Below, piece after piece: positions 1 through 64,000 of a DNA stretch of 64,000 nt. This DNA comes from Parvularculaceae bacterium (GTDB lineage: Bacteria > Pseudomonadota > Alphaproteobacteria > Caulobacterales > Parvularculaceae), in assembly GCA_021776475.1 (NCBI GenBank), contig JAJFFV010000005.1, forward strand, positions 992,001 through 1,056,000, written 5' to 3'. The notes beneath the pieces were generated by a model. That model did not search any database and was not told the origin of the DNA. It was given only the letters and a program-made list of their open reading frames with translations. The first letter of the stretch is position 1. The number at the start of each line of letters is the position of its first letter. A program made the position numbers and the translations under genes.

Positions 1-831
1 TACGTCATTGTCTTCAGGTAATTGATCCGGCATGATCGCCGGGCCGATGGTGATTTTGAAGGTACGGCCTTTTTTGTTGAGCAGTTCGTGAAACAACGTC
101 ATGTCGCGCAGTTCTTCGTTGACGTCCCAGAACCAGTAATAAAGCCAAGAGTTGCGGCTCACCATATGCGCCGGGATGATCGGGCATTTATATTTTTTAG
201 GTAGTTGGGATACGGAGTTCATCCAGGGTTGCTCAGTCAGCACCTTGTTTTCGTCCATAAAGGCAAGGCGCCCTGACGGAAACAGAACAACGGCCATGCC
301 GTTTTTGAACGCTTGCGCTGTGCGTACCAGTGTTTCGCGAGATTTGGCGCGGGATTTGTCTTCCTCACGCCACGGCACGGAAATAATCATTTCAGCCAGT
401 TTCGGGTTCAGCCGGGTGGCATCTTCGTTGGCAAAAAAAGTCATGTCCGGGCGCATTTTTTTCAGAATATCATAAATCGCGACACCGTCGGCAATACCGG
501 TCGGGTGATTGATCGCCATCATAAAGGCGCCATCTCGCGGTATATGTTCCAGTCCTGTTACATCGAGTTCAATATCGAGCATTTCGCTGACATACTCAAA
601 TGTATCGTGGGCAGAATAATCACCGGCTTCATCAACCATTTGAACAGCGCGTTGATAACCGAGAAGTTTGTTTAGAAAGAAACGGTAGACTGGCCACCAG
701 CGGCTGCGGCTAAGCTTTTTTGCGCGCTCCAGGATCAGTTGATCGACAATATGATGATACTTTTTGGCATGCGCCTGCACCCTGGCGCGGCGGCGCTGTT
801 CTGTCTTTTTAAGGGGGGTGGTATCATCCAT
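1..831 (-). CDS. Lysophospholipid acyltransferase family protein (partial, C-terminus off the window)
   Basis: 277 codons read without a stop from an ATG at 831 down to base 1, so the C-terminus is missing. The PlsC-type acyltransferase block I is seen as NHPTGIADG (residues 108-116) and block III as FPSGRL (184-189). The His-Asp spacing is HX5D (H109, D115) rather than the HX4D of classical PlsC; the COG3176 haemolysin-like/lyso-lipid acyltransferase branch has the longer spacing. It probably transfers an acyl chain to a lysolipid at the inner face of the cytoplasmic membrane, but the substrate cannot be read. It lies 43 bp downstream of rph on the same strand and may be co-transcribed with it. 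Confidence 0.8.
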   Translation of the reverse strand, partial: MDDTTPLKKTEQRRRARVQAHAKKYHHIVDQLILERAKKLSRSRWWPVYRFFLNKLLGYQRAVQMVDEAGDYSAHDTFEYVSEMLDIELDVTGLEHIPRDGAFMMAINHPTGIADGVAIYDILKKMRPDMTFFANEDATRLNPKLAEMIISVPWREEDKSRAKSRETLVRTAQAFKNGMAVVLFPSGRLAFMDENKVLTEQPWMNSVSQLPKKYKCPIIPAHMVSRNSWLYYWFWDVNEELRDMTLFHELLNKKGRTFKITIGPAIMPDQLPEDNDV

Positions 832-874
832 TTCGGCGTGAATCTATGGTAGTTGGCGCGAAAACGCCAGTACT

Positions 875-1585
875 CTAAAGGGCGTTGTCCTGAAGATTTT
901 TCAGATCACCGCAGGCATTTTTGGCGAGGGTAAGCAAGGCCATGAATTGCTCCTCTGTGAACGGATCACCTTCGGCTGTCCCCTGAATTTCAACAATGCC
1001 GCCTGACCCCGTCAGCACAAAATTGGCGTCTGCTTGCGCCGTGGAATCTTCCGGGTAATCAAGGTCACATACAGGCGCGCCGTTGGTCAGCCCACACGAA
1101 ATGGCAGCGACGCTGTCGATCAATGGCGACGCTTTGATAATGCCCTGCTCGAGGCCCCAGTTGAGGCACTGTTTCAGAGCGACGTAAGCGCCAGTAATCG
1201 ACGCCGTGCGGGTCCCGCCGTCGGCCTGAATGACATCACAGTCGATCAGGATCTGGCGCTCACCAAGTTTTTTTAGGTCGACGACGGCGCGCAAAGAGCG
1301 GCCGATTAAACGCTGAATTTCCTGGGTGCGACCTGATTGACTGATCGCTTTAGCTTCGCGCCGCATGCGCGAATGCGTTGATCGTGGCAGCATGCCATAT
1401 TCCGCGGTTACCCAGCCACGCCCTTCGCCGCGCAACCACGGCGGTGTCGTCTCATCCCAGCTTGCTGTGCAAAGCACGTGGGTATCCCCGAATTTGACGA
1501 GGCAGGAGCCTTCTGCGTGCTTGGCATAGCCAGGTGCCATCGTGACAGCACGCATTTCGTTAAAAGCACGACCGGATGGGCGCAT
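875..1585 (-). CDS. rph: Ribonuclease PH
   Basis: 236 residues, the usual length of RNase PH, a phosphorolytic 3'-5' exoribonuclease that trims tRNA 3' ends. The N-terminus MRPSGR, the block [15 protein letters not shown] and the phosphate-binding region [16 protein letters not shown] are family hallmarks, and the C-terminal half keeps [15 protein letters not shown]. An AGAGGA Shine-Dalgarno lies 8 bases upstream of the ATG. The gene is transcribed away from hrcA, an arrangement common in Alphaproteobacteria, but here a strictosidine-synthase-like gene sits between the two. A 5-bp hairpin (854-869) follows the stop; it has no T-run on the minus strand, so it is not a convincing terminator. 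Confidence 0.95.
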
Positions 1586-1720
1586 GGGCTCAGTCCTCTC
1601 TTGAGGTTCACGGAAAACAGATCACTCCCTAAACCTCAGCGCCGGTTCTGTCGAGGGGCTGTTCCTGCCGCGCTGATCGGAGTAACCTGACATTTTCAGG
1701 GCAATGGAGCGAAGATAAAA

Positions 1721-2809
1721 ATGGGCAACTTTTTCAAAGTGATAGGACTTCTCGTCCTGTTGGCTACGTCCTATCTCCTGTTCTGGCCGACCGGTCTGTC
1801 ACCGCAAGCTTGGGTCTCGCCAGTCGATCAGGGACTAACCGGCGAGTTTGTGCCTAACACACGGATCAAGGAGAGCCGGCTGATCGCGATTGATGGCAAA
1901 AAGGGGCCTGAAGATATTGCGATCGGACCGGACGGGCTTCTCTACACTGGCGTTCATGACGGGGATATATTGCGCATTGATCCGGCAACTGGGGCGAGCG
2001 AGAAATTCGCCGAGACCGGTGGCCGGCCGCTGGGACTTGAGTTCGATGTTGCAGGCAACCTGATTGTTGCAGACTCAATTCGCGGGCTCCTAAGCATCAC
2101 CTCTGCAGGTAGCGTCAATCTACTGGCCGACAAGGCCGACGATGGATCGCCTCTCGGCTATGTGGACGACCTTGATATTATGCCCGACGGCACTATCTGG
2201 TTTTCTGACGCCAGTACAAAATTTTTGCCCAACGATTGGGGTGGCACAAAAGCAGCTTCGGTGGCTGAGATATGGGAAGGTGCGGGGACTGGCCGTGTGC
2301 TGACCTATGATCCTGTAACCGGCGCTGTTGAAATCAAAATTACCGGACTGGTTTTCTCCAACGGCGTTGCGGTTGACCCGCAAGGGCGGTTCGTTCTCGT
2401 CAACGAAACAGGAACCTACAGCGTATTGAAGCATTGGCTGGTTGCTGACAAGGCAGGCCAGACCGAAGTCCTGATCGACAATCTCCCGGGTTTTCCTGAC
2501 AATATCAATCGTGATTCCGGCGGCGGCTTTTTCCTTGGGCTGGTCAGCCCGCGCAGTGCCGAAGTCGACAGTTTGTCCGAGAAGCCTTTTGTCAGAAACG
2601 TTCTGTGGCGGATCCCCGGTTTTCGGGAGGCAGCTGTGCCGGTGCCCTACAGTCATCTGGTGCGGTTTGATGAAAATGGCCAAATCCTGGAAACCTGGCA
2701 GGATCCAGCCGGCAGCTATCCGGATATTACTGGTGCTGTTCGTGCAGCTGATGGCACCGTTTACGCATCGAGCCTGGAGGCCGACAGCATCGCGGCGCTA
2801 AAACCCTGA
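1721..2809 (+). CDS. Strictosidine synthase / SMP-30-like beta-propeller protein
   Basis: 362 residues with one N-terminal hydrophobic segment (about residues 5-25), then repeated propeller blades of the form GPEDIAIGPDGLLYTGVHDG, VDDLDIMPDGTIWFSDAS and FSNGVAVDPQGRFVLVNE. This pattern fits the strictosidine-synthase-like/SMP-30 six-bladed family, whose members are mostly lactonases or esterases in bacteria; I cannot assign a substrate. The N-terminal segment suggests a membrane-anchored protein facing the periplasm. A GGAG lies about 12 bases before the ATG. It sits divergent from rph and 47 bp upstream of hrcA. Confidence 0.8.
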   Translation: MGNFFKVIGLLVLLATSYLLFWPTGLSPQAWVSPVDQGLTGEFVPNTRIKESRLIAIDGKKGPEDIAIGPDGLLYTGVHDGDILRIDPATGASEKFAETGGRPLGLEFDVAGNLIVADSIRGLLSITSAGSVNLLADKADDGSPLGYVDDLDIMPDGTIWFSDASTKFLPNDWGGTKAASVAEIWEGAGTGRVLTYDPVTGAVEIKITGLVFSNGVAVDPQGRFVLVNETGTYSVLKHWLVADKAGQTEVLIDNLPGFPDNINRDSGGGFFLGLVSPRSAEVDSLSEKPFVRNVLWRIPGFREAAVPVPYSHLVRFDENGQILETWQDPAGSYPDITGAVRAADGTVYASSLEADSIAALKP

Positions 2810-2856
2810 TTGTTTGCGGTCTTGGCGTCAGGCGCAACAAGGCATAAATCATTCTG

Positions 2857-3885
2857 ATGTCGCTTTTGAACAACATTGATGACCGGACGCGCGAGATTTT
2901 TCGCCGTGTGGTTGAAGCCTACATAGAAACCGGCGAACCGGTTGGCTCCCGCACGCTAAGTCACGACGCCAAAATCAATGTCTCGCCAGCAACGATCCGC
3001 AACACATTGTCAGATCTGACCGAAATGGGTCTTCTGTATGCGCCGCATATATCTGCTGGCCGCATGCCGACAGATCAGGGCTTGCGCCTGTTTGTTGATG
3101 GCTTGCTGCAAGTCGGCGACATCACCCGCGAAGAACGCAGTGCTTTAGAAGAACAGGACAGCGCCGGACGGTCAGCGGATGATATCCTCGGCGGCCTTGC
3201 GTCACGGCTGTCCGGGCTCACCCATACTGCTGGCCTCGTCATGGCATCCAAAATTGATGCCCCTCTAAAACATATTGAGTTTGTACAGACCAGTCCCGAC
3301 AAGGCGCTGGTCGTCATGGTCTCCGGCGCTGGCGACGTTGAAAATCGGGTCGTTGATATTCCGGCAGGGCTGCCACCGGCAGCGCTGATCGAAGCCGGGA
3401 ACTACCTGAACGCCCGCCTCAAGGGGCGCACCCTGGGCGAAGCAAAGGCGCTGATCCAGCGCGAGATTGAGGAAGAAAGCGCCGCGCTTGATCGGTTAAC
3501 GGCCGAATTAGTCCAGAAAGGGGTTGCTGAGCTGACGGGCGATGGTGCCAGTCTCATCGTCCGGGGTCAGGCAAACTTGCTGACCACGGACGCCGAAGCG
3601 GATCTTGAGCGTGTGCGGATGCTGTTTGACGATCTTGAACAAAAGAAAGATGTGATTGAGCTGATGGAAGCCGCCAAGGATGGCCGCGGCGTCCGGATTT
3701 ACATCGGCTCGGAAAATCGCCTGTTTTCTCTGTCGGGATCTTCGGTGATTGTCTCGCCCTACCGGGACAAGGATCGCAATATTGTCGGCGTTGTCGGGGT
3801 GATCGGTCCAACCCGCCTGAACTATGCCCGGATTATCCCGATGGTCGATTACACAGCAGAAATTCTAACACGGCTGTTGAAATAG
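2857..3885 (+). CDS. hrcA: Heat-inducible transcription repressor HrcA
   Basis: 342 residues, normal for HrcA. The N-terminal winged helix is clear (DDRTREIFRRVVEAYIETG, then GSRTLS and VSPATIRNTLSDLTEMGLL), followed by the HrcA dimerisation core and the C-terminal block ending in PTRLNYARIIPMVDY. HrcA represses chaperone genes, classically groESL, by binding the CIRCE inverted repeat. No CIRCE sequence was seen upstream of hrcA, grpE, dnaK or dnaJ in this window, so its targets are probably elsewhere. grpE follows 61 bp downstream on the same strand. Confidence 0.96.
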   Translation: MSLLNNIDDRTREIFRRVVEAYIETGEPVGSRTLSHDAKINVSPATIRNTLSDLTEMGLLYAPHISAGRMPTDQGLRLFVDGLLQVGDITREERSALEEQDSAGRSADDILGGLASRLSGLTHTAGLVMASKIDAPLKHIEFVQTSPDKALVVMVSGAGDVENRVVDIPAGLPPAALIEAGNYLNARLKGRTLGEAKALIQREIEEESAALDRLTAELVQKGVAELTGDGASLIVRGQANLLTTDAEADLERVRMLFDDLEQKKDVIELMEAAKDGRGVRIYIGSENRLFSLSGSSVIVSPYRDKDRNIVGVVGVIGPTRLNYARIIPMVDYTAEILTRLLK

Positions 3886-3946
3886 AGCCCGTAAATGCGT
3901 AAATCCCGTTTCTTCCTGAGCCAGTCAACGCAAGAAAGAGCATTTG

Positions 3947-4573
3947 ATGAGCGATCAATCATCCAATGGTATCGACCAGAAGAGCGAGCCCGAATTAGAT
4001 GACACCCTGGAAATGGGTGAAGAGTCACTTGAGGCGCCCGGCCCGGCGCTAGAAGAGCTTGACCCGGAACAGCGGATTGCCCAGCTTGAAAGCGATCTAG
4101 AGGTTGCCAGGGACCGCATGCTGCGGCTCGCAGCTGACCTTGAGAACACCCGCCGGCGCGCTGCCCGGGAAAAGACCGAAGCAAGCCAGTATGCGCTGAC
4201 CAATTTTGCCAGAGATTTGCTCACCGTCGCCGATAACTTCCAGCGGGCGCTTGAAACAGCGCCGGCCAATCCGGCAGACGCCAGCCGCGACATTTTGAGC
4301 GGCATCATCAACGGCATCCGCCTGACCGAAAATGAGCTGATCAAGGTGCTGGAGCGCAACGGTGTGCACCGCGTTCATCCTGCCGGCGAGCCGTTTGACC
4401 CGCATCTGCATCAGGCGATCGCCGAAGTCCCAGGCAACGGCGAACCGAAGGGTCACGTTGTGGATGTTGCGCAGACCGGTTTTACGATCGGCGACCGGGT
4501 TTTGCGTGCCGCGATGGTGACGGTGTCGACCGGTGCTGGTGCAAAAGCGCCTGAAAGTACCGACGACGGCTAA
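3947..4573 (+). CDS. grpE: Nucleotide exchange factor GrpE
   Basis: 208 residues. GrpE releases ADP from DnaK. The N-terminus is acidic and low in complexity, followed by a long coiled-coil helix (about residues 45-90, with DLENTRRRAAREK) and the C-terminal beta domain with GVHRVHPAGEPFDPHLHQAI and DRVLRAAMVTVS. I chose the ATG at 3947 over an in-frame TTG directly before it (3944) because an AGAAAGAG purine run sits about 8 bases upstream of the ATG. It lies behind hrcA and, with a 44-bp gap, in front of the Slam-like gene, so the three may share a transcript. Confidence 0.96.
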   Translation: MSDQSSNGIDQKSEPELDDTLEMGEESLEAPGPALEELDPEQRIAQLESDLEVARDRMLRLAADLENTRRRAAREKTEASQYALTNFARDLLTVADNFQRALETAPANPADASRDILSGIINGIRLTENELIKVLERNGVHRVHPAGEPFDPHLHQAIAEVPGNGEPKGHVVDVAQTGFTIGDRVLRAAMVTVSTGAGAKAPESTDDG

Positions 4574-4617
4574 TCGTAAACATCTGTTAACCATGTCCTC
4601 CGAGACTTAGCCGCACG

Positions 4618-5976
4618 ATGTGGCAAGCTTGGGTTACTCCTGATCACCGGTTTTATCGGCGGTTCGTGAACGCGTTCGCAACCTGTGCGTTCTGTAGTAT
4701 GCTGCCTGCGACAATGCCCATCGCGCAGGCACAAGATCTCGAACAACAAAATATGACGGTTTCCGGCGAGCAGGCGTTAAAAATTGCGGCAGAGTTGCTG
4801 CAAAAAGGAGAGCTGGGCGAGGCCGATGCCATTTTGCAGCGTTTGGTAACTGCTAACCCGGACAAGGTTGACCGTACCCAGGTTCATTTCCTGCTCGGTA
4901 TGATTGCAGCGGCCGAAAAAGACTACCCGGCGGCAGAGAAGGTGTTGCGGCGCATTCTCGATCAGCGTCCTGATCTTATCCGGGTACGCCTCGAACTGGC
5001 GCGCGTGCTTTTTGAGCAAAAAAAAGACATCGCTGCGGCCTATCATTTCCGGTATGTGCTGGGCAATGGGCTGCCGGACGCAACAATCAAACAGGTGCGT
5101 AAATATCTGAACGCTATTGAGGCGCGCAAGAACTACAAAATCAGCCTCAGCGCTTCCCTCATGCCAAATAGCAATGTCAACGCCGGCCCCAAAGATGACA
5201 CCGTGACAGTTTTTGGCCTGCCGTTTCAGCTTGATGAAGAGGCACAGAAACGCTCCGGTGTCGGGTTATCTACGTCTCTCAATGTGGCAGCCTTTCCAAA
5301 ACTCAGCAAAAACCTACGGCTTGAAGCGCGCGCTGGTGCGCGGGTTGTTGACTACGCGAATGCCGATTTCGATGACGCCTTCTTCTCGGTGGAATTAGGT
5401 CCACGTATAAAGACAAAAAAGATGACCAGCAGTGTACTCGCGACAACCAGTCGGCGCTACTACGCTGGCCAGGGGTATTCGACCTCCTATGGTGGGCGGC
5501 TGGTTGTAACCACACCCCTGTCGAGGCGGGTGCGGTTTTCCCTGCGTGGCAGCCACGCGGATGTACAATACGATACGACGCCGGATCGCGATGGTCCGGT
5601 ATATTCAGCCGGTGTGGCGCTCACACGCATCATAGACAAAAGAACGCTTGGTGGATTGGGGGTCCAGGTGACGCGCGAGCAGACAGATGCGAACCAATTA
5701 AAAAATACACAGTATACAATGAACGCGTATCTCTCGCGGGAATTGCCGATGGGGATTACCGGCCAGATTCGTCCGGAATTTTATTTCCGAAATTTTGAGG
5801 ATTCCGGGCGCGAAGACGAGACCTACGGGCTGACATTGCAGATCACCAAGCGCGACTGGCAGTATTACGGCTTTGCACCAGTGTTCAGCTATTCGTATCT
5901 TAAAAATATCTCGAACAATGCCTTTTTCAGCTACGATCGACACTCTGCCGATGTCGGCCTGACCCGGTCGTTCTGA
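4618..5976 (+). CDS. Slam-family outer-membrane surface-lipoprotein translocon (TPR plus beta-barrel, DUF560 type)
   Basis: 452 residues. A signal peptide (residues 1-39, ending PIAQAQ) precedes TPR-like helical repeats (about 45-165, e.g. ADAILQRLVTANPD and AEKVLRRILDQRPDLIRVRL). The rest is alternating polar/hydrophobic strands that end in a terminal Phe (VGLTRSF), as outer-membrane barrels do. TPR plus barrel is the architecture of surface lipoprotein assembly modifiers (Slam), which move lipoproteins of the TbpB/LbpB/HpuA type across the outer membrane. The next gene, convergent and 58 bp away, encodes just such a lipoprotein, which strengthens the call. No strong Shine-Dalgarno is seen, so translation may depend on read-through from grpE. 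Confidence 0.82.
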   Translation: MWQAWVTPDHRFYRRFVNAFATCAFCSMLPATMPIAQAQDLEQQNMTVSGEQALKIAAELLQKGELGEADAILQRLVTANPDKVDRTQVHFLLGMIAAAEKDYPAAEKVLRRILDQRPDLIRVRLELARVLFEQKKDIAAAYHFRYVLGNGLPDATIKQVRKYLNAIEARKNYKISLSASLMPNSNVNAGPKDDTVTVFGLPFQLDEEAQKRSGVGLSTSLNVAAFPKLSKNLRLEARAGARVVDYANADFDDAFFSVELGPRIKTKKMTSSVLATTSRRYYAGQGYSTSYGGRLVVTTPLSRRVRFSLRGSHADVQYDTTPDRDGPVYSAGVALTRIIDKRTLGGLGVQVTREQTDANQLKNTQYTMNAYLSRELPMGITGQIRPEFYFRNFEDSGREDETYGLTLQITKRDWQYYGFAPVFSYSYLKNISNNAFFSYDRHSADVGLTRSF

Positions 5977-5984
5977 CACCAAGA

Positions 5985-6010
5985 AAACCTGCCAAAGCGG
6001 CAGGCTTCAT
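5985..6010 (-). terminator. Terminator hairpin between the Slam and lipoprotein genes
   Basis: CCTGCC (5988-5993) pairs with GGCAGG (5999-6004) across a 5-base loop. Read on the minus strand, the stem is followed by TTTTCTT, so it fits an intrinsic terminator for the lipoprotein gene that ends at 6035. Read on the plus strand there is no T-run, so it would stop the Slam transcript less well. Confidence 0.7.
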
Positions 6011-6034
6011 CGATCACAGGATTGATCAATCTGG

Positions 6035-7231
6035 TTAGTTCTGTTGGGAGGCCGCTTCCGGGTTTGCCCCGATAAAGCCACCGATACCTTGAACACTGCT
6101 GTTACCAAAGATCAGTGTACCACCAATCTCGTCCGCATCAGCACCGAAGAAAGCACCCTCAAGTTCGCCGACGATGGATGGGTCGGTCTGGCTCACAAAA
6201 GTGCCGGTGAATGTGTCGCCGTTGATGTTGCCAGTGCCATCAAACACATCATAGTCGAAAAAGTCTGCGCTGCCGTCGATGCCGATCTCACGGATGTCAG
6301 CGTCATAGATGAAATCCAGAATATCAGTGGTAAAGTTAAAGTTGAAAGCGATGCTGCCGACCAAGTCCTGAATGTTGTTGTTGAGAAGGATGAAGCCTTC
6401 AACGATCGCGGTGTAACTCGCGGTGCCAGAGGTTGGAATTTCATTGAGGGGCGTACGCTCGCCAAAAACGGCAGCGCCGTAGGTTTCCTGTCCGGCGATG
6501 GTCGCATCTTCCCAAATGCCGAGTGTAACGTAGTTGGTCGTACCCGCATTGTTGGTCAAATTGAGGTGGAAATAATTGACGCCATTGGAAGAATAAAAAT
6601 AGAAATCGCTGTTGCTGATCAGATCGGTGACGACGCTCTGGATTGCCGACAATAGATCCTGATCATTCGGGTCTGTGGAATCAGCAAGACCTGCCAGATA
6701 GCTGTTCACGGCATTTGGGTCACTTAAAAAAGTGTCCGCAAGAGCTGAAGCAAAACCAAAGATATATGGATTGGAAGAGATGACAACGGATTCGTTGTTA
6801 AACCTAAACCCAAGGTCAACCGGATCCGTGAGCATCACATTCTGAAAAGTTTCAGACATTGTCGAGGTGCCTGAAGTGATGTTGAACGTGAATGTGTCGG
6901 CAGTTGCGTCGTAGAACATAGTGTTGCCGTCATCAAAAAATCCGCGAACGGATTCATTGAAGACAAGGGCAGTTTGACCGGTGCCTGGGTTAACGGTTTG
7001 AACGTCAACTGTTAGGGTAGACACGCCAAGGTCAAATGTCTCGCTGACGCCATCGCCGCTGCTCGGGTGCAGGTATGAGACGTCCGTCATGATCAGGTTC
7101 TTGGACGGCGCGGGCGTGCCAGCACCACCCAACGGTACAGGATTGACGGGAGCCCCGCCGCCTGTCGATGAACACGCGGCCAGCGCCAAAACAGCGGCTG
7201 ACAGGAAAAGACAGTTTGACGTGGATTTCAT
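6035..7231 (-). CDS. Slam-dependent surface lipoprotein with TbpB-type barrel domain
   Basis: 398 residues. A lipoprotein signal ends in LALAAC (Cys20) and is followed by SSTGGG, then a long Asn/Asp/Thr-rich beta region. The C-terminal part carries the TbpB B/D barrel signature: GNINGDTFTGTF, then GELEGAFFGADADEIGGTL (from residue 355), then GGFIGA. This signature marks TbpB, LbpB, HpuA and related solute- or host-protein-binding lipoproteins. The facing Slam-like gene suggests export to the cell surface. The ligand cannot be told; iron, haem or another nutrient are guesses. An AGGA lies about 9 bases before the ATG. It is transcribed away from dnaK. Confidence 0.85.
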   Translation of the reverse strand: MKSTSNCLFLSAAVLALAACSSTGGGAPVNPVPLGGAGTPAPSKNLIMTDVSYLHPSSGDGVSETFDLGVSTLTVDVQTVNPGTGQTALVFNESVRGFFDDGNTMFYDATADTFTFNITSGTSTMSETFQNVMLTDPVDLGFRFNNESVVISSNPYIFGFASALADTFLSDPNAVNSYLAGLADSTDPNDQDLLSAIQSVVTDLISNSDFYFYSSNGVNYFHLNLTNNAGTTNYVTLGIWEDATIAGQETYGAAVFGERTPLNEIPTSGTASYTAIVEGFILLNNNIQDLVGSIAFNFNFTTDILDFIYDADIREIGIDGSADFFDYDVFDGTGNINGDTFTGTFVSQTDPSIVGELEGAFFGADADEIGGTLIFGNSSVQGIGGFIGANPEAASQQN

Positions 7232-7652
7232 GCTCCCGGTCCTCGGATCTATTTACTCACGCCCCTTGGTATCAAAACGAGGTGAATGGAAGCTTAAGCG
7301 GAAGTTGCCAGACGGTTAAATCGCGCCCCGTTCAGCCCTAGTGCGGGGCAGCTGAGCGCTGGTAGAGCAGACTGGTCAGGACATGATACTCATTCTCACT
7401 TGCGGCTCTTTATCGGTCATTGGAGAACTAAGGTGGCGCCAGAAAAATTTTTGAGAAAAACACAAATTCTGGTGATGAGGGTGGTTGCGGGGGACCAGGC
7501 GCCTGCCTATATCCCGCATGAAGCTGTCGCTCACTGGCGATAGAAAAATGGCGATAGAAAAATCACTTACTTGGGGCTGTCCGTTTCGGGTGCTTGCCAA
7601 ACACTTCGGTGTATAAGGCCCGGCCATTCAGCCTGCTAGAGGAGAAGACTTA
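7232..7652 (+). promoter_or_regulatory. 421-bp spacer holding the divergent promoters of the surface lipoprotein and dnaK
   Basis: No gene was found here. The dnaK-proximal 120 bases hold CTTG (7594-7597) followed 15 bases later by TATAAGG, a loose match to an RpoH (heat-shock sigma) promoter; this is a guess. No CIRCE repeat is present. A weak inverted repeat (GCCCCG 7325-7330 with CGGGGC 7344-7349) lies near the lipoprotein side. An AGGAGA Shine-Dalgarno precedes the dnaK ATG. Confidence 0.4.
7536..7563. repeat. Perfect 14-bp tandem duplication upstream of dnaK
   Basis: GGCGATAGAAAAAT occurs twice without a gap (7536-7549 and 7550-7563), about 90 bases before the dnaK ATG and just upstream of the candidate heat-shock promoter. 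It may be replication slippage or a duplicated regulator site. Confidence 0.9.
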
Positions 7653-9572
<1,920 letters not shown>

Positions 9573-9602
9573 AGGCAGGACTGAATTGCCCGAACCGCTA
9601 AC

Positions 9603-9648
9603 ACGGCGCCGCCCGGAACAGGACTGGCGCCGTTTGGCGATTTGGGTT
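9603..9648 (+). other. Intercistronic hairpin between dnaK and dnaJ
   Basis: A perfect 8-bp stem, ACGGCGCC (9603-9610) with GGCGCCGT (9626-9633), has a 15-base loop. A T-rich stretch (GGGTTTTT) follows about 8 bases later. It could be a partial terminator or an RNA-processing/stability element that lowers dnaJ output relative to dnaK. Confidence 0.5.
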
Positions 9649-9678
9649 TTTCGTGAAAAGTGGTAGGTCGCTGTTCTT

Positions 9679-10833
9679 ATGGCACAAGATTATTATACAG
9701 TTTTGAATGTTGCGCGGGACGCAGACGAAAAAGCAATCAAATCTGCTTTCCGCAAACTCGCCATGCAATATCACCCGGATCGCAATCAGGGTGATGACGA
9801 AGCGGAAAAAAAATTCAAGGAAATCGGGGAAGCCTACGAGGTGCTCTCTGACGACCAAAAACGTGCAGCCTATGACCGCTTCGGCCATGCAGCGTTCCAG
9901 AACGGTGGCATGGGGCAAGCCGGTGGCGGGTTTGGTGGCAAGCAGGGCTTCTCAGCCGGCGCATTCTCGGACATTTTTGACGATATTTTTGGCGAATTCA
10001 TGGGCGGTGCCAGGGCCGCTGGCGGACGCCGCAATCCGGGCCGCGGTGCGGATCTCAAACACGACATGACGATCTCATTGTCTGATGCCTATCAGGGGGC
10101 AAAAAAAACCATTACCGTTCCGTCGTCAGAGGCATGCGACCATTGTGAAGGATCTGGATCGGAACCAGGCTCAGGACCGACAGCTTGTTCGACGTGCGGT
10201 GGTCAGGGCCGGGTTCGGGCCCAACAGGGCTTTTTTACCGTTGAGCGCACATGCCCGACCTGCAACGGACAAGGACAGGTTATCACCGATCCATGCACAT
10301 CGTGCAAAGGCCAAGGCCGGCTGCGCAAGGACCGCACCTTGCAGGTAGAAATCCCCGCAGGTGTCGAAGATGGCACGCGTATCCGCCTCGCCGGGGAGGG
10401 GGAAGCAGGCGTGCGCGGCGGTCCGTTCGGTGATCTCTACCTGTTTGTGTCGGTTGGTGCCCATGAATTGTTCGAGCGCGACGGCGCGGACTTGTACTGC
10501 GTTGCACATGTCCCGATGACAACGGCCGCTCTTGGCGGCGAGATTGAGGCACCAACCATCGATGGTGGCCGAATCAAGATCAAGATCCCGCCCGGGGCCC
10601 AGCCAGGAAAAAAATTCCGCCTTCGGAGCAAGGGCATGACGATGCTGCGCCACAAAGGAACCGGCGACATGCTTGTTGAGTTGATGGTGGAGACACCAGT
10701 GAACATGACGCCGCGGCAACGAGAGCTCCTACAGGAATTCTGCGAGGCCGGTGGTGACGAAGCCTGCCCTCAATCCAAAGGGTTTTTTGCCAAGGCGAAA
10801 GACTTTTGGGCTCAGATGAAAGATGCTTCATGA
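9679..10833 (+). CDS. dnaJ: Chaperone DnaJ (Hsp40)
   Basis: 384 residues with full type-I architecture. The J domain has the HPD motif ([20 protein letters not shown]), followed by a Gly/Phe-rich stretch (about 75-115). Four zinc-binding CxxCxGxG repeats follow: [24 protein letters not shown] and CTSCKGQG. The C-terminal substrate-binding domains come last. It stimulates DnaK ATPase and delivers clients. The stop codon overlaps the dapB start (ATGA, 10830-10833), so the two are translationally coupled. Confidence 0.98.
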
Positions 10834-11648
10834 GCGATGTCTTGCGTATAGCTGTTGCCGGCTGCGCAGGCCGTATGGGCCGGACACTTCTTTACCTCAT
10901 TGAAAATGATGCTGATCTGGTTCTCGCCGGCGGCTTTGAGCACGAAGGCAGCCCACATCAAGGCAAACCGTTGGCAGGTCTTGCGCAGATCGCCAATGCT
11001 GGCCTGGTGGTCGAGCCGACAGTCGCGTCTCTCGGTAAAAAGATTGATGTGCTGATTGATTTTACGACACCGTTTGCAACCGTTGAACATATAGCGGCAT
11101 TGGTAGACAAACAGATTCCTGCTGTTATCGGCACAACCGGTTTCAAAACCGAGCAAGAGGCAGAGATTATCGAGGCCGCCAAACACATCCCCATTGTCAA
11201 ATCCGGAAATATGAGCCTCGGCGTCAATCTTTTAAACGAACTTGTTCGTCGCGCCGCAGCCAGCCTCGGTGAAGAGTTTGATATCGAGATTAGTGAAGCC
11301 CATCACCGCCACAAGATAGACGCGCCGTCCGGCACAGCCTTAATGCTTGGCGAGGCAGCTGCAAAAGGTCGCCAGGTCGATCTCGACAAAAATTCCGTGC
11401 GCGGCCGTGATCGCATCATGGCTGAACGCCAAGCCGGTCAAATCGGATTTTCGGTCACAAGAGCCGGTGGTATCATTGGTGAGCATGAAGTCCTGTTCGG
11501 ATCTGAGGATGAAGTTCTGGTTCTTTCCCACAAAGCGATGAGCCGATCCTTGTTTGCGCGCGGTGCCCTGACAGCTGCCAAATGGCTGCAAGACAAGCCA
11601 GCGGGTCTTTATACCATGCGGGATGTGTTGGGGCTCCAGGGCGCTTAA
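10830..11648 (+). CDS. dapB: 4-hydroxy-tetrahydrodipicolinate reductase
   Basis: 272 residues from the ATG at 10830, which overlaps the dnaJ stop; an in-frame TTG at 10806 lies inside dnaJ and is less likely. The N-terminal nucleotide fold reads [47 protein letters not shown] and the catalytic [15 protein letters not shown] are all diagnostic. The enzyme makes tetrahydrodipicolinate for lysine and meso-diaminopimelate (cell wall) synthesis in the cytoplasm. The dnaJ-dapB junction recurs in Alphaproteobacteria. Confidence 0.97.
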
Positions 11649-11674
11649 CGCTGTTTCTTAGGCTGTAATTAAAA

Positions 11675-11703
11675 TTTTAGGGATAAGGTCTCTGCGGTAT
11701 AAT
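11675..11703 (+). promoter_or_regulatory. Candidate sigma-70-type promoter of the aspartic protease gene
   Basis: A perfect TATAAT (11698-11703) lies 17 bases downstream of TTTTAG (11675-11680), a poor -35, and 16 bases before the ATG at 11720. The short leader would give a transcript with little 5' untranslated sequence. Confidence 0.35.
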
Positions 11704-11719
11704 TAAAGAGTTCCCCTCT

Positions 11720-12295
11720 ATGTTATCGAAAGAGATAGGTCTTGTGGCGTTGGTTGCGATGGCTTTGGCCGGCGCGGTGAAGGTCTATGACAGCGGGCTC
11801 ACTGAAAAATTGCGGGCCGGCCGCGATGCGGATCTGGTTGTGGAGATTGTTGCTCCGTCAACACCGGCCAATGGATACTCTGATATTGTCCGTATCGCAA
11901 AAAACCGTGACGGTCATTTTTATACTGATCTCATGATTAATCGCCGAAACGTCAATGTGCTGATTGATACCGGCGCGAGCATATTGGCCCTTCGTGACAG
12001 CGATGCTGAGGCCGTCGGCCTTTACCCGAAACCTGCGGATTTCAAGTTTCCTGTGAATACCGCAAACGGTCAGACCATGGCCGCCCGGATGATGGTCCAA
12101 GAAATCGAACTTGGACGCCTGACGGTCCGGGATGCAGACGTTTTTATCCTGCCCGATGAGCAGTTGGCAAAAAACCTGCTCGGCATGAACGTGTTGTCAG
12201 AAATGGGCCGTGTTGAGTTCAATCAAGCAGAATTGATCATCGAAAAACCCCTTGGTAGAACCGTGCCAGAAAGGACCTCAGCAACAGGGCAATAA
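11720..12295 (+). CDS. Retropepsin-like aspartic protease (TIGR02281-type clan AA)
   Basis: 191 residues with an N-terminal membrane segment (about 5-24). A single retropepsin half follows: the catalytic motif is LIDTGAS (Asp in DTG), and the second hydrophobic-hydrophobic-Gly element LLGMNVLSEMGRVEF lies near the end, as in the short membrane-anchored clan-AA proteases of Proteobacteria. Being half-size, it should work as a homodimer, with the domain in the periplasm. Substrate unknown. It follows dapB by 71 bp but has its own TATAAT box. It is convergent with the downstream hydroxylase gene. Confidence 0.85.
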   Translation: MLSKEIGLVALVAMALAGAVKVYDSGLTEKLRAGRDADLVVEIVAPSTPANGYSDIVRIAKNRDGHFYTDLMINRRNVNVLIDTGASILALRDSDAEAVGLYPKPADFKFPVNTANGQTMAARMMVQEIELGRLTVRDADVFILPDEQLAKNLLGMNVLSEMGRVEFNQAELIIEKPLGRTVPERTSATGQ

Positions 12296-12354
12296 CCGCG
12301 TCGAGGACCGCCTGAATGCAGGCCAGATGAAATGCCGCAACGTCGTTAGATAGT

Positions 12355-13599
12355 TCACGGTTGCATCAGACTTGGCAGGTTGCCGAGATCGCCGCCCGCA
12401 TGGCGCATAAACATCTTCCGTAAGGGATCAATCTTGTTGATAATGCCGAGGCCGGTGCTGCGGAACGCACGCACTGCGTTGTTGTCGATGGACATGAGGC
12501 GGTTAAGCGCGTCGGTGCCGTAGGCCAAAGAAGCACAGTCAAATCGGCGCCAGCGATTGTAGCGGGCAAGTTGGGTGCCGTGCCCGATATCAAGACCGGT
12601 CTGGCGCGCTTCCACAAGAACATCGTGCAGTGCCGCAATGTCCTTGACCCCCAGATTATATCCCTGACCAGCGATCGGATGAATGCCATGTGCGGCATCG
12701 CCAATAAGCGCAAGACGCTCGGCATGGAACTGGGACGCGATATGAAAGCCCAGAGGATAAGACCAGCGCGGGCTGGCGAGAGACAATTCACCCAGATAAG
12801 GACCAAACCTGGCTGAAATTTCGGCCACAAATGCCTCTTCACTCATGGCCAGAAAGCTCTTGGCCCGGTCAGATTTTTCGGTCCACACAAGAGATGAGCG
12901 ATTTTCGGTGAGTGGCAGGATGGCAAAGGGGCCCGAAGGCAGGAACGCTTCCTGGGCAATACCCAGGTGATCCCGCTCGTGCTGCACTGTGCAAACAATA
13001 CCAGTCTGACCGTAGGACCAACTGCTGGTTTTTATCTTCGCTTGTTCCCGCAAAGGAGAGCTGCGCCCGTCAGCTGCTATGACAAGTCTGGCGGAATAGG
13101 TGTCGCCTGTCTCGAGCCTGACCGAGGCCGATGCCGCGTCAGTCGACATGTCTTGGCAACGGGCAGGGGCAGCAAGAGTGATCATTTCGCTCTCGGCGAT
13201 CGCGTCATAGAACACTTGCCGCATCAGCCGATTCTCGACAATCCAGCCAAGTGGTGTTGCCGCGCCTGCGTCAGCAAGTTCGCGACTGTCAAAATGCAGA
13301 AAGCCGGGTGCCACCTTACCGCTGCGGAAACGCCCGGCCGGGCGGCCATCCGTGACCAGAATATCGTTTATCGCTGCCGCGTCACCCTCCAGCCTGTCCC
13401 ACAGTCCAAGCTTGCGGATCATTCTGACCGAAGCATAGGCCAGAGCGGTTGTGCGCCCATCAAATCCAGCGCTGGTCATCCGAGCCGGATCGTCAGCGTC
13501 AAACAGGGTGACAGAAAAGCCGGCATCGGCCAGGGCGATTGCAGCAAGAGAGCCCGTCAGCCCGCCGCCCACAATGATGATATCAGTAATGTCCGTCAT
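12355..13599 (-). CDS. UbiH/UbiF/COQ6-family FAD-dependent ring hydroxylase
   Basis: 414 residues. The N-terminal FAD-binding GxGxxG motif reads IIVGGGLTGSLAAIALADAG. The central motif VIAADGRSSPLRE and the C-terminal LIGDAAHGIHPIAGQGYNLGVKD are the standard blocks of aromatic-ring hydroxylases of the UbiH/COQ6 family. It probably hydroxylates the ubiquinone ring precursor with NAD(P)H and O2. Alphaproteobacterial members can act at more than one ring position, so I do not choose between UbiH, UbiF and UbiL. It is divergent from amt. Confidence 0.9.
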   Translation of the reverse strand: MTDITDIIIVGGGLTGSLAAIALADAGFSVTLFDADDPARMTSAGFDGRTTALAYASVRMIRKLGLWDRLEGDAAAINDILVTDGRPAGRFRSGKVAPGFLHFDSRELADAGAATPLGWIVENRLMRQVFYDAIAESEMITLAAPARCQDMSTDAASASVRLETGDTYSARLVIAADGRSSPLREQAKIKTSSWSYGQTGIVCTVQHERDHLGIAQEAFLPSGPFAILPLTENRSSLVWTEKSDRAKSFLAMSEEAFVAEISARFGPYLGELSLASPRWSYPLGFHIASQFHAERLALIGDAAHGIHPIAGQGYNLGVKDIAALHDVLVEARQTGLDIGHGTQLARYNRWRRFDCASLAYGTDALNRLMSIDNNAVRAFRSTGLGIINKIDPLRKMFMRHAGGDLGNLPSLMQP

Positions 13600-13711
13600 A
13601 ATAGGTGGATAGGAACTTCCTGCCGCGGCGTTGAGATGCTTGCCAGACTACTCAGAATGGCCGCAGAATCCAACAGATCAAACACCGGGTAACTCAGATG
13701 CGAGGCAAATT

Positions 13712-15070
13712 GTGAAATTTCTAACAATGCATACCGTAATTCTTGCCACGGTCGCCATCCTAGTATTCAGCTCTCCTGCGATAGCGCAGGATATTCAGCC
13801 TGCCTCCGAAACGGCGGGCTTTGTTTTCAACTCATCGATGCTGCTGATCAGCGGTTTGGCCATGATGTTTATGGCGGCGGGGTTCTGCTTGCTTCAGGTG
13901 GGCCTGGCCCAGTCCAAAAACGCCGCCACAATATGTCTGAACACGATCGCGGTTGTGTCCATTGCTGGGATCATGTTTTGGCTCACGGGTTATAACATTC
14001 TCTACAACGTACCTGTCGATGGATTGTTGACCCCGTTCATGGAGTGGTGGATCTGGCAACCTGGTATCGCCACTGAGCAAACGGGCAGCGGCCACTCGTC
14101 CCATGCCAGCTGGTATTTTCAGATGGTTTTTGCGGTCATCGTAGCGTCGATTGTTGCTGGCGCGCTGGCTGAGAGGATCAAGTTCTGGTCGTTTCTGGTC
14201 TTCACCATTTTCCTCACTGGTTTCGTCTACCCCATTCAGGCCTCCTGGGAATGGGGTCAAGGCTACCTTCATACGACGTGGCAGTTTGCCGATTTTGCGG
14301 GATCAACACTGATCCATTCTACCGGTGGTTGGGCTGTTCTTGCCGGCGTGATCATATTGGGACCGCGTACTAGATATGTCGGTACACGGACTGACCGGAG
14401 ACCAGCTTCGTCCGTGCCATTGGCGACATTGGGGACTTTCATTCTGTGGCTCGGATGGTTCGGCATTAACGGCGGATCTCGAATGGCAGCGGGTTCAACG
14501 GAAGATATCCTTGCGATCAGTCAGATCTTTGTGAACACAAATGCCTCGGCAGCAGCTGGCGTTTTGGCGGCGCTGGTTCTGACTTCAGTGCTCTACAAAA
14601 AGGTTGAGGCGACCGCCGTGCTCTACGGAGCGATTGGTGGTCTTGTTTCGATCTCGGCCGAACCCCTGATGCCGGCGATCTGGCAGTCGTTGGTCATCGG
14701 GGCAGTTGGCGGCGCCATTGTGACACTGGCAATCCCGCTGCTCGACCGGTTCAGGATTGACGATGCAGTCGGCGCCATCTCGGCGCATTTGCTGTGTGGC
14801 ATCTGGGGGACATTGGTGGTCGTTTGGTCAAACAATTCTACGACGACAAGCGACAATGCCCCATCAATTGTCGGGCAGCTCATTGGAATAATCATGATCG
14901 GGGTTTTCGTTTTCACGGTGTCGTCGCTGATCTGGCTAATATTGAAACACACGATCGGGATTCGTGTGATCTCGAAGCAGGAATTGAGCGGTCTTGACGG
15001 GACCGAATCTCACCAGGAGACGGTCCGGAATTCACCAGCTCAAATGAGGCAACCAGGCGAAATTCGTTAA
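13712..15070 (+). CDS. amt: Ammonium transporter, Amt family
   Basis: 452 residues if started at the GTG at 13712, which has GAGG about 6 bases upstream and gives a good signal peptide (MKFLTMHTVILATVAILVF, cleavage near AIA|QD). An ATG at 13727 lacks a ribosome site. About 11 membrane segments follow. The two pore histidines of Amt are visible in STLIHSTGGWAVLAG and ISAHLLCGIWGT. It imports ammonium or ammonia across the inner membrane. No glnK/glnB lies next to it, unlike most amt loci, so PII control would come from elsewhere. Confidence 0.92.
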   Translation: MKFLTMHTVILATVAILVFSSPAIAQDIQPASETAGFVFNSSMLLISGLAMMFMAAGFCLLQVGLAQSKNAATICLNTIAVVSIAGIMFWLTGYNILYNVPVDGLLTPFMEWWIWQPGIATEQTGSGHSSHASWYFQMVFAVIVASIVAGALAERIKFWSFLVFTIFLTGFVYPIQASWEWGQGYLHTTWQFADFAGSTLIHSTGGWAVLAGVIILGPRTRYVGTRTDRRPASSVPLATLGTFILWLGWFGINGGSRMAAGSTEDILAISQIFVNTNASAAAGVLAALVLTSVLYKKVEATAVLYGAIGGLVSISAEPLMPAIWQSLVIGAVGGAIVTLAIPLLDRFRIDDAVGAISAHLLCGIWGTLVVVWSNNSTTTSDNAPSIVGQLIGIIMIGVFVFTVSSLIWLILKHTIGIRVISKQELSGLDGTESHQETVRNSPAQMRQPGEIR

Positions 15071-15149
15071 TCGGCGTTAACTTTTTGTTTGCTTGTCGCT
15101 GGCAAGGTCTCGGTAACTTTTGTGACCACCAGTTTTCCGGACTTTTCCG

Positions 15150-17546
15150 ATGAGCCGATCTTCTCGTGCGCAACGCGTTGATTTCGATACGCCAGCCCTG
15201 CAACAGGCGGGAATGGCCGTGCGCGCCCTTATCATGCGCGCCGGTGGTGGATCACTGATCCTTTTGGCCATAATGAGTTTCATTGCAATTATTAGCTACT
15301 CGGTCAGCGACCCGAGCCTCAACACCGCAACGGGTATGCCGGTCAGTAACCTTGCTGGGCAGATGGGCGCAAATATCTCCGATTTGCTGCTGCAATCTAT
15401 TGGCGGGGCTGCACTTCTTTTGCCCGTTGCTCTTGCCGTGTGGGGTACAAACGCCTTTTTTCACGGAGCACCCGAAACAACCCCAGCCAGGGCCTGGTGG
15501 CGGTTCTTTGCCTGGGGTCTTGGAATTGTCTTGATGGCTGGATTCGCCGGTGGGTTGCCGCTGACAGCGGACTGGCCGTTTACAACCGGTATGGGTGGGC
15601 TAGTGGGTGATGGCATGGCGATGCTGGGGGCTGCTCCATTCGACCTGATCGGGATTCCCGGCGCGGTGATTTTAGCTAGCGCTCTGTATCTCCTGATGAG
15701 CGCGTTTTTTACCTGTTTCGCCTGCGGCGTTCGCCGCGATCACATTGATTCGGGCGTTGAAGCTGCCCTGATTATTGCTGATGAAGTCCGCTATCGCTGT
15801 GAACAATTCGCCGCCTTTGTTATGAAAGATCGGCGCGGTGTGAGTGATGACCAAAGGGCTGAAGAAGAAAGTGAAGAGGACGAAGAAGGCGTGCCATATC
15901 TGAGCGCTGTTCCTGACGAGGACGAAGAGGAAGATGGGCCGCACCGGCGGATTGTCCGCAAACGGTACAAGAAAAAGAAAAGCAAACGCGAGGCCGCGGA
16001 AGCGCAACCGGAATTCCCGGCGTTTTGTCCTGATAATTACAGACTACCGCCCTTCAATTTACTGGCCAAACCAGACCCTAACAACCGGCTTGAAGTTTCC
16101 GATGAAGCATTAGAGCAAAACGCCCGAATGTTGGAAACGGTCCTTGCCGATTTCGGGGTTCGCGGCGAGATCATCAACGTCCACCCGGGTCCGGTTGTAA
16201 CGCTATACGAGCTCGAGCCCGCCGCAGGCGTAAAATCCTCCAGGGTAATCAATCTCTCCGATGACATCGCCCGCTCAATGAGCGCTGTTGCCTGCCGTGT
16301 TGCCGTTGTGCCAGGGCGCAATGCAATCGGAATTGAGTTACCGAACCAAGACCGGGAAATGGTTTATTTCCGCGAGATGATGTCGGCGCCCGAGTTTGAA
16401 AGATCGAAGGGTGCATTGACCCTGAGCCTTGGCAAAAACATTGGAGGTGAAGCAGTTTTTGCTGACCTTTCAAAAATGCCGCATTTGCTGATAGCGGGGA
16501 CCACCGGGTCGGGTAAATCTGTCGGGATCAACACGATGATCCTGTCGCTGCTTTATCGTTTGCCACCGGATCAATGCAAGCTGATCATGGTTGACCCAAA
16601 AATGCTCGAGCTTTCCGTTTACGAAGGGATCCCCCATCTTCTGGCGCCGGTGGTGACGGATCCGCGCAAAGCAGTTGTCGCGCTCAAATGGACCGTTCGT
16701 GAGATGGAAGAGCGCTATCGACAGATGTCAAAAGTCGGTGTCAGGAATATCTCCGGATTCAACGATCGTGTCCGAGAGGCTGAAGAGCGCGGCGAAATGC
16801 TGATGAGAAAAATTCATACCGGCTATGACCCTGAATCTGGTGAGCCGGTTTATGAAATCGAAGAACTGGACTACAAGCCGATGCCGTTCATCGTTGTGGT
16901 GATCGATGAGGTTGCCGATCTGATGATGGTCGCTGGCAAGGACATCGAAGGCATGGTCCAGCGCCTTGCGCAAATGGCCCGTGCAGCGGGCATCCACCTG
17001 ATCATGGCGACGCAGCGCCCCTCGGTTGATGTGATCACGGGCACAATCAAGGCAAACTTCCCGACACGGATCTCTTTTCAGGTCACCTCGAAGATCGACT
17101 CACGGACTATTCTCGGCGACCAGGGCGCAGAGCAATTGCTCGGTCAGGGCGATATGTTGTTCATGGCTGGCGGCGGTCGGCTCACCCGTGTTCACGGCGC
17201 CTTCGTTTCCGACACCGAAGTAGAAAAAATCGTCGCGCATCTGAAGAAACAGGGCAAGCCCGACTATGTGCAAGAAGTCACCGAGATGGCTGACGAGGAC
17301 GGCGCGATCGATATCAACGGGCTGTCCGTTGGCGGCAATACATCTTCAGGTGATGCGCTGTATGATCAGGCTGTGGCTGTGGTCATGCGTGATCGCAAGG
17401 CATCGACCAGTTATATTCAGCGGCGCCTGCAAATCGGGTATAACCGGGCCGCGACCCTGATTGAGCGCATGGAAGATGAAGGGGTCATTTCGTCTGCGAA
17501 TCATGCCGGAAAAAGGGAAGTTCTAATCGGCGAAAACGCCGCCTGA
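15150..17546 (+). CDS. ftsK: DNA translocase FtsK
   Basis: 798 residues. Four membrane segments occupy about the first 190 residues, followed by a short, highly charged linker (acid run then KRYKKKKSKRE, about 230-285). The motor domain has Walker A GTTGSGKS (450-457) and Walker B FIVVVIDEVADLMM, then the C-terminal winged-helix gamma domain (DALYDQAVAVVMRDR to HAGKREVL). FtsK pumps chromosome termini at the division septum and activates XerCD at dif. The linker is far shorter than in E. coli, which is usual outside enterics. Confidence 0.97.
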   Translation: MSRSSRAQRVDFDTPALQQAGMAVRALIMRAGGGSLILLAIMSFIAIISYSVSDPSLNTATGMPVSNLAGQMGANISDLLLQSIGGAALLLPVALAVWGTNAFFHGAPETTPARAWWRFFAWGLGIVLMAGFAGGLPLTADWPFTTGMGGLVGDGMAMLGAAPFDLIGIPGAVILASALYLLMSAFFTCFACGVRRDHIDSGVEAALIIADEVRYRCEQFAAFVMKDRRGVSDDQRAEEESEEDEEGVPYLSAVPDEDEEEDGPHRRIVRKRYKKKKSKREAAEAQPEFPAFCPDNYRLPPFNLLAKPDPNNRLEVSDEALEQNARMLETVLADFGVRGEIINVHPGPVVTLYELEPAAGVKSSRVINLSDDIARSMSAVACRVAVVPGRNAIGIELPNQDREMVYFREMMSAPEFERSKGALTLSLGKNIGGEAVFADLSKMPHLLIAGTTGSGKSVGINTMILSLLYRLPPDQCKLIMVDPKMLELSVYEGIPHLLAPVVTDPRKAVVALKWTVREMEERYRQMSKVGVRNISGFNDRVREAEERGEMLMRKIHTGYDPESGEPVYEIEELDYKPMPFIVVVIDEVADLMMVAGKDIEGMVQRLAQMARAAGIHLIMATQRPSVDVITGTIKANFPTRISFQVTSKIDSRTILGDQGAEQLLGQGDMLFMAGGGRLTRVHGAFVSDTEVEKIVAHLKKQGKPDYVQEVTEMADEDGAIDINGLSVGGNTSSGDALYDQAVAVVMRDRKASTSYIQRRLQIGYNRAATLIERMEDEGVISSANHAGKREVLIGENAA

Positions 17547-17609
17547 GGCGCATATTTACCCGTACCTATAATATGCTAAGCTTCCCAGACCTGGTTTGAG
17601 GACGATCAT

Positions 17610-18446
17610 ATGCCATTGCGCTATCGCTATCTGTTACTGTTGCCTTTTGTCCTTGCATCTGCCTGTGCCCAGGTTGGGGGCAATGACGCGTCCGTGACGC
17701 CGAGTGAAGCATCATTGCAACGCTTCGATCCCGAAGCAGCGTTCCAACCCTCCGAAAACGTCATGGCAGATCTCGATGCGACACTGGCACGCGCTGCGGG
17801 TAGAGACAGGCTTGCTCTGGTAGTGATGGGAGCCAACTGGTGTCACGATAGCCGAGAGTTTGTGAAAAGTCTCAATGAGCCCGTTTTGAAGGAATTGGTT
17901 TCCGCGAAATATGAAATTCTCTTTGTTGATGTCGGCTATCTCGAAAGCGGGCGAGAAGTGATCAATCGGTTTGGCATGCCGGTTATTTATGGGACGCCGA
18001 CGGTTCTCGTTGTTGAACCGGGTACAGATCTTCTGGTCAATCGGCAAGATCTGCATCGCTGGCGGGATGCAGCGACAATTGATGTTGATGAGGCAGTCGA
18101 ATATTTTTCTCGTATGGCGGCGCCTGCCGCCCGCCAAGCAGCGGCACAAGTCTGGGCAGCAAAGCCGGTTGTTCTAGAAACACTGTATGACGAAATCGAT
18201 GCTTTTGAACGCCTGCAGGCAGAACGCATCTATCGTGGTTTTGCGGTTCTGGGCCCAATGCTTGCGATGGAGAAAAAGGACCGCCCTGAAGAATTCGAGC
18301 GTTATTGGGGCCAGGTCCGGGACTTGCGCTACCAGATTACGGAAGATCTTGAAGCATTGCGCGCCCATGCACGTGATCAAGCGGCGGCCGGTGAAACGGA
18401 CGTCGTTCTTGAGTATCCGGATTACCGACCGTTCGACTGGGAATAG
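17610..18446 (+). CDS. Thioredoxin-fold lipoprotein
   Basis: 278 residues. The lipoprotein signal ends in LASAC (Cys19). A thioredoxin-like domain spans about 45-165, with the active-site segment GANWCHDSREF (Cys78) and a cis-Pro-like YGTPTVLVVEP. Only one cysteine is present at the active site (WCHDS instead of WCxxC), so it is more likely a monothiol or redox-inactive binding protein than a disulfide oxidase. The C-terminal third (about 170-278) is helical and not recognised. It follows ftsK and precedes a small secreted protein by 70 bp, probably in one unit. Confidence 0.78.
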   Translation: MPLRYRYLLLLPFVLASACAQVGGNDASVTPSEASLQRFDPEAAFQPSENVMADLDATLARAAGRDRLALVVMGANWCHDSREFVKSLNEPVLKELVSAKYEILFVDVGYLESGREVINRFGMPVIYGTPTVLVVEPGTDLLVNRQDLHRWRDAATIDVDEAVEYFSRMAAPAARQAAAQVWAAKPVVLETLYDEIDAFERLQAERIYRGFAVLGPMLAMEKKDRPEEFERYWGQVRDLRYQITEDLEALRAHARDQAAAGETDVVLEYPDYRPFDWE

Positions 18447-18516
18447 GGCATTCGCCCTATGGCGCATCGCAGCTGTTTTGGTAAAAACGCGAGAAACCGT
18501 CTTTAAGGAGAGCAGC

Positions 18517-18906
18517 ATGAAACTACTTCGCGGCATAGCGATTGTGTGGATCACAACGATGCTGTTGGCGCCCGCCGCCCGGGCGCAGCCGCAGATCATG
18601 ATCACCAGTTATGCAAATGATTTTGAGTTTGTGAATGGCAACATCGGGTGCCCAAAAGGCCCCTGGGGCAACGCATTTGTTGTCAGTTTTGTCAAACTGC
18701 TCGGCAAATTGCCTGAGCGGGATGCGGAAGAATTGCTGCGCTTGGTCGACAATTACGAACGCCGGCACGGTGTTCTGATCCAATCGAGAACCAGAGCCGA
18801 GAACTTTGAGGTTACGGAAGACAAGATCAGGACACAAACAACCGGTCCGGTTGATGATGCCGGCGCCGAACTTTGCGCGCATATCGGTGGTTTCTTGCCG
18901 CTTTAA
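18517..18906 (+). CDS. Small secreted protein of unknown function
   Basis: 129 residues. AAGGAG lies 6 bases before the ATG, and a clear signal peptide ends near ARA|QPQ (about residue 25). The mature part has two cysteines (NIGCPKGPWG and AELCAHIGG) that could form a disulfide. I recognise no family. Longer in-frame upstream extension is possible on paper, but the ribosome site and signal peptide fix this start. It lies just after the thioredoxin-fold lipoprotein, and a shared periplasmic role is a guess. Confidence 0.65.
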   Translation: MKLLRGIAIVWITTMLLAPAARAQPQIMITSYANDFEFVNGNIGCPKGPWGNAFVVSFVKLLGKLPERDAEELLRLVDNYERRHGVLIQSRTRAENFEVTEDKIRTQTTGPVDDAGAELCAHIGGFLPL

Positions 18907-19013
18907 GCCACGCCTTCATTGCGTATTATCTGTTTTTGACTTTGCGAGTAGGTCACGCGCTGAACGGTCAAACCTAATTCCCCGGCAGATTTTTGCTAAG
19001 TCTTGCAGGACAC

Positions 19014-20045
19014 TTAAGCCAGAATGAGCAGAAGGGCCGCCAAGACAAGGGTCGCCAACAACATGCTCTGCGCGCCTAGTGCGAAGAGCGGTTTCATACC
19101 AACCGAGGTGAGTTCCTTCAAAGATGTGCGAACCCCAAGAGCAGCAACAGCTGACACGAGGCACCATTGCGATGCCACGCTGAGCGCCGTGCGCAGGCCT
19201 TGCGGGATGAAACCGAAACTGTTGAGGAAGACCAGCAACAGAAATGCAACGAGGAACATCGGCAGAAGCGGTGGTGCACCAGCCTCCGCGGTACCTTTCT
19301 CGCGAAATATAAGCCCGATAATAAGGACGGCGGGTGTTAGACAAGTGACGCGCAAAAGTTTGACGATCGCAGCTGTTTCACCGGCTTCGTCAGAGATCGT
19401 GTAGCCTGCGCCGACGACTTGGGCCACATCATGGATTGTCGCGCCGAGGAAGATACCTGCCGCTCGGTCATCGAATGAGAATAAGGCAACGATCAGCGGG
19501 TAAAGCATCATCGCCAGCGTACTGAGCGTGGTGACACCAATCACTGTCAAAATCGTATTGCGTTCCGAGTGTTCATTTTTTGGCATAACCGCCGCGATGG
19601 CAAGCGCCGCGGACGCCCCGCAAATGGCGACAGCGCCAGCAGAAAGAAAAGCGTGATCGCGTTTGAGGCCAAGCGCCTGTGCAGCAAGTCCGCCTAGCAA
19701 TATTGTCAGACCAACGCTGACCACGACAACGATCAACGTTCCGGTCCCAAGATCGCCAATTTCCGTCCAGGTAATCCGCACCCCCAACAGAGCAACACCG
19801 ATGCGCAGAACACTCTTGGTTGAGAACTCGATCCCAGGGCCGACCTTCTTGCTTTCAGTGAGAAAGTTGAAGGCCATCCCGAGCAGCAGGGCGAACAGCA
19901 TCGCTGGTCCACCATAATGCTCTGAAAGATAGCTCGCGGCGATTGCGATGACGCCGGCGAGCGCCAAACCCGGCCCAAGAGTTTGCATAGAGCCTGTCAA
20001 AAGCTGAAAACGTGCGTGCATTAACTGGGAGACACTTTGGGGCAT
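19014..20045 (-). CDS. YeiH/UPF0324 family putative sulfate exporter
   Basis: 343 residues from the ATG at 20045; an in-frame TTG at 20096 would add 17 unconvincing residues. About ten membrane segments are seen. Family motifs include KVGPGIEFSTKSVLRIGVALLG, with LGATIHDVAQVVGAGYTISDE in the middle. UPF0324 proteins are predicted exporters of sulfate or related anions. One member has been linked to sulfonate breakdown, but the substrate here is not shown. It stands alone, divergent from rpsO and convergent with the small secreted gene. Confidence 0.85.
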   Translation of the reverse strand: MPQSVSQLMHARFQLLTGSMQTLGPGLALAGVIAIAASYLSEHYGGPAMLFALLLGMAFNFLTESKKVGPGIEFSTKSVLRIGVALLGVRITWTEIGDLGTGTLIVVVVSVGLTILLGGLAAQALGLKRDHAFLSAGAVAICGASAALAIAAVMPKNEHSERNTILTVIGVTTLSTLAMMLYPLIVALFSFDDRAAGIFLGATIHDVAQVVGAGYTISDEAGETAAIVKLLRVTCLTPAVLIIGLIFREKGTAEAGAPPLLPMFLVAFLLLVFLNSFGFIPQGLRTALSVASQWCLVSAVAALGVRTSLKELTSVGMKPLFALGAQSMLLATLVLAALLLILA

Positions 20046-20269
20046 GAACTGATGAGTTTCCGGGAAATCTGACGGCCCAAGATGCGCAGATACCAAGACT
20101 CGGGTGATAAATCCATCCGATCAATATTTTCCGGGTCTGATATATGGTCAAGCACAGGACACCCCCTTGCATCTCCAGCCCTTTTCCCCCATATGCACCT
20201 GACTTATGACCCGGCTGGACGGTGCCCCGGCCACGAGTTTAATCAATTACGGCACGCGCGGAGAAAAAT

Positions 20270-20539
20270 ATGTCAATTACGCTTGAGCGCAAAGCTGCGC
20301 TGATGAAGGAATATGCCGTCAAAGACGGCGATACCGGTTCGCCGGAAGTGCAGGTCGCGATCCTGTCAGAACGGATCAACAATTTGACCGGCCACTTCAA
20401 AGAACACAAAAAAGACAATCACTCACGCCGGGGCCTTTTGAAAATGGTCTCCCAGCGACGCGGCCTTCTGGACTATGTCCGAAGCAAAGATGAAGAGCGC
20501 TACAAATCGCTCATCAGCCGGCTCGGTCTGCGCCGTTAA
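20270..20539 (+). CDS. rpsO: 30S ribosomal protein S15
   Basis: 89 residues, exactly the family length. [36 protein letters not shown] and the RRGLLDYV block are invariant S15 features. It binds 16S rRNA in the platform of the small subunit. A GGAG lies 7 bases upstream of the ATG. A strong terminator follows at 20553, and pnp comes next, the conserved rpsO-pnp order. Confidence 0.98.
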
Positions 20540-20552
20540 GCAGAACCCCATG

Positions 20553-20582
20553 AAAGCGGACCGATGGCGGTCCGCTTTTTTC
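20553..20582 (+). terminator. Intrinsic terminator after rpsO
   Basis: AAGCGGACC (20554-20562) pairs perfectly with GGTCCGCTT (20569-20577) across a 6-base loop, followed by a T-run. As in other rpsO-pnp loci it may leak, letting some transcripts reach pnp. Confidence 0.9.
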
Positions 20583-20687
20583 GTATCAGCTCTTACCTAA
20601 TCCAGCAGATACGGATGAGAGGGCTAACATCCCTCCATTAAGGCAAACGCAATCCGGCGTTCTGTCTTGAACTGAAAGAAAAAAACA

Positions 20688-22808
20688 ATGTTCAATATAA
20701 CTCGAAAATCTATCGAATGGGCCGGCCGGACGCTGACCCTTGAAACAGGGCGTATTGCCCGCCAGGCCGACGGGGCCGTGCTCGCCACCTATGGTGAGAC
20801 CACCGTGCTGGCCGCCGTCACTGGCCGCCGCGAACAAAAACCGGGAATGGATTTCTTCCCCTTGACGGTCAATTATCAGGAAAAGACATACGCTGCCGGC
20901 AAGGTTCCCGGCGGTTTTTTTAAGCGTGAAGGACGTCCGTCAGAAAAAGAGACACTGGTCTCGCGTCTGATTGACCGGCCGATCCGCCCACTATTTGTCT
21001 CTGGCTTCAAAAACGAAGTGCAGGTGATCTGTACCGTGATGAGCCACGATATGGAAAATGACCCGGATATGGTTGCAATGGTTGCTGCGTCTGCGGCGCT
21101 GACAATTTCCGGCTTGCCATTTATGGGACCTATCGCTGGCGCTCGCGTTGGCTATATCAACGGCGAATACAAGCTCAACCCGACAATGGACGAGATGGAA
21201 GAAAGTAAGCTCGATCTTGTGATGGCCGGGACCGCGGATGCTGTGATGATGGTCGAATCTCAGGCGAAAGAACTTTCAGAAGACGTTATGCTCGGCGCCG
21301 TTGTCGCGGGTCACGCTGCTGCTAAGGAGGCGATCGACCTGATTATTTCGTTGGCCGAAGAATGCGCCAAAGAGCCGTGGGATTATTCAGCGCCTGACTT
21401 TTCAGACTATGAAGGTCGCGTGCGGAAATTGGCGGAAGCTGGTCTTCGTGACGGCTACAAAGAAACCGTCAAGCAGGTTCGCCAGGAAAAAATTTCTGAA
21501 ACGAAAGATGCTGTCTACGCCGCGTTATGTGCGGATGATGACGAAAATGCGATCGACCGAAGTATTGTCGGCAGCATTTTGAAATCTGTTGAAAGCGACA
21601 TTGTTCGTAACGGTATTCTTGATACCGGTGAGCGGATTGACGGTAGGGATACAAAAACCGTTCGGCCGATTGTTTCAGAAGTTGGTATACTGCCACGCAC
21701 GCATGGATCGGCTCTCTTCACCAGAGGCGAAACCCAGGCGATTGTGGTTGCAACACTCGGCACGGCAGATGATGAGCAGTTCATCGATGCTCTGGAGGGA
21801 ACGTATAAAGAAAACTTCCTCCTGCATTATAACTTCCCGCCATACTCGGTTGGCGAAACCGGCCGCACAGGCTTCGTTGGACGGCGTGAAGTCGGCCACG
21901 GCAAGCTTGCTTGGCGGGCGATGAAGGCTGTCCTGCCGTCGCAGGAAGAATTCCCGTATGTGTTGCGTCTTGTCTCCGAGATCACGGAATCCAACGGCTC
22001 GTCGTCGATGGCGACAGTTTGCGGCTCGTCTCTTGCCTTAATGGATGCAGGTGTGCCGATTAAGCGTGCAGTTGCCGGTATCGCCATGGGCCTGATCCTC
22101 GAAGGTGACCGTTTTGCAGTTCTGTCAGATATTCTGGGTGATGAAGATCATCTGGGGGACATGGACTTCAAAGTAGCCGGAACTGAAGAGGGCGTAACCT
22201 CGCTGCAAATGGATATCAAGATTGCCGGGATTACCGAAGAGATCATGAAAACGGCCCTTGCCCAGGCACATGATGGCCGCAAGCATATCCTTGGCGAAAT
22301 GGCGAAAGCGATTGCTGACTCGCGTGACGAGGTTGGTGAATTTGCGCCGCGTATTGAAACCATGCAGATCGCCACCGATAAAATCCGCGAAGTGATCGGT
22401 ACAGGCGGTAAAGTGATCCGCGAGATCGTTGAGTTGTCTGGTGCCAAGGTCAACATTGACGACGAAGGTGTGATCAAGATCGCCTCGGCCGACAAATCGA
22501 GCATTGATGACGCAATCCGCCGCATCAAGGCAATTGTCGATGAGCCTGAAGTTGGTGAGATCTATCAGGGTACAGTGGTTAAAACTGTCGACTTCGGTGC
22601 GTTTGTCAACTTCTTCGGTGCCAAAGACGGCCTGGTTCATATTTCACAACTGGAGGAAAACCGCGTCAACAAGACAACCGATGTTGTCAATGAAGGCGAC
22701 AAGGTATTCGTTAAACTTCTTGGCTTTGATGACCGCGGCAAGGTTCGCTTGTCCATGAAGGTTGTCGATCAGGAAACCGGCAAAGAGATCGCTAACGACG
22801 ACGGCTAG
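20688..22808 (+). CDS. pnp: Polyribonucleotide nucleotidyltransferase (PNPase)
   Basis: 706 residues. Two RNase-PH-like cores (the first with [20 protein letters not shown], the second with [18 protein letters not shown]) flank a helical linker. A KH domain ([20 protein letters not shown]) and an S1 domain ([20 protein letters not shown]) follow. It degrades RNA phosphorolytically 3' to 5' and works in the RNase E degradosome. A weak 5-bp hairpin (GAGGG 20619-20623 with CCCTC 20631-20635) lies in the leader; whether it serves PNPase autocontrol is unknown. Confidence 0.98.
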
Positions 22809-22834
22809 GTTTCAGCCGACTGACCACAGAAGAG

Positions 22835-22868
22835 AGGCCGTCGCTCGACAAGTGCGGCGGCCTTGGTC
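22835..22868 (+). terminator. Candidate terminator after pnp
   Basis: AGGCCGTCGC (22835-22844) pairs with GCGGCGGCCT (22854-22863), with one non-Watson-Crick pair, across a 9-base loop. The following T-run is poor (TTGGTC), so termination may be partial or Rho-aided. Confidence 0.5.
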
Positions 22869-23002
22869 ATAGGTGCTCTTGGATATCTTGGTCGTTACTG
22901 ATTGTCACAAGATGTGATCGCTCGTTTAGTCGTCACGCGCAAAAAAGACTTAATTTCGTATTCATCCTGTGGTGATATGATTTTATCACAGGGATTTAAG
23001 TG

Positions 23003-23692
23003 ATGTTGTTCGTTGAGCGTACCAAACCGGATGTGCACACAGACCTCGAAGAGGTTGTGCACGCTGCCAGCCACGGTTTGGGAATAATACTCGCGGTTGT
23101 TGCACTGATCGTACTGGTCGCCAAAGCAGCAATAATGGGCGGCACCAAAGAGGTCATCGCGGTCTCTGTCTTCGCGGTCAGTGCGCTTATCCTCTATGCC
23201 TGCTCAACGCTCTATCACGGTGCCTTCAAATCACGGTTTCAACCATTTCTCGAAACCATCGACCACTCAGCGATCTACGTCAAAATCGCCGGCAGCTACA
23301 CACCATTTGCATTGCTGACTTTGTCACCTGCTTCCGGCACCACAATACTGGTTCTGGTCTGGCTGCTGGCAATCGCCGGCATTTCGCTTAAATTTATGGC
23401 GCGATATCTGTCTGATAGACGCAAATATGACTGGATTTCCCTTGCCGGGTATCTCGCCATGGGGTGGATGGGCATTTTTGTTGCCGGCGAATTATGGAGT
23501 AGGCTGCCCGCATCAGGCTTTGCCTGGATGGTCGCAGGCGGCTTGTGTTTCACTGTCGGCGCTGCCTTTTATGCGTGGAAATCGCGCTCGTTTACCCATG
23601 CGATTTTCCATATGTTCGTTCTGGCAGGCAGCATCTGCCACTTCGTCGCTATTTACGGATACGTCCTGCATCCCGACGTCATTGGCGCTTGA
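23003..23692 (+). CDS. trhA: Haemolysin III / PAQR-family membrane protein TrhA
   Basis: 229 residues with seven membrane segments. The metal-site residues typical of PAQR/haemolysin III proteins are present: EEVVHAASHGLG, IDHSAIYVKIAGSYTPF and THAIFHMFVLAGSICHF. Bacterial members are thought to help membrane-energy or fluidity balance; true haemolytic activity is not implied. I chose the ATG at 23003 over a GTG directly before it; a GGGA lies about 9 bases upstream. It lies between pnp and the convergent fabI. Confidence 0.85.
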   Translation: MLFVERTKPDVHTDLEEVVHAASHGLGIILAVVALIVLVAKAAIMGGTKEVIAVSVFAVSALILYACSTLYHGAFKSRFQPFLETIDHSAIYVKIAGSYTPFALLTLSPASGTTILVLVWLLAIAGISLKFMARYLSDRRKYDWISLAGYLAMGWMGIFVAGELWSRLPASGFAWMVAGGLCFTVGAAFYAWKSRSFTHAIFHMFVLAGSICHFVAIYGYVLHPDVIGA

Positions 23693-23713
23693 ATAGATCC
23701 GTCTTTTCTACTG

Positions 23714-24532
23714 TTACTCCGCACCCGCATCGTCTTCCGGCATGCCGACAATGTGGAATCCGGCATCCACATGGTGGGTCTCGCCAGTGCAGGATTTTCC
23801 GAGATCAGACAGGAGATAGAGCGCTGCGCCGGCGACACCGACGGGATCAGTGTTTTCGCGCATCGGCGCCCAGGCTTTACCCTCTGACAGGAGACTGCGC
23901 GCACCGGAAATACCGCCTAAAGACAATGTCTTGATCGCACCAGCGGAGATGGCATTTACGCGAATGCCTTTCGGGCCAAGGTCCCGGGCGATATAGCGGG
24001 TTGATGCCTCGAGCGCTGCTTTGGCAACACCCATCACATTGTAATTCGGGATCACGCGCTCAGAGCCGAGATAGGTCAGAGTGATCATTGAGCCACCACC
24101 CTGCATCAGCTTCGATGCACGGTTCGCAGCATCAACGAACGAAAAGGCGGAAACATCCATCGCGGTCCGGAACGCTTCTCTACTGGTGTTTTCGACAAAC
24201 GACCCCTTCAGAGCGTCTTTGTCGGCAAATGCAATCGAATGGACCAGAAAATCAAGTCCGCCCCATTTATCTTCAATCACCCTGAAGGTGTCATCCATCG
24301 ACTGATCACTGGTGACGTCACATTCGACTAACAAGTCAGCACCGATACTTTCAACCAATGGACGCACGCGGCGCTCCAGTGCTTCGCCGACATACGTGAA
24401 GCCCAGCTCCGCTCCTTGCGCGTGCAGCTGCCGCGCGATCGCCCAAGCGATCGAATTCTTGTTGGCCACACCCATGATCAGGCCGCGTTTGCCTTTTAAC
24501 AGGTCTCCTTTTGGAAATTCGCTTGCACTCAT
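23714..24532 (-). CDS. fabI: Enoyl-[acyl-carrier-protein] reductase (NADH)
   Basis: 272 residues. The FabI short-chain dehydrogenase fold has the atypical cofactor motif GLIMGVANKNSIAWAIA. SIAFADKDALKG carries the first conserved loop, and the catalytic Tyr-X6-Lys is YNVMGVAK. It completes each round of fatty-acid elongation and is the target class of triclosan. An AGGA lies 6 bases before the ATG. fabB and fabA lie 2 kb upstream on the same strand, with an unusual membrane-protein cassette in between. Confidence 0.96.
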   Translation of the reverse strand: MSASEFPKGDLLKGKRGLIMGVANKNSIAWAIARQLHAQGAELGFTYVGEALERRVRPLVESIGADLLVECDVTSDQSMDDTFRVIEDKWGGLDFLVHSIAFADKDALKGSFVENTSREAFRTAMDVSAFSFVDAANRASKLMQGGGSMITLTYLGSERVIPNYNVMGVAKAALEASTRYIARDLGPKGIRVNAISAGAIKTLSLGGISGARSLLSEGKAWAPMRENTDPVGVAGAALYLLSDLGKSCTGETHHVDAGFHIVGMPEDDAGAE

Positions 24533-24616
24533 GGCATGTCCTTTCAGAAGGTTGTTGATGGCATTTATAGGGGGCTCGCTCGGCGGGTCCAGCGGTTTGT
24601 GAGCGGCGCGCGATCC

Positions 24617-25423
24617 TTAGCTGAGGAACGGATGGCCGTTTAGCGCTTGCACGAAAGTGGCAATACTTGTACCGGCGACGAGGAAGAGAACGACATAAAC
24701 CGGCCATCTTGCGGCAGCATTTTTTGCGCCCAACAGCCGGTCAGCTAGGAGGCCGGTCAGCGGCAAGATTTGCAAAAGGTGGGTTGCAAAAAAATGAGCC
24801 ACGCGCAGGTCGCCGCCGGAACGAGACCAACCGGTAATAACCAGGCCACCCGCATCGCTCACTTGCCCGCTCGTCCAGTGTCCACCACTTGAACTCATAT
24901 AGCCTGCAAACAGTAGCGTCAGCAGGGAGCCAAAAAGGAAACCAGTAGCGATACCACGTTTCAAACCGCTTCCGCCTTCAAACTCCCGGGCGGAGCGGAG
25001 AAACCGAAACCCGAGGTAGATTGCGGGTAACAACATCGTCACAGCACCCAAGCCCATCAGAGCATAGATCAAAGCATCCGTGGGCGTCTCATAATTGAAA
25101 TGTGATGCTCGGGCTTGCGCGGCGCGCCATGTAATGATGACAATTTCAAACAGGGAGGCGAGGGCCGAGGCCCAAACCAGAAAGCCAAAAACCGGCTTGC
25201 GGCGATCTGCAGCCTGCATCAGTTGTGCCACAATATACAGCGTGAAGAGATGCAGGGCTGTGGATGCCTGAAACTTCAACGGTTTGATCCAGACATTGAT
25301 CTCGTTGAAGGTCCGTTCCTCAAACAGCAATGCCGCAACAGTTGGAACTGCAAACGCAAGAATCAGGAAACCGGATTGCAGCCAGATACGATCAACGGTG
25401 GGTTTTTGAGCGCTCACTTTCAA
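24617..25423 (-). CDS. Polytopic membrane protein of unknown function
   Basis: 268 residues with about seven membrane segments. Paired histidines inside or beside helices (ALHLFTLYIVAQL, VAHFFATHLLQIL) resemble haem- or metal-binding arrangements, but I do not recognise the family and this is only a resemblance. The start is a TTG at 25423: GGAG lies 6 bases upstream, inside the end of the preceding gene, and only 2 bp separate the two genes. A GTG two codons later is the alternative. Coupled translation with the ABA4-like gene is likely, so the two proteins probably act together. Confidence 0.7.
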   Translation of the reverse strand: MKVSAQKPTVDRIWLQSGFLILAFAVPTVAALLFEERTFNEINVWIKPLKFQASTALHLFTLYIVAQLMQAADRRKPVFGFLVWASALASLFEIVIITWRAAQARASHFNYETPTDALIYALMGLGAVTMLLPAIYLGFRFLRSAREFEGGSGLKRGIATGFLFGSLLTLLFAGYMSSSGGHWTSGQVSDAGGLVITGWSRSGGDLRVAHFFATHLLQILPLTGLLADRLLGAKNAAARWPVYVVLFLVAGTSIATFVQALNGHPFLS

Positions 25424-25425
25424 AA

Positions 25426-25896
25426 CTATCTCCGCGATCCAAACAACGAAAGACCGCCGCGCACCATTTGAAACACTAGCAACCCTGCCGGGCCAAACAT
25501 GAAAGTGAGGGCGAGGATTGGGACCTGGAGAATCCGGTGAATGCCGATCTCATCAGCTTTGCTGGCAATGACGGTGCCAACGAAAAGATCAAAGGCTAGA
25601 TAATGAAACCAGCCAGCGACAAGCACGGTGTCACTGGTGAATAGCTGGCGCACGCCATCGAGTGAACTGAAATCACCACCACTGCCGCCAAAGCCCGAGA
25701 ATACGAGCCCGCTATAGGCAATCGCCAAAAGAATAGGAATAATCAGAGTGGGAAGGGATTGAAGGGCTGGCCAGAGCTTTTCGAGGAAGGATATGCGCCT
25801 GGGCAACAAGATCAAAATGATCCAGCCGACCATCGCAGCCATGTTGCCGACCTTGAACAGGTTTTCCAGAGACGGTGTATCGAACGCAAATAACAT
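25426..25896 (-). CDS. ABA4-like family membrane protein (DUF4281)
   Basis: 156 residues, four or five membrane segments. The central block WFHYLAFDLFVGTVIASKADE matches the ABA4/DUF4281 family, named after the plant protein needed for neoxanthin formation; bacterial members have no settled role. The downstream protein starts 2 bp after its stop. A carotenoid or lipid role is conceivable, but nothing else in the window shows carotenoid genes. GGAAG lies about 6 bases before the ATG. Confidence 0.8.
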   Translation of the reverse strand: MLFAFDTPSLENLFKVGNMAAMVGWIILILLPRRISFLEKLWPALQSLPTLIIPILLAIAYSGLVFSGFGGSGGDFSSLDGVRQLFTSDTVLVAGWFHYLAFDLFVGTVIASKADEIGIHRILQVPILALTFMFGPAGLLVFQMVRGGLSLFGSRR

Positions 25897-26019
25897 GGAA
25901 TTCTTCCCTTTTTACGACAGCCTAAAACAATAGAACGACTTTGAAGAATTGCCAAATGGAGGCTTTAATCTCCAGGCTTTGGTGCTACACTCCACCCGGG
26001 CTATCGGGGAGGGTGAGCC

Positions 26020-26604
26020 ATGTTGCAATACCGGCGGCGCGATAATTTTCTGGACAAGGTTGAGCGTGTGTACCAGATTTCTGGTGGCTGCATAACCGAA
26101 ATCCGGCCGCACAAGACCACTGAAATCATGTTTGCCGATGTGGTGGAGTTCCGGCTGTGTTATTTACCGACAGCTGAAAAACCGAACCGCTATATGGTTA
26201 CGGTCAAGAACACCAAGGGTGAATGCATTCAGTTCGACAATATGCACCATCGGGCCAAGGGCGGTCTCGAGGAGCGTTCACAGGCTTATCGTGATTTTGT
26301 TTCGGTACTGATCGATGAATTAAGATCCGCTCAACCAAATTTGATCGTGCGCTCTGGCGGCGCACGCTGGTATTACGCATTACGGCTGGCCGGTGGGTTG
26401 ACGGTTTTTACAACGGTGATCGCTGGGCTGATATTTATACCAATGCCAGATGGCTGGATGTCACCTGCTGGGCTCATCAAGGTAGGGGCTCTCGTGGTTC
26501 TTTTACCCCTACTTCTACGCTGGGTTGTCAAGATCAAGCCGAAGATTTATCCGATTGCGGACTTGCCGGATCGGGTGTTGCCGTCAGCAACGGTAATGGC
26601 CTGA
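26020..26604 (+). CDS. Conserved hypothetical protein with PH-like domain and two membrane helices
   Basis: 194 residues. The N-terminal 110 residues look like a beta-rich, PH-like fold (strands such as IMFADVVEFRLCYLP and NRYMVTVKNTKGECIQF, closing helix YRDFVSVLIDELRSA). Two C-terminal membrane segments follow (about 125-145 and 150-168). It would be anchored in the inner membrane with the fold in the cytoplasm. GGGGAGGGT lies close before the ATG. No function can be assigned. It is divergent from the ABA4-like pair and convergent with fabB. Confidence 0.65.
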   Translation: MLQYRRRDNFLDKVERVYQISGGCITEIRPHKTTEIMFADVVEFRLCYLPTAEKPNRYMVTVKNTKGECIQFDNMHHRAKGGLEERSQAYRDFVSVLIDELRSAQPNLIVRSGGARWYYALRLAGGLTVFTTVIAGLIFIPMPDGWMSPAGLIKVGALVVLLPLLLRWVVKIKPKIYPIADLPDRVLPSATVMA

Positions 26605-26605
26605 C

Positions 26606-27826
26606 TTAACCGTGATATCGTCCGACGGCGAGGCAGGCATTGGTGCCGCCAAAACCGAATGAATTGGTGAGAAAGCAATCAAGTCCTGCGTTATCTATTC
26701 GTTCGCGGACAATCGGCAGGTCTTCGAACTCAGGATCAATTTCTTCTATGTTCGCTGAAGCCGCGATGAAGTCTTCATTCATCATCAATAGGGAAAAAAT
26801 CGTTTCCTGCGCGCCAACCGCGCCGAGGGAATGCCCGGTGAGAGATTTGGTCGACGAAAAGTGGGGAATCTTATCCCCAAATACTTCCCGGATCGCCCCG
26901 GTCTCCTGCGTATCACCAACCGGTGTCGAGGTGCCGTGGGTGTTGATATAGTTGACCGGCCGATCAACCGTCTCCAGCGCTAGGTTCATACAGCGAACTG
27001 CCCCTTCGCCCGACGGTGCGACCATATCATATCCGTCGGAATTGGCGGCATAGCCGATAACCTCGCCGTAAATAGTAGCGCCGCGCGCTATCGCACGATC
27101 CAGCTCTTCAACAACAACAACTGCGGCACCACCAGCAATGACGAAACCATCCCTATGCGCATCATATGCTCTTGATGCGGTCGCTGGCGAATCGTTGAAC
27201 TTTGTCGACATGGCACCCATAGCATCAAACAGGTTGGAGAGTGTCCAGTCGAGCTCTTCGCCGCCGCCGGCAAAAATCACATCCTGCTTACCAAGAGCCA
27301 CCTGTTCGTAGGCATGGCCGATGCAATGGACCGATGTCGCACAGGCAGACGAAATCGAATAGTTGAGCCCGAGAATCTTGAACGGCACAGCAAGGGTGGC
27401 TGAATTGGTCGAGCTCATCGCTTTGGGCACAGCGAACGGGCCGATCCTTTTTGGCCCCTTCTCGCGCGTCGTTGCAGCGGCCTCGACGATCGCTCTGGTT
27501 GATGGCCCGCCTGACCCCATCACGAGCCCGGTTCGCGGATGGCTGACTTCGGCTTCCTCAAGCCCTGAATCCTTGATCGCCTGCTGCATGGCGATGTAAT
27601 TCCAGGCTGCGCCTTCGCCCATGAATCTGAGGGCACGTTTGTCTACCAGGTCGGCAATGTTCAACTCCGGCGGTCGCCCAAAGACCTGGCAGCGAAACCC
27701 TAATTCGGCATATTCTTCGGCCCGGCTAATCCCGGAGCGGCTTTCACGCAGTGATAGCGTGACTTGCTTCGTTGAATTGCCGATAGAGGAAACAATCCCC
27801 ATTCCTGTAATAACGACGCGCCGCAT
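26606..27826 (-). CDS. fabB: 3-oxoacyl-[acyl-carrier-protein] synthase I
   Basis: 406 residues. The condensing-enzyme triad is visible: Cys in [10 protein letters not shown], His in [11 protein letters not shown] and His in [11 protein letters not shown]. The N-terminus [16 protein letters not shown] is typical of FabB. FabB elongates the cis-3-decenoyl-ACP made by FabA, so the pair makes unsaturated fatty acids. AGGAG lies about 5 bases upstream of the ATG. fabA is 62 bp upstream, in the same operon. Confidence 0.96.
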
Positions 27827-27888
27827 GCGGTCTCCTGACGGTTGTCTCTCGAACTTTACGGTTTTTTTCCTGACAGTGGAAGCGCGGC

Positions 27889-28416
27889 TTACATGGCGCC
27901 GGCTTGTAGTGCTTCCTGTGAGAACAGGCCGACCCTGAGGTCTTTGGCCTGATATATGGGCTTGTCATCGACAAACATCTCCCCATCCGCGATCCCGAGA
28001 ATGAGCTTGCCGCGCATCATCCGGCGAATGTGGATTTCATATCTGATCAGCTTTGCTGAAGGCATTACCTGCCCAGAAAACTTTATTTCCTTTGCACCTA
28101 AGGCTCGTCCCGAGCCAGGTTCACCTGACCAAGTCAGAAAGAAACCGACCAGTTGCCATAAGGCGTCGAGACCAAGACAGCCGGGCATCACTGGGTCATT
28201 CGGGAAATGGCATTCGAAAAACCACAAATCCTTATGGATATCCAGCTCGGCACTGATGTGCCCCTTATTGTAGTTACCACCATCCGGCCGGATCGATGTA
28301 ATCCGGTCGAACATCAACATCGGTGGAACCGGTAATTGTGCTGTTCCTGCACCGCGCAGTCCGTGCATGCCGCAGTCGATCAGCTCTTCTTTGTTGAAAC
28401 TGTGCTTGCTGGTCAT
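27889..28416 (-). CDS. fabA: 3-hydroxydecanoyl-[acyl-carrier-protein] dehydratase/isomerase
   Basis: 175 residues. The active-site His lies in [20 protein letters not shown], with the Asp in [12 protein letters not shown], both diagnostic of FabA. It dehydrates 3-hydroxydecanoyl-ACP and isomerises the product to the cis-3 form, the branch point to unsaturated fatty acids. It is the first gene of the fabA-fabB unit. The 277 bases upstream (28417-28693) hold no gene I can support and probably carry the promoter. Confidence 0.96.
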
Positions 28417-28693
28417 CCGTCATCTTTCTGCGAGAATATGGTGGGCGGCCGAACCGGCCTTGAAGGGTCTTATCTAATGGGCAGGACAGCAAGCGTCAAT
28501 GACACCGCGGGGTCGCAACATGTCGCGCGTAAGGTCAAAACGCTAACAAGAAGACAGCGCTTTGGAGCTTGAAGGATGCGCGTTCATTTTATGCCAAAAC
28601 AGGTCTGACGGCCGATCGAGGATCTGCCGGGATACCGGGCGGGGAGTATCAAAATCGGGATTGTTCTCTAACTGTGGCCGTGAGCGGGTCGGC

Positions 28694-29188
28694 TCAGTTT
28701 GTGCCCCACAAGGCGTTTTGCGGTACCCAGCCGCGGTAGTCACTCGTGCGAACCCGGCACCAACGTCGCTCGCAAATTTCGGACCGCACAATTACCCCTT
28801 GCTGCAGGATTGCACGACCACTGGCATCAGGATTGGCTGCTCTGCGCATCAGTACACCGCCGTCACGCGTAATCATCACCATATTGGAGCTGACCAGTTG
28901 CGACCGATGTACCCACGTTGTCATGCCTTCCGGGTCTTCTACTTGACGCCAGACATTGTCCCGTGTTTCGGCAATGACCTTGACCGGCAGGTTCTGGCGC
29001 TTGAAAATATATCGTACAGGGTAGTCGAAGGAGGGCCCGAGCCGTCCCCATGTTTCGCTGTTCTTGAGGTTAACAAAGCGCGGAACAGGCAGGCCGGAGT
29101 GTCCCGTCCGTGGCTCCTGCGCCAGTGCAGCGAAACTTGTTAAGAAAAGTAAACACACGAGGGTCAGTAAAGTCAGTGAGTTGCGCAT
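28694..29188 (-). CDS. Secreted SH3-domain protein
   Basis: 164 residues with a signal peptide (cleavage near ALA|QEP). Two bacterial SH3-like repeats follow: a first with RYIFKRQNLPVKVIAETRDN and WRQVEDPEGMTTWVHRSQL, a second with RAILQQGVIVRSEIC and WCRVRTSDYRGWVP. Such proteins lie in the periplasm and may bind peptidoglycan. The gene sits between fabA and a divergent 2-hydroxyacid dehydrogenase, a neighbourhood recurring in Alphaproteobacteria. Confidence 0.85.
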   Translation of the reverse strand: MRNSLTLLTLVCLLFLTSFAALAQEPRTGHSGLPVPRFVNLKNSETWGRLGPSFDYPVRYIFKRQNLPVKVIAETRDNVWRQVEDPEGMTTWVHRSQLVSSNMVMITRDGGVLMRRAANPDASGRAILQQGVIVRSEICERRWCRVRTSDYRGWVPQNALWGTN

Positions 29189-29295
29189 AATGTCAGGCCA
29201 CGCTTCGGATTGTTAACAACGGATGAAACAGTTACAGACAAACACCACAGAGCCGTTAAAGTGTGGTTAAGAATGAGTGGAGACCTGGATTTTCC

Positions 29296-30285
29296 ATGAC
29301 CGAGAAGCGTCCGAAGGTCACGGTTACAAGAAAACTGCCGCCAGAGGTAGAAGCACGCTTTGCGGCACTATTCGATGTTGTGCCGTGTACAAATGACCAG
29401 CCTATGAGCCGGGCAGAATTGCTTGAGGCCGCACAGAATTGCGATATTCTCGCTTGCACGCTCGGGGATATGATGGATGAGACTTTTTTGGTTGAAGCTG
29501 CCGGCCGGTTGAAACTGATCGCCAATTTCGGCGCCGGTGTCGATCATATTGATGTTAAAGCAGCCGCTGTTTGCGGGATCACGGTGACCAATACACCGTC
29601 AGTTCTGGCGGAAGATGCAGCTGACATGGCAATGGCATTAATTCTTGCTGTACCGCGCCGTCTCGTTGAAGGGGTAAAAGCTCTGCAAGACGGTCTATTC
29701 GTTGGCTGGTCACCGACCTGGATGTTGGGTCGCAGTGTGCGCAGTAAGAAGCTCGGCATTATTGGTCTTGGCCGTGTCGGCCAGGCGATCGCCCGCCGAG
29801 CGCAGGCATTCGGTCTTTCCATTCACTACCACAATCGGCATCAGATTAATCAGCACATTGAAAACGAACTTGAGGCTACTTACTGGGAGAGTCTCGATCA
29901 GATGCTGGCAAATGTCGATATTGTCTCGGTCAATTGCCCACAAACACCTGCCACGTTTCACCTTTTGTCGAGCCGCCGCTTAAAACTTCTAAGGCCGGAA
30001 GCCTATGTCGTCAATATTTCGCGCGGCGATATCATCGACGAAGAGGCGCTCGCCGACATGATTGCAGACGGGCAGCTTGCCGGAGCCGGGCTTGATGTGT
30101 TTTCGAGGGAACCCGCTGTCAATGCGAAACTGATGCAAGCACCGAATGTTGTCCTCCTTCCACACATGGCCTCGGCCACCAAAGAAGCCAGGGATGATAT
30201 GGGTGAGCGTATGCTGATCAATATCAAGATGTTTGCTGACGGCCATAAACCGCCGGACCGGATTATTCCGGAGATGCTCAACTGA
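29296..30285 (+). CDS. D-2-hydroxyacid dehydrogenase (glyoxylate/hydroxypyruvate reductase type)
   Basis: 329 residues from the ATG at 29296; a GTG at 29263 would add 11 residues that do not look conserved. The NAD fold reads LGIIGLGRVGQAIARRA. The catalytic Arg lies in VNISRGDIIDE, the Glu in LDVFSREPAVN and the His in LLPHMASATKEARDDM. The family reduces glyoxylate, hydroxypyruvate or related acids; the exact substrate is not certain. It is divergent from the SH3 gene. Confidence 0.88.
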   Translation: MTEKRPKVTVTRKLPPEVEARFAALFDVVPCTNDQPMSRAELLEAAQNCDILACTLGDMMDETFLVEAAGRLKLIANFGAGVDHIDVKAAAVCGITVTNTPSVLAEDAADMAMALILAVPRRLVEGVKALQDGLFVGWSPTWMLGRSVRSKKLGIIGLGRVGQAIARRAQAFGLSIHYHNRHQINQHIENELEATYWESLDQMLANVDIVSVNCPQTPATFHLLSSRRLKLLRPEAYVVNISRGDIIDEEALADMIADGQLAGAGLDVFSREPAVNAKLMQAPNVVLLPHMASATKEARDDMGERMLINIKMFADGHKPPDRIIPEMLN

Positions 30286-30296
30286 GTTAGCTGCAC

Positions 30297-31106
30297 TCAT
30301 TTGACGTTGGCAAACAATTCCTCATGCCGTACACGGATTTGCGGCCAAAGATCAGCAGCTTTTGGCACATCAAGACCAAAAGTTACGTTCAGAGTTTCGA
30401 TCAACTCACTTGCTGAGCCCAAGAGTTTTTTCTTGTCGCCGCTTTGGTGGGCGTGTTTCAGTAGCCGCCCGCGTAAGGAAATGTGACTGTCTGCGCGCCG
30501 TGTTTGCACAACGAGATTTCGCACAAACGGCGATCCGGGGCTGGTTTGCAGGTCCTGGCATATACCTGACAGAAGGTCTTCATTCGCTGCTGCCGTCGTA
30601 AAATCAAAACTGAACGGGTCAGCATTGATTGTTTCGGTGAAGCGCCAATATTCACCGTCCACTTGTTCAAGAGAAATACGGTACGGCAGATGTTCTGCGG
30701 TACCATGCATTATCGGCAAGGACGACGTCAGACTACCGCCAAAACCAACATCAATAAGATGCGCGCCTTCGCATTCAACCAGCAGACACAGGTGATTGCC
30801 GAGCACTTCATCGCCACGTTGGTCTCGCATCACACCGGCGGACAGGCGCCGCACATCAAATCCGATCTCGCCCAAAACCCAACCGAACAATCCGTTCATT
30901 TCATAGCACCAGCCGCCACGCCTGCGTACAACGATCTTGTCGTAGGCCGCCTCGATATCTGTTGTCAGCGGTGTGCCGAGTTGCACATCAAGATTTTCGA
31001 ACGGCACTGCCGTAACGTGTGTACGAATCAATGCGTTGAGGCCCTCCAGGTCCGCGCACGGCGTCCCGTCGAAACCTACTCTGTCGAGATAGGACTGAAG
31101 GTTCAC
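30297..31106 (-). CDS. Arylamine N-acetyltransferase
   Basis: 269 residues. The NAT catalytic triad is complete: Cys67 in RGGWCYEMNGLFGW, His105 in LGNHLCLLV and Asp119 in LIDVGFGG. The family acetylates aromatic amines and hydrazines from acetyl-CoA or propionyl-CoA; the natural substrate is unknown. The start is a GTG at 31106 without a clear ribosome site, 10 bp after the YceI-family stop, so translation is probably coupled to that gene. p-Aminobenzoate is a classic NAT substrate, and a PABA operon lies 20 kb away; any link is a guess. Confidence 0.92.
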   Translation of the reverse strand: MNLQSYLDRVGFDGTPCADLEGLNALIRTHVTAVPFENLDVQLGTPLTTDIEAAYDKIVVRRRGGWCYEMNGLFGWVLGEIGFDVRRLSAGVMRDQRGDEVLGNHLCLLVECEGAHLIDVGFGGSLTSSLPIMHGTAEHLPYRISLEQVDGEYWRFTETINADPFSFDFTTAAANEDLLSGICQDLQTSPGSPFVRNLVVQTRRADSHISLRGRLLKHAHQSGDKKKLLGSASELIETLNVTFGLDVPKAADLWPQIRVRHEELFANVK

Positions 31107-31116
31107 TGGAGCATGT

Positions 31117-31725
31117 TCACTGGCGTTGAAATTCGCCGTAAAATTCGAGATCTACACGATCACCCACAAATGCAGAGAACAGCTCAATATCGAATTCCGA
31201 TCGCGTGAAGGATGCCCTACCGTCAAAACCAATCGTGTACCGTGTCGTTAGCTTGTTGCGCGTGCCACCGTTAAAGGTCACGTTAAGTATTGCAGGTCGC
31301 GTGATGCCCTTAATTGTCAGGTTACCGACGGCATCACCAGTATTGTCACCGGTGATGGTAACCTGCGTTGCAACAAATCTTGCTTCCGGAAAGTTCTCAG
31401 CGTCAAACCAATTCGGCCCTTTCAATGTATCCGCGAATGTGGGGTTATTAACGTCGAGGCTGGTCACGTCGATGACGGCTTCGAGGAATGAGTTTTGTGG
31501 ATTGTTTTCATCGAATTCGAGTGTTGCTTGGAATGTATTGAACCGGCCGACATACGTCGATATTCCAAAATGGCTGATCTTGAATAATAGGGTCGAATGC
31601 GCCGGGTCCAGTCGATAGGCGCCGTCGCGCAAGGCCGACGCTTGGGTATCGACGCTCGGCGCAAGGACGCTCGTGCAGCCAGCGAGGCAAATAAACAAGA
31701 TCAGAGCGAATGTTTTGTGGTTCAT
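31117..31725 (-). CDS. YceI-family lipoprotein
   Basis: 202 residues from the ATG at 31725, with an AGAGGA about 7 bases upstream. The lipoprotein signal ends in CLAGC. The YceI lipocalin-like domain follows: YRLDPAHSTLLFKISHFGIS at the start, then GRFNTFQATLEFDEN, TFKGTR-like strands and a C-terminal YTIGFDGRASFTRSEFDI. YceI proteins bind long isoprenoid or lipid chains in the periplasm. A lipid-anchored form is common in Alphaproteobacteria. It heads a two-gene unit with the arylamine N-acetyltransferase. Confidence 0.88.
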   Translation of the reverse strand: MNHKTFALILFICLAGCTSVLAPSVDTQASALRDGAYRLDPAHSTLLFKISHFGISTYVGRFNTFQATLEFDENNPQNSFLEAVIDVTSLDVNNPTFADTLKGPNWFDAENFPEARFVATQVTITGDNTGDAVGNLTIKGITRPAILNVTFNGGTRNKLTTRYTIGFDGRASFTRSEFDIELFSAFVGDRVDLEFYGEFQRQ

Positions 31726-31765
31726 GAGACAGGTCCTCTCGCAAGAAGTTTGAGATACCATGTGA

Positions 31766-32530
31766 TCAGCCATTTTGTTCATCACAAGTATGTGCAGGGC
31801 AGGCGGGATCGCGGGCAAGGCGGACGCGGCGCGTTTCACCGGTAAGGCCGCTATAGATCAGCAGGTTACCAGCAAGGCTCGTTCCGATGCCGGTAATTTC
31901 CTTTAAGACTTCCATCGCAGCGAGCGCACCAACGGTGCCAGGCACCGCACCGAGCACGCCTTCCAGTTCGCAATCGGCAAACGCCGCCGGTGCTTCCGGC
32001 ACGAGGCACTGGTAACACGGCTGGTCAATCATCCAGGGTTTGAAAGTGGCAACCTGTCCATCATATTTACCAATCGCCGCGCTGATGAATGTCTTTTGCT
32101 GTTTGAGGCAGGCGGTGTTCAGCGTGTAGCGTGTCTGAAAATTGTCGACACCCTCAACGACGAAATCATACCCGGCGATATAATCAGACACGTTGTCATC
32201 TGTTATTCGCTCCTGATGCGGAATGATTCGAACATCAGGATTGAGGGCGCCGAGTTGCCGGGACGCAACATTAACTTTTGGCTCCGCGACGTCTTCGAGT
32301 GCATATAAGATCTGCCGCTGCAAATTTGAAAGCTCTACCACATCGTCATCACAAACACCGATAGTGCCGACACCGGCAGCTGCGAGATAGGAAAGTATCG
32401 GGCAACCGAGACCACCCGCCCCGACGACTAGAACGGAGGCCTCAAGGAGTTTTTGTTGCCCCTGACCGCCCACTTCCGGCAGCAGGATGTGCCGTTTATA
32501 ACGCTCGATCTGGTCTGGAAGGAGAGGCAT
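31766..32530 (-). CDS. moeB: Molybdopterin-synthase adenylyltransferase (MoeB/ThiF family)
   Basis: 254 residues. The adenylation fold has VVGAGGLGCPILSYLAAAG and CDDDVVELSNLQRQILY. The zinc site uses CYQC in the middle and CPAHTC at the C-terminus. LGAVPGTVGALAAMEVLKE is also family-typical. It adenylates the C-terminal Gly of a ubiquitin-like sulfur carrier (MoaD or ThiS). No rhodanese domain is attached. No moaD or thiS is nearby, so MoeB versus ThiF is a best guess. The double-CDGSH gene is 5 bp upstream. Confidence 0.88.
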   Translation of the reverse strand: MPLLPDQIERYKRHILLPEVGGQGQQKLLEASVLVVGAGGLGCPILSYLAAAGVGTIGVCDDDVVELSNLQRQILYALEDVAEPKVNVASRQLGALNPDVRIIPHQERITDDNVSDYIAGYDFVVEGVDNFQTRYTLNTACLKQQKTFISAAIGKYDGQVATFKPWMIDQPCYQCLVPEAPAAFADCELEGVLGAVPGTVGALAAMEVLKEITGIGTSLAGNLLIYSGLTGETRRVRLARDPACPAHTCDEQNG

Positions 32531-32535
32531 CGTGA

Positions 32536-32775
32536 TCAGAGCTTGTTATGCGACCCGTCGCAAATGGGCTGTCCATCGGTCTGTTTGCAGGCGCAGAAAA
32601 ACTTCTTACAACTCTCGTCCGCGATCCATTTCACTGGCTCAAACTCTGTGCCTTGATGTGAGCCGTCACAGAAAGGCTGCTTGGCAGACTTGCCACAGGC
32701 ACACCAGAAATAGCTTTTGCCTGCAACCACCTCGACCGGGATTGGCATTTTGTTGGCAACTTCACCTTTGGCCAT
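32536..32775 (-). CDS. Double CDGSH iron-sulfur protein
   Basis: 79 residues with two complete CDGSH-type [2Fe-2S] sites: CAC (Cys25, Cys27) with FCDGSH (Cys36, His40), and CAC (Cys61, Cys63) with ICDGSH (Cys72, His76). Each site has the three-Cys, one-His ligand set of mitoNEET-type proteins. Bacterial tandem forms are small soluble electron or cluster carriers of unsettled role. GGAGA lies 5 bases before the ATG. It is followed by moeB after 5 bp, which suggests a link to sulfur or cofactor transfer. Confidence 0.92.
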   Translation of the reverse strand: MAKGEVANKMPIPVEVVAGKSYFWCACGKSAKQPFCDGSHQGTEFEPVKWIADESCKKFFCACKQTDGQPICDGSHNKL

Positions 32776-32823
32776 AAATTTCTCCTCTGACGTCCAGCTT
32801 TGAACATAGACTAAAAGAAAAAA

Positions 32824-33282
32824 TTATACACCCGTCGATCCGAAACCACCGGCGCCGCGGACCGTCTCATCGAGTTCCTCGACTGCGGTAAACAGCGCCT
32901 GCCAGACCGGGCAGATCACCATCTGACCAATCCGGTCACCGCGATTGATGACGAAATCCTCTGCCCCGTGATTAATTAGGATAACCCTTAACTCGCCGCG
33001 GTAGTCTGCATCAATTGTGCCGGGTGAATTGACGCACGAAATACCATATTTGGCGGCAAGACCGGAGCGTGGACGCATCTGTGCTTCCCATCCGGGCGGC
33101 AGGGCGATGGCGATCCCGGTTGGCACCATGAAGCGCTCGCCAGGTTTCAGCGTTAGCGGCTCGCCGATTGGTAGCGCCGCGCGCACATCAGCGCCGGCGG
33201 CAAGTTCGGTTTCGTATGAGGGAAGAGAAAGGCCGTCCCCATGGGGCAGGCGCTTTATTCGGATAAGAGGTGCATCATTCAT
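32824..33282 (-). CDS. dut: dUTP diphosphatase
   Basis: 152 residues, a normal trimeric dUTPase. The five motifs are present, among them [38 protein letters not shown] and the mobile C-terminal [11 protein letters not shown]. It hydrolyses dUTP to dUMP, keeping uracil out of DNA and feeding thymidylate synthesis. In many Alphaproteobacteria dut follows coaBC; here it lies instead behind folC, 33 bp downstream. Confidence 0.96.
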
Positions 33283-33315
33283 GCGAGGTTTTTTAAACTG
33301 ATCTGGTGCCCGTTG

Positions 33316-34656
33316 TCAGCGATTGTCTTTCAACACTTCACCGGCGAGATAAAGTGAGCCGCAGATGAACAGGCGAGGTGCGCCCTCGCCAGAGCGGAAT
33401 GCTGCCTCTAACCCTTCCGACACCGCCTGCGAAACCGACGCAGCGGGTGTTGCCGACAGGCCGGCTTTTTGGGCAGTCGCCGCCAGTGCTTCGTTGTCGA
33501 CGGCGATGCCATTTTCTGATTTCACTGTAAAGACCATCGAGGCAAGATCTACGAATGGCAGGAAAAACCCCTCGGCGTTTTTATTTGCCTGCATCCCCGT
33601 GATCATGATCAAAGGGCGGGGTTGGCGCTCTTCAAGGTCGGCCATCGCCCGCGCCAAAACGCGCGCAGCATGCGGATTATGTCCGCCATCCAGCCAAATT
33701 TCGACATCTTCGTGTGCTTTTTCATACGCCATCTCTGCAAGCGGCCCTTTGGTCAGACGCTGTAGACGTGCCGGCCAGAACACGTTCTCAAGGCCTTGCG
33801 AAATTTTGTCATCGTCAGGCGCGACGCCTGCGACCTTTAAGGCGGCAATAGCAAGCCCGGCATTTTCAACCTGATGCGTACCGTACAGTCTGGGCTCGGA
33901 CAGATCAGAAAGGCTGGTTTCATCTTGAAATATGAAGCGTCCCTGTTCCATCAACGCATGCCATTCTTCACCAGCGCTGTGAGTTTCTGCGCCCAGCAAA
34001 AGCGCCCGGTTGGTTAGCACGTTGTGAACCTCGCCGCGCTGCAGCCCGATAATCACCGGGCGGTCTTTTTTGATGATCCCGGCTTTTTCTGCGGCAATAT
34101 CCGTCAGATTGTCGCCAAGATATTCATGATGATCGAGGGCAATTGGTGTGATGACGCTGGCAAGCGGCGAATCAATGACATTGGTTGCATCAAGCCGCCC
34201 GCCAAGGCCGACCTCAAGAAGCAGGATGTCGGCTTCGTTCTCTGCGAACGCTAGAAAGGCAGCACAGGTCACCGCTTCAAAGTAAGTGAGTTCAAGGTCA
34301 CCTGCCGCCGCCTCACACTTCCCTAACACCCGGGCAAGTTCCTGGTCGGTAATTTCTTCACCGGCCAGCACAATCCGATCATTGAACCGGACCAGATGCG
34401 GCGATGTGTAGACGTGAACCCTTAGACCCGCGGCGGTCAGGATCGAGCGCATGAAAGCGATGGTCGAGCCCTTGCCGTTCGTGCCGGCAACATGGATCAC
34501 CGGCGGTAGTTTCAGATGCGGGTTGCTGAGACGCTCCAGAGCTTTCAGGATGCGAGAGAGACTAAGATCGATCTTTCGCGGGCGGCGTTCAGCGAGCCGC
34601 GCCAACAGCGCTCCGATATCGACGGGCGCTACATCACCAGAATCATCTGAAGACAC
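33316..34656 (-). CDS. folC: Bifunctional dihydrofolate synthase / folylpolyglutamate synthase
   Basis: 446 residues. The P-loop VAGTNGKGSTIAFM, the following TSPHLVRFNDRI and the central ALDHHEYLGDNLTDIAAEK are diagnostic of the Mur-ligase-like FolC fold. It adds glutamates to dihydropteroate and folates. The start is a GTG at 34656, 3 bp after the accD stop, with a GGA inside the accD end, so translation is probably coupled. It supplies folate, as does the PABA operon at 51.5 kb. Confidence 0.95.
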   Translation of the reverse strand: MSSDDSGDVAPVDIGALLARLAERRPRKIDLSLSRILKALERLSNPHLKLPPVIHVAGTNGKGSTIAFMRSILTAAGLRVHVYTSPHLVRFNDRIVLAGEEITDQELARVLGKCEAAAGDLELTYFEAVTCAAFLAFAENEADILLLEVGLGGRLDATNVIDSPLASVITPIALDHHEYLGDNLTDIAAEKAGIIKKDRPVIIGLQRGEVHNVLTNRALLLGAETHSAGEEWHALMEQGRFIFQDETSLSDLSEPRLYGTHQVENAGLAIAALKVAGVAPDDDKISQGLENVFWPARLQRLTKGPLAEMAYEKAHEDVEIWLDGGHNPHAARVLARAMADLEERQPRPLIMITGMQANKNAEGFFLPFVDLASMVFTVKSENGIAVDNEALAATAQKAGLSATPAASVSQAVSEGLEAAFRSGEGAPRLFICGSLYLAGEVLKDNR

Positions 34657-34659
34657 TTT

Positions 34660-35619
34660 TTATTCCGCAGCCTTGTCTAGTGCTTCGTGCATTTCAGCTT
34701 CCGCTGGTGCCGCACTGGCCAGTGCGGGCAGAGCGGTTACATTGTCAATCGTTGTTGCTGACTTGACGCCGTGTTTTGTCAAAACACGTAACAGGCCTGA
34801 GAGCGTTTTGCGCATTTCGTGGCGATGGACGACGGCATCGACCATGCCTTTATCGTGAAGATATTCTGAGCGCTGAAAACCTTCGGGCAATTTTTCGCGA
34901 ATGGTTTGTTCAATCACCCGCGGGCCAGCAAAGCCGATCAACGCGCCGGGTTCGGCCAGGTGTACGTCGCCAAGCATCGCATAAGAGGCGGTAACACCGC
35001 CGGTTGTCGGATTTGACAGGACGACAACATAGGGCAATCCTGCTTCCTTAACCATCTGTACAGCGATTGTCGTGCGCGGCATCTGCATCAGGGACAAAAT
35101 GCCTTCCTGCATGCGCGCGCCACCTGATGCCGTAAAAATCACCAAAGGCGCCTTGCGCGTAACGGCTTCTTCTGCCGCTTTCAAAATCCCTTCGCCAAGG
35201 CCCATGCCCATGGACCCGCCCATAAAGGCAAAATTCTGTACGGCCACAATCGTCTCGACGCCGTCGATCTTGCCTGCAGCGACGCTCAGCGCATCGTTCT
35301 GACCGGTCTTTTTGCGGTAATCGCGCAGGCGATCTGCATATTTCTTTTCGTCCTTGAATTTTAACGGATCTGCGACAACATCCGGCAGCTCAATCTGGTC
35401 CCAGGGTTGACCGTCGAACAGGTGCGAAAAACGCTCATCAGCACTGATCGGCAGATGGTGATCACAGGAAGGGCAGACATGCTGCGCCGCTTCCAAATCT
35501 TTGTGAAAAACCATTTCACCGCAGGACTTGCATTTGGTCCAGAGTTTGTCACCGCTGTCGTCGAGCTGGCGTAACATTTTCTTGATCCCCGGTGGCGTGA
35601 TATTCGAGAGCCAATTCAT
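34660..35619 (-). CDS. accD: Acetyl-CoA carboxylase carboxyltransferase subunit beta
   Basis: 319 residues. The N-terminal zinc ribbon reads [14 protein letters not shown]...CPSCDHH. The crotonase-fold core has [39 protein letters not shown] and [17 protein letters not shown]. With AccA it transfers the carboxyl group from biotin to acetyl-CoA, giving malonyl-CoA for fatty-acid synthesis. The C-terminal 30 residues are Ala/Glu-rich. GGAG lies about 9 bases upstream of the ATG. It sits between trpA and folC, the conserved alphaproteobacterial order. Confidence 0.97.
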
Positions 35620-35668
35620 GCCATGAAGCTCCTTTACATTTTATTAGCCATACACCCTGGCAAAGCGT

Positions 35669-36490
35669 TTATCTTGCACTATGAACGGCCTCGGCCAAAA
35701 GACGGGCCTTGTCAATTACAGGCTTTGTTACATTATCGCGATTTTCTGGATTATTATCCAGTGCTTTTGCTAATTCTTCGATAAGCGCAGAGCCAACCAC
35801 AACCGCGTCAGCGCTTTTAGCGGTCTCGCGCGCTTTTTCCGGTGTCTTGACGCCAAAGCCAACCGCCACGGGCAAGCCTGATGCGGTTTTGATCCGGGAG
35901 ACGGCCTCTTGAACGCTCGGTGTGGCGCCAGTGTTGCCGCCCGTAACACCCGCAACCGAGACGTAATAAACAAAACCTGACGTATTTTTAATCACCAGGG
36001 GCAGGCGCGCAGCATCGGTTGTTGGTGTGGCGAGACGAATAAAATCGAGACCGGCCTGCCGTGCTGGCAGGCACAATTCTTCGTCTTCTTCTGGTGGTAG
36101 ATCGACAATAATCAACCCGTCAACACCGGCACCCTTGGCATCGTTAAGGAATTTCTCGACACCAAAAGAATAGACCGGGTTGTAATAGCCCATCAGGATG
36201 ATCGGTGTATCCTGGTCGCCTTCGCGAAAAGCCCGCACCATCTGTAGTGTTTTGGCCAGTGTCTGCCCGGCATCTAGCGCCCGTAATCCGGCCTGTTGAA
36301 TGGTCTGGCCATCGGCCATCGGATCTGTAAAGCACACACCAAGCTCGATAATGTCAGCCCCCGCTTCCGGCAGTTTTTTCAAAAGCTCCAGCGATGTTTC
36401 ATAATCCGGATCGCCCGCCATGATGAACGGGATAAACCCGGCACGGTTTTTGTTTTTGAGTTGCTCGAAGCAGGTGTCGATGCGGGTCAT
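35669..36490 (-). CDS. trpA: Tryptophan synthase alpha chain
   Basis: 273 residues from the ATG at 36490 ([12 protein letters not shown]); an ATG at 36511 would add seven residues, and neither has a clear ribosome site. The catalytic Glu lies in [16 protein letters not shown] and the Asp in [14 protein letters not shown]. The phosphate-binding loop is [10 protein letters not shown]. It splits indole-3-glycerol phosphate and passes indole to TrpB. Unusually, a VOC-family gene and a 275-bp spacer separate it from trpB. Confidence 0.95.
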
Positions 36491-36765
36491 GGGGTTCGTG
36501 TTAGGAGACATCAAAGATGAGGGCAATGATGTTTTAGAGCGTCCCATTCCCGCCCTCGCGTCACCCTGAACAAGCAAATGCAGTGAGCGCAGCACCAAAG
36601 GTCCACGGATCAATATTGCGGTGGCTTGGGATGGATGTAGCTGGCCAATGGACCGTTAATTTTCAGAAGTTTGTCAACCCGCTTGTCGTGATCAAAGAAC
36701 TTCCGCAGGCGCAGGTGGAAGGTCAGTGCAGAATCAAGATGGCCGCGGCAGATCCGGTCATGACC
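36491..36765. other. 275-bp spacer between trpA and the VOC gene, with a repeat-like stretch
   Basis: No gene is supported. Bases about 36550-36640 include GTCACCCTGAACAAGC, then GGTCCACGGATC, which looks like a worn copy of the short dispersed repeats (CACCCTGAAC...GGGTCCA type) common in marine Alphaproteobacteria; this is from memory, not a match. Both strands have short open frames with no start signal. Confidence 0.35.
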
Positions 36766-37176
36766 TCAATGCCCGGCGCTTGCGTCAAACATCATCGCCT
36801 CGATCTTGTTGCCATCAAGATCGCGGACAAAGCCGCCATAATAGCCAGGGCCATAATGCGGGCGCGGGCCCGGCGCGCCATCATTCGTGCCGCCCGCTTC
36901 AAGCGCGGCTTTGTGAAACGCATTAACTTGTGCTTTCGAGGCAGCCAGAAAACCCACATGCCAGCCATTGCCGGTGTTGCCGAGCTGGCCATCAACCGGC
37001 TTGTGGACCCAAAATTCGGGGAACTGTTTGCCGTAGGCAACAATCTCATCAGAGACTTCATAGACGCGCTTGGCACCAATCGTCGGCATCACCTTGTCAT
37101 AAAAGGCCAAAGCGCGCGCCGCGTCAGTTACCGGAATGGAAATGTGTGAAATGATAGAAGGAATCTCGTCAGCCAT
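36766..37176 (-). CDS. VOC-superfamily protein (glyoxalase/bleomycin-resistance fold)
   Basis: 136 residues from the ATG at 37176, with a GGGAG 6 bases upstream. The beta-alpha-beta-beta-beta repeats of the vicinal-oxygen-chelate fold are seen: ISHISIPVTDAARALAFYDK at the start, GNGWHVGFLA in the middle and YYGGFVRDLDGNKIEAMM at the end. His (HIS, WHVGF) and Glu (KIEAM) fit metal ligands. Members include glyoxalases, dioxygenases and resistance proteins; I cannot choose. It interrupts trpB-trpA. Confidence 0.85.
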   Translation of the reverse strand: MADEIPSIISHISIPVTDAARALAFYDKVMPTIGAKRVYEVSDEIVAYGKQFPEFWVHKPVDGQLGNTGNGWHVGFLAASKAQVNAFHKAALEAGGTNDGAPGPRPHYGPGYYGGFVRDLDGNKIEAMMFDASAGH

Positions 37177-37210
37177 CTGTGTCTCCCTGTTGTGTACTGA
37201 TCTGTTAAGG

Positions 37211-38449
37211 TCAGATGTTGCTGCCAAGCGCGTCCGCGACAGTGAAAATGTCCTTGTCGCCGCGCCCGCACATATTCAGCAGCAGGATCTGATCGTTCCG
37301 CATCTCTGCTGCTTTATCAAGCGCGCGCGCAAGCGCATGGGCCGGCTCCAGCGCCGGAATGATCCCTTCTTGCGCACAACAAACCTGGAAGGCAGCCAGC
37401 GCTTCATCGTCGGTGGCGGAGACGTAGCGCACGCGCCCGGCCTCGTGCAGCCATGCGTGTTCAGGGCCAATCCCTGGATAATCAAGGCCGGCGGAAATCG
37501 AATGCGCATCTTCAATCTGCCCGTCCTCATCCTGAAGCAGATAGGTGCGGTTGCCATGCAGCACGCCCGGCCTGCCAGCGCTCAACGACGCGGCATGTTT
37601 GTCGCTATCGATCCCGTGGCCCGCCGCTTCAACGCCGATAATTTCAACGTCTTTATCATCTAGGAACGGATGGAACAGACCGATTGCATTCGAGCCGCCA
37701 CCGATACAGGCCATGATGACATCCGGCAGGCGGCCCTCCGCCTCGTGCATCTGCGCTTTTGCCTCAATGCCGATGACTGACTGAAAATCCCGCACAAGTT
37801 CCGGGTAGGGATGCGGGCCGGCCGCCGTACCGATGATATAAAAAGTGTCCGCAACATTGGTGACCCAGTCACGAAGCGCGTCATTCATCGCATCTTTCAG
37901 CGTCCCCGTACCGGAGCTGACGGGGATAACTTCCGCACCGAGCAGTTTCATCCGGAACACGTTCGGCTTTTGCCGCTGCACATCAGTCTCGCCCATATAG
38001 ACGATACACGGCAGACCGAAACGGGCACAGACCGTCGCCGTGGCGACACCATGCTGGCCAGCGCCGGTCTCGGCAATGATCCGGGTTTTGCCCATCCGGC
38101 GGGCAAGCAGGATTTGTCCGACGCAATTGTTGATCTTGTGGGCACCAGTGTGGTTCAGCTCGTCCCGCTTTAGATAAATCTTTGCACCCCAGCCTATAGC
38201 CGCCTTTGTTCGAACAAACTCGGTCAGTCGTTCGGCAAAATATAGCGGCGACGGGCGCCCGACATAGTGCTTCAGATAGTAATCCATTTCCTGCCGGAAG
38301 GCGGGATCACCCGATGCAGATTTGTACTCTTTTTCCAGATCTAGGATCAGCGGCATCAGTGTCTCGGCGACAAAGCGGCCACCGAAAATGCCAAACCGGC
38401 CTTCTGTGTCAGGCCCCGTGCGATAGGAATTAAGGTTCTGTTCAGACAT
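37211..38449 (-). CDS. trpB: Tryptophan synthase beta chain
   Basis: 412 residues from the ATG at 38449, whose A is shared with the trpF stop (TGATG). The PLP-lysine lies in [15 protein letters not shown], and the phosphate loop [13 protein letters not shown] is present. It joins indole and serine to give tryptophan. A longer reading frame upstream exists but overlaps trpF and is not conserved in character. Together with TrpA and TrpF, it forms the last three steps of the pathway. Confidence 0.97.
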
Positions 38450-39129
38450 CAGGCTTCCTTCGTTTGGAGATCTGACAAGGCCGTTTGTGCATTGGCAACG
38501 AATTCCCCGATTAATGCCGGGTCTTTCATGCCGCGAACACGCTCGACACCGGAAGAGACATCGACACCGGCAAAACCCGGCAAGTGGCGCACCGCCGCAA
38601 TCGCGTCGGCGACCGTGTCCGGCGTCAGGCCACCCGCCAGCAGCCATGGCAGGTCACCCGCAACAGCGCTCAACATCGTCCAGTCAAAGGGTTCGCCGCG
38701 GCCACCGGGCAGCTTTGCGGCAACCGTCGCTTTGGTATCAAAAAGCAGCATTTCGGCAGCGCTTCCATATTTAATCCCGAGGTTGACATCAACAGCGGTT
38801 TCAACACCGATCGCCTTGATAATAGGCAGCCCATATCGCTGCTTGATAGATTTTGCTCGTTCCGGCGTTTCGGTACCATGCAGCTGCACATGGGTCAGCG
38901 GAATTTTGCCGACGACGCTGGCAAGCATCCGGTCCTTGGGATTAACAAACAGGCCAACAGTCGCCGCCCTGGAGCGCGCCGCCAGCGCCACATTTGCTGC
39001 TTCTTCAGGACTGAGATGCCGCGGGCTTTTTGAAAAAAAAACCAGCCCGACCATGTCGGCGCCTGCGTTAATTGCGACATCGACCAGATCGGGGTTTTTC
39101 AACCCACAGATTTTGATGTGGAAACTCAT
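38449..39129 (-). CDS. trpF: Phosphoribosylanthranilate isomerase
   Basis: 226 residues from the ATG at 39129 ([13 protein letters not shown]). KICGLKN carries the catalytic Cys, [13 protein letters not shown] is the next strand, LLFDTKA carries the catalytic Asp, and [10 protein letters not shown] with [10 protein letters not shown] binds phosphate. It isomerises the fourth intermediate of tryptophan synthesis. It begins the trpF-trpB unit, with the lapA-like gene just upstream. Confidence 0.96.
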
Positions 39130-39165
39130 GATTGATGGGCTAGCGCAGCCCTGGCCGCAATGCAA

Positions 39166-39507
39166 TCAGCGCTGGGTGACCGGAAGTTTTTCGCCAGTTG
39201 GTTGGGTCGGCGCCGATGCAGCAGCTTCGATCTCGCGCTTCAACTGTTTAATTTCGTGCTTCCGGTCGGTCGCTTTGCGGCGAGTACCTTTGCCGGACAA
39301 CCACATGCCAAGCCCGCCGAATAAGTATCCGAGAAAAAGCGTTGCGACGAGCGCTGCCCACAAGGGAAGCGGACCAATCGCGAAAGCAGGGCTGTCGGTT
39401 GATAGCGGATCGAAGCTGATGGTGATTGGCTGGCGATTAGCAACCAGAAACACAAGAAAGATCAGGCCGAACAACACCAAAAAGGTCGAAAAAAGAAACT
39501 TACGCAT
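39166..39507 (-). CDS. LapA-domain (DUF1049) inner-membrane protein
   Basis: 113 residues: two membrane helices (about 5-23 and 45-67), then a coiled cytoplasmic tail (TDRKHEIKQLKREIEAA). VFLVANRQPITISFDPL between the helices is typical of lipopolysaccharide assembly protein A. In E. coli LapA works with LapB to control LpxC; no lapB is next to it here. It recurs upstream of trpF in Alphaproteobacteria. Confidence 0.85.
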   Translation of the reverse strand: MRKFLFSTFLVLFGLIFLVFLVANRQPITISFDPLSTDSPAFAIGPLPLWAALVATLFLGYLFGGLGMWLSGKGTRRKATDRKHEIKQLKREIEAAASAPTQPTGEKLPVTQR

Positions 39508-39574
39508 ACCTTATTATTTAGGACGCTTTGACGCAGGATTCCACGGCAAAATAATGAAATTAAAGAGAGCAGGC

Positions 39575-39907
39575 TCAAGGTTGGTCGGAAAAGTTCATCG
39601 ACAATATCGTATTCTCGCTCGCATTCTTGGATTTGTTCAAACGTTCACGCATTTCTTTGCCAGCTTTGAAAAACGGTGTCCATTTTTCCTCGATGGCGAC
39701 AGCTTCTCCGGTGCGCGGGTTGCGACCAATCCTGGCTTCCCGATGTTTGACTGAAAAGGCACCAAAACCGCGCAGCTCAACCCGGTCCCCCTTGGCCAGA
39801 GCATCAGCTACTTCGAGGAAAACCGTATTGACGATACGCTCAATGTCTCGTGTGAAGAGATGCGGGTTTTCGTCAGCCAGTTTTTGTACAAGTTCAGATT
39901 TTATCAT
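39575..39907 (-). CDS. ihfB: Integration host factor subunit beta
   Basis: 110 residues. The HU/IHF fold is clear, with [29 protein letters not shown] and the DNA-intercalating arm RNPRTGE. IHF-beta rather than HU is suggested by [18 protein letters not shown] and by the position near trpF. It bends DNA at specific sites as a heterodimer with IhfA. The tail after KEMRERLN is about 16 residues longer than in many homologues. It is divergent from ubiE across a 223-bp spacer without a gene. Confidence 0.93.
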
Positions 39908-40130
39908 CGTACAACAGCAACCTTGTGGCAGCCCGCCACGGTCTCAACGCTGCTTTGGAGATGTTAGAATATCGCACTACGTACACCGCAACGTCTTGAT
40001 TTATTTTGGTTTTTAAGCAATGTGACCCTGCCAAAAGCACTGACGGGCGTCAATATTAAAACTGTCCCGTTAGCGAAATTTCTGCCGCTGGCGTCTCGCA
40101 AAAAGAGCTGGAGGTCCCACTTCTAATATT

Positions 40131-40907
40131 ATGGCAGATATTAAAACAAAAACCGCCTCTTTTGGCTATCAAGAGGTGCCCGCCGGAGAAAAAGAGGGCA
40201 TGGTTCGGGCTGTCTTTGACTCTGTCGCTGAAAATTACGACCTGATGAACGATTTGATGTCTGGCGGCGTGCATCGGATCTGGAAATCAGTATTGCTCGA
40301 CCGGTTGAATCCGCAGCCGGGCCAGCATCTTCTGGATGTAGCGGGCGGCACTGGAGATATCGCACTCAGTTTTTTGAGCAGAGCGAACGAGCGCCCGATC
40401 CGCGGGCGCAAACCAGCAAAGGTCACAATTTGCGATATCAATCACTCAATGTTGCATGCTGGCACAAAGCGAGCGGATGCTGAACGGTTTGGAGACAGCG
40501 TGACGCGCACATGCAGCGATGCTCAAAATCTCCCTTATCCGGACAATCATTTCGATGCGTATACAATCGGATTCGGTATTCGCAATGTGACAGACATGCA
40601 AGCAGCGCTAACCGAAGCATATAGAGTGCTGAAACCAGGTGGCAGATTTTTTTGCCTTGAGTTTTCTCATCCGATTACGGATGGGTTTCAGAATCTTTAC
40701 GATACGTACTCCTTTAATGTTATTCCCTGGCTGGGTGAAAAAGTTGCTGACGACCGTGAAAGTTATCAATACCTGATCGAAAGCATACGTCGTTTTCCGT
40801 CACAGCAGGATTTTGCTGGGAAGATCAGGCGCGCCGGGTTCTCCCGGGTAGACTACGAGAACTTAAGCGGCGGAATTGCCGCCCTGCATGCGGGGTGGCG
40901 GCTCTAG
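40131..40907 (+). CDS. ubiE: Ubiquinone/menaquinone methyltransferase UbiE
   Basis: 258 residues. The SAM-binding motif [15 protein letters not shown] is present, with [17 protein letters not shown] at the start and [20 protein letters not shown] as the UbiE signature. It C-methylates the ubiquinone ring precursor. A GGAGG lies 16 bases before the ATG, farther than normal, so initiation may be weak. ubiB follows 15 bp downstream, the conserved alphaproteobacterial pair. Confidence 0.95.
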
Positions 40908-40922
40908 GGCCCGAGGGGTGTT

Positions 40923-42431
40923 ATGTTTACAGCTGTTATAGATGTTTTCAGGCTGATGCGGGCTGCGCTTGTGCTTGCACGCTATGATGCCCTGTTGCCG
41001 AAGGAGTATGCCTATCTGTTGCCTGCACCGTTGCGGGTACTGGGGGTGATTTCCCGGTTTGGTGCACGCGGCCAGGATTTACGACCGGGCCAAAGGCTTG
41101 CCCGCGCGCTCGGTGGTCAGGGCCCGGCCTATGTGAAGTTCGGACAGCTCCTCGCGACCAGGCCGGATATTATCGGCTTTGAGATGTCTAATGACCTGTG
41201 TGAACTTCAGGATCGGATGCCGCCGTTTCCACAAGCAGAAGCAAAAAAAGAAGTCGCCAAGTCCCTTGGCAAGCCGGTCGCTGAAGTTTTTGAGACATTT
41301 TCAGATTCGTTTGCGGCGGCATCGATTGCGCAGGTTCATAAAGCCACATTGAAAACAGGTGAAACGGTTGCCGTAAAAGTGCTTCGTCCTCAAATTGAAA
41401 AGCGAGCTAAGCGTGAGTTTCGCGCTTTTCTGCTGGGGGCAAAATTGGCCGAATTGTTTTCAAAAACCGCGCGGCGGATGGAACCGGTAAAATTTATCCG
41501 GACACTATCGCAAGCTGCCGAGATTGAACTTGATCTGCGAATGGAGGCTGGGGCAGCTTCAGAACTTCGTGAGAACCTCTCGGAAAACAAGAATATCTAT
41601 GTCCCCAACATCATCTGGGAATTCTCATCTCGGCGGGTCCTGACACTTGAATGGATTGACGGCGTTCCTGTGACCGACTTTGATCAACTGGAAGCAGCGG
41701 GCATCGACAGAAAAGCGCTCGCCGTAACCATAATGCGTACATTTCTCAGTCAGGCGCTTGAGGATGGGTTTTTTCACGCTGACATGCATCAGGGGAATCT
41801 TCTGATTGATGATAAAAAAAGACTAGTACTGATCGATTTTGGTATTATGGGCCGGCTCGATGAAGAGGCCCGCCGGACCTATGCCGAGATTATTTTCGGC
41901 TTCATTCAGCGCGATTATTACCTGGCCGCGAAAGCACATTTTGATGCCGGTTACGTGCCCGCGCATTATTCAGTGGACGCTTTTGCGACCGCGCTGCGAT
42001 CGGTCGGCGAACCGATTTTTGGGCGGGATTCGGAATCGGTTGATATGTCACGTGTCCTGCAACAATTATTTGATGTGACGGAAGTGTTCGAAATGCACCT
42101 ACGCCCGGAACTTGTCATGTTGCAACGAACGATGGTCGTTGTTGAAGGTGTAGCGCGAGCGCTCGACCCTCAGATCAACATGTGGCAAGCGGCCGATCCC
42201 GTCGTGCGCGGATATATCACCGGGCGGGTTGGCCCGAGCGCACTTGCAAAAAAAGCCAGGCGTAGCGCCCATGCAGCCTTTCGTCTGGCGGAAAAGTTCC
42301 CGGAATTTGCGTCAGCCGCCGAGACAATGATCGACCACGTGGATGATGATGGTATAAGGTTGTCTAGGGAAACGGTGGCAGACTTGGCCCGGGCGTTAAA
42401 AGGAAAACCTCCAAAAAAGACTGCAAGCTGA
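40923..42431 (+). CDS. ubiB: UbiB (ABC1/ADCK-family ATPase for ubiquinone synthesis)
   Basis: 502 residues. The UbiB-specific KxGQ motif is seen in AYVKFGQLLATRPD. The protein-kinase-like core follows, with ASIAQVHKATLK, VAVKVLRP and FFHADMHQGNLLIDDKKRL...IDFGIMG. C-terminal hydrophobic helices probably tether it to the membrane. UbiB acts as an ATPase that aids ubiquinone synthesis rather than as a kinase. GAGGGG lies just upstream of the ATG. Confidence 0.95.
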   Translation: MFTAVIDVFRLMRAALVLARYDALLPKEYAYLLPAPLRVLGVISRFGARGQDLRPGQRLARALGGQGPAYVKFGQLLATRPDIIGFEMSNDLCELQDRMPPFPQAEAKKEVAKSLGKPVAEVFETFSDSFAAASIAQVHKATLKTGETVAVKVLRPQIEKRAKREFRAFLLGAKLAELFSKTARRMEPVKFIRTLSQAAEIELDLRMEAGAASELRENLSENKNIYVPNIIWEFSSRRVLTLEWIDGVPVTDFDQLEAAGIDRKALAVTIMRTFLSQALEDGFFHADMHQGNLLIDDKKRLVLIDFGIMGRLDEEARRTYAEIIFGFIQRDYYLAAKAHFDAGYVPAHYSVDAFATALRSVGEPIFGRDSESVDMSRVLQQLFDVTEVFEMHLRPELVMLQRTMVVVEGVARALDPQINMWQAADPVVRGYITGRVGPSALAKKARRSAHAAFRLAEKFPEFASAAETMIDHVDDDGIRLSRETVADLARALKGKPPKKTAS

Positions 42432-42481
42432 TTTTGTCGCTCCCTTATGACAATTTGGTCGGCGCCTGTTAAGAGATTGAA

Positions 42482-43693
42482 ATGACGACTAAATCTGTGC
42501 TTCTGATCATTGGCGGCGGTATCGCGGCGTATAAATCCCTGGAGTTGATCCGGGACCTATCAAAGCGTGGGATCAGGTCGAAGGCGATCCTGACAAGCGC
42601 CGGTGCCGAGTTTATTACACCTCTTTCTGTCGGCAGCCTCACCGGGGCAAAGTGTTATACGGCGCTTTTCAACTTAACCGATGAGGCCGAGATGGGGCAT
42701 ATTGAACTCTCACGCTCGGCAGATCTGCTTGTGGTTGCACCCGCAACAGCGGACTTGTTGGCCAAACCTGCTTTGGGCGTCGCAAACGACCTCGCCTCCA
42801 CCGCCCTGCTCGCAACCGACAAACCGGTGCTTTATGCGCCGGCGATGAATGTGCGAATGTGGCAACATCCTGCGGTTCAGCGAAATGTCGCGACCCTTAA
42901 GGATGATGGTGCTCTGTTTGTCGGACCTGGAGAGGGAGATATGGCGTGCGGCGAATTCGGTTTTGGTCGGATGGCAGAACCGTCCGACATCGCTGATGCA
43001 GTCGAGGCCCATTTCGCCGGCAGATCAGATGGACGCCTTAATGGGCGGCACATTGTTGTGACCGCAGGGCCAACACATGAGCCTATTGATCCGGTGCGCT
43101 ACCTTGCGAACCGGTCTTCCGGCAAACAGGGATATGCGATCGCAGCATCGCTCGCCAGGATGGGCGCACAGGTGACGCTGATTTCAGGGCCAACGGAATT
43201 ACCCTCCCCTGCGGGCGTCGCGACGGTCCGGATTCAAACGGCTCGCGAAATGATGGATGCGACCATGAAGGCGCTACCAGCCGATGCTGCGGTCTGCTGT
43301 GCAGCGGTAGCAGATTACCGTCCGGAAATCGAAACCGAGCACAAGATCAAGAAAGAACGCGGCGGCTTGTCATCCATCGCGCTTGAGGAAAATCCGGATA
43401 TCCTAAACGCCTTGTCGAAACTTGATGTAGGGCGCCCAAAGCTGGTCGTTGGTTTTGCGGCGGAAACTGACGATATTCTGTGCAACGCGAACGCCAAGAG
43501 AAAACGCAAAGGATGCGACTGGATTGTCGCCAATGATGTTTCGACCGGTACCGGCACAATGGGTGGTGATAACAACACCGTGACCATTTTGAGTGAGGCC
43601 GGTGAAGAAAGCTGGGAGAATATGCCCAAGACGCAAGTTGCTGGCCGTCTCGCCAGCTACATCGCTGATGAGCTTAACAAACGGAGCTGCTGA
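42482..43693 (+). CDS. coaBC: Bifunctional phosphopantothenoylcysteine decarboxylase / phosphopantothenate-cysteine ligase
   Basis: 403 residues. The FMN-dependent decarboxylase half has LIIGGGIAAYKSLELIR and PAMNVRMWQHPAVQRN. The ligase half has VTAGPTHEPIDPVRYLANRSSGKQG and VGFAAETDD. Together they carry out two steps of coenzyme A synthesis. The gene ends back-to-back with the convergent TraB/GumN gene (stops adjacent at 43693/43694). Confidence 0.96.
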   Translation: MTTKSVLLIIGGGIAAYKSLELIRDLSKRGIRSKAILTSAGAEFITPLSVGSLTGAKCYTALFNLTDEAEMGHIELSRSADLLVVAPATADLLAKPALGVANDLASTALLATDKPVLYAPAMNVRMWQHPAVQRNVATLKDDGALFVGPGEGDMACGEFGFGRMAEPSDIADAVEAHFAGRSDGRLNGRHIVVTAGPTHEPIDPVRYLANRSSGKQGYAIAASLARMGAQVTLISGPTELPSPAGVATVRIQTAREMMDATMKALPADAAVCCAAVADYRPEIETEHKIKKERGGLSSIALEENPDILNALSKLDVGRPKLVVGFAAETDDILCNANAKRKRKGCDWIVANDVSTGTGTMGGDNNTVTILSEAGEESWENMPKTQVAGRLASYIADELNKRSC

Positions 43694-44632
43694 TCAATAG
43701 CGCGCTGTTGCAATCCCTTTTTCAGCGAGATAAGCCTGCAGGGATTTTTCTCCGGCAAGATGGCCGGCACCGACCGCGACTAGGAAAACACCTTTTTCGT
43801 TGTTCATAACTGTCGCAAGCGTCTCTGCCCAACCGGCGTTACGTTTATAAAGAATGGTCTCTGCTATTGCCGGATCAGACTCGCTCATCGCATCATTCAG
43901 CAAGCGACCTAGTTCTTCTACCTTTCCGTTTCGCCATACTTCAACAAGTTCGGTGAAGAAGTCTGGTTTCGCGCGGTATTGTCGCAGCCCGTCGATAAGC
44001 ATTTTGGCCGCGCTCTCATCCGGCAGGTCCGCAAAAAAACCGACCTGCTGTTCATTGGTTTCAAAAAAACGCATCACTTTTCCGGCTTCTCGGGCCTCGC
44101 CACCGAGAATCATCTCAACCCCGGCTTTGGGATCACCGCCAGCTGCCACAAGCTGCATGACAGAAATAGTGAGGCCTGCGAGCCATGGGCGGAACGGTTC
44201 AAAACTGGCAATAGACAACCCAATTTTACCCGCTTCCTCGGAAATTAGCGCCAGTTCTTCATCATTGAAGAAGGAAGAAAAACCTGTGCCCTCATGATTG
44301 AAGCCTAGGGAGAAGACAAGTTTTTGTGTCCCGGCTTGGGCTTGTGGGGATGTGTCAGTTTCAAAATAAATAACATCCGCATTCTCCCAAATAGAATCAA
44401 AACTCTCTGTACGCCATTCCACATCTTTTGACAGAATGTGTATGGTGCCGAAAAGGTAGATGGTTGTGTCGTGATCTGCCAATTTCCACATGGCCGGCCC
44501 AGCAGCATATTGCGCGCTAGCGCTCCCGGATGGCACAACAATTTGGGTGTCGCTGGCTGTTGCCGACGTCAATCCAACTGCAAAGACAGTAGATAAACCA
44601 ATAACCGCTTTCCTGATACTTCCTGAGAACAT
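43694..44632 (-). CDS. TraB/GumN-family protein
   Basis: 312 residues from the ATG at 44632, with AGGGA just upstream; a longer frame starting at 44758 overlaps the next gene's end. A signal peptide (to about residue 25) precedes the domain. The TraB/GumN signatures are IYLFGTIHIL near the start, FETDTSP, and VAVGAGHLAGEKSLQAYL near the end. The conserved GxH and GHL elements suggest a metal-dependent hydrolase-like fold of unsettled role, in the periplasm or membrane-anchored. Confidence 0.88.
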   Translation of the reverse strand: MFSGSIRKAVIGLSTVFAVGLTSATASDTQIVVPSGSASAQYAAGPAMWKLADHDTTIYLFGTIHILSKDVEWRTESFDSIWENADVIYFETDTSPQAQAGTQKLVFSLGFNHEGTGFSSFFNDEELALISEEAGKIGLSIASFEPFRPWLAGLTISVMQLVAAGGDPKAGVEMILGGEAREAGKVMRFFETNEQQVGFFADLPDESAAKMLIDGLRQYRAKPDFFTELVEVWRNGKVEELGRLLNDAMSESDPAIAETILYKRNAGWAETLATVMNNEKGVFLVAVGAGHLAGEKSLQAYLAEKGIATARY

Positions 44633-44693
44633 AGATCCCTTGCGTTCAAACGACGATGAGCGTCCAGCAAACCCTTGCAATGTTTTTCTCAAA

Positions 44694-45560
44694 TCACAAG
44701 TTGCACAAAAATGCTTGGATGGCAGATTTGGCGACAGGCTCTTCCAATGTTGGCGCATGGCCGATGCCCGGTACGACGGCGATCTCTGTCGCCGGGATCA
44801 TCTCTCGCATCTTGTTTTGTGTCTCTTCAGTAAACAGATCACTTGATTCACCGCGGATCGACAGGATCGGACACGTGACAGTCTCATAGACCGGCCATAA
44901 TTCAGGCGCCGGACCCGCTTCAGCGAGTGCCTGTGCGATACCTGGGTCATAATCGAGTACCAACATATCGCCTTCTTCCCGGAAAGTATTTCGCGCAAAC
45001 TGAAGCCAGAACGCATCATCTGCGTGCGGGAAGGCAACGCCATTGATTTCCCTGATATAGGCCGCTGCTTGATCCCAAGTGGCAATGTCGCCAGTCTTTC
45101 CGACATATCCGGCAATCCTGGCGAGCCCTTCTGGTGCCAGTGCCGGACCGATATCATTCAGGACACCGGCCTTGACCCGATCAGGGTTCAGGTTGGCCAG
45201 CAACAAGGTCACAATGCCACCAAGAGAAGTCCCGATGAACACAGCGTCAGAAAGCCCACGCTCGTCCATCAGCCCCAGCACGTCTTGTGCATAGACCACC
45301 GGCTGGTAGTTAAGATGCGTCGGATCACGGTCTGACTTGCCGCGACCGCGAAATGACAGGCAATAGACACGGAAATTCTTGCCCCTAAAATTCTCTCCCG
45401 CAAGCCAGGCCCCGACGTTACGGAAATCACGCTCATTGCGGGTGAGACCGTGGAGACAAATGATCGCGGGCGCCTTTGCAGGCAGATCGGGATCGGCATA
45501 TTTCCGACCATGCAATTTCAGGCCATCATGGGTGGTTGTGTAAAAATCTTCGCTCGTCAT
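44694..45560 (-). CDS. Alpha/beta-fold hydrolase
   Basis: 288 residues. The oxyanion motif is ICLHGLTRNERDF. The nucleophile elbow is FIGTSLGGIVTLLL (Ser in GTSLGG), the acid is likely in SDLFTEETQ and the His in VPGIGHAPTLEEP. Its length and blocks fit carboxylesterase or haloalkane-dehalogenase-like hydrolases, but the substrate is open. It is transcribed toward the TraB/GumN gene, 61 bp away. Confidence 0.88.
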   Translation of the reverse strand: MTSEDFYTTTHDGLKLHGRKYADPDLPAKAPAIICLHGLTRNERDFRNVGAWLAGENFRGKNFRVYCLSFRGRGKSDRDPTHLNYQPVVYAQDVLGLMDERGLSDAVFIGTSLGGIVTLLLANLNPDRVKAGVLNDIGPALAPEGLARIAGYVGKTGDIATWDQAAAYIREINGVAFPHADDAFWLQFARNTFREEGDMLVLDYDPGIAQALAEAGPAPELWPVYETVTCPILSIRGESSDLFTEETQNKMREMIPATEIAVVPGIGHAPTLEEPVAKSAIQAFLCNL

Positions 45561-45770
45561 CTGCCCGACAATATCACTGCAACAAGCTGCGTCCAGCCAG
45601 CTTGGCAGCTCACGCCTAAACCGGATCTAGCCTGGCCCTAACACAACTTGGGTGTTGCGCGGCTTTGCCATAATTTGCTATCTCGGGCATCCAAGCGGCG
45701 GGGAAGCTGATCGGGGCTCGAAAATTGAGCGAAAAAAGTTGTGTAGAATAACAAAAAGAGAGCACCGCGA

Positions 45771-46724
45771 ATGGCTTTATATACGCTGAAACGGCTGCTT
45801 TCGGCATTGCCGACACTGTTTGTGATTATCGCTGTTGCGTTCTTCATGATGCGATTGGCGCCCGGGGGACCTTTCACGAACGAGCGCAACGTCTCGCCGG
45901 CTATCGAGGCGAATCTGAACGCCAAATACAATCTCGATCAACCGCTGGGGATGCAGTTTATTAGCTATCTCGGCAATGTCGTGCAGGGTGATTTCGGACC
46001 CTCATTCGTTAATCGGGACTTTTCGGTGTCGGAGTTGATCCTGCAAGGGCTGCCGGTCAGCTTGACGATCGGGATTGCAGCATTGATGCTGGCCGTTTCC
46101 ATCGGATCTTTTCTTGGTGTGATGGCGGCACTCAGGCAAAACAAATCCACAGACTATGCTGTCATGGCTGTGGCAATGGCCGGCATTACCATCCCCAACT
46201 TCGTGACAGCGCCGGTGATGACACTGATTTTTGCGATCTGGAATGATTGGCTGCCAACATCCGGTTGGGTCGGCTGGGGCGGGATTGACGAGCAGGGGCT
46301 TGGGGCTTTTGGACGCTCGCTGGTGCTACCGGTTATCACCCTCGCGTTGCCGCAAATTGCGATCATCTCGCGATTGACGCGCGGCTCGATGATTGAAGTT
46401 CTGAGGTCAAACTTCATTCGAACCGCTAGGGCAAAAGGGCTATCAACTTCAAGAATAGTGCGCCGTCATGCGTTGCGGGCAGCTGCGATGCCTTTGATCA
46501 GCTATCTCGGACCGGCCTCAGCGGCACTCCTCACCGGCTCCTTGGTGATTGAAAAGATTTTTACTTTGCCTGGCATCGGCCAGTATTTTGTCTCCGGGGC
46601 ACTTAACCGGGACTACACACTCGTGATGGGGGTTGTGATCGTCTACGCATCGCTGATCGTTTTCCTCAACATTCTCGCTGACCTGGCGCTTGCCGCACTC
46701 GATCCAAAAGTTAGGCTGACCTAA
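45771..46724 (+). CDS. oppB: Oligopeptide ABC transporter permease (OppB type)
   Basis: 317 residues with six membrane segments. The N-terminus LKRLLSALPTLFVIIAVAFFM is typical of OppB/DppB permeases. The EAA loop that contacts the ATPase is seen as FIRTARAKGLSTSRIVRRHA. It forms the inner-membrane channel with OppC. Its stop overlaps the oppC start (TAATG). No oppD/oppF ATPase genes follow, which is unusual. Confidence 0.93.
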   Translation: MALYTLKRLLSALPTLFVIIAVAFFMMRLAPGGPFTNERNVSPAIEANLNAKYNLDQPLGMQFISYLGNVVQGDFGPSFVNRDFSVSELILQGLPVSLTIGIAALMLAVSIGSFLGVMAALRQNKSTDYAVMAVAMAGITIPNFVTAPVMTLIFAIWNDWLPTSGWVGWGGIDEQGLGAFGRSLVLPVITLALPQIAIISRLTRGSMIEVLRSNFIRTARAKGLSTSRIVRRHALRAAAMPLISYLGPASAALLTGSLVIEKIFTLPGIGQYFVSGALNRDYTLVMGVVIVYASLIVFLNILADLALAALDPKVRLT

Positions 46725-47638
46725 TGAATACGATTTCACCGCATGCAGATCAGCACCCCAATGTGCGGGCCATGCAGTCGGCGGGCGATGCGATCAAAGG
46801 TCGGTCACTGTGGGAGGATGCACGCCGACGCTTGTTTGCAAATAAAGCTGCGCTCGCATCAATGATTGTTCTGTTTCTGGTTCTTCTGGCCGCGATCTTC
46901 TGGCCACTGATCAGTCCACACGCCTATAATGATGTGAATTATTCGGCCTATAGTGTGGCACCATCTGCTGAATATTGGATGGGAACCGACGTGAATGGCC
47001 GTGATATTCTGGTGCGAACTATGATGGGGGCCAGGGTCAGCCTCGCGGTCGGGTTGATTGCAACAATGGTATCACTGGTGATTGGCGTTGTTTGGGGCGC
47101 AACAGCTGGTTTCTTCGGGGGCACAATCGATAATGTCATGATGCGGATTGTTGATGTGTTGTACTCGTTGCCATTTGTCTTCTTCGTAATCATTTTGATG
47201 GTGATTTTCGGTACCTCCTTATGGATCATGTTCATCGCTATCGGCGCGATCGAATGGCTGACCATGGCTCGGATTGTCCGAGGTCAGACGCTGTCTCTCA
47301 AGGAAAAAGAGTTTGTCGAGGCCGCGCGGGCGATCGGTGTGAAGCCTTTAACAATTGTTCGGCGGCATATTGTGCCAAACCTTATCGGTCCGGTAATTAT
47401 TTATGTCACCCTCACAATCCCTTATGCGATATTGGCGGAGAGTTTCCTGAGCTTCCTCGGGCTTGGTGTACAAGAGCCGCTAACCAGTTGGGGCGTTCTG
47501 ATTGCCGATGGTGCCAATGGATTGCCGGCGGCGCCATGGGCACTGCTTTTTCCGGCGGGTGTGATGGCACTGACATTGTTTTGCTTTAACTTTATCGGTG
47601 ATGGTCTGCGAGACGCACTCGATCCAAAAGATCGTTAG
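46724..47638 (+). CDS. oppC: Oligopeptide ABC transporter permease (OppC type)
   Basis: 304 residues. An N-terminal OppC extension leads into six membrane segments. GTDVNGRDILVRTMMGARVSL is the OppC signature, and the EAA loop is VEAARAIGVKPLTIVRRHI. It pairs with OppB. A decayed LysE-family fragment begins 6 bp downstream, where an ATPase gene would be expected. Confidence 0.94.
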   Translation: MNTISPHADQHPNVRAMQSAGDAIKGRSLWEDARRRLFANKAALASMIVLFLVLLAAIFWPLISPHAYNDVNYSAYSVAPSAEYWMGTDVNGRDILVRTMMGARVSLAVGLIATMVSLVIGVVWGATAGFFGGTIDNVMMRIVDVLYSLPFVFFVIILMVIFGTSLWIMFIAIGAIEWLTMARIVRGQTLSLKEKEFVEAARAIGVKPLTIVRRHIVPNLIGPVIIYVTLTIPYAILAESFLSFLGLGVQEPLTSWGVLIADGANGLPAAPWALLFPAGVMALTLFCFNFIGDGLRDALDPKDR

Positions 47639-47644
47639 GCGCGG

Positions 47645-47816
47645 TTGGCGTCTATTGAGCAAATATTCGCGTTGATTGTTGCCAGATGGGTGCTGGTCAT
47701 GATCCCGGGGCCGAATGTCGCGGCTTACGGCCGCCATCGGCTGGTCAACACTCGGCGTTGTGCTGGGGTTTCTGACTTTCACCGCCGCCGTCTTGGCAAT
47801 AGCAAAACGCGCCTAG
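47645..47816 (+). pseudogene. Decayed LysE/RhtB-family exporter fragment
   Basis: Frame 1 from a TTG at 47645 encodes IEQIFALIVARWVLVMIPGPNVA, the hallmark N-terminus of LysE/RhtB amino-acid exporters. From 47727 the hydrophobic reading continues in another frame (GWSTLGVVLGFLTFTAAVLA) to a TAG at 47816. Only about 55 of some 205 residues are left, so there is both a frameshift and a large deletion. A functional protein is not plausible. Confidence 0.75.
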
Positions 47817-47819
47817 CGA

Positions 47820-48371
47820 TTATTGCAGGCGGCGGACCTTTATGGTACGGCCCATGGGTTCGACGGTCATCTTGAAGCTGCCAAAAGACGCTTCTTTGAT
47901 GGTTGCCGAGTATTTTTTTGGGTTGTTCCGTGACATCGGCACATAATTACTATCCGAAGAAAGCTGTTGCCATATCTGACCGTTCGCAAGTTCGATCCGG
48001 TGAGCGTTCTTGCCCCGATACTCGATGCTATTGATCGCAGATGTAATCTGGTTGACAAGTTTGTCTTCGGGTCTCTCTCGCTTACCAAAATCTGCCTCTT
48101 TGGTCGCGCCGCCGCCGGGCATGCGCAAGCCGAAGATTCGTCTTTTTTTCTGTACTTCTGTTTCGGCTGTTGTGGCGTCGCTGGCTGTCGTTTGAGGAGC
48201 CGCAGCTTCAGGCGGATTAGCGCCGGATTTCATCACGCTATCGAAGCAGGCAAGCCGCGCCTCATTATCTGAAATTCCGACACAATCAGACATGTTGGAC
48301 GGTTGTGTCGCCGACGCAACAGTGGGACAGGCAATCGACACCAAAACAACACCAAGAGCAGAAAAACGCAT
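47820..48371 (-). CDS. Secreted protein of unknown function
   Basis: 183 residues from the ATG at 48371, with a GAGG 7 bases upstream. A signal peptide ends near ASA|TQP. The mature start has DCVGISDNEARLACFDSV, a Cys-x-RLACFD pattern found in several unrelated secreted proteins. A middle stretch is Ala/Thr/Glu-rich, and a C-terminal beta region (YRGKNAHRIELANGQIWQQL...FGSFKMTVEPMGRTIKVRRL) resembles a small OB/SH3-like fold. I do not recognise the family. It separates oppBC from oppA. Confidence 0.65.
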   Translation of the reverse strand: MRFSALGVVLVSIACPTVASATQPSNMSDCVGISDNEARLACFDSVMKSGANPPEAAAPQTTASDATTAETEVQKKRRIFGLRMPGGGATKEADFGKRERPEDKLVNQITSAINSIEYRGKNAHRIELANGQIWQQLSSDSNYVPMSRNNPKKYSATIKEASFGSFKMTVEPMGRTIKVRRLQ

Positions 48372-48444
48372 GACATACCTCACTTTTTTAAACTCTATAA
48401 TAAACGGCGAGAGGACGTCAAACACCATATTATCGAGCCTTACA

Positions 48445-48466
48445 ATAGAACTGTTATAGAACTGTT
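48445..48466. repeat. Perfect 11-bp tandem duplication upstream of oppA
   Basis: ATAGAACTGTT is repeated directly (48445-48455 and 48456-48466) in the divergent spacer between the secreted protein and oppA, about 78 bases before the oppA ATG. It may be a duplicated regulator site or slippage. Confidence 0.9.
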
Positions 48467-48543
48467 GTGATAATGCCTGCTTGGGGCCGCGCGCGGACTG
48501 CGCTAAGCTGTGAATTGAGAATCAACGGAGTGGAAGCACCAAT

Positions 48544-50202
48544 ATGATTGCACAGAAGGTGACACGAAGGGTCGGCCAGATGATCACGCTCGCCGCCGCG
48601 CTGTTTTTGACAGCCTGCGGTGACGGTGACAGCAATAACACATATAGCAACAGCGAAGATGGGGTCGTGCTTAATCGGGGTAACGGCTATGAGCCCAACA
48701 CACTAGATCCGCACCAGGCAAACGGCACATGGGAAAATAACATATTGGGTGATCTGTTGATCGGCCTTTATACCGAAGATGCCGATGCGAAACCTGTTTT
48801 TGGTGCAGCTGTGTCTCACGATATCAGCGATGACGGGCTTACCCATACCTTCAAGATCCGTGAAGACATGGTATGGTCTGATGGTGCATCTGTAACGGCA
48901 CACGATTTCGTCTATGCATGGCGGCGCATTCTCGATCCAGCGACGGCCGCACCTTATGCCTCCTTGATCTACCCGTTTAAAAATGCACGGGCAATCAATG
49001 AGGGTGAAATACCATCAGCGGAACTTGGTGCAAGGGCGCTCGATGACAAGACGCTGGAATTGCAGGTTGAACAACCAACACCGTTCATCCGCACACTGTT
49101 AACGCACTATACGTCTTTTCCGGTGCCAAAACATAAAGTTGAAGTGCTTGGTGATGCCTGGGTTAAACCCGGTACTTATGTTTCAAATGGAGCGTATGTT
49201 CTTGATGAGTGGCGGCCGAACAGCCAGATCAAGCTGGTTAAAAACGAGAATTTCTACGACGCTGCAAATGTTGCTATTGATACGGTCTATTATAAGCCGA
49301 TCGGTGATGTATCAGCTGCGTTCCGGGCGTTCCGCGCTGGGGAAATCGACACTAATTCCTGTTCGCAATGTTACCCGATACAGCAGGTCAACCTTATCGA
49401 CGAGATCATGCCGGGTGTTAAACGGAACGAAGTTGTGTTGTCGACCACCTATTTGACTTTTAACACCAACAAAGAACCATACAACGATGCGCGTGTTCGC
49501 AAAGCGTTGGGTCTTGCCATTGATCGTGAGATTTTGACAAAGCAGGTCCTTAGGGCAGGTGAGATTCCGGCTTATGCGCTAAGCCCGCCTGGTATTGATA
49601 ACTATACTGGATCGCCGCCTGAAATGAGCGAAGCAGATTTGACCCAGGAAGAGCGCATCGTCAAAGCGAAAAAATTGCTTGCTGAAGCGGGGTTTGACGA
49701 CAGCAATCCGCTTACCATCAACGTAAAATACCGGTTAGCAGGTGATCGCAAGCAGATCATGGTCGCGATGCAGGACATGTGGAAACGGATCGGTGTCACA
49801 GCCAAACTGGAAGGAAAGGAGCCGAAAGTTGCCTATGCGGACTATCGAGCGCGCAATTTTGACGTGGCAGATGCTGGTTGGGTTGCTGACTATAACGATC
49901 CCGATAATTTCTTGTTCCTCGGAAAATCCGATACTGGCCCGATTAACTACGCTGATTATTCCAACCCCGAGTTTGACCGGTTGATGACAGCGGCGAACGA
50001 TAAGCAAGACTTGAAGGAACGAGCGGCGTTGATGGCGGAAGCTGAAGCCATTATGCTGGAGGACATGCCGCTTGTGCCGATATACTTCAGCGTAAATCGT
50101 AATCTTGTTGGCGTGCATGTGCAGAACTGGAAAGACAATGTCATCGGCATTCAACGCACGCGTTGGCTTGCAATTGACGAGAGTAAGCGCAAGAAATATT
50201 GA
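48544..50202 (+). CDS. oppA: Oligopeptide ABC transporter substrate-binding lipoprotein
   Basis: 552 residues. The lipoprotein signal ends in LFLTAC (Cys25). The SBP family-5 signature is NGYEPNTLDPHQANG, then AVSHDISDDGLTHTFKIRED and VRKALGLAIDREIL. It captures peptides in the periplasm for the OppBC channel. It lies on the same strand as oppBC but 0.9 kb away, beyond a pseudogene and a reversed gene, so it is probably transcribed on its own. GGAG is about 10 bases before the ATG. Confidence 0.95.
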   Translation: MIAQKVTRRVGQMITLAAALFLTACGDGDSNNTYSNSEDGVVLNRGNGYEPNTLDPHQANGTWENNILGDLLIGLYTEDADAKPVFGAAVSHDISDDGLTHTFKIREDMVWSDGASVTAHDFVYAWRRILDPATAAPYASLIYPFKNARAINEGEIPSAELGARALDDKTLELQVEQPTPFIRTLLTHYTSFPVPKHKVEVLGDAWVKPGTYVSNGAYVLDEWRPNSQIKLVKNENFYDAANVAIDTVYYKPIGDVSAAFRAFRAGEIDTNSCSQCYPIQQVNLIDEIMPGVKRNEVVLSTTYLTFNTNKEPYNDARVRKALGLAIDREILTKQVLRAGEIPAYALSPPGIDNYTGSPPEMSEADLTQEERIVKAKKLLAEAGFDDSNPLTINVKYRLAGDRKQIMVAMQDMWKRIGVTAKLEGKEPKVAYADYRARNFDVADAGWVADYNDPDNFLFLGKSDTGPINYADYSNPEFDRLMTAANDKQDLKERAALMAEAEAIMLEDMPLVPIYFSVNRNLVGVHVQNWKDNVIGIQRTRWLAIDESKRKKY

Positions 50203-50228
50203 TAGCTGCTTTTTGCATGTGAAGCTGA

Positions 50229-51446
50229 TTACGTTGTTGTGGTATCTGCATTCTCGGAGTCGGTGTCTGACTGCTGCACCTGTCGTTTTATAGGCTGAAT
50301 TTGTCCGTTTTCGGACAGCATAATGGCAACTGCTCTCGAATCCTCAAATTGCGATAGTACAATCATGATGCCGACAGTGATCGGTATGCAAAGCAACATG
50401 CCGCCAAACCCCCATAGCGTTCCCCAGAAGGTGAGAGAAAGAAGGATGACCAAGGGGCTCAAATTCAAGGATTCGCCAAGTAGTTTTGGTTCGATAACCG
50501 ACCCGACGATTTGTTCTGCAATCGTCAACAAGCCAAGTGTTAACAGGAACAACGTAATGCCGCCGCCGTCAGGTTGGACAAGCGCCAGAACCGAAGGGAG
50601 CAAAACAGCAATGATCGAACCGATTATTGGGATAAAATTGAACGAGAAAATTAGCAAAGCCCAGAACCCGGCAAAATCAATGCCGAGGATCAACATGATG
50701 ATCCAGGACGCCAGCGCGACGATGAAACTAGTGATCGTTTTGATGGAAATGTAGTCTCGCACCAATGAACCGATGTCCTTGACAATCTGATCGACATCGA
50801 GTCGGTCATGATCAGGCCCGGCGACAACTAGGAGTTTCTTCATAAATTTGCCGCGTTCGACAAGCATAAAACCCGTATAAAGAAGGATTGTAATAAGGTT
50901 TGTGCCGAGCGCCCTCACGGTGGAGCCGATTTCATTGAAGAATCTGGTGGCGAGGCTAATTGCTTGGCCTTGCCACTGAGCAAATAACTCCATACTGGCA
51001 ACCGCAGGCTGTTCTTCTCCCTGTGCCACGCTTTGTGCTGCTTCCGGAAAATAGGGCGCCAGAAATGAAAACTGAGAGAGGTAGTTTAAAATGCTGCCTG
51101 AAATTTCGAGAAAGCGCGTCCGATAAAGCGGAAAAACTTCCAACATTGACTCGGCGTTGGCAATTATAATCTGCCCAAGGATCATCAGGGCAAGTGCCAT
51201 CAAGCCAAAAGCTAGGGCAAAACTAAGCCATTCCGGAAAGAGAGCCCCAAGAACGGGTATTCTTTCGATATTGTTTTTTACAGTAACAATGATGAAACTC
51301 AGAAACAAAGCAAAGACCAACGGAATCAATATCGCTTTGCCCACGTAGAAAATATACCCAAGCAAGATCGCCAGGGCGGTCGCGTAAAACAAGCGGGGTA
51401 AGCCTTGTTGGTGGATGTCCGGTTTTTGACCCTGTTGATCTTTCAT
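50229..51446 (-). CDS. AI-2E-family transporter
   Basis: 405 residues with about eight membrane segments. The family blocks are YFIPIIGSIIAVLLP-like FNFIPIIGSIIAVLLPSVLA and IVGSVIEPKLLGESLNLSPL, both diagnostic of AI-2E (TqsA/YdiK/PerM) proteins. Some members export autoinducer-2; others exchange Na+/H+ or have no known substrate. The C-terminal 25 residues are polar and Thr-rich. It is divergent from the PABA operon. Confidence 0.9.
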   Translation of the reverse strand: MKDQQGQKPDIHQQGLPRLFYATALAILLGYIFYVGKAILIPLVFALFLSFIIVTVKNNIERIPVLGALFPEWLSFALAFGLMALALMILGQIIIANAESMLEVFPLYRTRFLEISGSILNYLSQFSFLAPYFPEAAQSVAQGEEQPAVASMELFAQWQGQAISLATRFFNEIGSTVRALGTNLITILLYTGFMLVERGKFMKKLLVVAGPDHDRLDVDQIVKDIGSLVRDYISIKTITSFIVALASWIIMLILGIDFAGFWALLIFSFNFIPIIGSIIAVLLPSVLALVQPDGGGITLFLLTLGLLTIAEQIVGSVIEPKLLGESLNLSPLVILLSLTFWGTLWGFGGMLLCIPITVGIMIVLSQFEDSRAVAIMLSENGQIQPIKRQVQQSDTDSENADTTTT

Positions 51447-51549
51447 TGCGTCTCGCTGATTGCCGGTGCCTCCAATAACCTGTTTTGAGCAAGTCTGTCA
51501 GGTTCTTTTGCTTCTTTCTTCTCCTTCGTTTTTGGCATATGGCGGGTCG

Positions 51550-52986
51550 ATGATCCGCCGCCGCCTCAGATATCTGGTGCCCGAGACAGCGTTTACAGCT
51601 TTGGCCGGGCTGCCGTTTGCCCATTTTTTGTCGGGTAGCGCTCTTGCGACCCATTGCTGGGGCGGGGAGTGGCGGATTATTGTGGCGGCGCCGAGCGAAA
51701 CTCTTGTCGTACGCAACGGTCAAATATTCCGTGACGGCGTTGCATTGGGAAGCGTTGAGAGCGTCTCGCCCTTTCAGATGTTGGCAGAAATGTCGGCAGC
51801 GCGACGATCAGCCGTCGGATCCGATTTTGCGGACGCAGGCTTACCCCCCTTCTTATCGGGCGCTGTCGGACATCTCGACTATGAAATGGCGCAGCTTCTC
51901 GAACCGACCCTCAACCTTCCTTATGCCGCAATGGCAACAATGGCATTCGGGTATTACGATGCTGTTGCCGCCTGGAGGATGAACGAAAAGGGCGTCTATA
52001 TTTTTGCCCGCTCGGAAGAAAGCGCCGATCGGCTCGAACAAGTATTGGGAAACGGCGCGCAACAGTGTCCAGTCAAATCGTCGGAAGATTGGCCGACAGC
52101 AGAGGTTGTTTCCAACAAATCGAGACGGCAACATGTTTCAGATATTCGGTTCTGTATTGATCAGATTTTAGCTGGTGAAATATTTCAAGTTAATTTGTCG
52201 CGCCTTTTGACAGCATCTTACGAGCAGACAGATATGCCGCAGGCGGTCATAGAGCAGTTGTTTCGGAAATGGGTGGCGCGCAGCGCCTCAGGTTTCGCCT
52301 GCCTCATGCAATATGAAAATTTGGCTTATCTGTCGAACTCGCCTGAGAGATTCTTTTCCGTAACGACAGCCGGTGAGCAATTGCGCGTAACTGCAGAGCC
52401 TGTTAAAGGAACGCGCGCGCGTCACTCCGATCCAGCACAAGATAGCCAGATCGCCAAAGAGCTGTTGGCAGATGAAAAAGACCGCGCTGAAAATATCATG
52501 ATAGCGGACCTGATGCGTAATGATCTTTCGCGTGTTTGCCAGGATGGTACGATTGAGGAAGAAAAGATTTGCGAATTGCAGACCTTTGCAGATGTTCATC
52601 ATCTCGTCTCGCGCATCACAGGTTTATTGCAGCCGGGCAAATCTGCGGTCGATGTATTGGCAGCGGCATTTCCATGTGGATCTATCACCGGAGCTCCAAA
52701 GATCAGGGCGATGGAAATTATCGCCGATATTGAGGCAAGACAACGCGGCATTTACTGCGGTACAATAGGATACATAGATGATCGTGGTACGGCGGATTTT
52801 TCCGTGGCAATAAGGACTGCCGAGTTGACGCGTGCCGGTGGTTCGACCAGGATTTCCTATGGCACAGGCGGCGGCATCACAGCACTCTCTGATCCGTTGC
52901 AGGAATTTGAAGAAACAACCGTCAAGGCCGAGGCTTTTAGAAAGCTGATCGACCTCACACAGTGCAAATCACGTAAACCAACATGA
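51550..52986 (+). CDS. pabB: Aminodeoxychorismate synthase component I
   Basis: 478 residues from the ATG at 51550. The chorismate-binding domain has DQILAGEIFQVNLSRLL, NSPERFFS, CGSITGAPKIRAMEII and the C-terminal YGTGGGITALSDP. Lys286 in EPVKGTRARH is the key: aminodeoxychorismate synthases have Lys (PIKGT), while anthranilate synthases have Ala. So this feeds folate rather than tryptophan. The stop overlaps the pabA start (ATGA). Confidence 0.9.
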   Translation: MIRRRLRYLVPETAFTALAGLPFAHFLSGSALATHCWGGEWRIIVAAPSETLVVRNGQIFRDGVALGSVESVSPFQMLAEMSAARRSAVGSDFADAGLPPFLSGAVGHLDYEMAQLLEPTLNLPYAAMATMAFGYYDAVAAWRMNEKGVYIFARSEESADRLEQVLGNGAQQCPVKSSEDWPTAEVVSNKSRRQHVSDIRFCIDQILAGEIFQVNLSRLLTASYEQTDMPQAVIEQLFRKWVARSASGFACLMQYENLAYLSNSPERFFSVTTAGEQLRVTAEPVKGTRARHSDPAQDSQIAKELLADEKDRAENIMIADLMRNDLSRVCQDGTIEEEKICELQTFADVHHLVSRITGLLQPGKSAVDVLAAAFPCGSITGAPKIRAMEIIADIEARQRGIYCGTIGYIDDRGTADFSVAIRTAELTRAGGSTRISYGTGGGITALSDPLQEFEETTVKAEAFRKLIDLTQCKSRKPT

Positions 52987-53558
52987 TCCTCGTTATCGAT
53001 AATTATGATTCCTTTGTCCATAATCTCGCCAGATATGTCCGCGAGTTGGGCGGTGCTACAACAGTACACCGGAATGATACACTCTTGGTTGCCGAATGTT
53101 GCGCCATGTCGTTGCAGGGGATCATTCTTTCTCCAGGGCCCGGCCAGCCCGAAACGGCAGGAATTTGTAAGGAACTGATTGCAGCTTGTCCGGATACGCC
53201 TTTATTAGGCGTTTGTCTTGGCCATCAATGTCTAGCAGAAGTTTATGGCGGGGAGACGGTGCCATCAAAGGAGCCGATGCATGGGCGCAGCAGCAAGATT
53301 ACCCATGACGCTACCGGTGTTTTCGAAGGCCTTGTCTCGCCGATTGAAGCTGGCCGGTATCATTCATTAAGCGTCAACATCGACAACGCCGAAGACCTGA
53401 TTGTACAGGCAGCGACAGAGGACGGTGAAATCATGGGATTGCGGCATCGGGAGTTTCCTCATTTCGGGGTACAGTTCCATCCTGAATCACTGTTGACTGT
53501 TAAGGGGGTAGATATCATCCGAAACTTCATCAAACTGGCTGGAGAGCGAAACGCATGA
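52983..53558 (+). CDS. pabA: Aminodeoxychorismate/anthranilate synthase glutamine amidotransferase subunit
   Basis: 191 residues. The class-I amidotransferase triad is seen as GVCLGHQCLAEVYGG (Cys) and GVQFHPESLLT (His, Glu), with LSPGPGQP at the oxyanion hole. It supplies ammonia from glutamine to PabB. Some bacteria share this subunit with anthranilate synthase; the trp genes in this window do not include trpG, so a dual role is possible. It overlaps both neighbours by 4 bp. Confidence 0.93.
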   Translation: MILVIDNYDSFVHNLARYVRELGGATTVHRNDTLLVAECCAMSLQGIILSPGPGQPETAGICKELIAACPDTPLLGVCLGHQCLAEVYGGETVPSKEPMHGRSSKITHDATGVFEGLVSPIEAGRYHSLSVNIDNAEDLIVQAATEDGEIMGLRHREFPHFGVQFHPESLLTVKGVDIIRNFIKLAGERNA

Positions 53559-54433
53559 CCGTGTGGTTGAACGGAGAGTTTTACGAAAAAAGCGACGGAT
53601 TGATCAGCCTCACTGACCGCGGGCTAATGCTGGCAGACGGGATTTTTGAAACCATACTGGTCAAGGACAAGGGCCCAGTTTTTTTCAAGCAGCACATGGC
53701 ACGGTTGCGCGCCGGTGCCGCGGCCTTGGCTATTCCCCTTCACCATACAGATGCGGATATCCATACTAACCTCAAGAAGTTGGTACATAAGCAAAAGATT
53801 ATGGGTGAGGACGTTGCGGTTCGGCTTACACTGACAAGGGGTATTGGCGCGCGCGGAATTGCCCTGCCGACGTGGCAGGAAACGCATCCAACATTGTTTA
53901 TGACGGCATCAGCGGTGCTCAAACCTTCAACAAACCCAGTATCACTGATCGTCAGTTCAATCAGGAGAAATGAGGGGTCGCCGGTATCAAGTCTAAAAAC
54001 ACTTGCTTATACAGATAACATCCTGGCCCGCCGCGAAGCCGATCTCGCTGGCGCAGACGATGCGATCTTGTTGAACAACGGTGGTCACATTTGCTGCACC
54101 ACGATCACGAATATCTTTATTGTAAAAAATGACACCGAATTGCTCACGCCGGATTTGAGATCAGGTGCTCTGCCCGGCATTGTTCGACAGATTGTCATGA
54201 AAATTGCGACTGATATTGATCTCTCCGTGCAGGAGACAGAGATACCTCCTTCTGTGTTGAACGACGGAGAGATATTTTTGACGAACAGCCTTCAGGGTCT
54301 GCGCGCTGCTTTTCTGAAGTCCGGTGATGGGTGTAACCGCAATCTGGTATCTCCCGGTAAGGTTTTGCTTGAGTTGCAGCGGCAATATGCGCAGAAAATA
54401 GATGAAGACCGCGCAGACAGAAAAATAGTATGA
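53555..54433 (+). CDS. pabC: Aminodeoxychorismate lyase (class-IV PLP aminotransferase fold)
   Basis: 292 residues. Class-IV fold markers are VWLNGEFYEKSDGLISLTDRG and LADGIFETILV at the start, the PLP Lys in SSLKTLAYTDNILARREA, and the phosphate-binding ITNIFIV and GALPGIVRQIV. In the context of pabB-pabA it most likely releases pyruvate from aminodeoxychorismate, giving PABA; branched-chain or D-amino-acid transaminase activity is the alternative. It overlaps pabA and the next gene by 4 bp each. Confidence 0.88.
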   Translation: MTVWLNGEFYEKSDGLISLTDRGLMLADGIFETILVKDKGPVFFKQHMARLRAGAAALAIPLHHTDADIHTNLKKLVHKQKIMGEDVAVRLTLTRGIGARGIALPTWQETHPTLFMTASAVLKPSTNPVSLIVSSIRRNEGSPVSSLKTLAYTDNILARREADLAGADDAILLNNGGHICCTTITNIFIVKNDTELLTPDLRSGALPGIVRQIVMKIATDIDLSVQETEIPPSVLNDGEIFLTNSLQGLRAAFLKSGDGCNRNLVSPGKVLLELQRQYAQKIDEDRADRKIV

Positions 54434-55596
54434 ACAGTTTTGCGATCACTGAAGCACAACTTGCTCGCCTTGCTTGTGCGTTGACAGGCGACGAACTCGC
54501 GAGAAATTTCAATCACTATACCGATTTTTTGACGCGGGCTGAATGGGGCGCCAATACTGCGCCAGGTGCTGATGGTCTCGAATTGGATACCAAGCAAATC
54601 AAAGCATGCGCTGCCCGGCTGTGCCATTTCTTTGATAAGCCTGCAACTGCTCTTATGCCTGAAAAGAACGACACATTTGGCGATTGGGCTTCAAGGCTCA
54701 CCCCGAAGATCCGCCATTCACTGACAACATTCAGATTTCTGCCGGCCACACAGGCGGGTGCAGCGGAGACGCGTCACGCGACAGACGAAGTCTGGCAGGA
54801 TGCGCGCGTGATCGCCAACCTGATGCATGGCCGGCGCCGGGTCATCACGTTGGTTTCAACGCATAGTCTGTTCGGATTCGTTACATCCGTGCTCGCGCCA
54901 AACCTGCAACATCTGCAGGTGCTGGATGGCGGGGCGATGGCGCCGGATGAACTGGCGGAAACTCTTTCGTTTGGTGATCTACTTGTCGCAACGCCGACAT
55001 TGTGGCGCTATCTGGCTCAGACATTGCCCGGCTTTGCTAATAATGTCATGGGCCTCTCCTTCGGAGAGCCGCTATTGATCGATCTTGCCTCGGAGCTGCG
55101 CGAAATGGGGCTAGGGGCGATGCGCGAACTATACGGATCAACAGAAACGGGCATAATTGGCTGGCGAGACAATCCGTCAGAGCCGTTTGTTTTGTTCGAT
55201 CATTGGTCTCACACAGAAAATACGCTCATCCGTATTTGTCCAGCTGGGCAGGAGCGCGAGACGGCCGCGATGGATCATCTAAACTGGGCGGGAGATCGTG
55301 CCTTTAACCTGGCTGGCCGGCGCGACGGAGCGGTGCAGATCGGCGCAGTCAATGTGTTCCCCAAGAAGATTGGCGAGATAATTGCCACACACCAGAATAT
55401 TGAAGATTGTACCGTCAGCGTCGCTCAACGAAGTGGCGCCCTTGATCGGTTGATTGCCCATATCGCACTACGCCCGGGTATTCAGCCCGACGAGGATACG
55501 GCATGGGAAGTTGATGAATGGTGCCGGCAAAAGTTGCGGCCGCCGGAGCGGCCGCGTATTTACGTTTTTGGTTCAATTACTGACGAAGACCCGTAG
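54430..55596 (+). CDS. Adenylate-forming-enzyme homologue with degenerate motifs
   Basis: 388 residues, shorter than typical acyl-CoA/aryl-AMP ligases (500-550). The A5 motif is intact (ELYGSTETG, 234-241). GDRAFNLAGRRDGAVQIG (288-305) matches the A7/A8 region. But the ATP-phosphate loop (normally SGTTGxPK) is only LPATQAGAAET (104-113), and the C-terminal lysine motif is missing: the chain ends RPRIYVFGSITDEDP. It overlaps pabC by ATGA, so it is made with the PABA enzymes. It may bind PABA or an aryl acid without activating it, or use altered chemistry; this is inference. Confidence 0.72.
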   Translation: MNSFAITEAQLARLACALTGDELARNFNHYTDFLTRAEWGANTAPGADGLELDTKQIKACAARLCHFFDKPATALMPEKNDTFGDWASRLTPKIRHSLTTFRFLPATQAGAAETRHATDEVWQDARVIANLMHGRRRVITLVSTHSLFGFVTSVLAPNLQHLQVLDGGAMAPDELAETLSFGDLLVATPTLWRYLAQTLPGFANNVMGLSFGEPLLIDLASELREMGLGAMRELYGSTETGIIGWRDNPSEPFVLFDHWSHTENTLIRICPAGQERETAAMDHLNWAGDRAFNLAGRRDGAVQIGAVNVFPKKIGEIIATHQNIEDCTVSVAQRSGALDRLIAHIALRPGIQPDEDTAWEVDEWCRQKLRPPERPRIYVFGSITDEDP

Positions 55597-55600
55597 AGCT

Positions 55601-56059
55601 TTATTCGCCTGCAGAGGCAGCTTCCATTGCCGCGCTTACTTTGGCGGTTGCCTGCTGGGTTGTTTGCCCGAAGACTTCCGAGCTGTCGCCAACCGCAACG
55701 GTCAGTTCGCATTTCTCGGTGCAGGTGTATGTCGCACGGTCAACGCCGCGGTTAAGGACAAGCATATTGCCAGACGGGCTTTGAACACGAATATTAACAT
55801 TGTCCAGGCGATTACCGTCTTTGTCAAAAAAGTAAATATTCGTCAGGCCTGGCGTCTTGCCGTAAAGCAGAATTCTTTTGTCCGACTGGACAGTCACATC
55901 AGCAATGGCCGGATTGCCAACAACGATGCTGCTGACAGGTTGCTTCATTTCGTAGACACGAACTTGGTCTATGGTCAGCCACATTTCACCTGCGCTCGCG
56001 CTGACAGGCAGCATGATAAGGAGGGCGGTAGCAATTCCTGTAAACAGAGTGGCACGCAT
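55601..56059 (-). CDS. Stand-alone CpaC N-terminal-domain protein (pilus assembly)
   Basis: 152 residues. The ATG at 56059 is chosen: AAGGG lies 7 bases before it, whereas it would be only 1 base from an ATG at 56065. A signal peptide (to about residue 23) precedes a secretin N0-like fold: YEMKQPVSSIVVGNPAIADV, SDKRILLYGKTPGLTNIYFF and LDNVNIRV. The full-length CpaC at 58875 has the same layout (VYLLGMEVGQANAFFF). A Cys-x3-Cys pair (TYTCTEKCEL) could be a disulfide. It would sit in the periplasm and could help secretin assembly. It is divergent from the regulator gene. Confidence 0.82.
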   Translation of the reverse strand: MRATLFTGIATALLIMLPVSASAGEMWLTIDQVRVYEMKQPVSSIVVGNPAIADVTVQSDKRILLYGKTPGLTNIYFFDKDGNRLDNVNIRVQSPSGNMLVLNRGVDRATYTCTEKCELTVAVGDSSEVFGQTTQQATAKVSAAMEAASAGE

Positions 56060-56269
56060 GGGCATACCCTTTCAACTTTTCTCTCATAAGGTTTGGCACG
56101 AAATCCTCAAAGATTTCTTAAGCAAGACGCTGCGAAAATGAGCAATGCAGAACATTGCCGATCAATAAGACGGAGCTTTTTTACGCGGTCTTAAGAAGAT
56201 TTGGCGTACTTTAGCCGCAAGGATTAGTGTTACAGGGCAACTAAAGCCTGAAGAATATGAGGCACAACT

Positions 56270-57004
56270 GTGACAGCAAGTACCGCCACGCAGCAAATTG
56301 ACAAAAGCAGGATCGAAGAAATTCGCGATGCTCTGGCAAAAATTTCGTATTTTGAAGACCTGCCTGACAGCGTTCTGCAAGACCTTGCCGACGCAAGTGA
56401 CGAGCGTTGTTTCGGGGCCGGTGAAACTGTTTTCACTATGAATCAGTATGATGGGGACGAGTTGTTCTGCATCATTTCAGGCAAAGCTAAGCTGACGACT
56501 GTTTCTGTCGAGACTGATGCGTTGTCTGTTGAAGAATTATCTGAGGGCTCCATATTTGGGCTAGAGTATGTCCTTGGTGATTTTCAGGAAAACATTCTGC
56601 AGGCGGGTCTGACGGCTTCGACGGCGCTGGTAATTATCACCATTGACAGCCATCATTTGCAGGAAATCGTAAAACGCAAACCGGTTGTCGCGCGTGCCTT
56701 TCTCGCTGGTTTCGCTCGTCAACTCCTAAAATTCAAAGCTGGGCAAAGCGCTCCTCAGGCCGATCCACACAAACGGATTTTTCAGTCTTTGTTTGATTTG
56801 ATTGAGCGAGACGATAATGAGGTTCCAGCACAATGGCGGGTTGCTCAGATGCCAAAACATCGGGAACTAGGTGAAATTGCCGGTACCACGGAGATTGAGG
56901 CAGCTGAGGCGGTTGCGAGGCTGATCAGCGAAGGCATCGCAAAACGTGACTATCCTGGACTCATTATTGCAGACTACACAGCATTTCATTCACTAGCACT
57001 TTAA
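56270..57004 (+). CDS. CRP/FNR-like transcription regulator
   Basis: 244 residues from a GTG at 56270, with a GAGG 7 bases upstream. The cyclic-nucleotide-binding beta-roll spans about 25-145 (ELFCIISGKAKLTTV, LSEGSIFGLEYVLGD). A C-terminal winged helix follows (KHRELGEIAGTTEIEAAEAVARLISEGIAKRD). The FNR iron-sulfur cysteines are absent, and the usual cAMP pocket GE...R-S/T motif is not clear, so the ligand is unknown. It sits directly before flp and probably controls the pilus genes. Confidence 0.85.
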   Translation: MTASTATQQIDKSRIEEIRDALAKISYFEDLPDSVLQDLADASDERCFGAGETVFTMNQYDGDELFCIISGKAKLTTVSVETDALSVEELSEGSIFGLEYVLGDFQENILQAGLTASTALVIITIDSHHLQEIVKRKPVVARAFLAGFARQLLKFKAGQSAPQADPHKRIFQSLFDLIERDDNEVPAQWRVAQMPKHRELGEIAGTTEIEAAEAVARLISEGIAKRDYPGLIIADYTAFHSLAL

Positions 57005-57027
57005 TTAATATTTTAATACAATATTAA
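57005..57027. repeat. Perfect inverted repeat in the AT-rich flp upstream region
   Basis: TTAATATT (57005-57012) and AATATTAA (57020-57027) pair perfectly across 7 bases, directly after the regulator's stop codon. The whole stretch to about 57090 is strongly AT-rich. An 8-bp palindrome TTGATCAA lies further on (57053-57060). Both are candidate operators. Confidence 0.7.
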
Positions 57028-57097
57028 CTACAATAAAAGTAAACTCAACAATTTGATCAATTAAACTATTTATTTACTCAACACTGTTACCTTTGCC

Positions 57098-57120
57098 CAT
57101 ATCCGAAAAATGCGGATGTG
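57098..57120 (+). promoter_or_regulatory. Hairpin in the flp leader
   Basis: CATATCCG (57098-57105) pairs with CGGATGTG (57113-57120) with one G-T pair and a 7-base loop, ending 25 bases before the flp ATG. No T-run follows, so it is more likely an mRNA-stability or translation element, or an operator, than a terminator. Confidence 0.5.
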
Positions 57121-57145
57121 CAAGTGTAAGTAACAGGAGTCGAAA

Positions 57146-57319
57146 ATGACAAACCTCATCAACCGTTTCGTAAAAGACGAAGAAGGTGCAACTGCTATTG
57201 AGTACGGTCTGATCGCTGCTCTCATTGCTGTTGCTATTATTGGAGCGCTGCAAGCTGTAGCAACTTCTTTGAGCACAAACTTCTCTGAAATTTCTTCAGA
57301 GCTGGATGGCGCTGCTTAG
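57146..57319 (+). CDS. flp: Flp/Fap-type class IVb major pilin
   Basis: 57 residues. CAGGAG lies 8 bases before the ATG. The prepilin shape is clear: a short charged leader ending in DEEG, cleavage at Gly14, then ATAIEYGLIAALIAVAII with Glu at +5 and Tyr at +6 of the mature chain. It is the structural subunit of the Tad pilus, matured by the CpaA peptidase encoded next. A strong terminator follows, which would give far more flp mRNA than cpa mRNA. Confidence 0.95.
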   Translation: MTNLINRFVKDEEGATAIEYGLIAALIAVAIIGALQAVATSLSTNFSEISSELDGAA

Positions 57320-57345
57320 TCAGCTCTACTACTAAATTTTCAAGG

Positions 57346-57372
57346 AAGGAGGTCTTTGTGGCCTCCTTTTTT
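57346..57372 (+). terminator. Intrinsic terminator after flp
   Basis: AAGGAGGTC (57346-57354) pairs with GGCCTCCTT (57360-57368, one G-T pair) across a 5-base loop, followed by TTTT. It separates the highly expressed pilin from cpaA. Confidence 0.9.
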
Positions 57373-57481
57373 GTTGCGTATGTGAGCGATTATTTTGATC
57401 TAAAACCCTCCGCTCTAACTACTCATTAAATCTGTTTGGGTAAGACATATGGTTAAAAGACTGTAACAGGAGCAAGGCGAT

Positions 57482-57985
57482 ATGTTGTCCTATATGCTTA
57501 TTTCCGTACTGCCGGCGGCGTGGCTCGTTGCAGCCGTCAATGATGTAATCGAAATGAAAATCCCAAACTGGATTTCGATATTCCTTCTGGCTTGCTTTCC
57601 TGTCGCGGCCTTGTATTTCGGCTTTTCCTTCAGCAGTTTTTTTGCCTGTATAGCTCTCGCGTTAGGTATTTTAGTTGTTGGGTTTGTTCTTTTTGCGATG
57701 AACAAGCTTGGCGGCGGCGACGTAAAGTTACTCGCGGCTTCGACCTTGTGGATCGGCCCCGCTGCGCTGCTGCCGTTTTTGATGAAGATGGTTTTGATGG
57801 GTGGGCTTTTTGCGCTCGTCATCATGATGTTCAGGAAAACACCGCTTTTACCGGCTTATGCTCATGCTCCCTGGATCATGAACCTGCACCAGTCGGGTAA
57901 GCACATGCCGTATGGGGTTGCGATTGCTGCCGGCGGTCTGTGGGTTTTACCGGAAACTTATCTGTTCTCACTAATGTTTGGCTGA
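57482..57985 (+). CDS. cpaA: Prepilin peptidase CpaA (A24 family)
   Basis: 167 residues with about five or six membrane segments. The two catalytic aspartates of the A24 aspartyl peptidases are present: Asp21 in NDVIEMKIPNW and Asp80 in KLGGGDVKLLA. It cleaves the leader from Flp. It lacks the N-methylation domain of PilD, as usual for Tad peptidases. AGGAG lies about 9 bases before the ATG. It starts the cpaABCDEF series, 92 bp ahead of cpaB. Confidence 0.93.
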   Translation: MLSYMLISVLPAAWLVAAVNDVIEMKIPNWISIFLLACFPVAALYFGFSFSSFFACIALALGILVVGFVLFAMNKLGGGDVKLLAASTLWIGPAALLPFLMKMVLMGGLFALVIMMFRKTPLLPAYAHAPWIMNLHQSGKHMPYGVAIAAGGLWVLPETYLFSLMFG

Positions 57986-58077
57986 TCGCCGGACACATTA
58001 ACTTTGTTTTGAGGGTTTTGCGACAAATTGGGACGGCACAATAGTGTTTTTCTGCAACAGAAACAGGTAGGTACACC

Positions 58078-58833
58078 GTGAATGCAGGTCGATTGATACT
58101 CTTAGGAATTGCCCTACTCGCAGGGGGCGGTGCATTTTTTCTCGTTGCTTCCGGGGGTAATACACCCGAAGTGATTACCCAGGTTATTCCACAACAAGAC
58201 TCTATGGAAACCGTGCGTGTGCTCGTTGCTGATAAGGAATTCGCCCGTGGTGAACGGATCGATCCGGCAGCAACAAAATGGGTCCGCTGGCCTAAAAAAG
58301 GCATGCCAGATTATCTGATTACAGATGATAATACTGATTTCTACGATACACTCAGCGAAACACTAGCGCGGACTGAGTTAGCTGCCGGTGAGCCGATCAT
58401 TGAAGCCAAACTTGTACGCCCCGGCAACCGCGGTATGATGTCCGCCCTTTTGACACCGGGCATGCGCGCTGTAACGCTGGATGTTTCTTCACGCCAGGCG
58501 GCTGCAGGTTTCATCCTTCCTGGTGACAAGGTTGATGTCTACTCGACCTCTAATGATCAGCGGAATGATGCCCTTTCGAGTAATCTGATGTATTCGGATG
58601 TGCGCGTTCTAGCAGTTGATCAGGCAACAGAGCAAGACACGGAAGGAGCGATTATTGCGCGTACGATTACGGTCGAACTCGCGCCATCTCAGATCGCGAA
58701 GTTTCTGACAGCACGCGAAGACGGTACACTGAACCTTGTTCTCAGAAGTGTTTTCCGGCCTGAAAATGGTGAAGAACTTCTGCAAGAGGCCGAACCGGCT
58801 GAAGTCGTCGTCATCCGGTATGGTCAATCATGA
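58078..58833 (+). CDS. cpaB: Flp pilus assembly protein CpaB
   Basis: 251 residues from a GTG at 58078, with AGGTAGG about 6 bases upstream. One N-terminal membrane helix is followed by a SAF domain (VLVADKEFARGERIDPAATK) and the CpaB/RcpC domain (MSALLTPGMRAVTLDVS, PGDKVDVYSTS). It sits in the periplasm near the CpaC secretin. Its stop overlaps an in-frame ATG that is an alternative cpaC start (ATGA, 58830-58833). Confidence 0.92.
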   Translation: MNAGRLILLGIALLAGGGAFFLVASGGNTPEVITQVIPQQDSMETVRVLVADKEFARGERIDPAATKWVRWPKKGMPDYLITDDNTDFYDTLSETLARTELAAGEPIIEAKLVRPGNRGMMSALLTPGMRAVTLDVSSRQAAAGFILPGDKVDVYSTSNDQRNDALSSNLMYSDVRVLAVDQATEQDTEGAIIARTITVELAPSQIAKFLTAREDGTLNLVLRSVFRPENGEELLQEAEPAEVVVIRYGQS

Positions 58834-58874
58834 TTTGTTCACCTGCAGCAGCAGCATTCAACCCAAGGTGCAAT

Positions 58875-60341
58875 ATGAATCGGACAACGCCCCGAATTGG
58901 AAAGTCAGCTATAAGAGCTTTTAGCCTGGTTACAGCAATGTTTCTTGCGCTCACCCCAGTTGGTAGAGCGGCCGCTGCAAATGATGTTCGTATTATCACC
59001 GGCGGTGATACGGAAACCTCCAAAAGCCTGATGCTGCCACTCAGCAAGGCCGTTATCGTCGAGTTACCGACACCGGCTGCAGATGTGCTGGTTTCAGATC
59101 CGACAAAGGTTGAAGTGGTAATCCGCTCACCGCGTCGCGTGTATCTTCTAGGTATGGAGGTCGGTCAGGCGAACGCGTTCTTTTTCGATGACCGCAACCG
59201 GCAGATCTTGAATCTTGAGATTATGGTTGAGCGCGATGTCGACGCGCTGACGCAGCTCTACAATAAACTGATGCCAGAATCCCGGATCACAGTGGAAACG
59301 GTCAACGAGAATATCATTCTCAGGGGTTCGGTTGCGAATGAATCAGAAATCGTTCGGGCGCAGAACGTCGCGGCCAGATTTACCGGTGATCCAGAGCTGG
59401 TTCTCAGCATGTTGAGCATTCGCGAGCAGAACCAGGTGATGCTGAAAGTGCGCATCGTTGAAATGCAACGCACTCTTATTAAGCAGCTTGGTATCGATGG
59501 GTCGGTTTTCGCTCAGATCGACAACAATATATTCAGTGCGGCCTGGGACAACCGATTTCCGTTTTCGGGCGACGCTTCCGGTGGACTGAGCGGGATGCTG
59601 GACACGGCCGGCTTCGGTGACGTCAGCAATCTCGACTTTTCCTTTGATGCGTTTGAGTCATCCGGACTGGTCAAAACGTTGGCGGAGCCGACCCTGACAT
59701 CGGTGTCAGGTGAAGGTGCCAACTTCCTCGCAGGTGGTGAGTTTCCGGTACCGGTAAGTAGCGACAATGGTGACGTCGGCATTGAATTCAAGAAATTCGG
59801 TGTTGCACTTGGCTTCAGACCCGTCGTTCTGTCTAAGGGCAGGATCAATCTAAAAATCAACACTGAAGTGAGCGAGGTCGATTCGACCAACGGCTTCACG
59901 CTGTCCTCAACTTCCGGGGTCGATCCTACAACAGGTCAGCTTATTCCAAATGCGTTTCTCATCCCAGGCCTGACAGTACGTCGTGTTGAAAATGTGGTTG
60001 AGCTGCCGAGCGGTGGCAGCATGGCGATTGCAGGTCTATTGCAGGAGAATATTCGCTCGGCGGTAGACGGTGTACCCGCGCTGCAGGATGCACCTGTTTT
60101 GGGTCAGCTTTTTCGAAGCAACGAATTTCGCAACAACCAGACTGAGTTGGTCATCATCGTGACGCCGTATCTAGTTGAGCCAACCCACAAGTCGAACCTG
60201 ACAGATCCAGCACAAGGATTTGTCCATTCCAGTACCGTTCAGCAAATCCTCGTTGGCAAACTGGAATCCGCATACGGCATGAAAAGCCGGACGCCGGAAT
60301 CAGCAACACTCCAGGGCCCTCTCGGGTTTATTCTGGACTAG
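58875..60341 (+). CDS. cpaC: Tad secretin CpaC
   Basis: 488 residues from the ATG at 58875, with AAGG 6 bases upstream and a good signal peptide (to about AAA|AND). An ATG at 58830 overlapping cpaB would add 15 residues. The N-terminal domain (LLGMEVGQANAFFFDDRN) and BON-like part (VNENIILRGSVANES) lead to the secretin core (SVSGEGANFLAGGEFPVPV, LTVRRVENVVELPSGGSM, TELVIIVTPYLVEP). It forms the outer-membrane pore for the pilus. Confidence 0.94.
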   Translation: MNRTTPRIGKSAIRAFSLVTAMFLALTPVGRAAAANDVRIITGGDTETSKSLMLPLSKAVIVELPTPAADVLVSDPTKVEVVIRSPRRVYLLGMEVGQANAFFFDDRNRQILNLEIMVERDVDALTQLYNKLMPESRITVETVNENIILRGSVANESEIVRAQNVAARFTGDPELVLSMLSIREQNQVMLKVRIVEMQRTLIKQLGIDGSVFAQIDNNIFSAAWDNRFPFSGDASGGLSGMLDTAGFGDVSNLDFSFDAFESSGLVKTLAEPTLTSVSGEGANFLAGGEFPVPVSSDNGDVGIEFKKFGVALGFRPVVLSKGRINLKINTEVSEVDSTNGFTLSSTSGVDPTTGQLIPNAFLIPGLTVRRVENVVELPSGGSMAIAGLLQENIRSAVDGVPALQDAPVLGQLFRSNEFRNNQTELVIIVTPYLVEPTHKSNLTDPAQGFVHSSTVQQILVGKLESAYGMKSRTPESATLQGPLGFILD

Positions 60342-60346
60342 GAGAG

Positions 60347-61033
60347 ATGGTAAAAAGCATGAAGATTGTCAAAATCATACCGGCGACGCTGGCCCTGGGA
60401 TTACTTGCAGCTTGTTCTTCCGTCTTTAATGGCCCGAACCAGGCTCTTACCGTAGAAGAAGAACATCCGATCTCCGTGGAGCAGCAAACGGTCACGCTTA
60501 CTCTGGCAGTTGACCCGTCGCTTAGCGAGTTGACGTCGGTGGATAAAGCAAGGTTACGCGCATTCGCGGGTACATATTTTACACGCGGTCACGGCCCGCT
60601 CACGATTACAGCTCCTTCTGGCGGTGAGTTCGACTTTTACGGCCAGGAAATGGCATCTGATATCCGTCAAGAATTGAACCGGCTGGGAATCGAGTGGGCT
60701 AAAATTAATGGTGCAACATATCGGGTCTCGGCCAACGCGCCGACGGTTGATGTCATGGTAACATTCTCGAACTATGTCGCATCCTCAGTTGAGTGTGGAG
60801 ACTGGTCGCAAGAAGCGCCGCGGCGCTACAGAAATTTGCGCACGAAGAATTTTGGCTGCTTTTCCCAGCAAAATCTGGCCGCGATGATTTCTGACCCACG
60901 AGATCTGGTGGCGCCAGCCCTGGTCAGCGACAACGACGCCGCTCGGGCGGGCGATGTCTACAACAAATTTGTGACTGGCGAGCCGACTTCAAGCGCGGCA
61001 GATGAGAGTATCGATATTGAAGTGGCACAATAA
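60347..61033 (+). CDS. cpaD: CpaD-family pilus assembly lipoprotein
   Basis: 228 residues, 5 bp after cpaC. The lipoprotein signal ends in GLLAAC. The CpaD domain has VDKARLRAFAGTYFTRG and a C-terminal NFGCFSQQNLAAMISDPRDL that is diagnostic of the family. It lies in the outer membrane and is needed for Tad pilus formation, probably to help or place the secretin. An ATG four codons later is an alternative start; neither has an ideally spaced ribosome site. Confidence 0.92.
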   Translation: MVKSMKIVKIIPATLALGLLAACSSVFNGPNQALTVEEEHPISVEQQTVTLTLAVDPSLSELTSVDKARLRAFAGTYFTRGHGPLTITAPSGGEFDFYGQEMASDIRQELNRLGIEWAKINGATYRVSANAPTVDVMVTFSNYVASSVECGDWSQEAPRRYRNLRTKNFGCFSQQNLAAMISDPRDLVAPALVSDNDAARAGDVYNKFVTGEPTSSAADESIDIEVAQ

Positions 61034-61066
61034 CAAGGGGATCGCGTAGATCTTTGGAGAGGCGTA

Positions 61067-62758
61067 ATGAATACTCTGGCTAATGATAAATTCGACTTCG
61101 ACGATGAAGATACCTTCACGGAAGAAGAATTGGCTGATCTTGAGTCTCTTTCAGAAGAGGAGCTTGATCTCGACTTTGATGAAGATTTTGAATTCGAGGA
61201 CATCGATCTGGAAGATCTCGACGAAGAAGACTGGGACGAGGCGTACAAAGAGCCCGTCGCCGGCGAGAGTTCTGCGTTGGCAAAGAGCGCTGAAGCGGAC
61301 CTACCGTCACTTCAAGAAGAGCAGGCACTCACAGATATTGAAGATGCTTTGGATATTTCTGAAGGAGACATGCCGGAAAGTCCCGTAGCAGAATCGGTTG
61401 AAAACTTATCCTTCGCCGACGACGATGAAAGCTCCTTCACCGACGACGATGAACGCAGCCCGGAAGAGGCACCAGCTGATGTTCCATCAGTTGAAGCGGC
61501 CGTTTCCGCAGCTGGTCTCACAGCAGACTATTATGAAGATGATGTTCCGCAGGACGGCGATCATATTCCTGTACCACGGATCAATATCAGCGTTTTCTGT
61601 GAAACCCAGACGGTAAGTGAACTGGTCGAGGCATCGGCTGCGGACCGACGTTTGTCCAAAGCCCATGTTACAATTCTGATGGGCGGCATAAAAAAAGCCG
61701 TTCAGCATTTCCAGCATGAGAGCACACCAAACCTGCTGATTATTGAGACTATTAACGGTGGTCAGGAATTGTTTGACGGTCTTTCGTCGCTCGCCGAAGT
61801 GTGTGACCCGAGCACGAAGGTAATCGTCATTGGATCTATCAATGATATTCGTCTGTACCGTGATTTGATGAATAAGGGGATCAGCGAATATCTGATTGCA
61901 CCGAAGACCCCTGTACAAGTTACACGTGCTATTGCGTCCCTCTATGTGGATCCTTCAGCACCGCCGATTGGCCGCTCGATTGTGTTTGTCGGTGCCAGAG
62001 GTGGTGTTGGTTCCTCCACGATCTGTCACAATGTTGCTTGGGCAATGGCGGAACGTCATAAGAGCGATACGGTTATTCTTGATCTCGATCTCGCATTCGG
62101 CACCGCGAGCCTCGATTTTGAACAAGATCCGTCTCAGGGCCTGGCGGAAGCGTTGGCTGCGCCTGAACGTCTGGACGATGTGCTACTCGATCGCTTGTTG
62201 CAGAAATGTACAGAGCGCCTTAGCCTTTTCGCTGCACCCAATGTGCTGGATCATGATTATGACCTGCCAGCTTCGGCGTTTGAGGAGGTCTTGGAGATGG
62301 TCCGCAAAGGGGTGCCAAATCTGGTTGTGGATTTGCCCCACGCGTGGACGTCCTGGACACGGCATGTTTTGCAAAATGCGGACGAGATTGTCATCACCGC
62401 CACGCCGGATCTTTCGTCTTTCAGAAATGCCAAGAACCTTATTGAATCTGTAAAAGCAAGTCGCACTAATGATGCGCCGCCATACCTCGTTCTTAATCAG
62501 ATGGGCGTGCCGAAACGGCCTGAAATTCCGCCGGAGCAATTTGCCGAGGCGCTTGAAATCGAACCTACCGCGGTGATCAATTGGGAACCACAGCTATTCG
62601 GCCTTGCCGCGACAAATGCAGAACCGATCTTCGAATCAGGCGGTAAATCAAAAGCTGTCGCCGCGGTCGACCGCCTGGCGATGCTGCTGCTCGGCATGGG
62701 TGGGGACAAGGTTTACCGCAATAAGATTAATCTCAAATCTCTCTTTCGTAAGCTGTAG
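61067..62758 (+). CDS. cpaE: CpaE-type pilus assembly ATPase with long acidic N-terminal tail
   Basis: 563 residues, longer than usual for CpaE. The first 60 residues are mostly Asp, Glu, Leu and Phe, and acidic character continues to about residue 170. A receiver-like domain (about 175-295, RINISVFCETQTVSELVEA, LLIIETINGGQELFDGL) follows, then a ParA/MinD-type ATPase with Walker A GARGGVGSST (309-318) and DTVILDLDLAFGTASLDFE. The missing second Lys in Walker A is normal for CpaE. It positions the Tad machine at the pole in Caulobacter. Confidence 0.92.
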   Translation: MNTLANDKFDFDDEDTFTEEELADLESLSEEELDLDFDEDFEFEDIDLEDLDEEDWDEAYKEPVAGESSALAKSAEADLPSLQEEQALTDIEDALDISEGDMPESPVAESVENLSFADDDESSFTDDDERSPEEAPADVPSVEAAVSAAGLTADYYEDDVPQDGDHIPVPRINISVFCETQTVSELVEASAADRRLSKAHVTILMGGIKKAVQHFQHESTPNLLIIETINGGQELFDGLSSLAEVCDPSTKVIVIGSINDIRLYRDLMNKGISEYLIAPKTPVQVTRAIASLYVDPSAPPIGRSIVFVGARGGVGSSTICHNVAWAMAERHKSDTVILDLDLAFGTASLDFEQDPSQGLAEALAAPERLDDVLLDRLLQKCTERLSLFAAPNVLDHDYDLPASAFEEVLEMVRKGVPNLVVDLPHAWTSWTRHVLQNADEIVITATPDLSSFRNAKNLIESVKASRTNDAPPYLVLNQMGVPKRPEIPPEQFAEALEIEPTAVINWEPQLFGLAATNAEPIFESGGKSKAVAAVDRLAMLLLGMGGDKVYRNKINLKSLFRKL

Positions 62759-62769
62759 GGGCTGACATA

Positions 62770-64000
62770 ATGTTTGGAAAACGGTCAGAATTGGAAACGC
62801 CTGCGCCTGTGCCAGCGAAGCCAAAGCCGGCTGCACGACCTGCGGCGCAGGAAAACCCAAAAAAAGAAGTTGTGCCACCAAAAGTCGCAACTGTGTCCGC
62901 TAAAACTATGCCACCAAGGGCAAAAAAGGCGGCTGCTTCTAACAATCAGTCAGAAGAGTACTTTCAAACCAAAACAACAATCTTTAACGCCCTGATTGAT
63001 ACAATCGACCTGTCCCAGCTTGCACAGCTTGATCCAGAATCAGCCGCAGAAGAAATTAGGGATATCGTCAACGAGATCATCTCTATCAAGGGGCTCCAGA
63101 TGTCGATCTCGGAGCAGGAAGCTCTGTTGCAGGATATCTGTAATGATGTTTTAGGCTATGGACCGCTGGAGCCGTTGCTCGCGCGTGATGACATCGCCGA
63201 TATCATGGTCAATGGGGCAAGCCGTGTGTTCATCGAAGTCGAGGGTAAGATCGAGTTGACACCGGTCCGGTTCCGCGACAACGCACAACTCATGAATATC
63301 TGCCAACGGATTGTATCCCAAGTGGGCCGCCGTGTAGACGAATCAAGCCCGATCTGTGATGCGCGTTTGCCAGATGGGTCTCGGGTGAATGTTATCGCAC
63401 CGCCATTGTCAATTGATGGTGCAGCGCTGACAATTCGGAAATTTAAAAAAGACAAACTGACGATCGCCGACCTGGTAAAGTTCCAGTCGATCTCTCCTGA
63501 AGGCGCGAAAGTGCTGGAAGTGATCGGAAATTGCCGGATCAACACACTGATCTCTGGCGGTACGGGTTCCGGTAAAACGACATTGCTCAATTGTCTGACG
63601 GCGTTCATCGAAGAAGATGAGCGCGTCATCACCTGCGAAGACGCAGCAGAACTGCAGTTGCAGCAACCACATGTTGTGCGCCTTGAAACACGGCCACCCA
63701 ATCTTGAGGGTACTGGTGAAGTCACTATGCGCGATCTGGTCAAAAACTGCCTACGGATGCGCCCTGAGCGGATCATTGTGGGCGAAGTTCGTGGCTCGGA
63801 AGCATTTGACCTTCTGCAGGCGATGAACACGGGTCACGACGGGTCGATGGGAACGCTCCACGCCAACTCGCCCCGCGAGGCACTGTCTCGGCTTGAATCC
63901 ATGATCACGATGGGCGGTTTTAACCTACCCTCAAGAACAATCCGTGAGATGATTGTTGGCTCGGTCGATATTATTGTTCAGGCAGCACGCCTGAGAGACG
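62770..64000 (+). CDS. cpaF: CpaF secretion ATPase (partial, C-terminus off the window)
   Basis: 410 complete codons before the window ends. The first 55 residues are Pro/Ala/Lys-rich and basic. The GspE/VirB11-type motor follows: Walker A SGGTGSGKTT (G263-T270), the Asp box ERVITCEDAAEL, the Walker B region RPERIIVGEVRG and the His box GHDGSMGTLHANSPREA. It powers pilus extension and retraction with the CpaG/H platform, presumably encoded beyond the window. cpaE ends 11 bp upstream. Confidence 0.96.
   Translation, partial: MFGKRSELETPAPVPAKPKPAARPAAQENPKKEVVPPKVATVSAKTMPPRAKKAAASNNQSEEYFQTKTTIFNALIDTIDLSQLAQLDPESAAEEIRDIVNEIISIKGLQMSISEQEALLQDICNDVLGYGPLEPLLARDDIADIMVNGASRVFIEVEGKIELTPVRFRDNAQLMNICQRIVSQVGRRVDESSPICDARLPDGSRVNVIAPPLSIDGAALTIRKFKKDKLTIADLVKFQSISPEGAKVLEVIGNCRINTLISGGTGSGKTTLLNCLTAFIEEDERVITCEDAAELQLQQPHVVRLETRPPNLEGTGEVTMRDLVKNCLRMRPERIIVGEVRGSEAFDLLQAMNTGHDGSMGTLHANSPREALSRLESMITMGGFNLPSRTIREMIVGSVDIIVQAARLRD

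Follow-up and report, generated by a model that had tools for sequence, protein, structure and literature searches.

A predicted Slam-type translocon and its putative lipoprotein cargo between grpE and dnaK in an Aquisalinus-like bacterium

Two genes located between grpE and dnaK in an Aquisalinus-like bacterium very probably encode a Slam-type outer-membrane translocon of the type XI secretion system (T11SS) and the surface lipoprotein that it would export, a judgement that extends to the whole mechanism and history proposed below. Gene pairs of this kind are known; their long-kept single chromosomal address is less expected. The DNA analysed, hereafter the window, is a stretch of 64,000 nt, and the nearest named relatives found for its host are four Aquisalinus records, which NCBI assigns to the Parvularculaceae. 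The interval holds two open frames, 4618-5976 (+, 452 aa) for the translocon and 6035-7231 (-, 398 aa) for the lipoprotein, which are convergent and 58 nt apart. As an earlier note on this DNA had stated, the pair lies between grpE (3944-4573, +) and dnaK (7653-9572, +), with a gap of 44 nt between the end of grpE at 4573 and the start of the Slam gene. The gene order is rph, an SMP30-like gene, hrcA (2857-3885, +), grpE, Slam, lipoprotein, dnaK, dnaJ, and dapB, in which the flanking genes, also conserved in relatives, carry the names that we presume from their sequences. Inspection by eye of the frames within positions 1-14,000 revealed no recognizable TonB-dependent receptor.

By its domains and modeled fold, the protein encoded at 4618-5976 is a Slam-type translocon, with translocation itself as a predicted activity. 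It matches PF04575 (SlipAM, DUF560; 6.2e-30, 105.1 bits with a cut-off of 22) and, over residues 84-144, PF24575 (TPR_Slam; 9.9e-10, 39.2 bits with a cut-off of 35.2). Its AlphaFold model, which like that of the lipoprotein was built from five sequences, has a mean pLDDT of 76.1. A Sec signal peptide is predicted by eye at residues 1-39 (4618-4734, +), in an N-terminal stretch of low pLDDT that contains a helix (residues 11-23). Seven helices at residues 50-170 constitute the TPR region (4765-5127, +; block pLDDT of 82-93 over residues 51-170), and 14 strands at residues 173-451 form a barrel (residues 173-452; 5134-5973, +). Values below 50 are found at residues 1-46 and 184-213, the latter inside the barrel. 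The TPR-plus-barrel layout that the earlier note had read into this frame is, thus, recovered by both the profiles and the model.

The convergent gene (6035-7231, -) encodes the predicted Slam cargo. Its first 20 residues (7172-7231, -) form, by pattern, a lipoprotein signal peptide with the lipobox LAAC (Cys20), followed by a Gly-containing stretch. Fifteen of the 16 family members match the lipobox pattern, and the one that does not, G157, has LNAC instead. In the mature protein of the window, 47 D+E stand against 5 K+R. Residues 266-389 match PF01298 (TbpB_B_D; 1.1e-6, 29.6 bits with a cut-off of 26). The score against NCBIfam slam_lipo (NF041636) is 36.9 bits, which is under the curated cut-off of 80, and the protein is therefore not filed in that equivalog. 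The model has a mean pLDDT of 48.5 and is poor outside the barrel, with mostly low pLDDT in the N-terminal domain, but the barrel blocks (residues 261-390) reach 64-94 and contain eight strands at residues 270-389. Foldseek aligned this model with the C-lobe of TbpB (3.5e-9), with NHBA (9.5e-9; TM-score of 0.68 by target length and 0.28 by query length), and with hemophilin, whilst no solved structure matched significantly by sequence (TbpB at E 1.5). The claim of a lipoprotein with a TbpB-type barrel, thus, holds for the C-terminal part (residues 260-398; 6038-6454, -), which is proposed to be the part recognized by Slam, and the domains and models of both proteins support the view that they are a Slam and its substrate. 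The cargo is not a TbpB proper, which has two lobes, each with a handle and a barrel, as only one TbpB_B_D stretch and no handle-domain match at E<=1 were found. The earlier note also saw no recognizable ligand domain beyond the barrel. This is correct in that no Pfam domain was found in the N-terminal part, but residues 45-259 (6455-7099, -) can be aligned in each of the 15 relatives, with 197-215 aligned residues and 24-72% identity. Hence, the lipoprotein has a family-specific N-terminal domain besides the barrel, which is proposed to be its ligand-binding or effector part. Inserts of 20-59 residues are present after residues 169 and 187 in the lipoproteins of G050, G119, and G156.

The association of the two domains was assessed in larger samples. 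Among 150 genomes of the order, SlipAM was found in 24 and TbpB_B_D (E<=1e-3) in 16. The 16 genomes with SlipAM at E<1e-15, a line that was drawn after seeing the list and beyond which the next, weaker match is at 2e-8, are exactly the 16 genomes with TbpB_B_D, and in each of them the two domains lie no more than about 2.4 kb apart; eight genomes have weaker SlipAM matches only. The association within the order is more than chance. In a class sample of 387 genomes, scored for presence per genome, SlipAM was found in 50 and TbpB_B_D in 32, of which 26 had both; 24 genomes had SlipAM without TbpB_B_D and six had TbpB_B_D without SlipAM. Genes of this kind are, thus, not uncommon in the class. 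One genome of the class survey (G218) showed ten TbpB_B_D matches among the 10 of its 117 candidates that were scored, nine of them in frames of 1,715-3,156 aa. In G132, a frame that encodes 938 aa when counted from its first start (L054:7252-10068, -) contains two TbpB_B_D matches and adjoins a Slam gene. The genome from which the window is derived encodes two further TPR proteins with weak SlipAM matches (24.1 and 19.3 bits, of which only the former exceeds the cut-off of 22), each adjoined by an exported-looking protein, 322 or 314 aa long, that contains a FecR domain (L061:8141-9559, -, with 7157-8122, -; L062:7381-8859, -, with 6455-7396, -). Possibly, these represent another translocon-cargo pairing.

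The pairing also bears on the question whether the barrel protein could be an exporter of polysaccharides, similar to PelB, PgaA, or BcsC, rather than a translocon for lipoproteins. PelBC is the best Foldseek match of the model (4.2e-12), ahead of OmpG (5.5e-11), and BcsC also scores high; BcsC is, moreover, among the weak matches by sequence, and those to solved structures are all weak (best E 0.059). However, SlipAM and TPR_Slam both score above their cut-offs, the barrel has 14 strands, and a cargo-type lipoprotein adjoins the gene in all strong cases, 16 in the order sample and 16 in the family. On the basis of these domains and the pairing, we consider a polysaccharide exporter highly improbable and have set it aside in favor of a Slam.

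Searches for SlipAM, GrpE, and DnaK in 62 genomes of the family, with GrpE found in 56 and DnaK in 57 of them, revealed a fixed address for the pair. SlipAM matches are present in 24 genomes, eight of them weak, and the address count is based on the 16 strong ones (E<=1.9e-10). All 16 are located beside grpE and/or dnaK with a lipoprotein homolog at each locus, so the location noticed in the window recurs throughout the surveyed relatives that have a strong Slam. Ten are flanked by grpE and dnaK on the same contig (six in genus g1 and four in g3). Near contig ends, three more are beside grpE (G177, G178, and G180) and two beside dnaK (G156 and G157). In G134, Slam adjoins dnaK, and a distance of about 210 kb separates it from grpE. 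In G179, a homolog of the lipoprotein adjoins dnaK near a contig end, and Slam has no match. In 72 loci from other families, some overlapping and most with flanks of 1.5 kb, no HrcA, GrpE, DnaK, or DnaJ was detected at E<=1e-3. No such placement was found in the literature searched, the coverage of which leaves out most subscription journals, and neither dnaK nor heat shock occurs in the main text of a study on T11SS loci (PMC12282271).

The content of the interval varies. In the five g3 genomes without the pair, it measures about 0.2 kb (G109) or spans 3-7 kb that are occupied by different genes (G015, G104, G079, and G176); four of the encoded proteins were identified by Pfam as a hydrolase (G015) and two S9 peptidases (G079) or had no match (G176). 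In three genomes of the Aquisalinus group, a gene of 819-839 aa is located between grpE and Slam (L005:8664-11123, L008:8662-11181, and L141:8860-11331, all -); the one copy scanned, in L005, matches DUF305 (3.7e-47), with LVIVD just under the cut-off. In G069, a fragment of an IS4/5-type transposase (DUF4096; L141:4481-4867, +) is present between dnaK and the lipoprotein gene.

The trees suggest that the pair has been exchanged in place in one genus, as those of Slam and the lipoprotein are mutually consistent and disagree with those of DnaK and HrcA. The DnaK tree groups g1, g3, g33, and g34 (100/99). G050 and G119 are joined in the Slam (99/97) and lipoprotein (100/99) trees; this grouping, which like the others tested was named after the trees were seen, is rejected by HrcA (p 1.25e-6) and DnaK (p 0.0015), which represent the two flanks, and not clearly rejected by GrpE (p 0.07). 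Conversely, a four-genome group favored by the HrcA tree is rejected by Slam (p 0.027) and the lipoprotein (p 0.0008). To be weighed against an exchange, a single g3 clade is not rejected by the Slam (p 0.25) or lipoprotein (p 0.33) data, nor is the group of G025, G030, and G177 rejected by DnaK (p 0.073). The placement of G134 outside the other family members is rejected by the Slam data (p 0.008), a result that argues against strictly vertical inheritance from a single ancestor of the family. In the lipoprotein tree, built without an outgroup, G134 and G156 separate from the remaining 14 rows (97/96). The simplest reading of these sequence comparisons would be that the pair was exchanged in place. 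When the DNA between dnaK and the lipoprotein gene was aligned for the window, L005, and L008 (three of the six g1 genomes), the matching blocks were mainly on the dnaK side; L005 and L008 do not span the first 102 columns, so the comparison bears little on the lipoprotein side.

What the location means is a separate question. It could be functional, in that Slam would be made together with grpE and increase under heat or envelope stress, coupling surface export to chaperone supply. In 10 of the 14 family genomes that have both genes on one contig, Slam is the next gene after grpE and has the same orientation, the gap by longest open frame being less than about 105 nt. This spacing fits co-transcription, with possible read-through from hrcA-grpE, and the position is kept whilst the identity of the family Slams to that of the window is only 27-64%. 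However, 2.8 to 4 kb of other DNA separates grpE and Slam in 3 of the 14 (G114, G155, and G069), G134 has the genes far apart, and the regulatory signals point elsewhere. A dyad search found GTTG, then TATA 20 nt on, in 20 of 30 regions upstream of dnaK, with a maximum of five in five single-base shuffles, and a wider motif in 25 of the 30, which are those with loci returned out of 57 dnaK matches. This sigma-32-like motif (GTTG-N18-CCTATA), which we take to resemble the alphaproteobacterial heat-shock promoter, matches the window only once when both strands are considered, before dnaK (7484-7511, +). In 25 family loci (250,033 bases), it has 22 matches, i.e., 16 before dnaK, one before hrcA, and five elsewhere, a count to be read with the motif being derived partly from the same dnaK regions; in G155, the match is 26 nt before hrcA. 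In these loci, the 300 nt that precede grpE, Slam, and the lipoprotein gene contain no match. At one mismatch, the only site that resembles CIRCE is before what we presume from its sequence to be groES, away from this locus; at up to three mismatches, the reversed control pattern gave as many matches as the pattern itself, and a simple scan for promoters and terminators gave no more sites than shuffles. Thus, neither a dnaK-type motif nor CIRCE directly precedes Slam or the lipoprotein gene. For the lipoprotein, whose gene is, moreover, transcribed away from dnaK, the heat-shock co-expression that the earlier note envisaged is not supported and was set aside; stress coupling through Slam is in our view unlikely. 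The five dnaK regions without the motif in the form searched (L113, L118, L120, L123, and L125) are those of the five g3 genomes without the pair; perhaps, a promoter change is tied to the change of neighbor there.

Alternatively, the location could be neutral: the interval would be permissive for insertions and the pair kept by descent only, which is compatible with the Slam mechanism. The same interval also accommodates the DUF305 gene in three genomes, the transposase fragment, the hydrolase, and the S9 peptidases mentioned above, and it is nearly empty in G109. Against this, the Slam pair is the commonest content of the interval in the survey, the pair remains beside dnaK in G134, where grpE is elsewhere, and another allele may, judging by the trees, have taken its place at this site. 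On balance, we lean toward a neutral location. A bolder proposal would make the chaperone locus a fixed exchange site for surface-display cassettes, at which Slam and its lipoprotein would be swapped together by recombination between the conserved hrcA-grpE and dnaK flanks, with Slam co-made with grpE and export rising with chaperone demand; we regard it as rather improbable.

In the Slam mechanism that we prefer, the lipoprotein would cross the inner membrane by Sec, be lipidated at Cys20, and be carried to the outer membrane. There, Slam, with its 14-strand barrel and periplasmic TPRs, would recognize the eight-strand C-terminal barrel of the cargo and move the lipoprotein across. The N-terminal domain would then be exposed at the cell surface and probably bind a nutrient, a surface, or a neighbor. 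This transfer is proposed by analogy with Slam1 and TbpB, for which a requirement for Skp and the movement of unfolded TbpB through Slam1 proteoliposomes have been reported (PMC9090332). The genome contains two OmpH/Skp-family matches over the cut-off. The pair may have arrived beside dnaK early in the family and stayed, with some lineages losing it or exchanging it in situ. Meanwhile, dnaK would keep its own heat-shock-type promoter, Slam would probably be read through from hrcA-grpE, and the lipoprotein gene would have a separate promoter.

According to one account, secretion of cargo has been shown for only seven T11SS proteins, all in an animal-associated cluster (PMC12282271). The pair described here is compact, strictly paired in one alphaproteobacterial group, and found at one chromosomal address. 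With a cargo whose N-terminal domain has no assigned fold, it makes cargo recognition and ligand testable beyond the best-known members of that cluster, whilst stress coupling and exchange in place are directly testable with RNA data and more genomes.

Slam sequences have been reported in all clades of Proteobacteria (PMC5449769), and T11SS have been described across this phylum (PMC8406197, PMC12282271), including loci with barrel lipoproteins in marine Rhodobacteraceae/Roseobacteraceae (PMC12282271). The pair resembles the neisserial Slam1 and Slam2 with their substrates TbpB, LbpB, HpuA, and fHbp (T11SS cluster 1A), which are likewise described as a TPR domain with a 14-strand DUF560 barrel and a lipidated cargo with a C-terminal eight-strand barrel, often encoded by adjacent genes (PMC5449769, PMC8406197). 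In contrast to these systems, the cargo here has one TbpB_B_D stretch instead of two and an N-terminal domain of its own, no TonB receptor was recognized alongside, and the genes are convergent and located in a chaperone locus. With cluster 3 of the Rhodobacteraceae/Roseobacteraceae, the pair shares an alphaproteobacterial T11SS outer-membrane protein and a lipoprotein predicted to have a barrel, which was reported for 10 of the 11 loci studied there, at 282-375 aa (PMC12282271). Those loci contain genes for thymidylate synthase, lactoylglutathione lyase, and DUF1194 (PMC12282271), whereas hrcA-grpE and dnaK-dnaJ are found here. According to Foldseek of the model, the C-terminal barrel fold is also shared with NHBA and hemophilin/HphA, from which the cargo differs in its N-terminal domain without an assigned fold. 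Furthermore, hemophilin is described as a soluble haem carrier (PMC8406197), whereas the protein encoded here has a lipobox.
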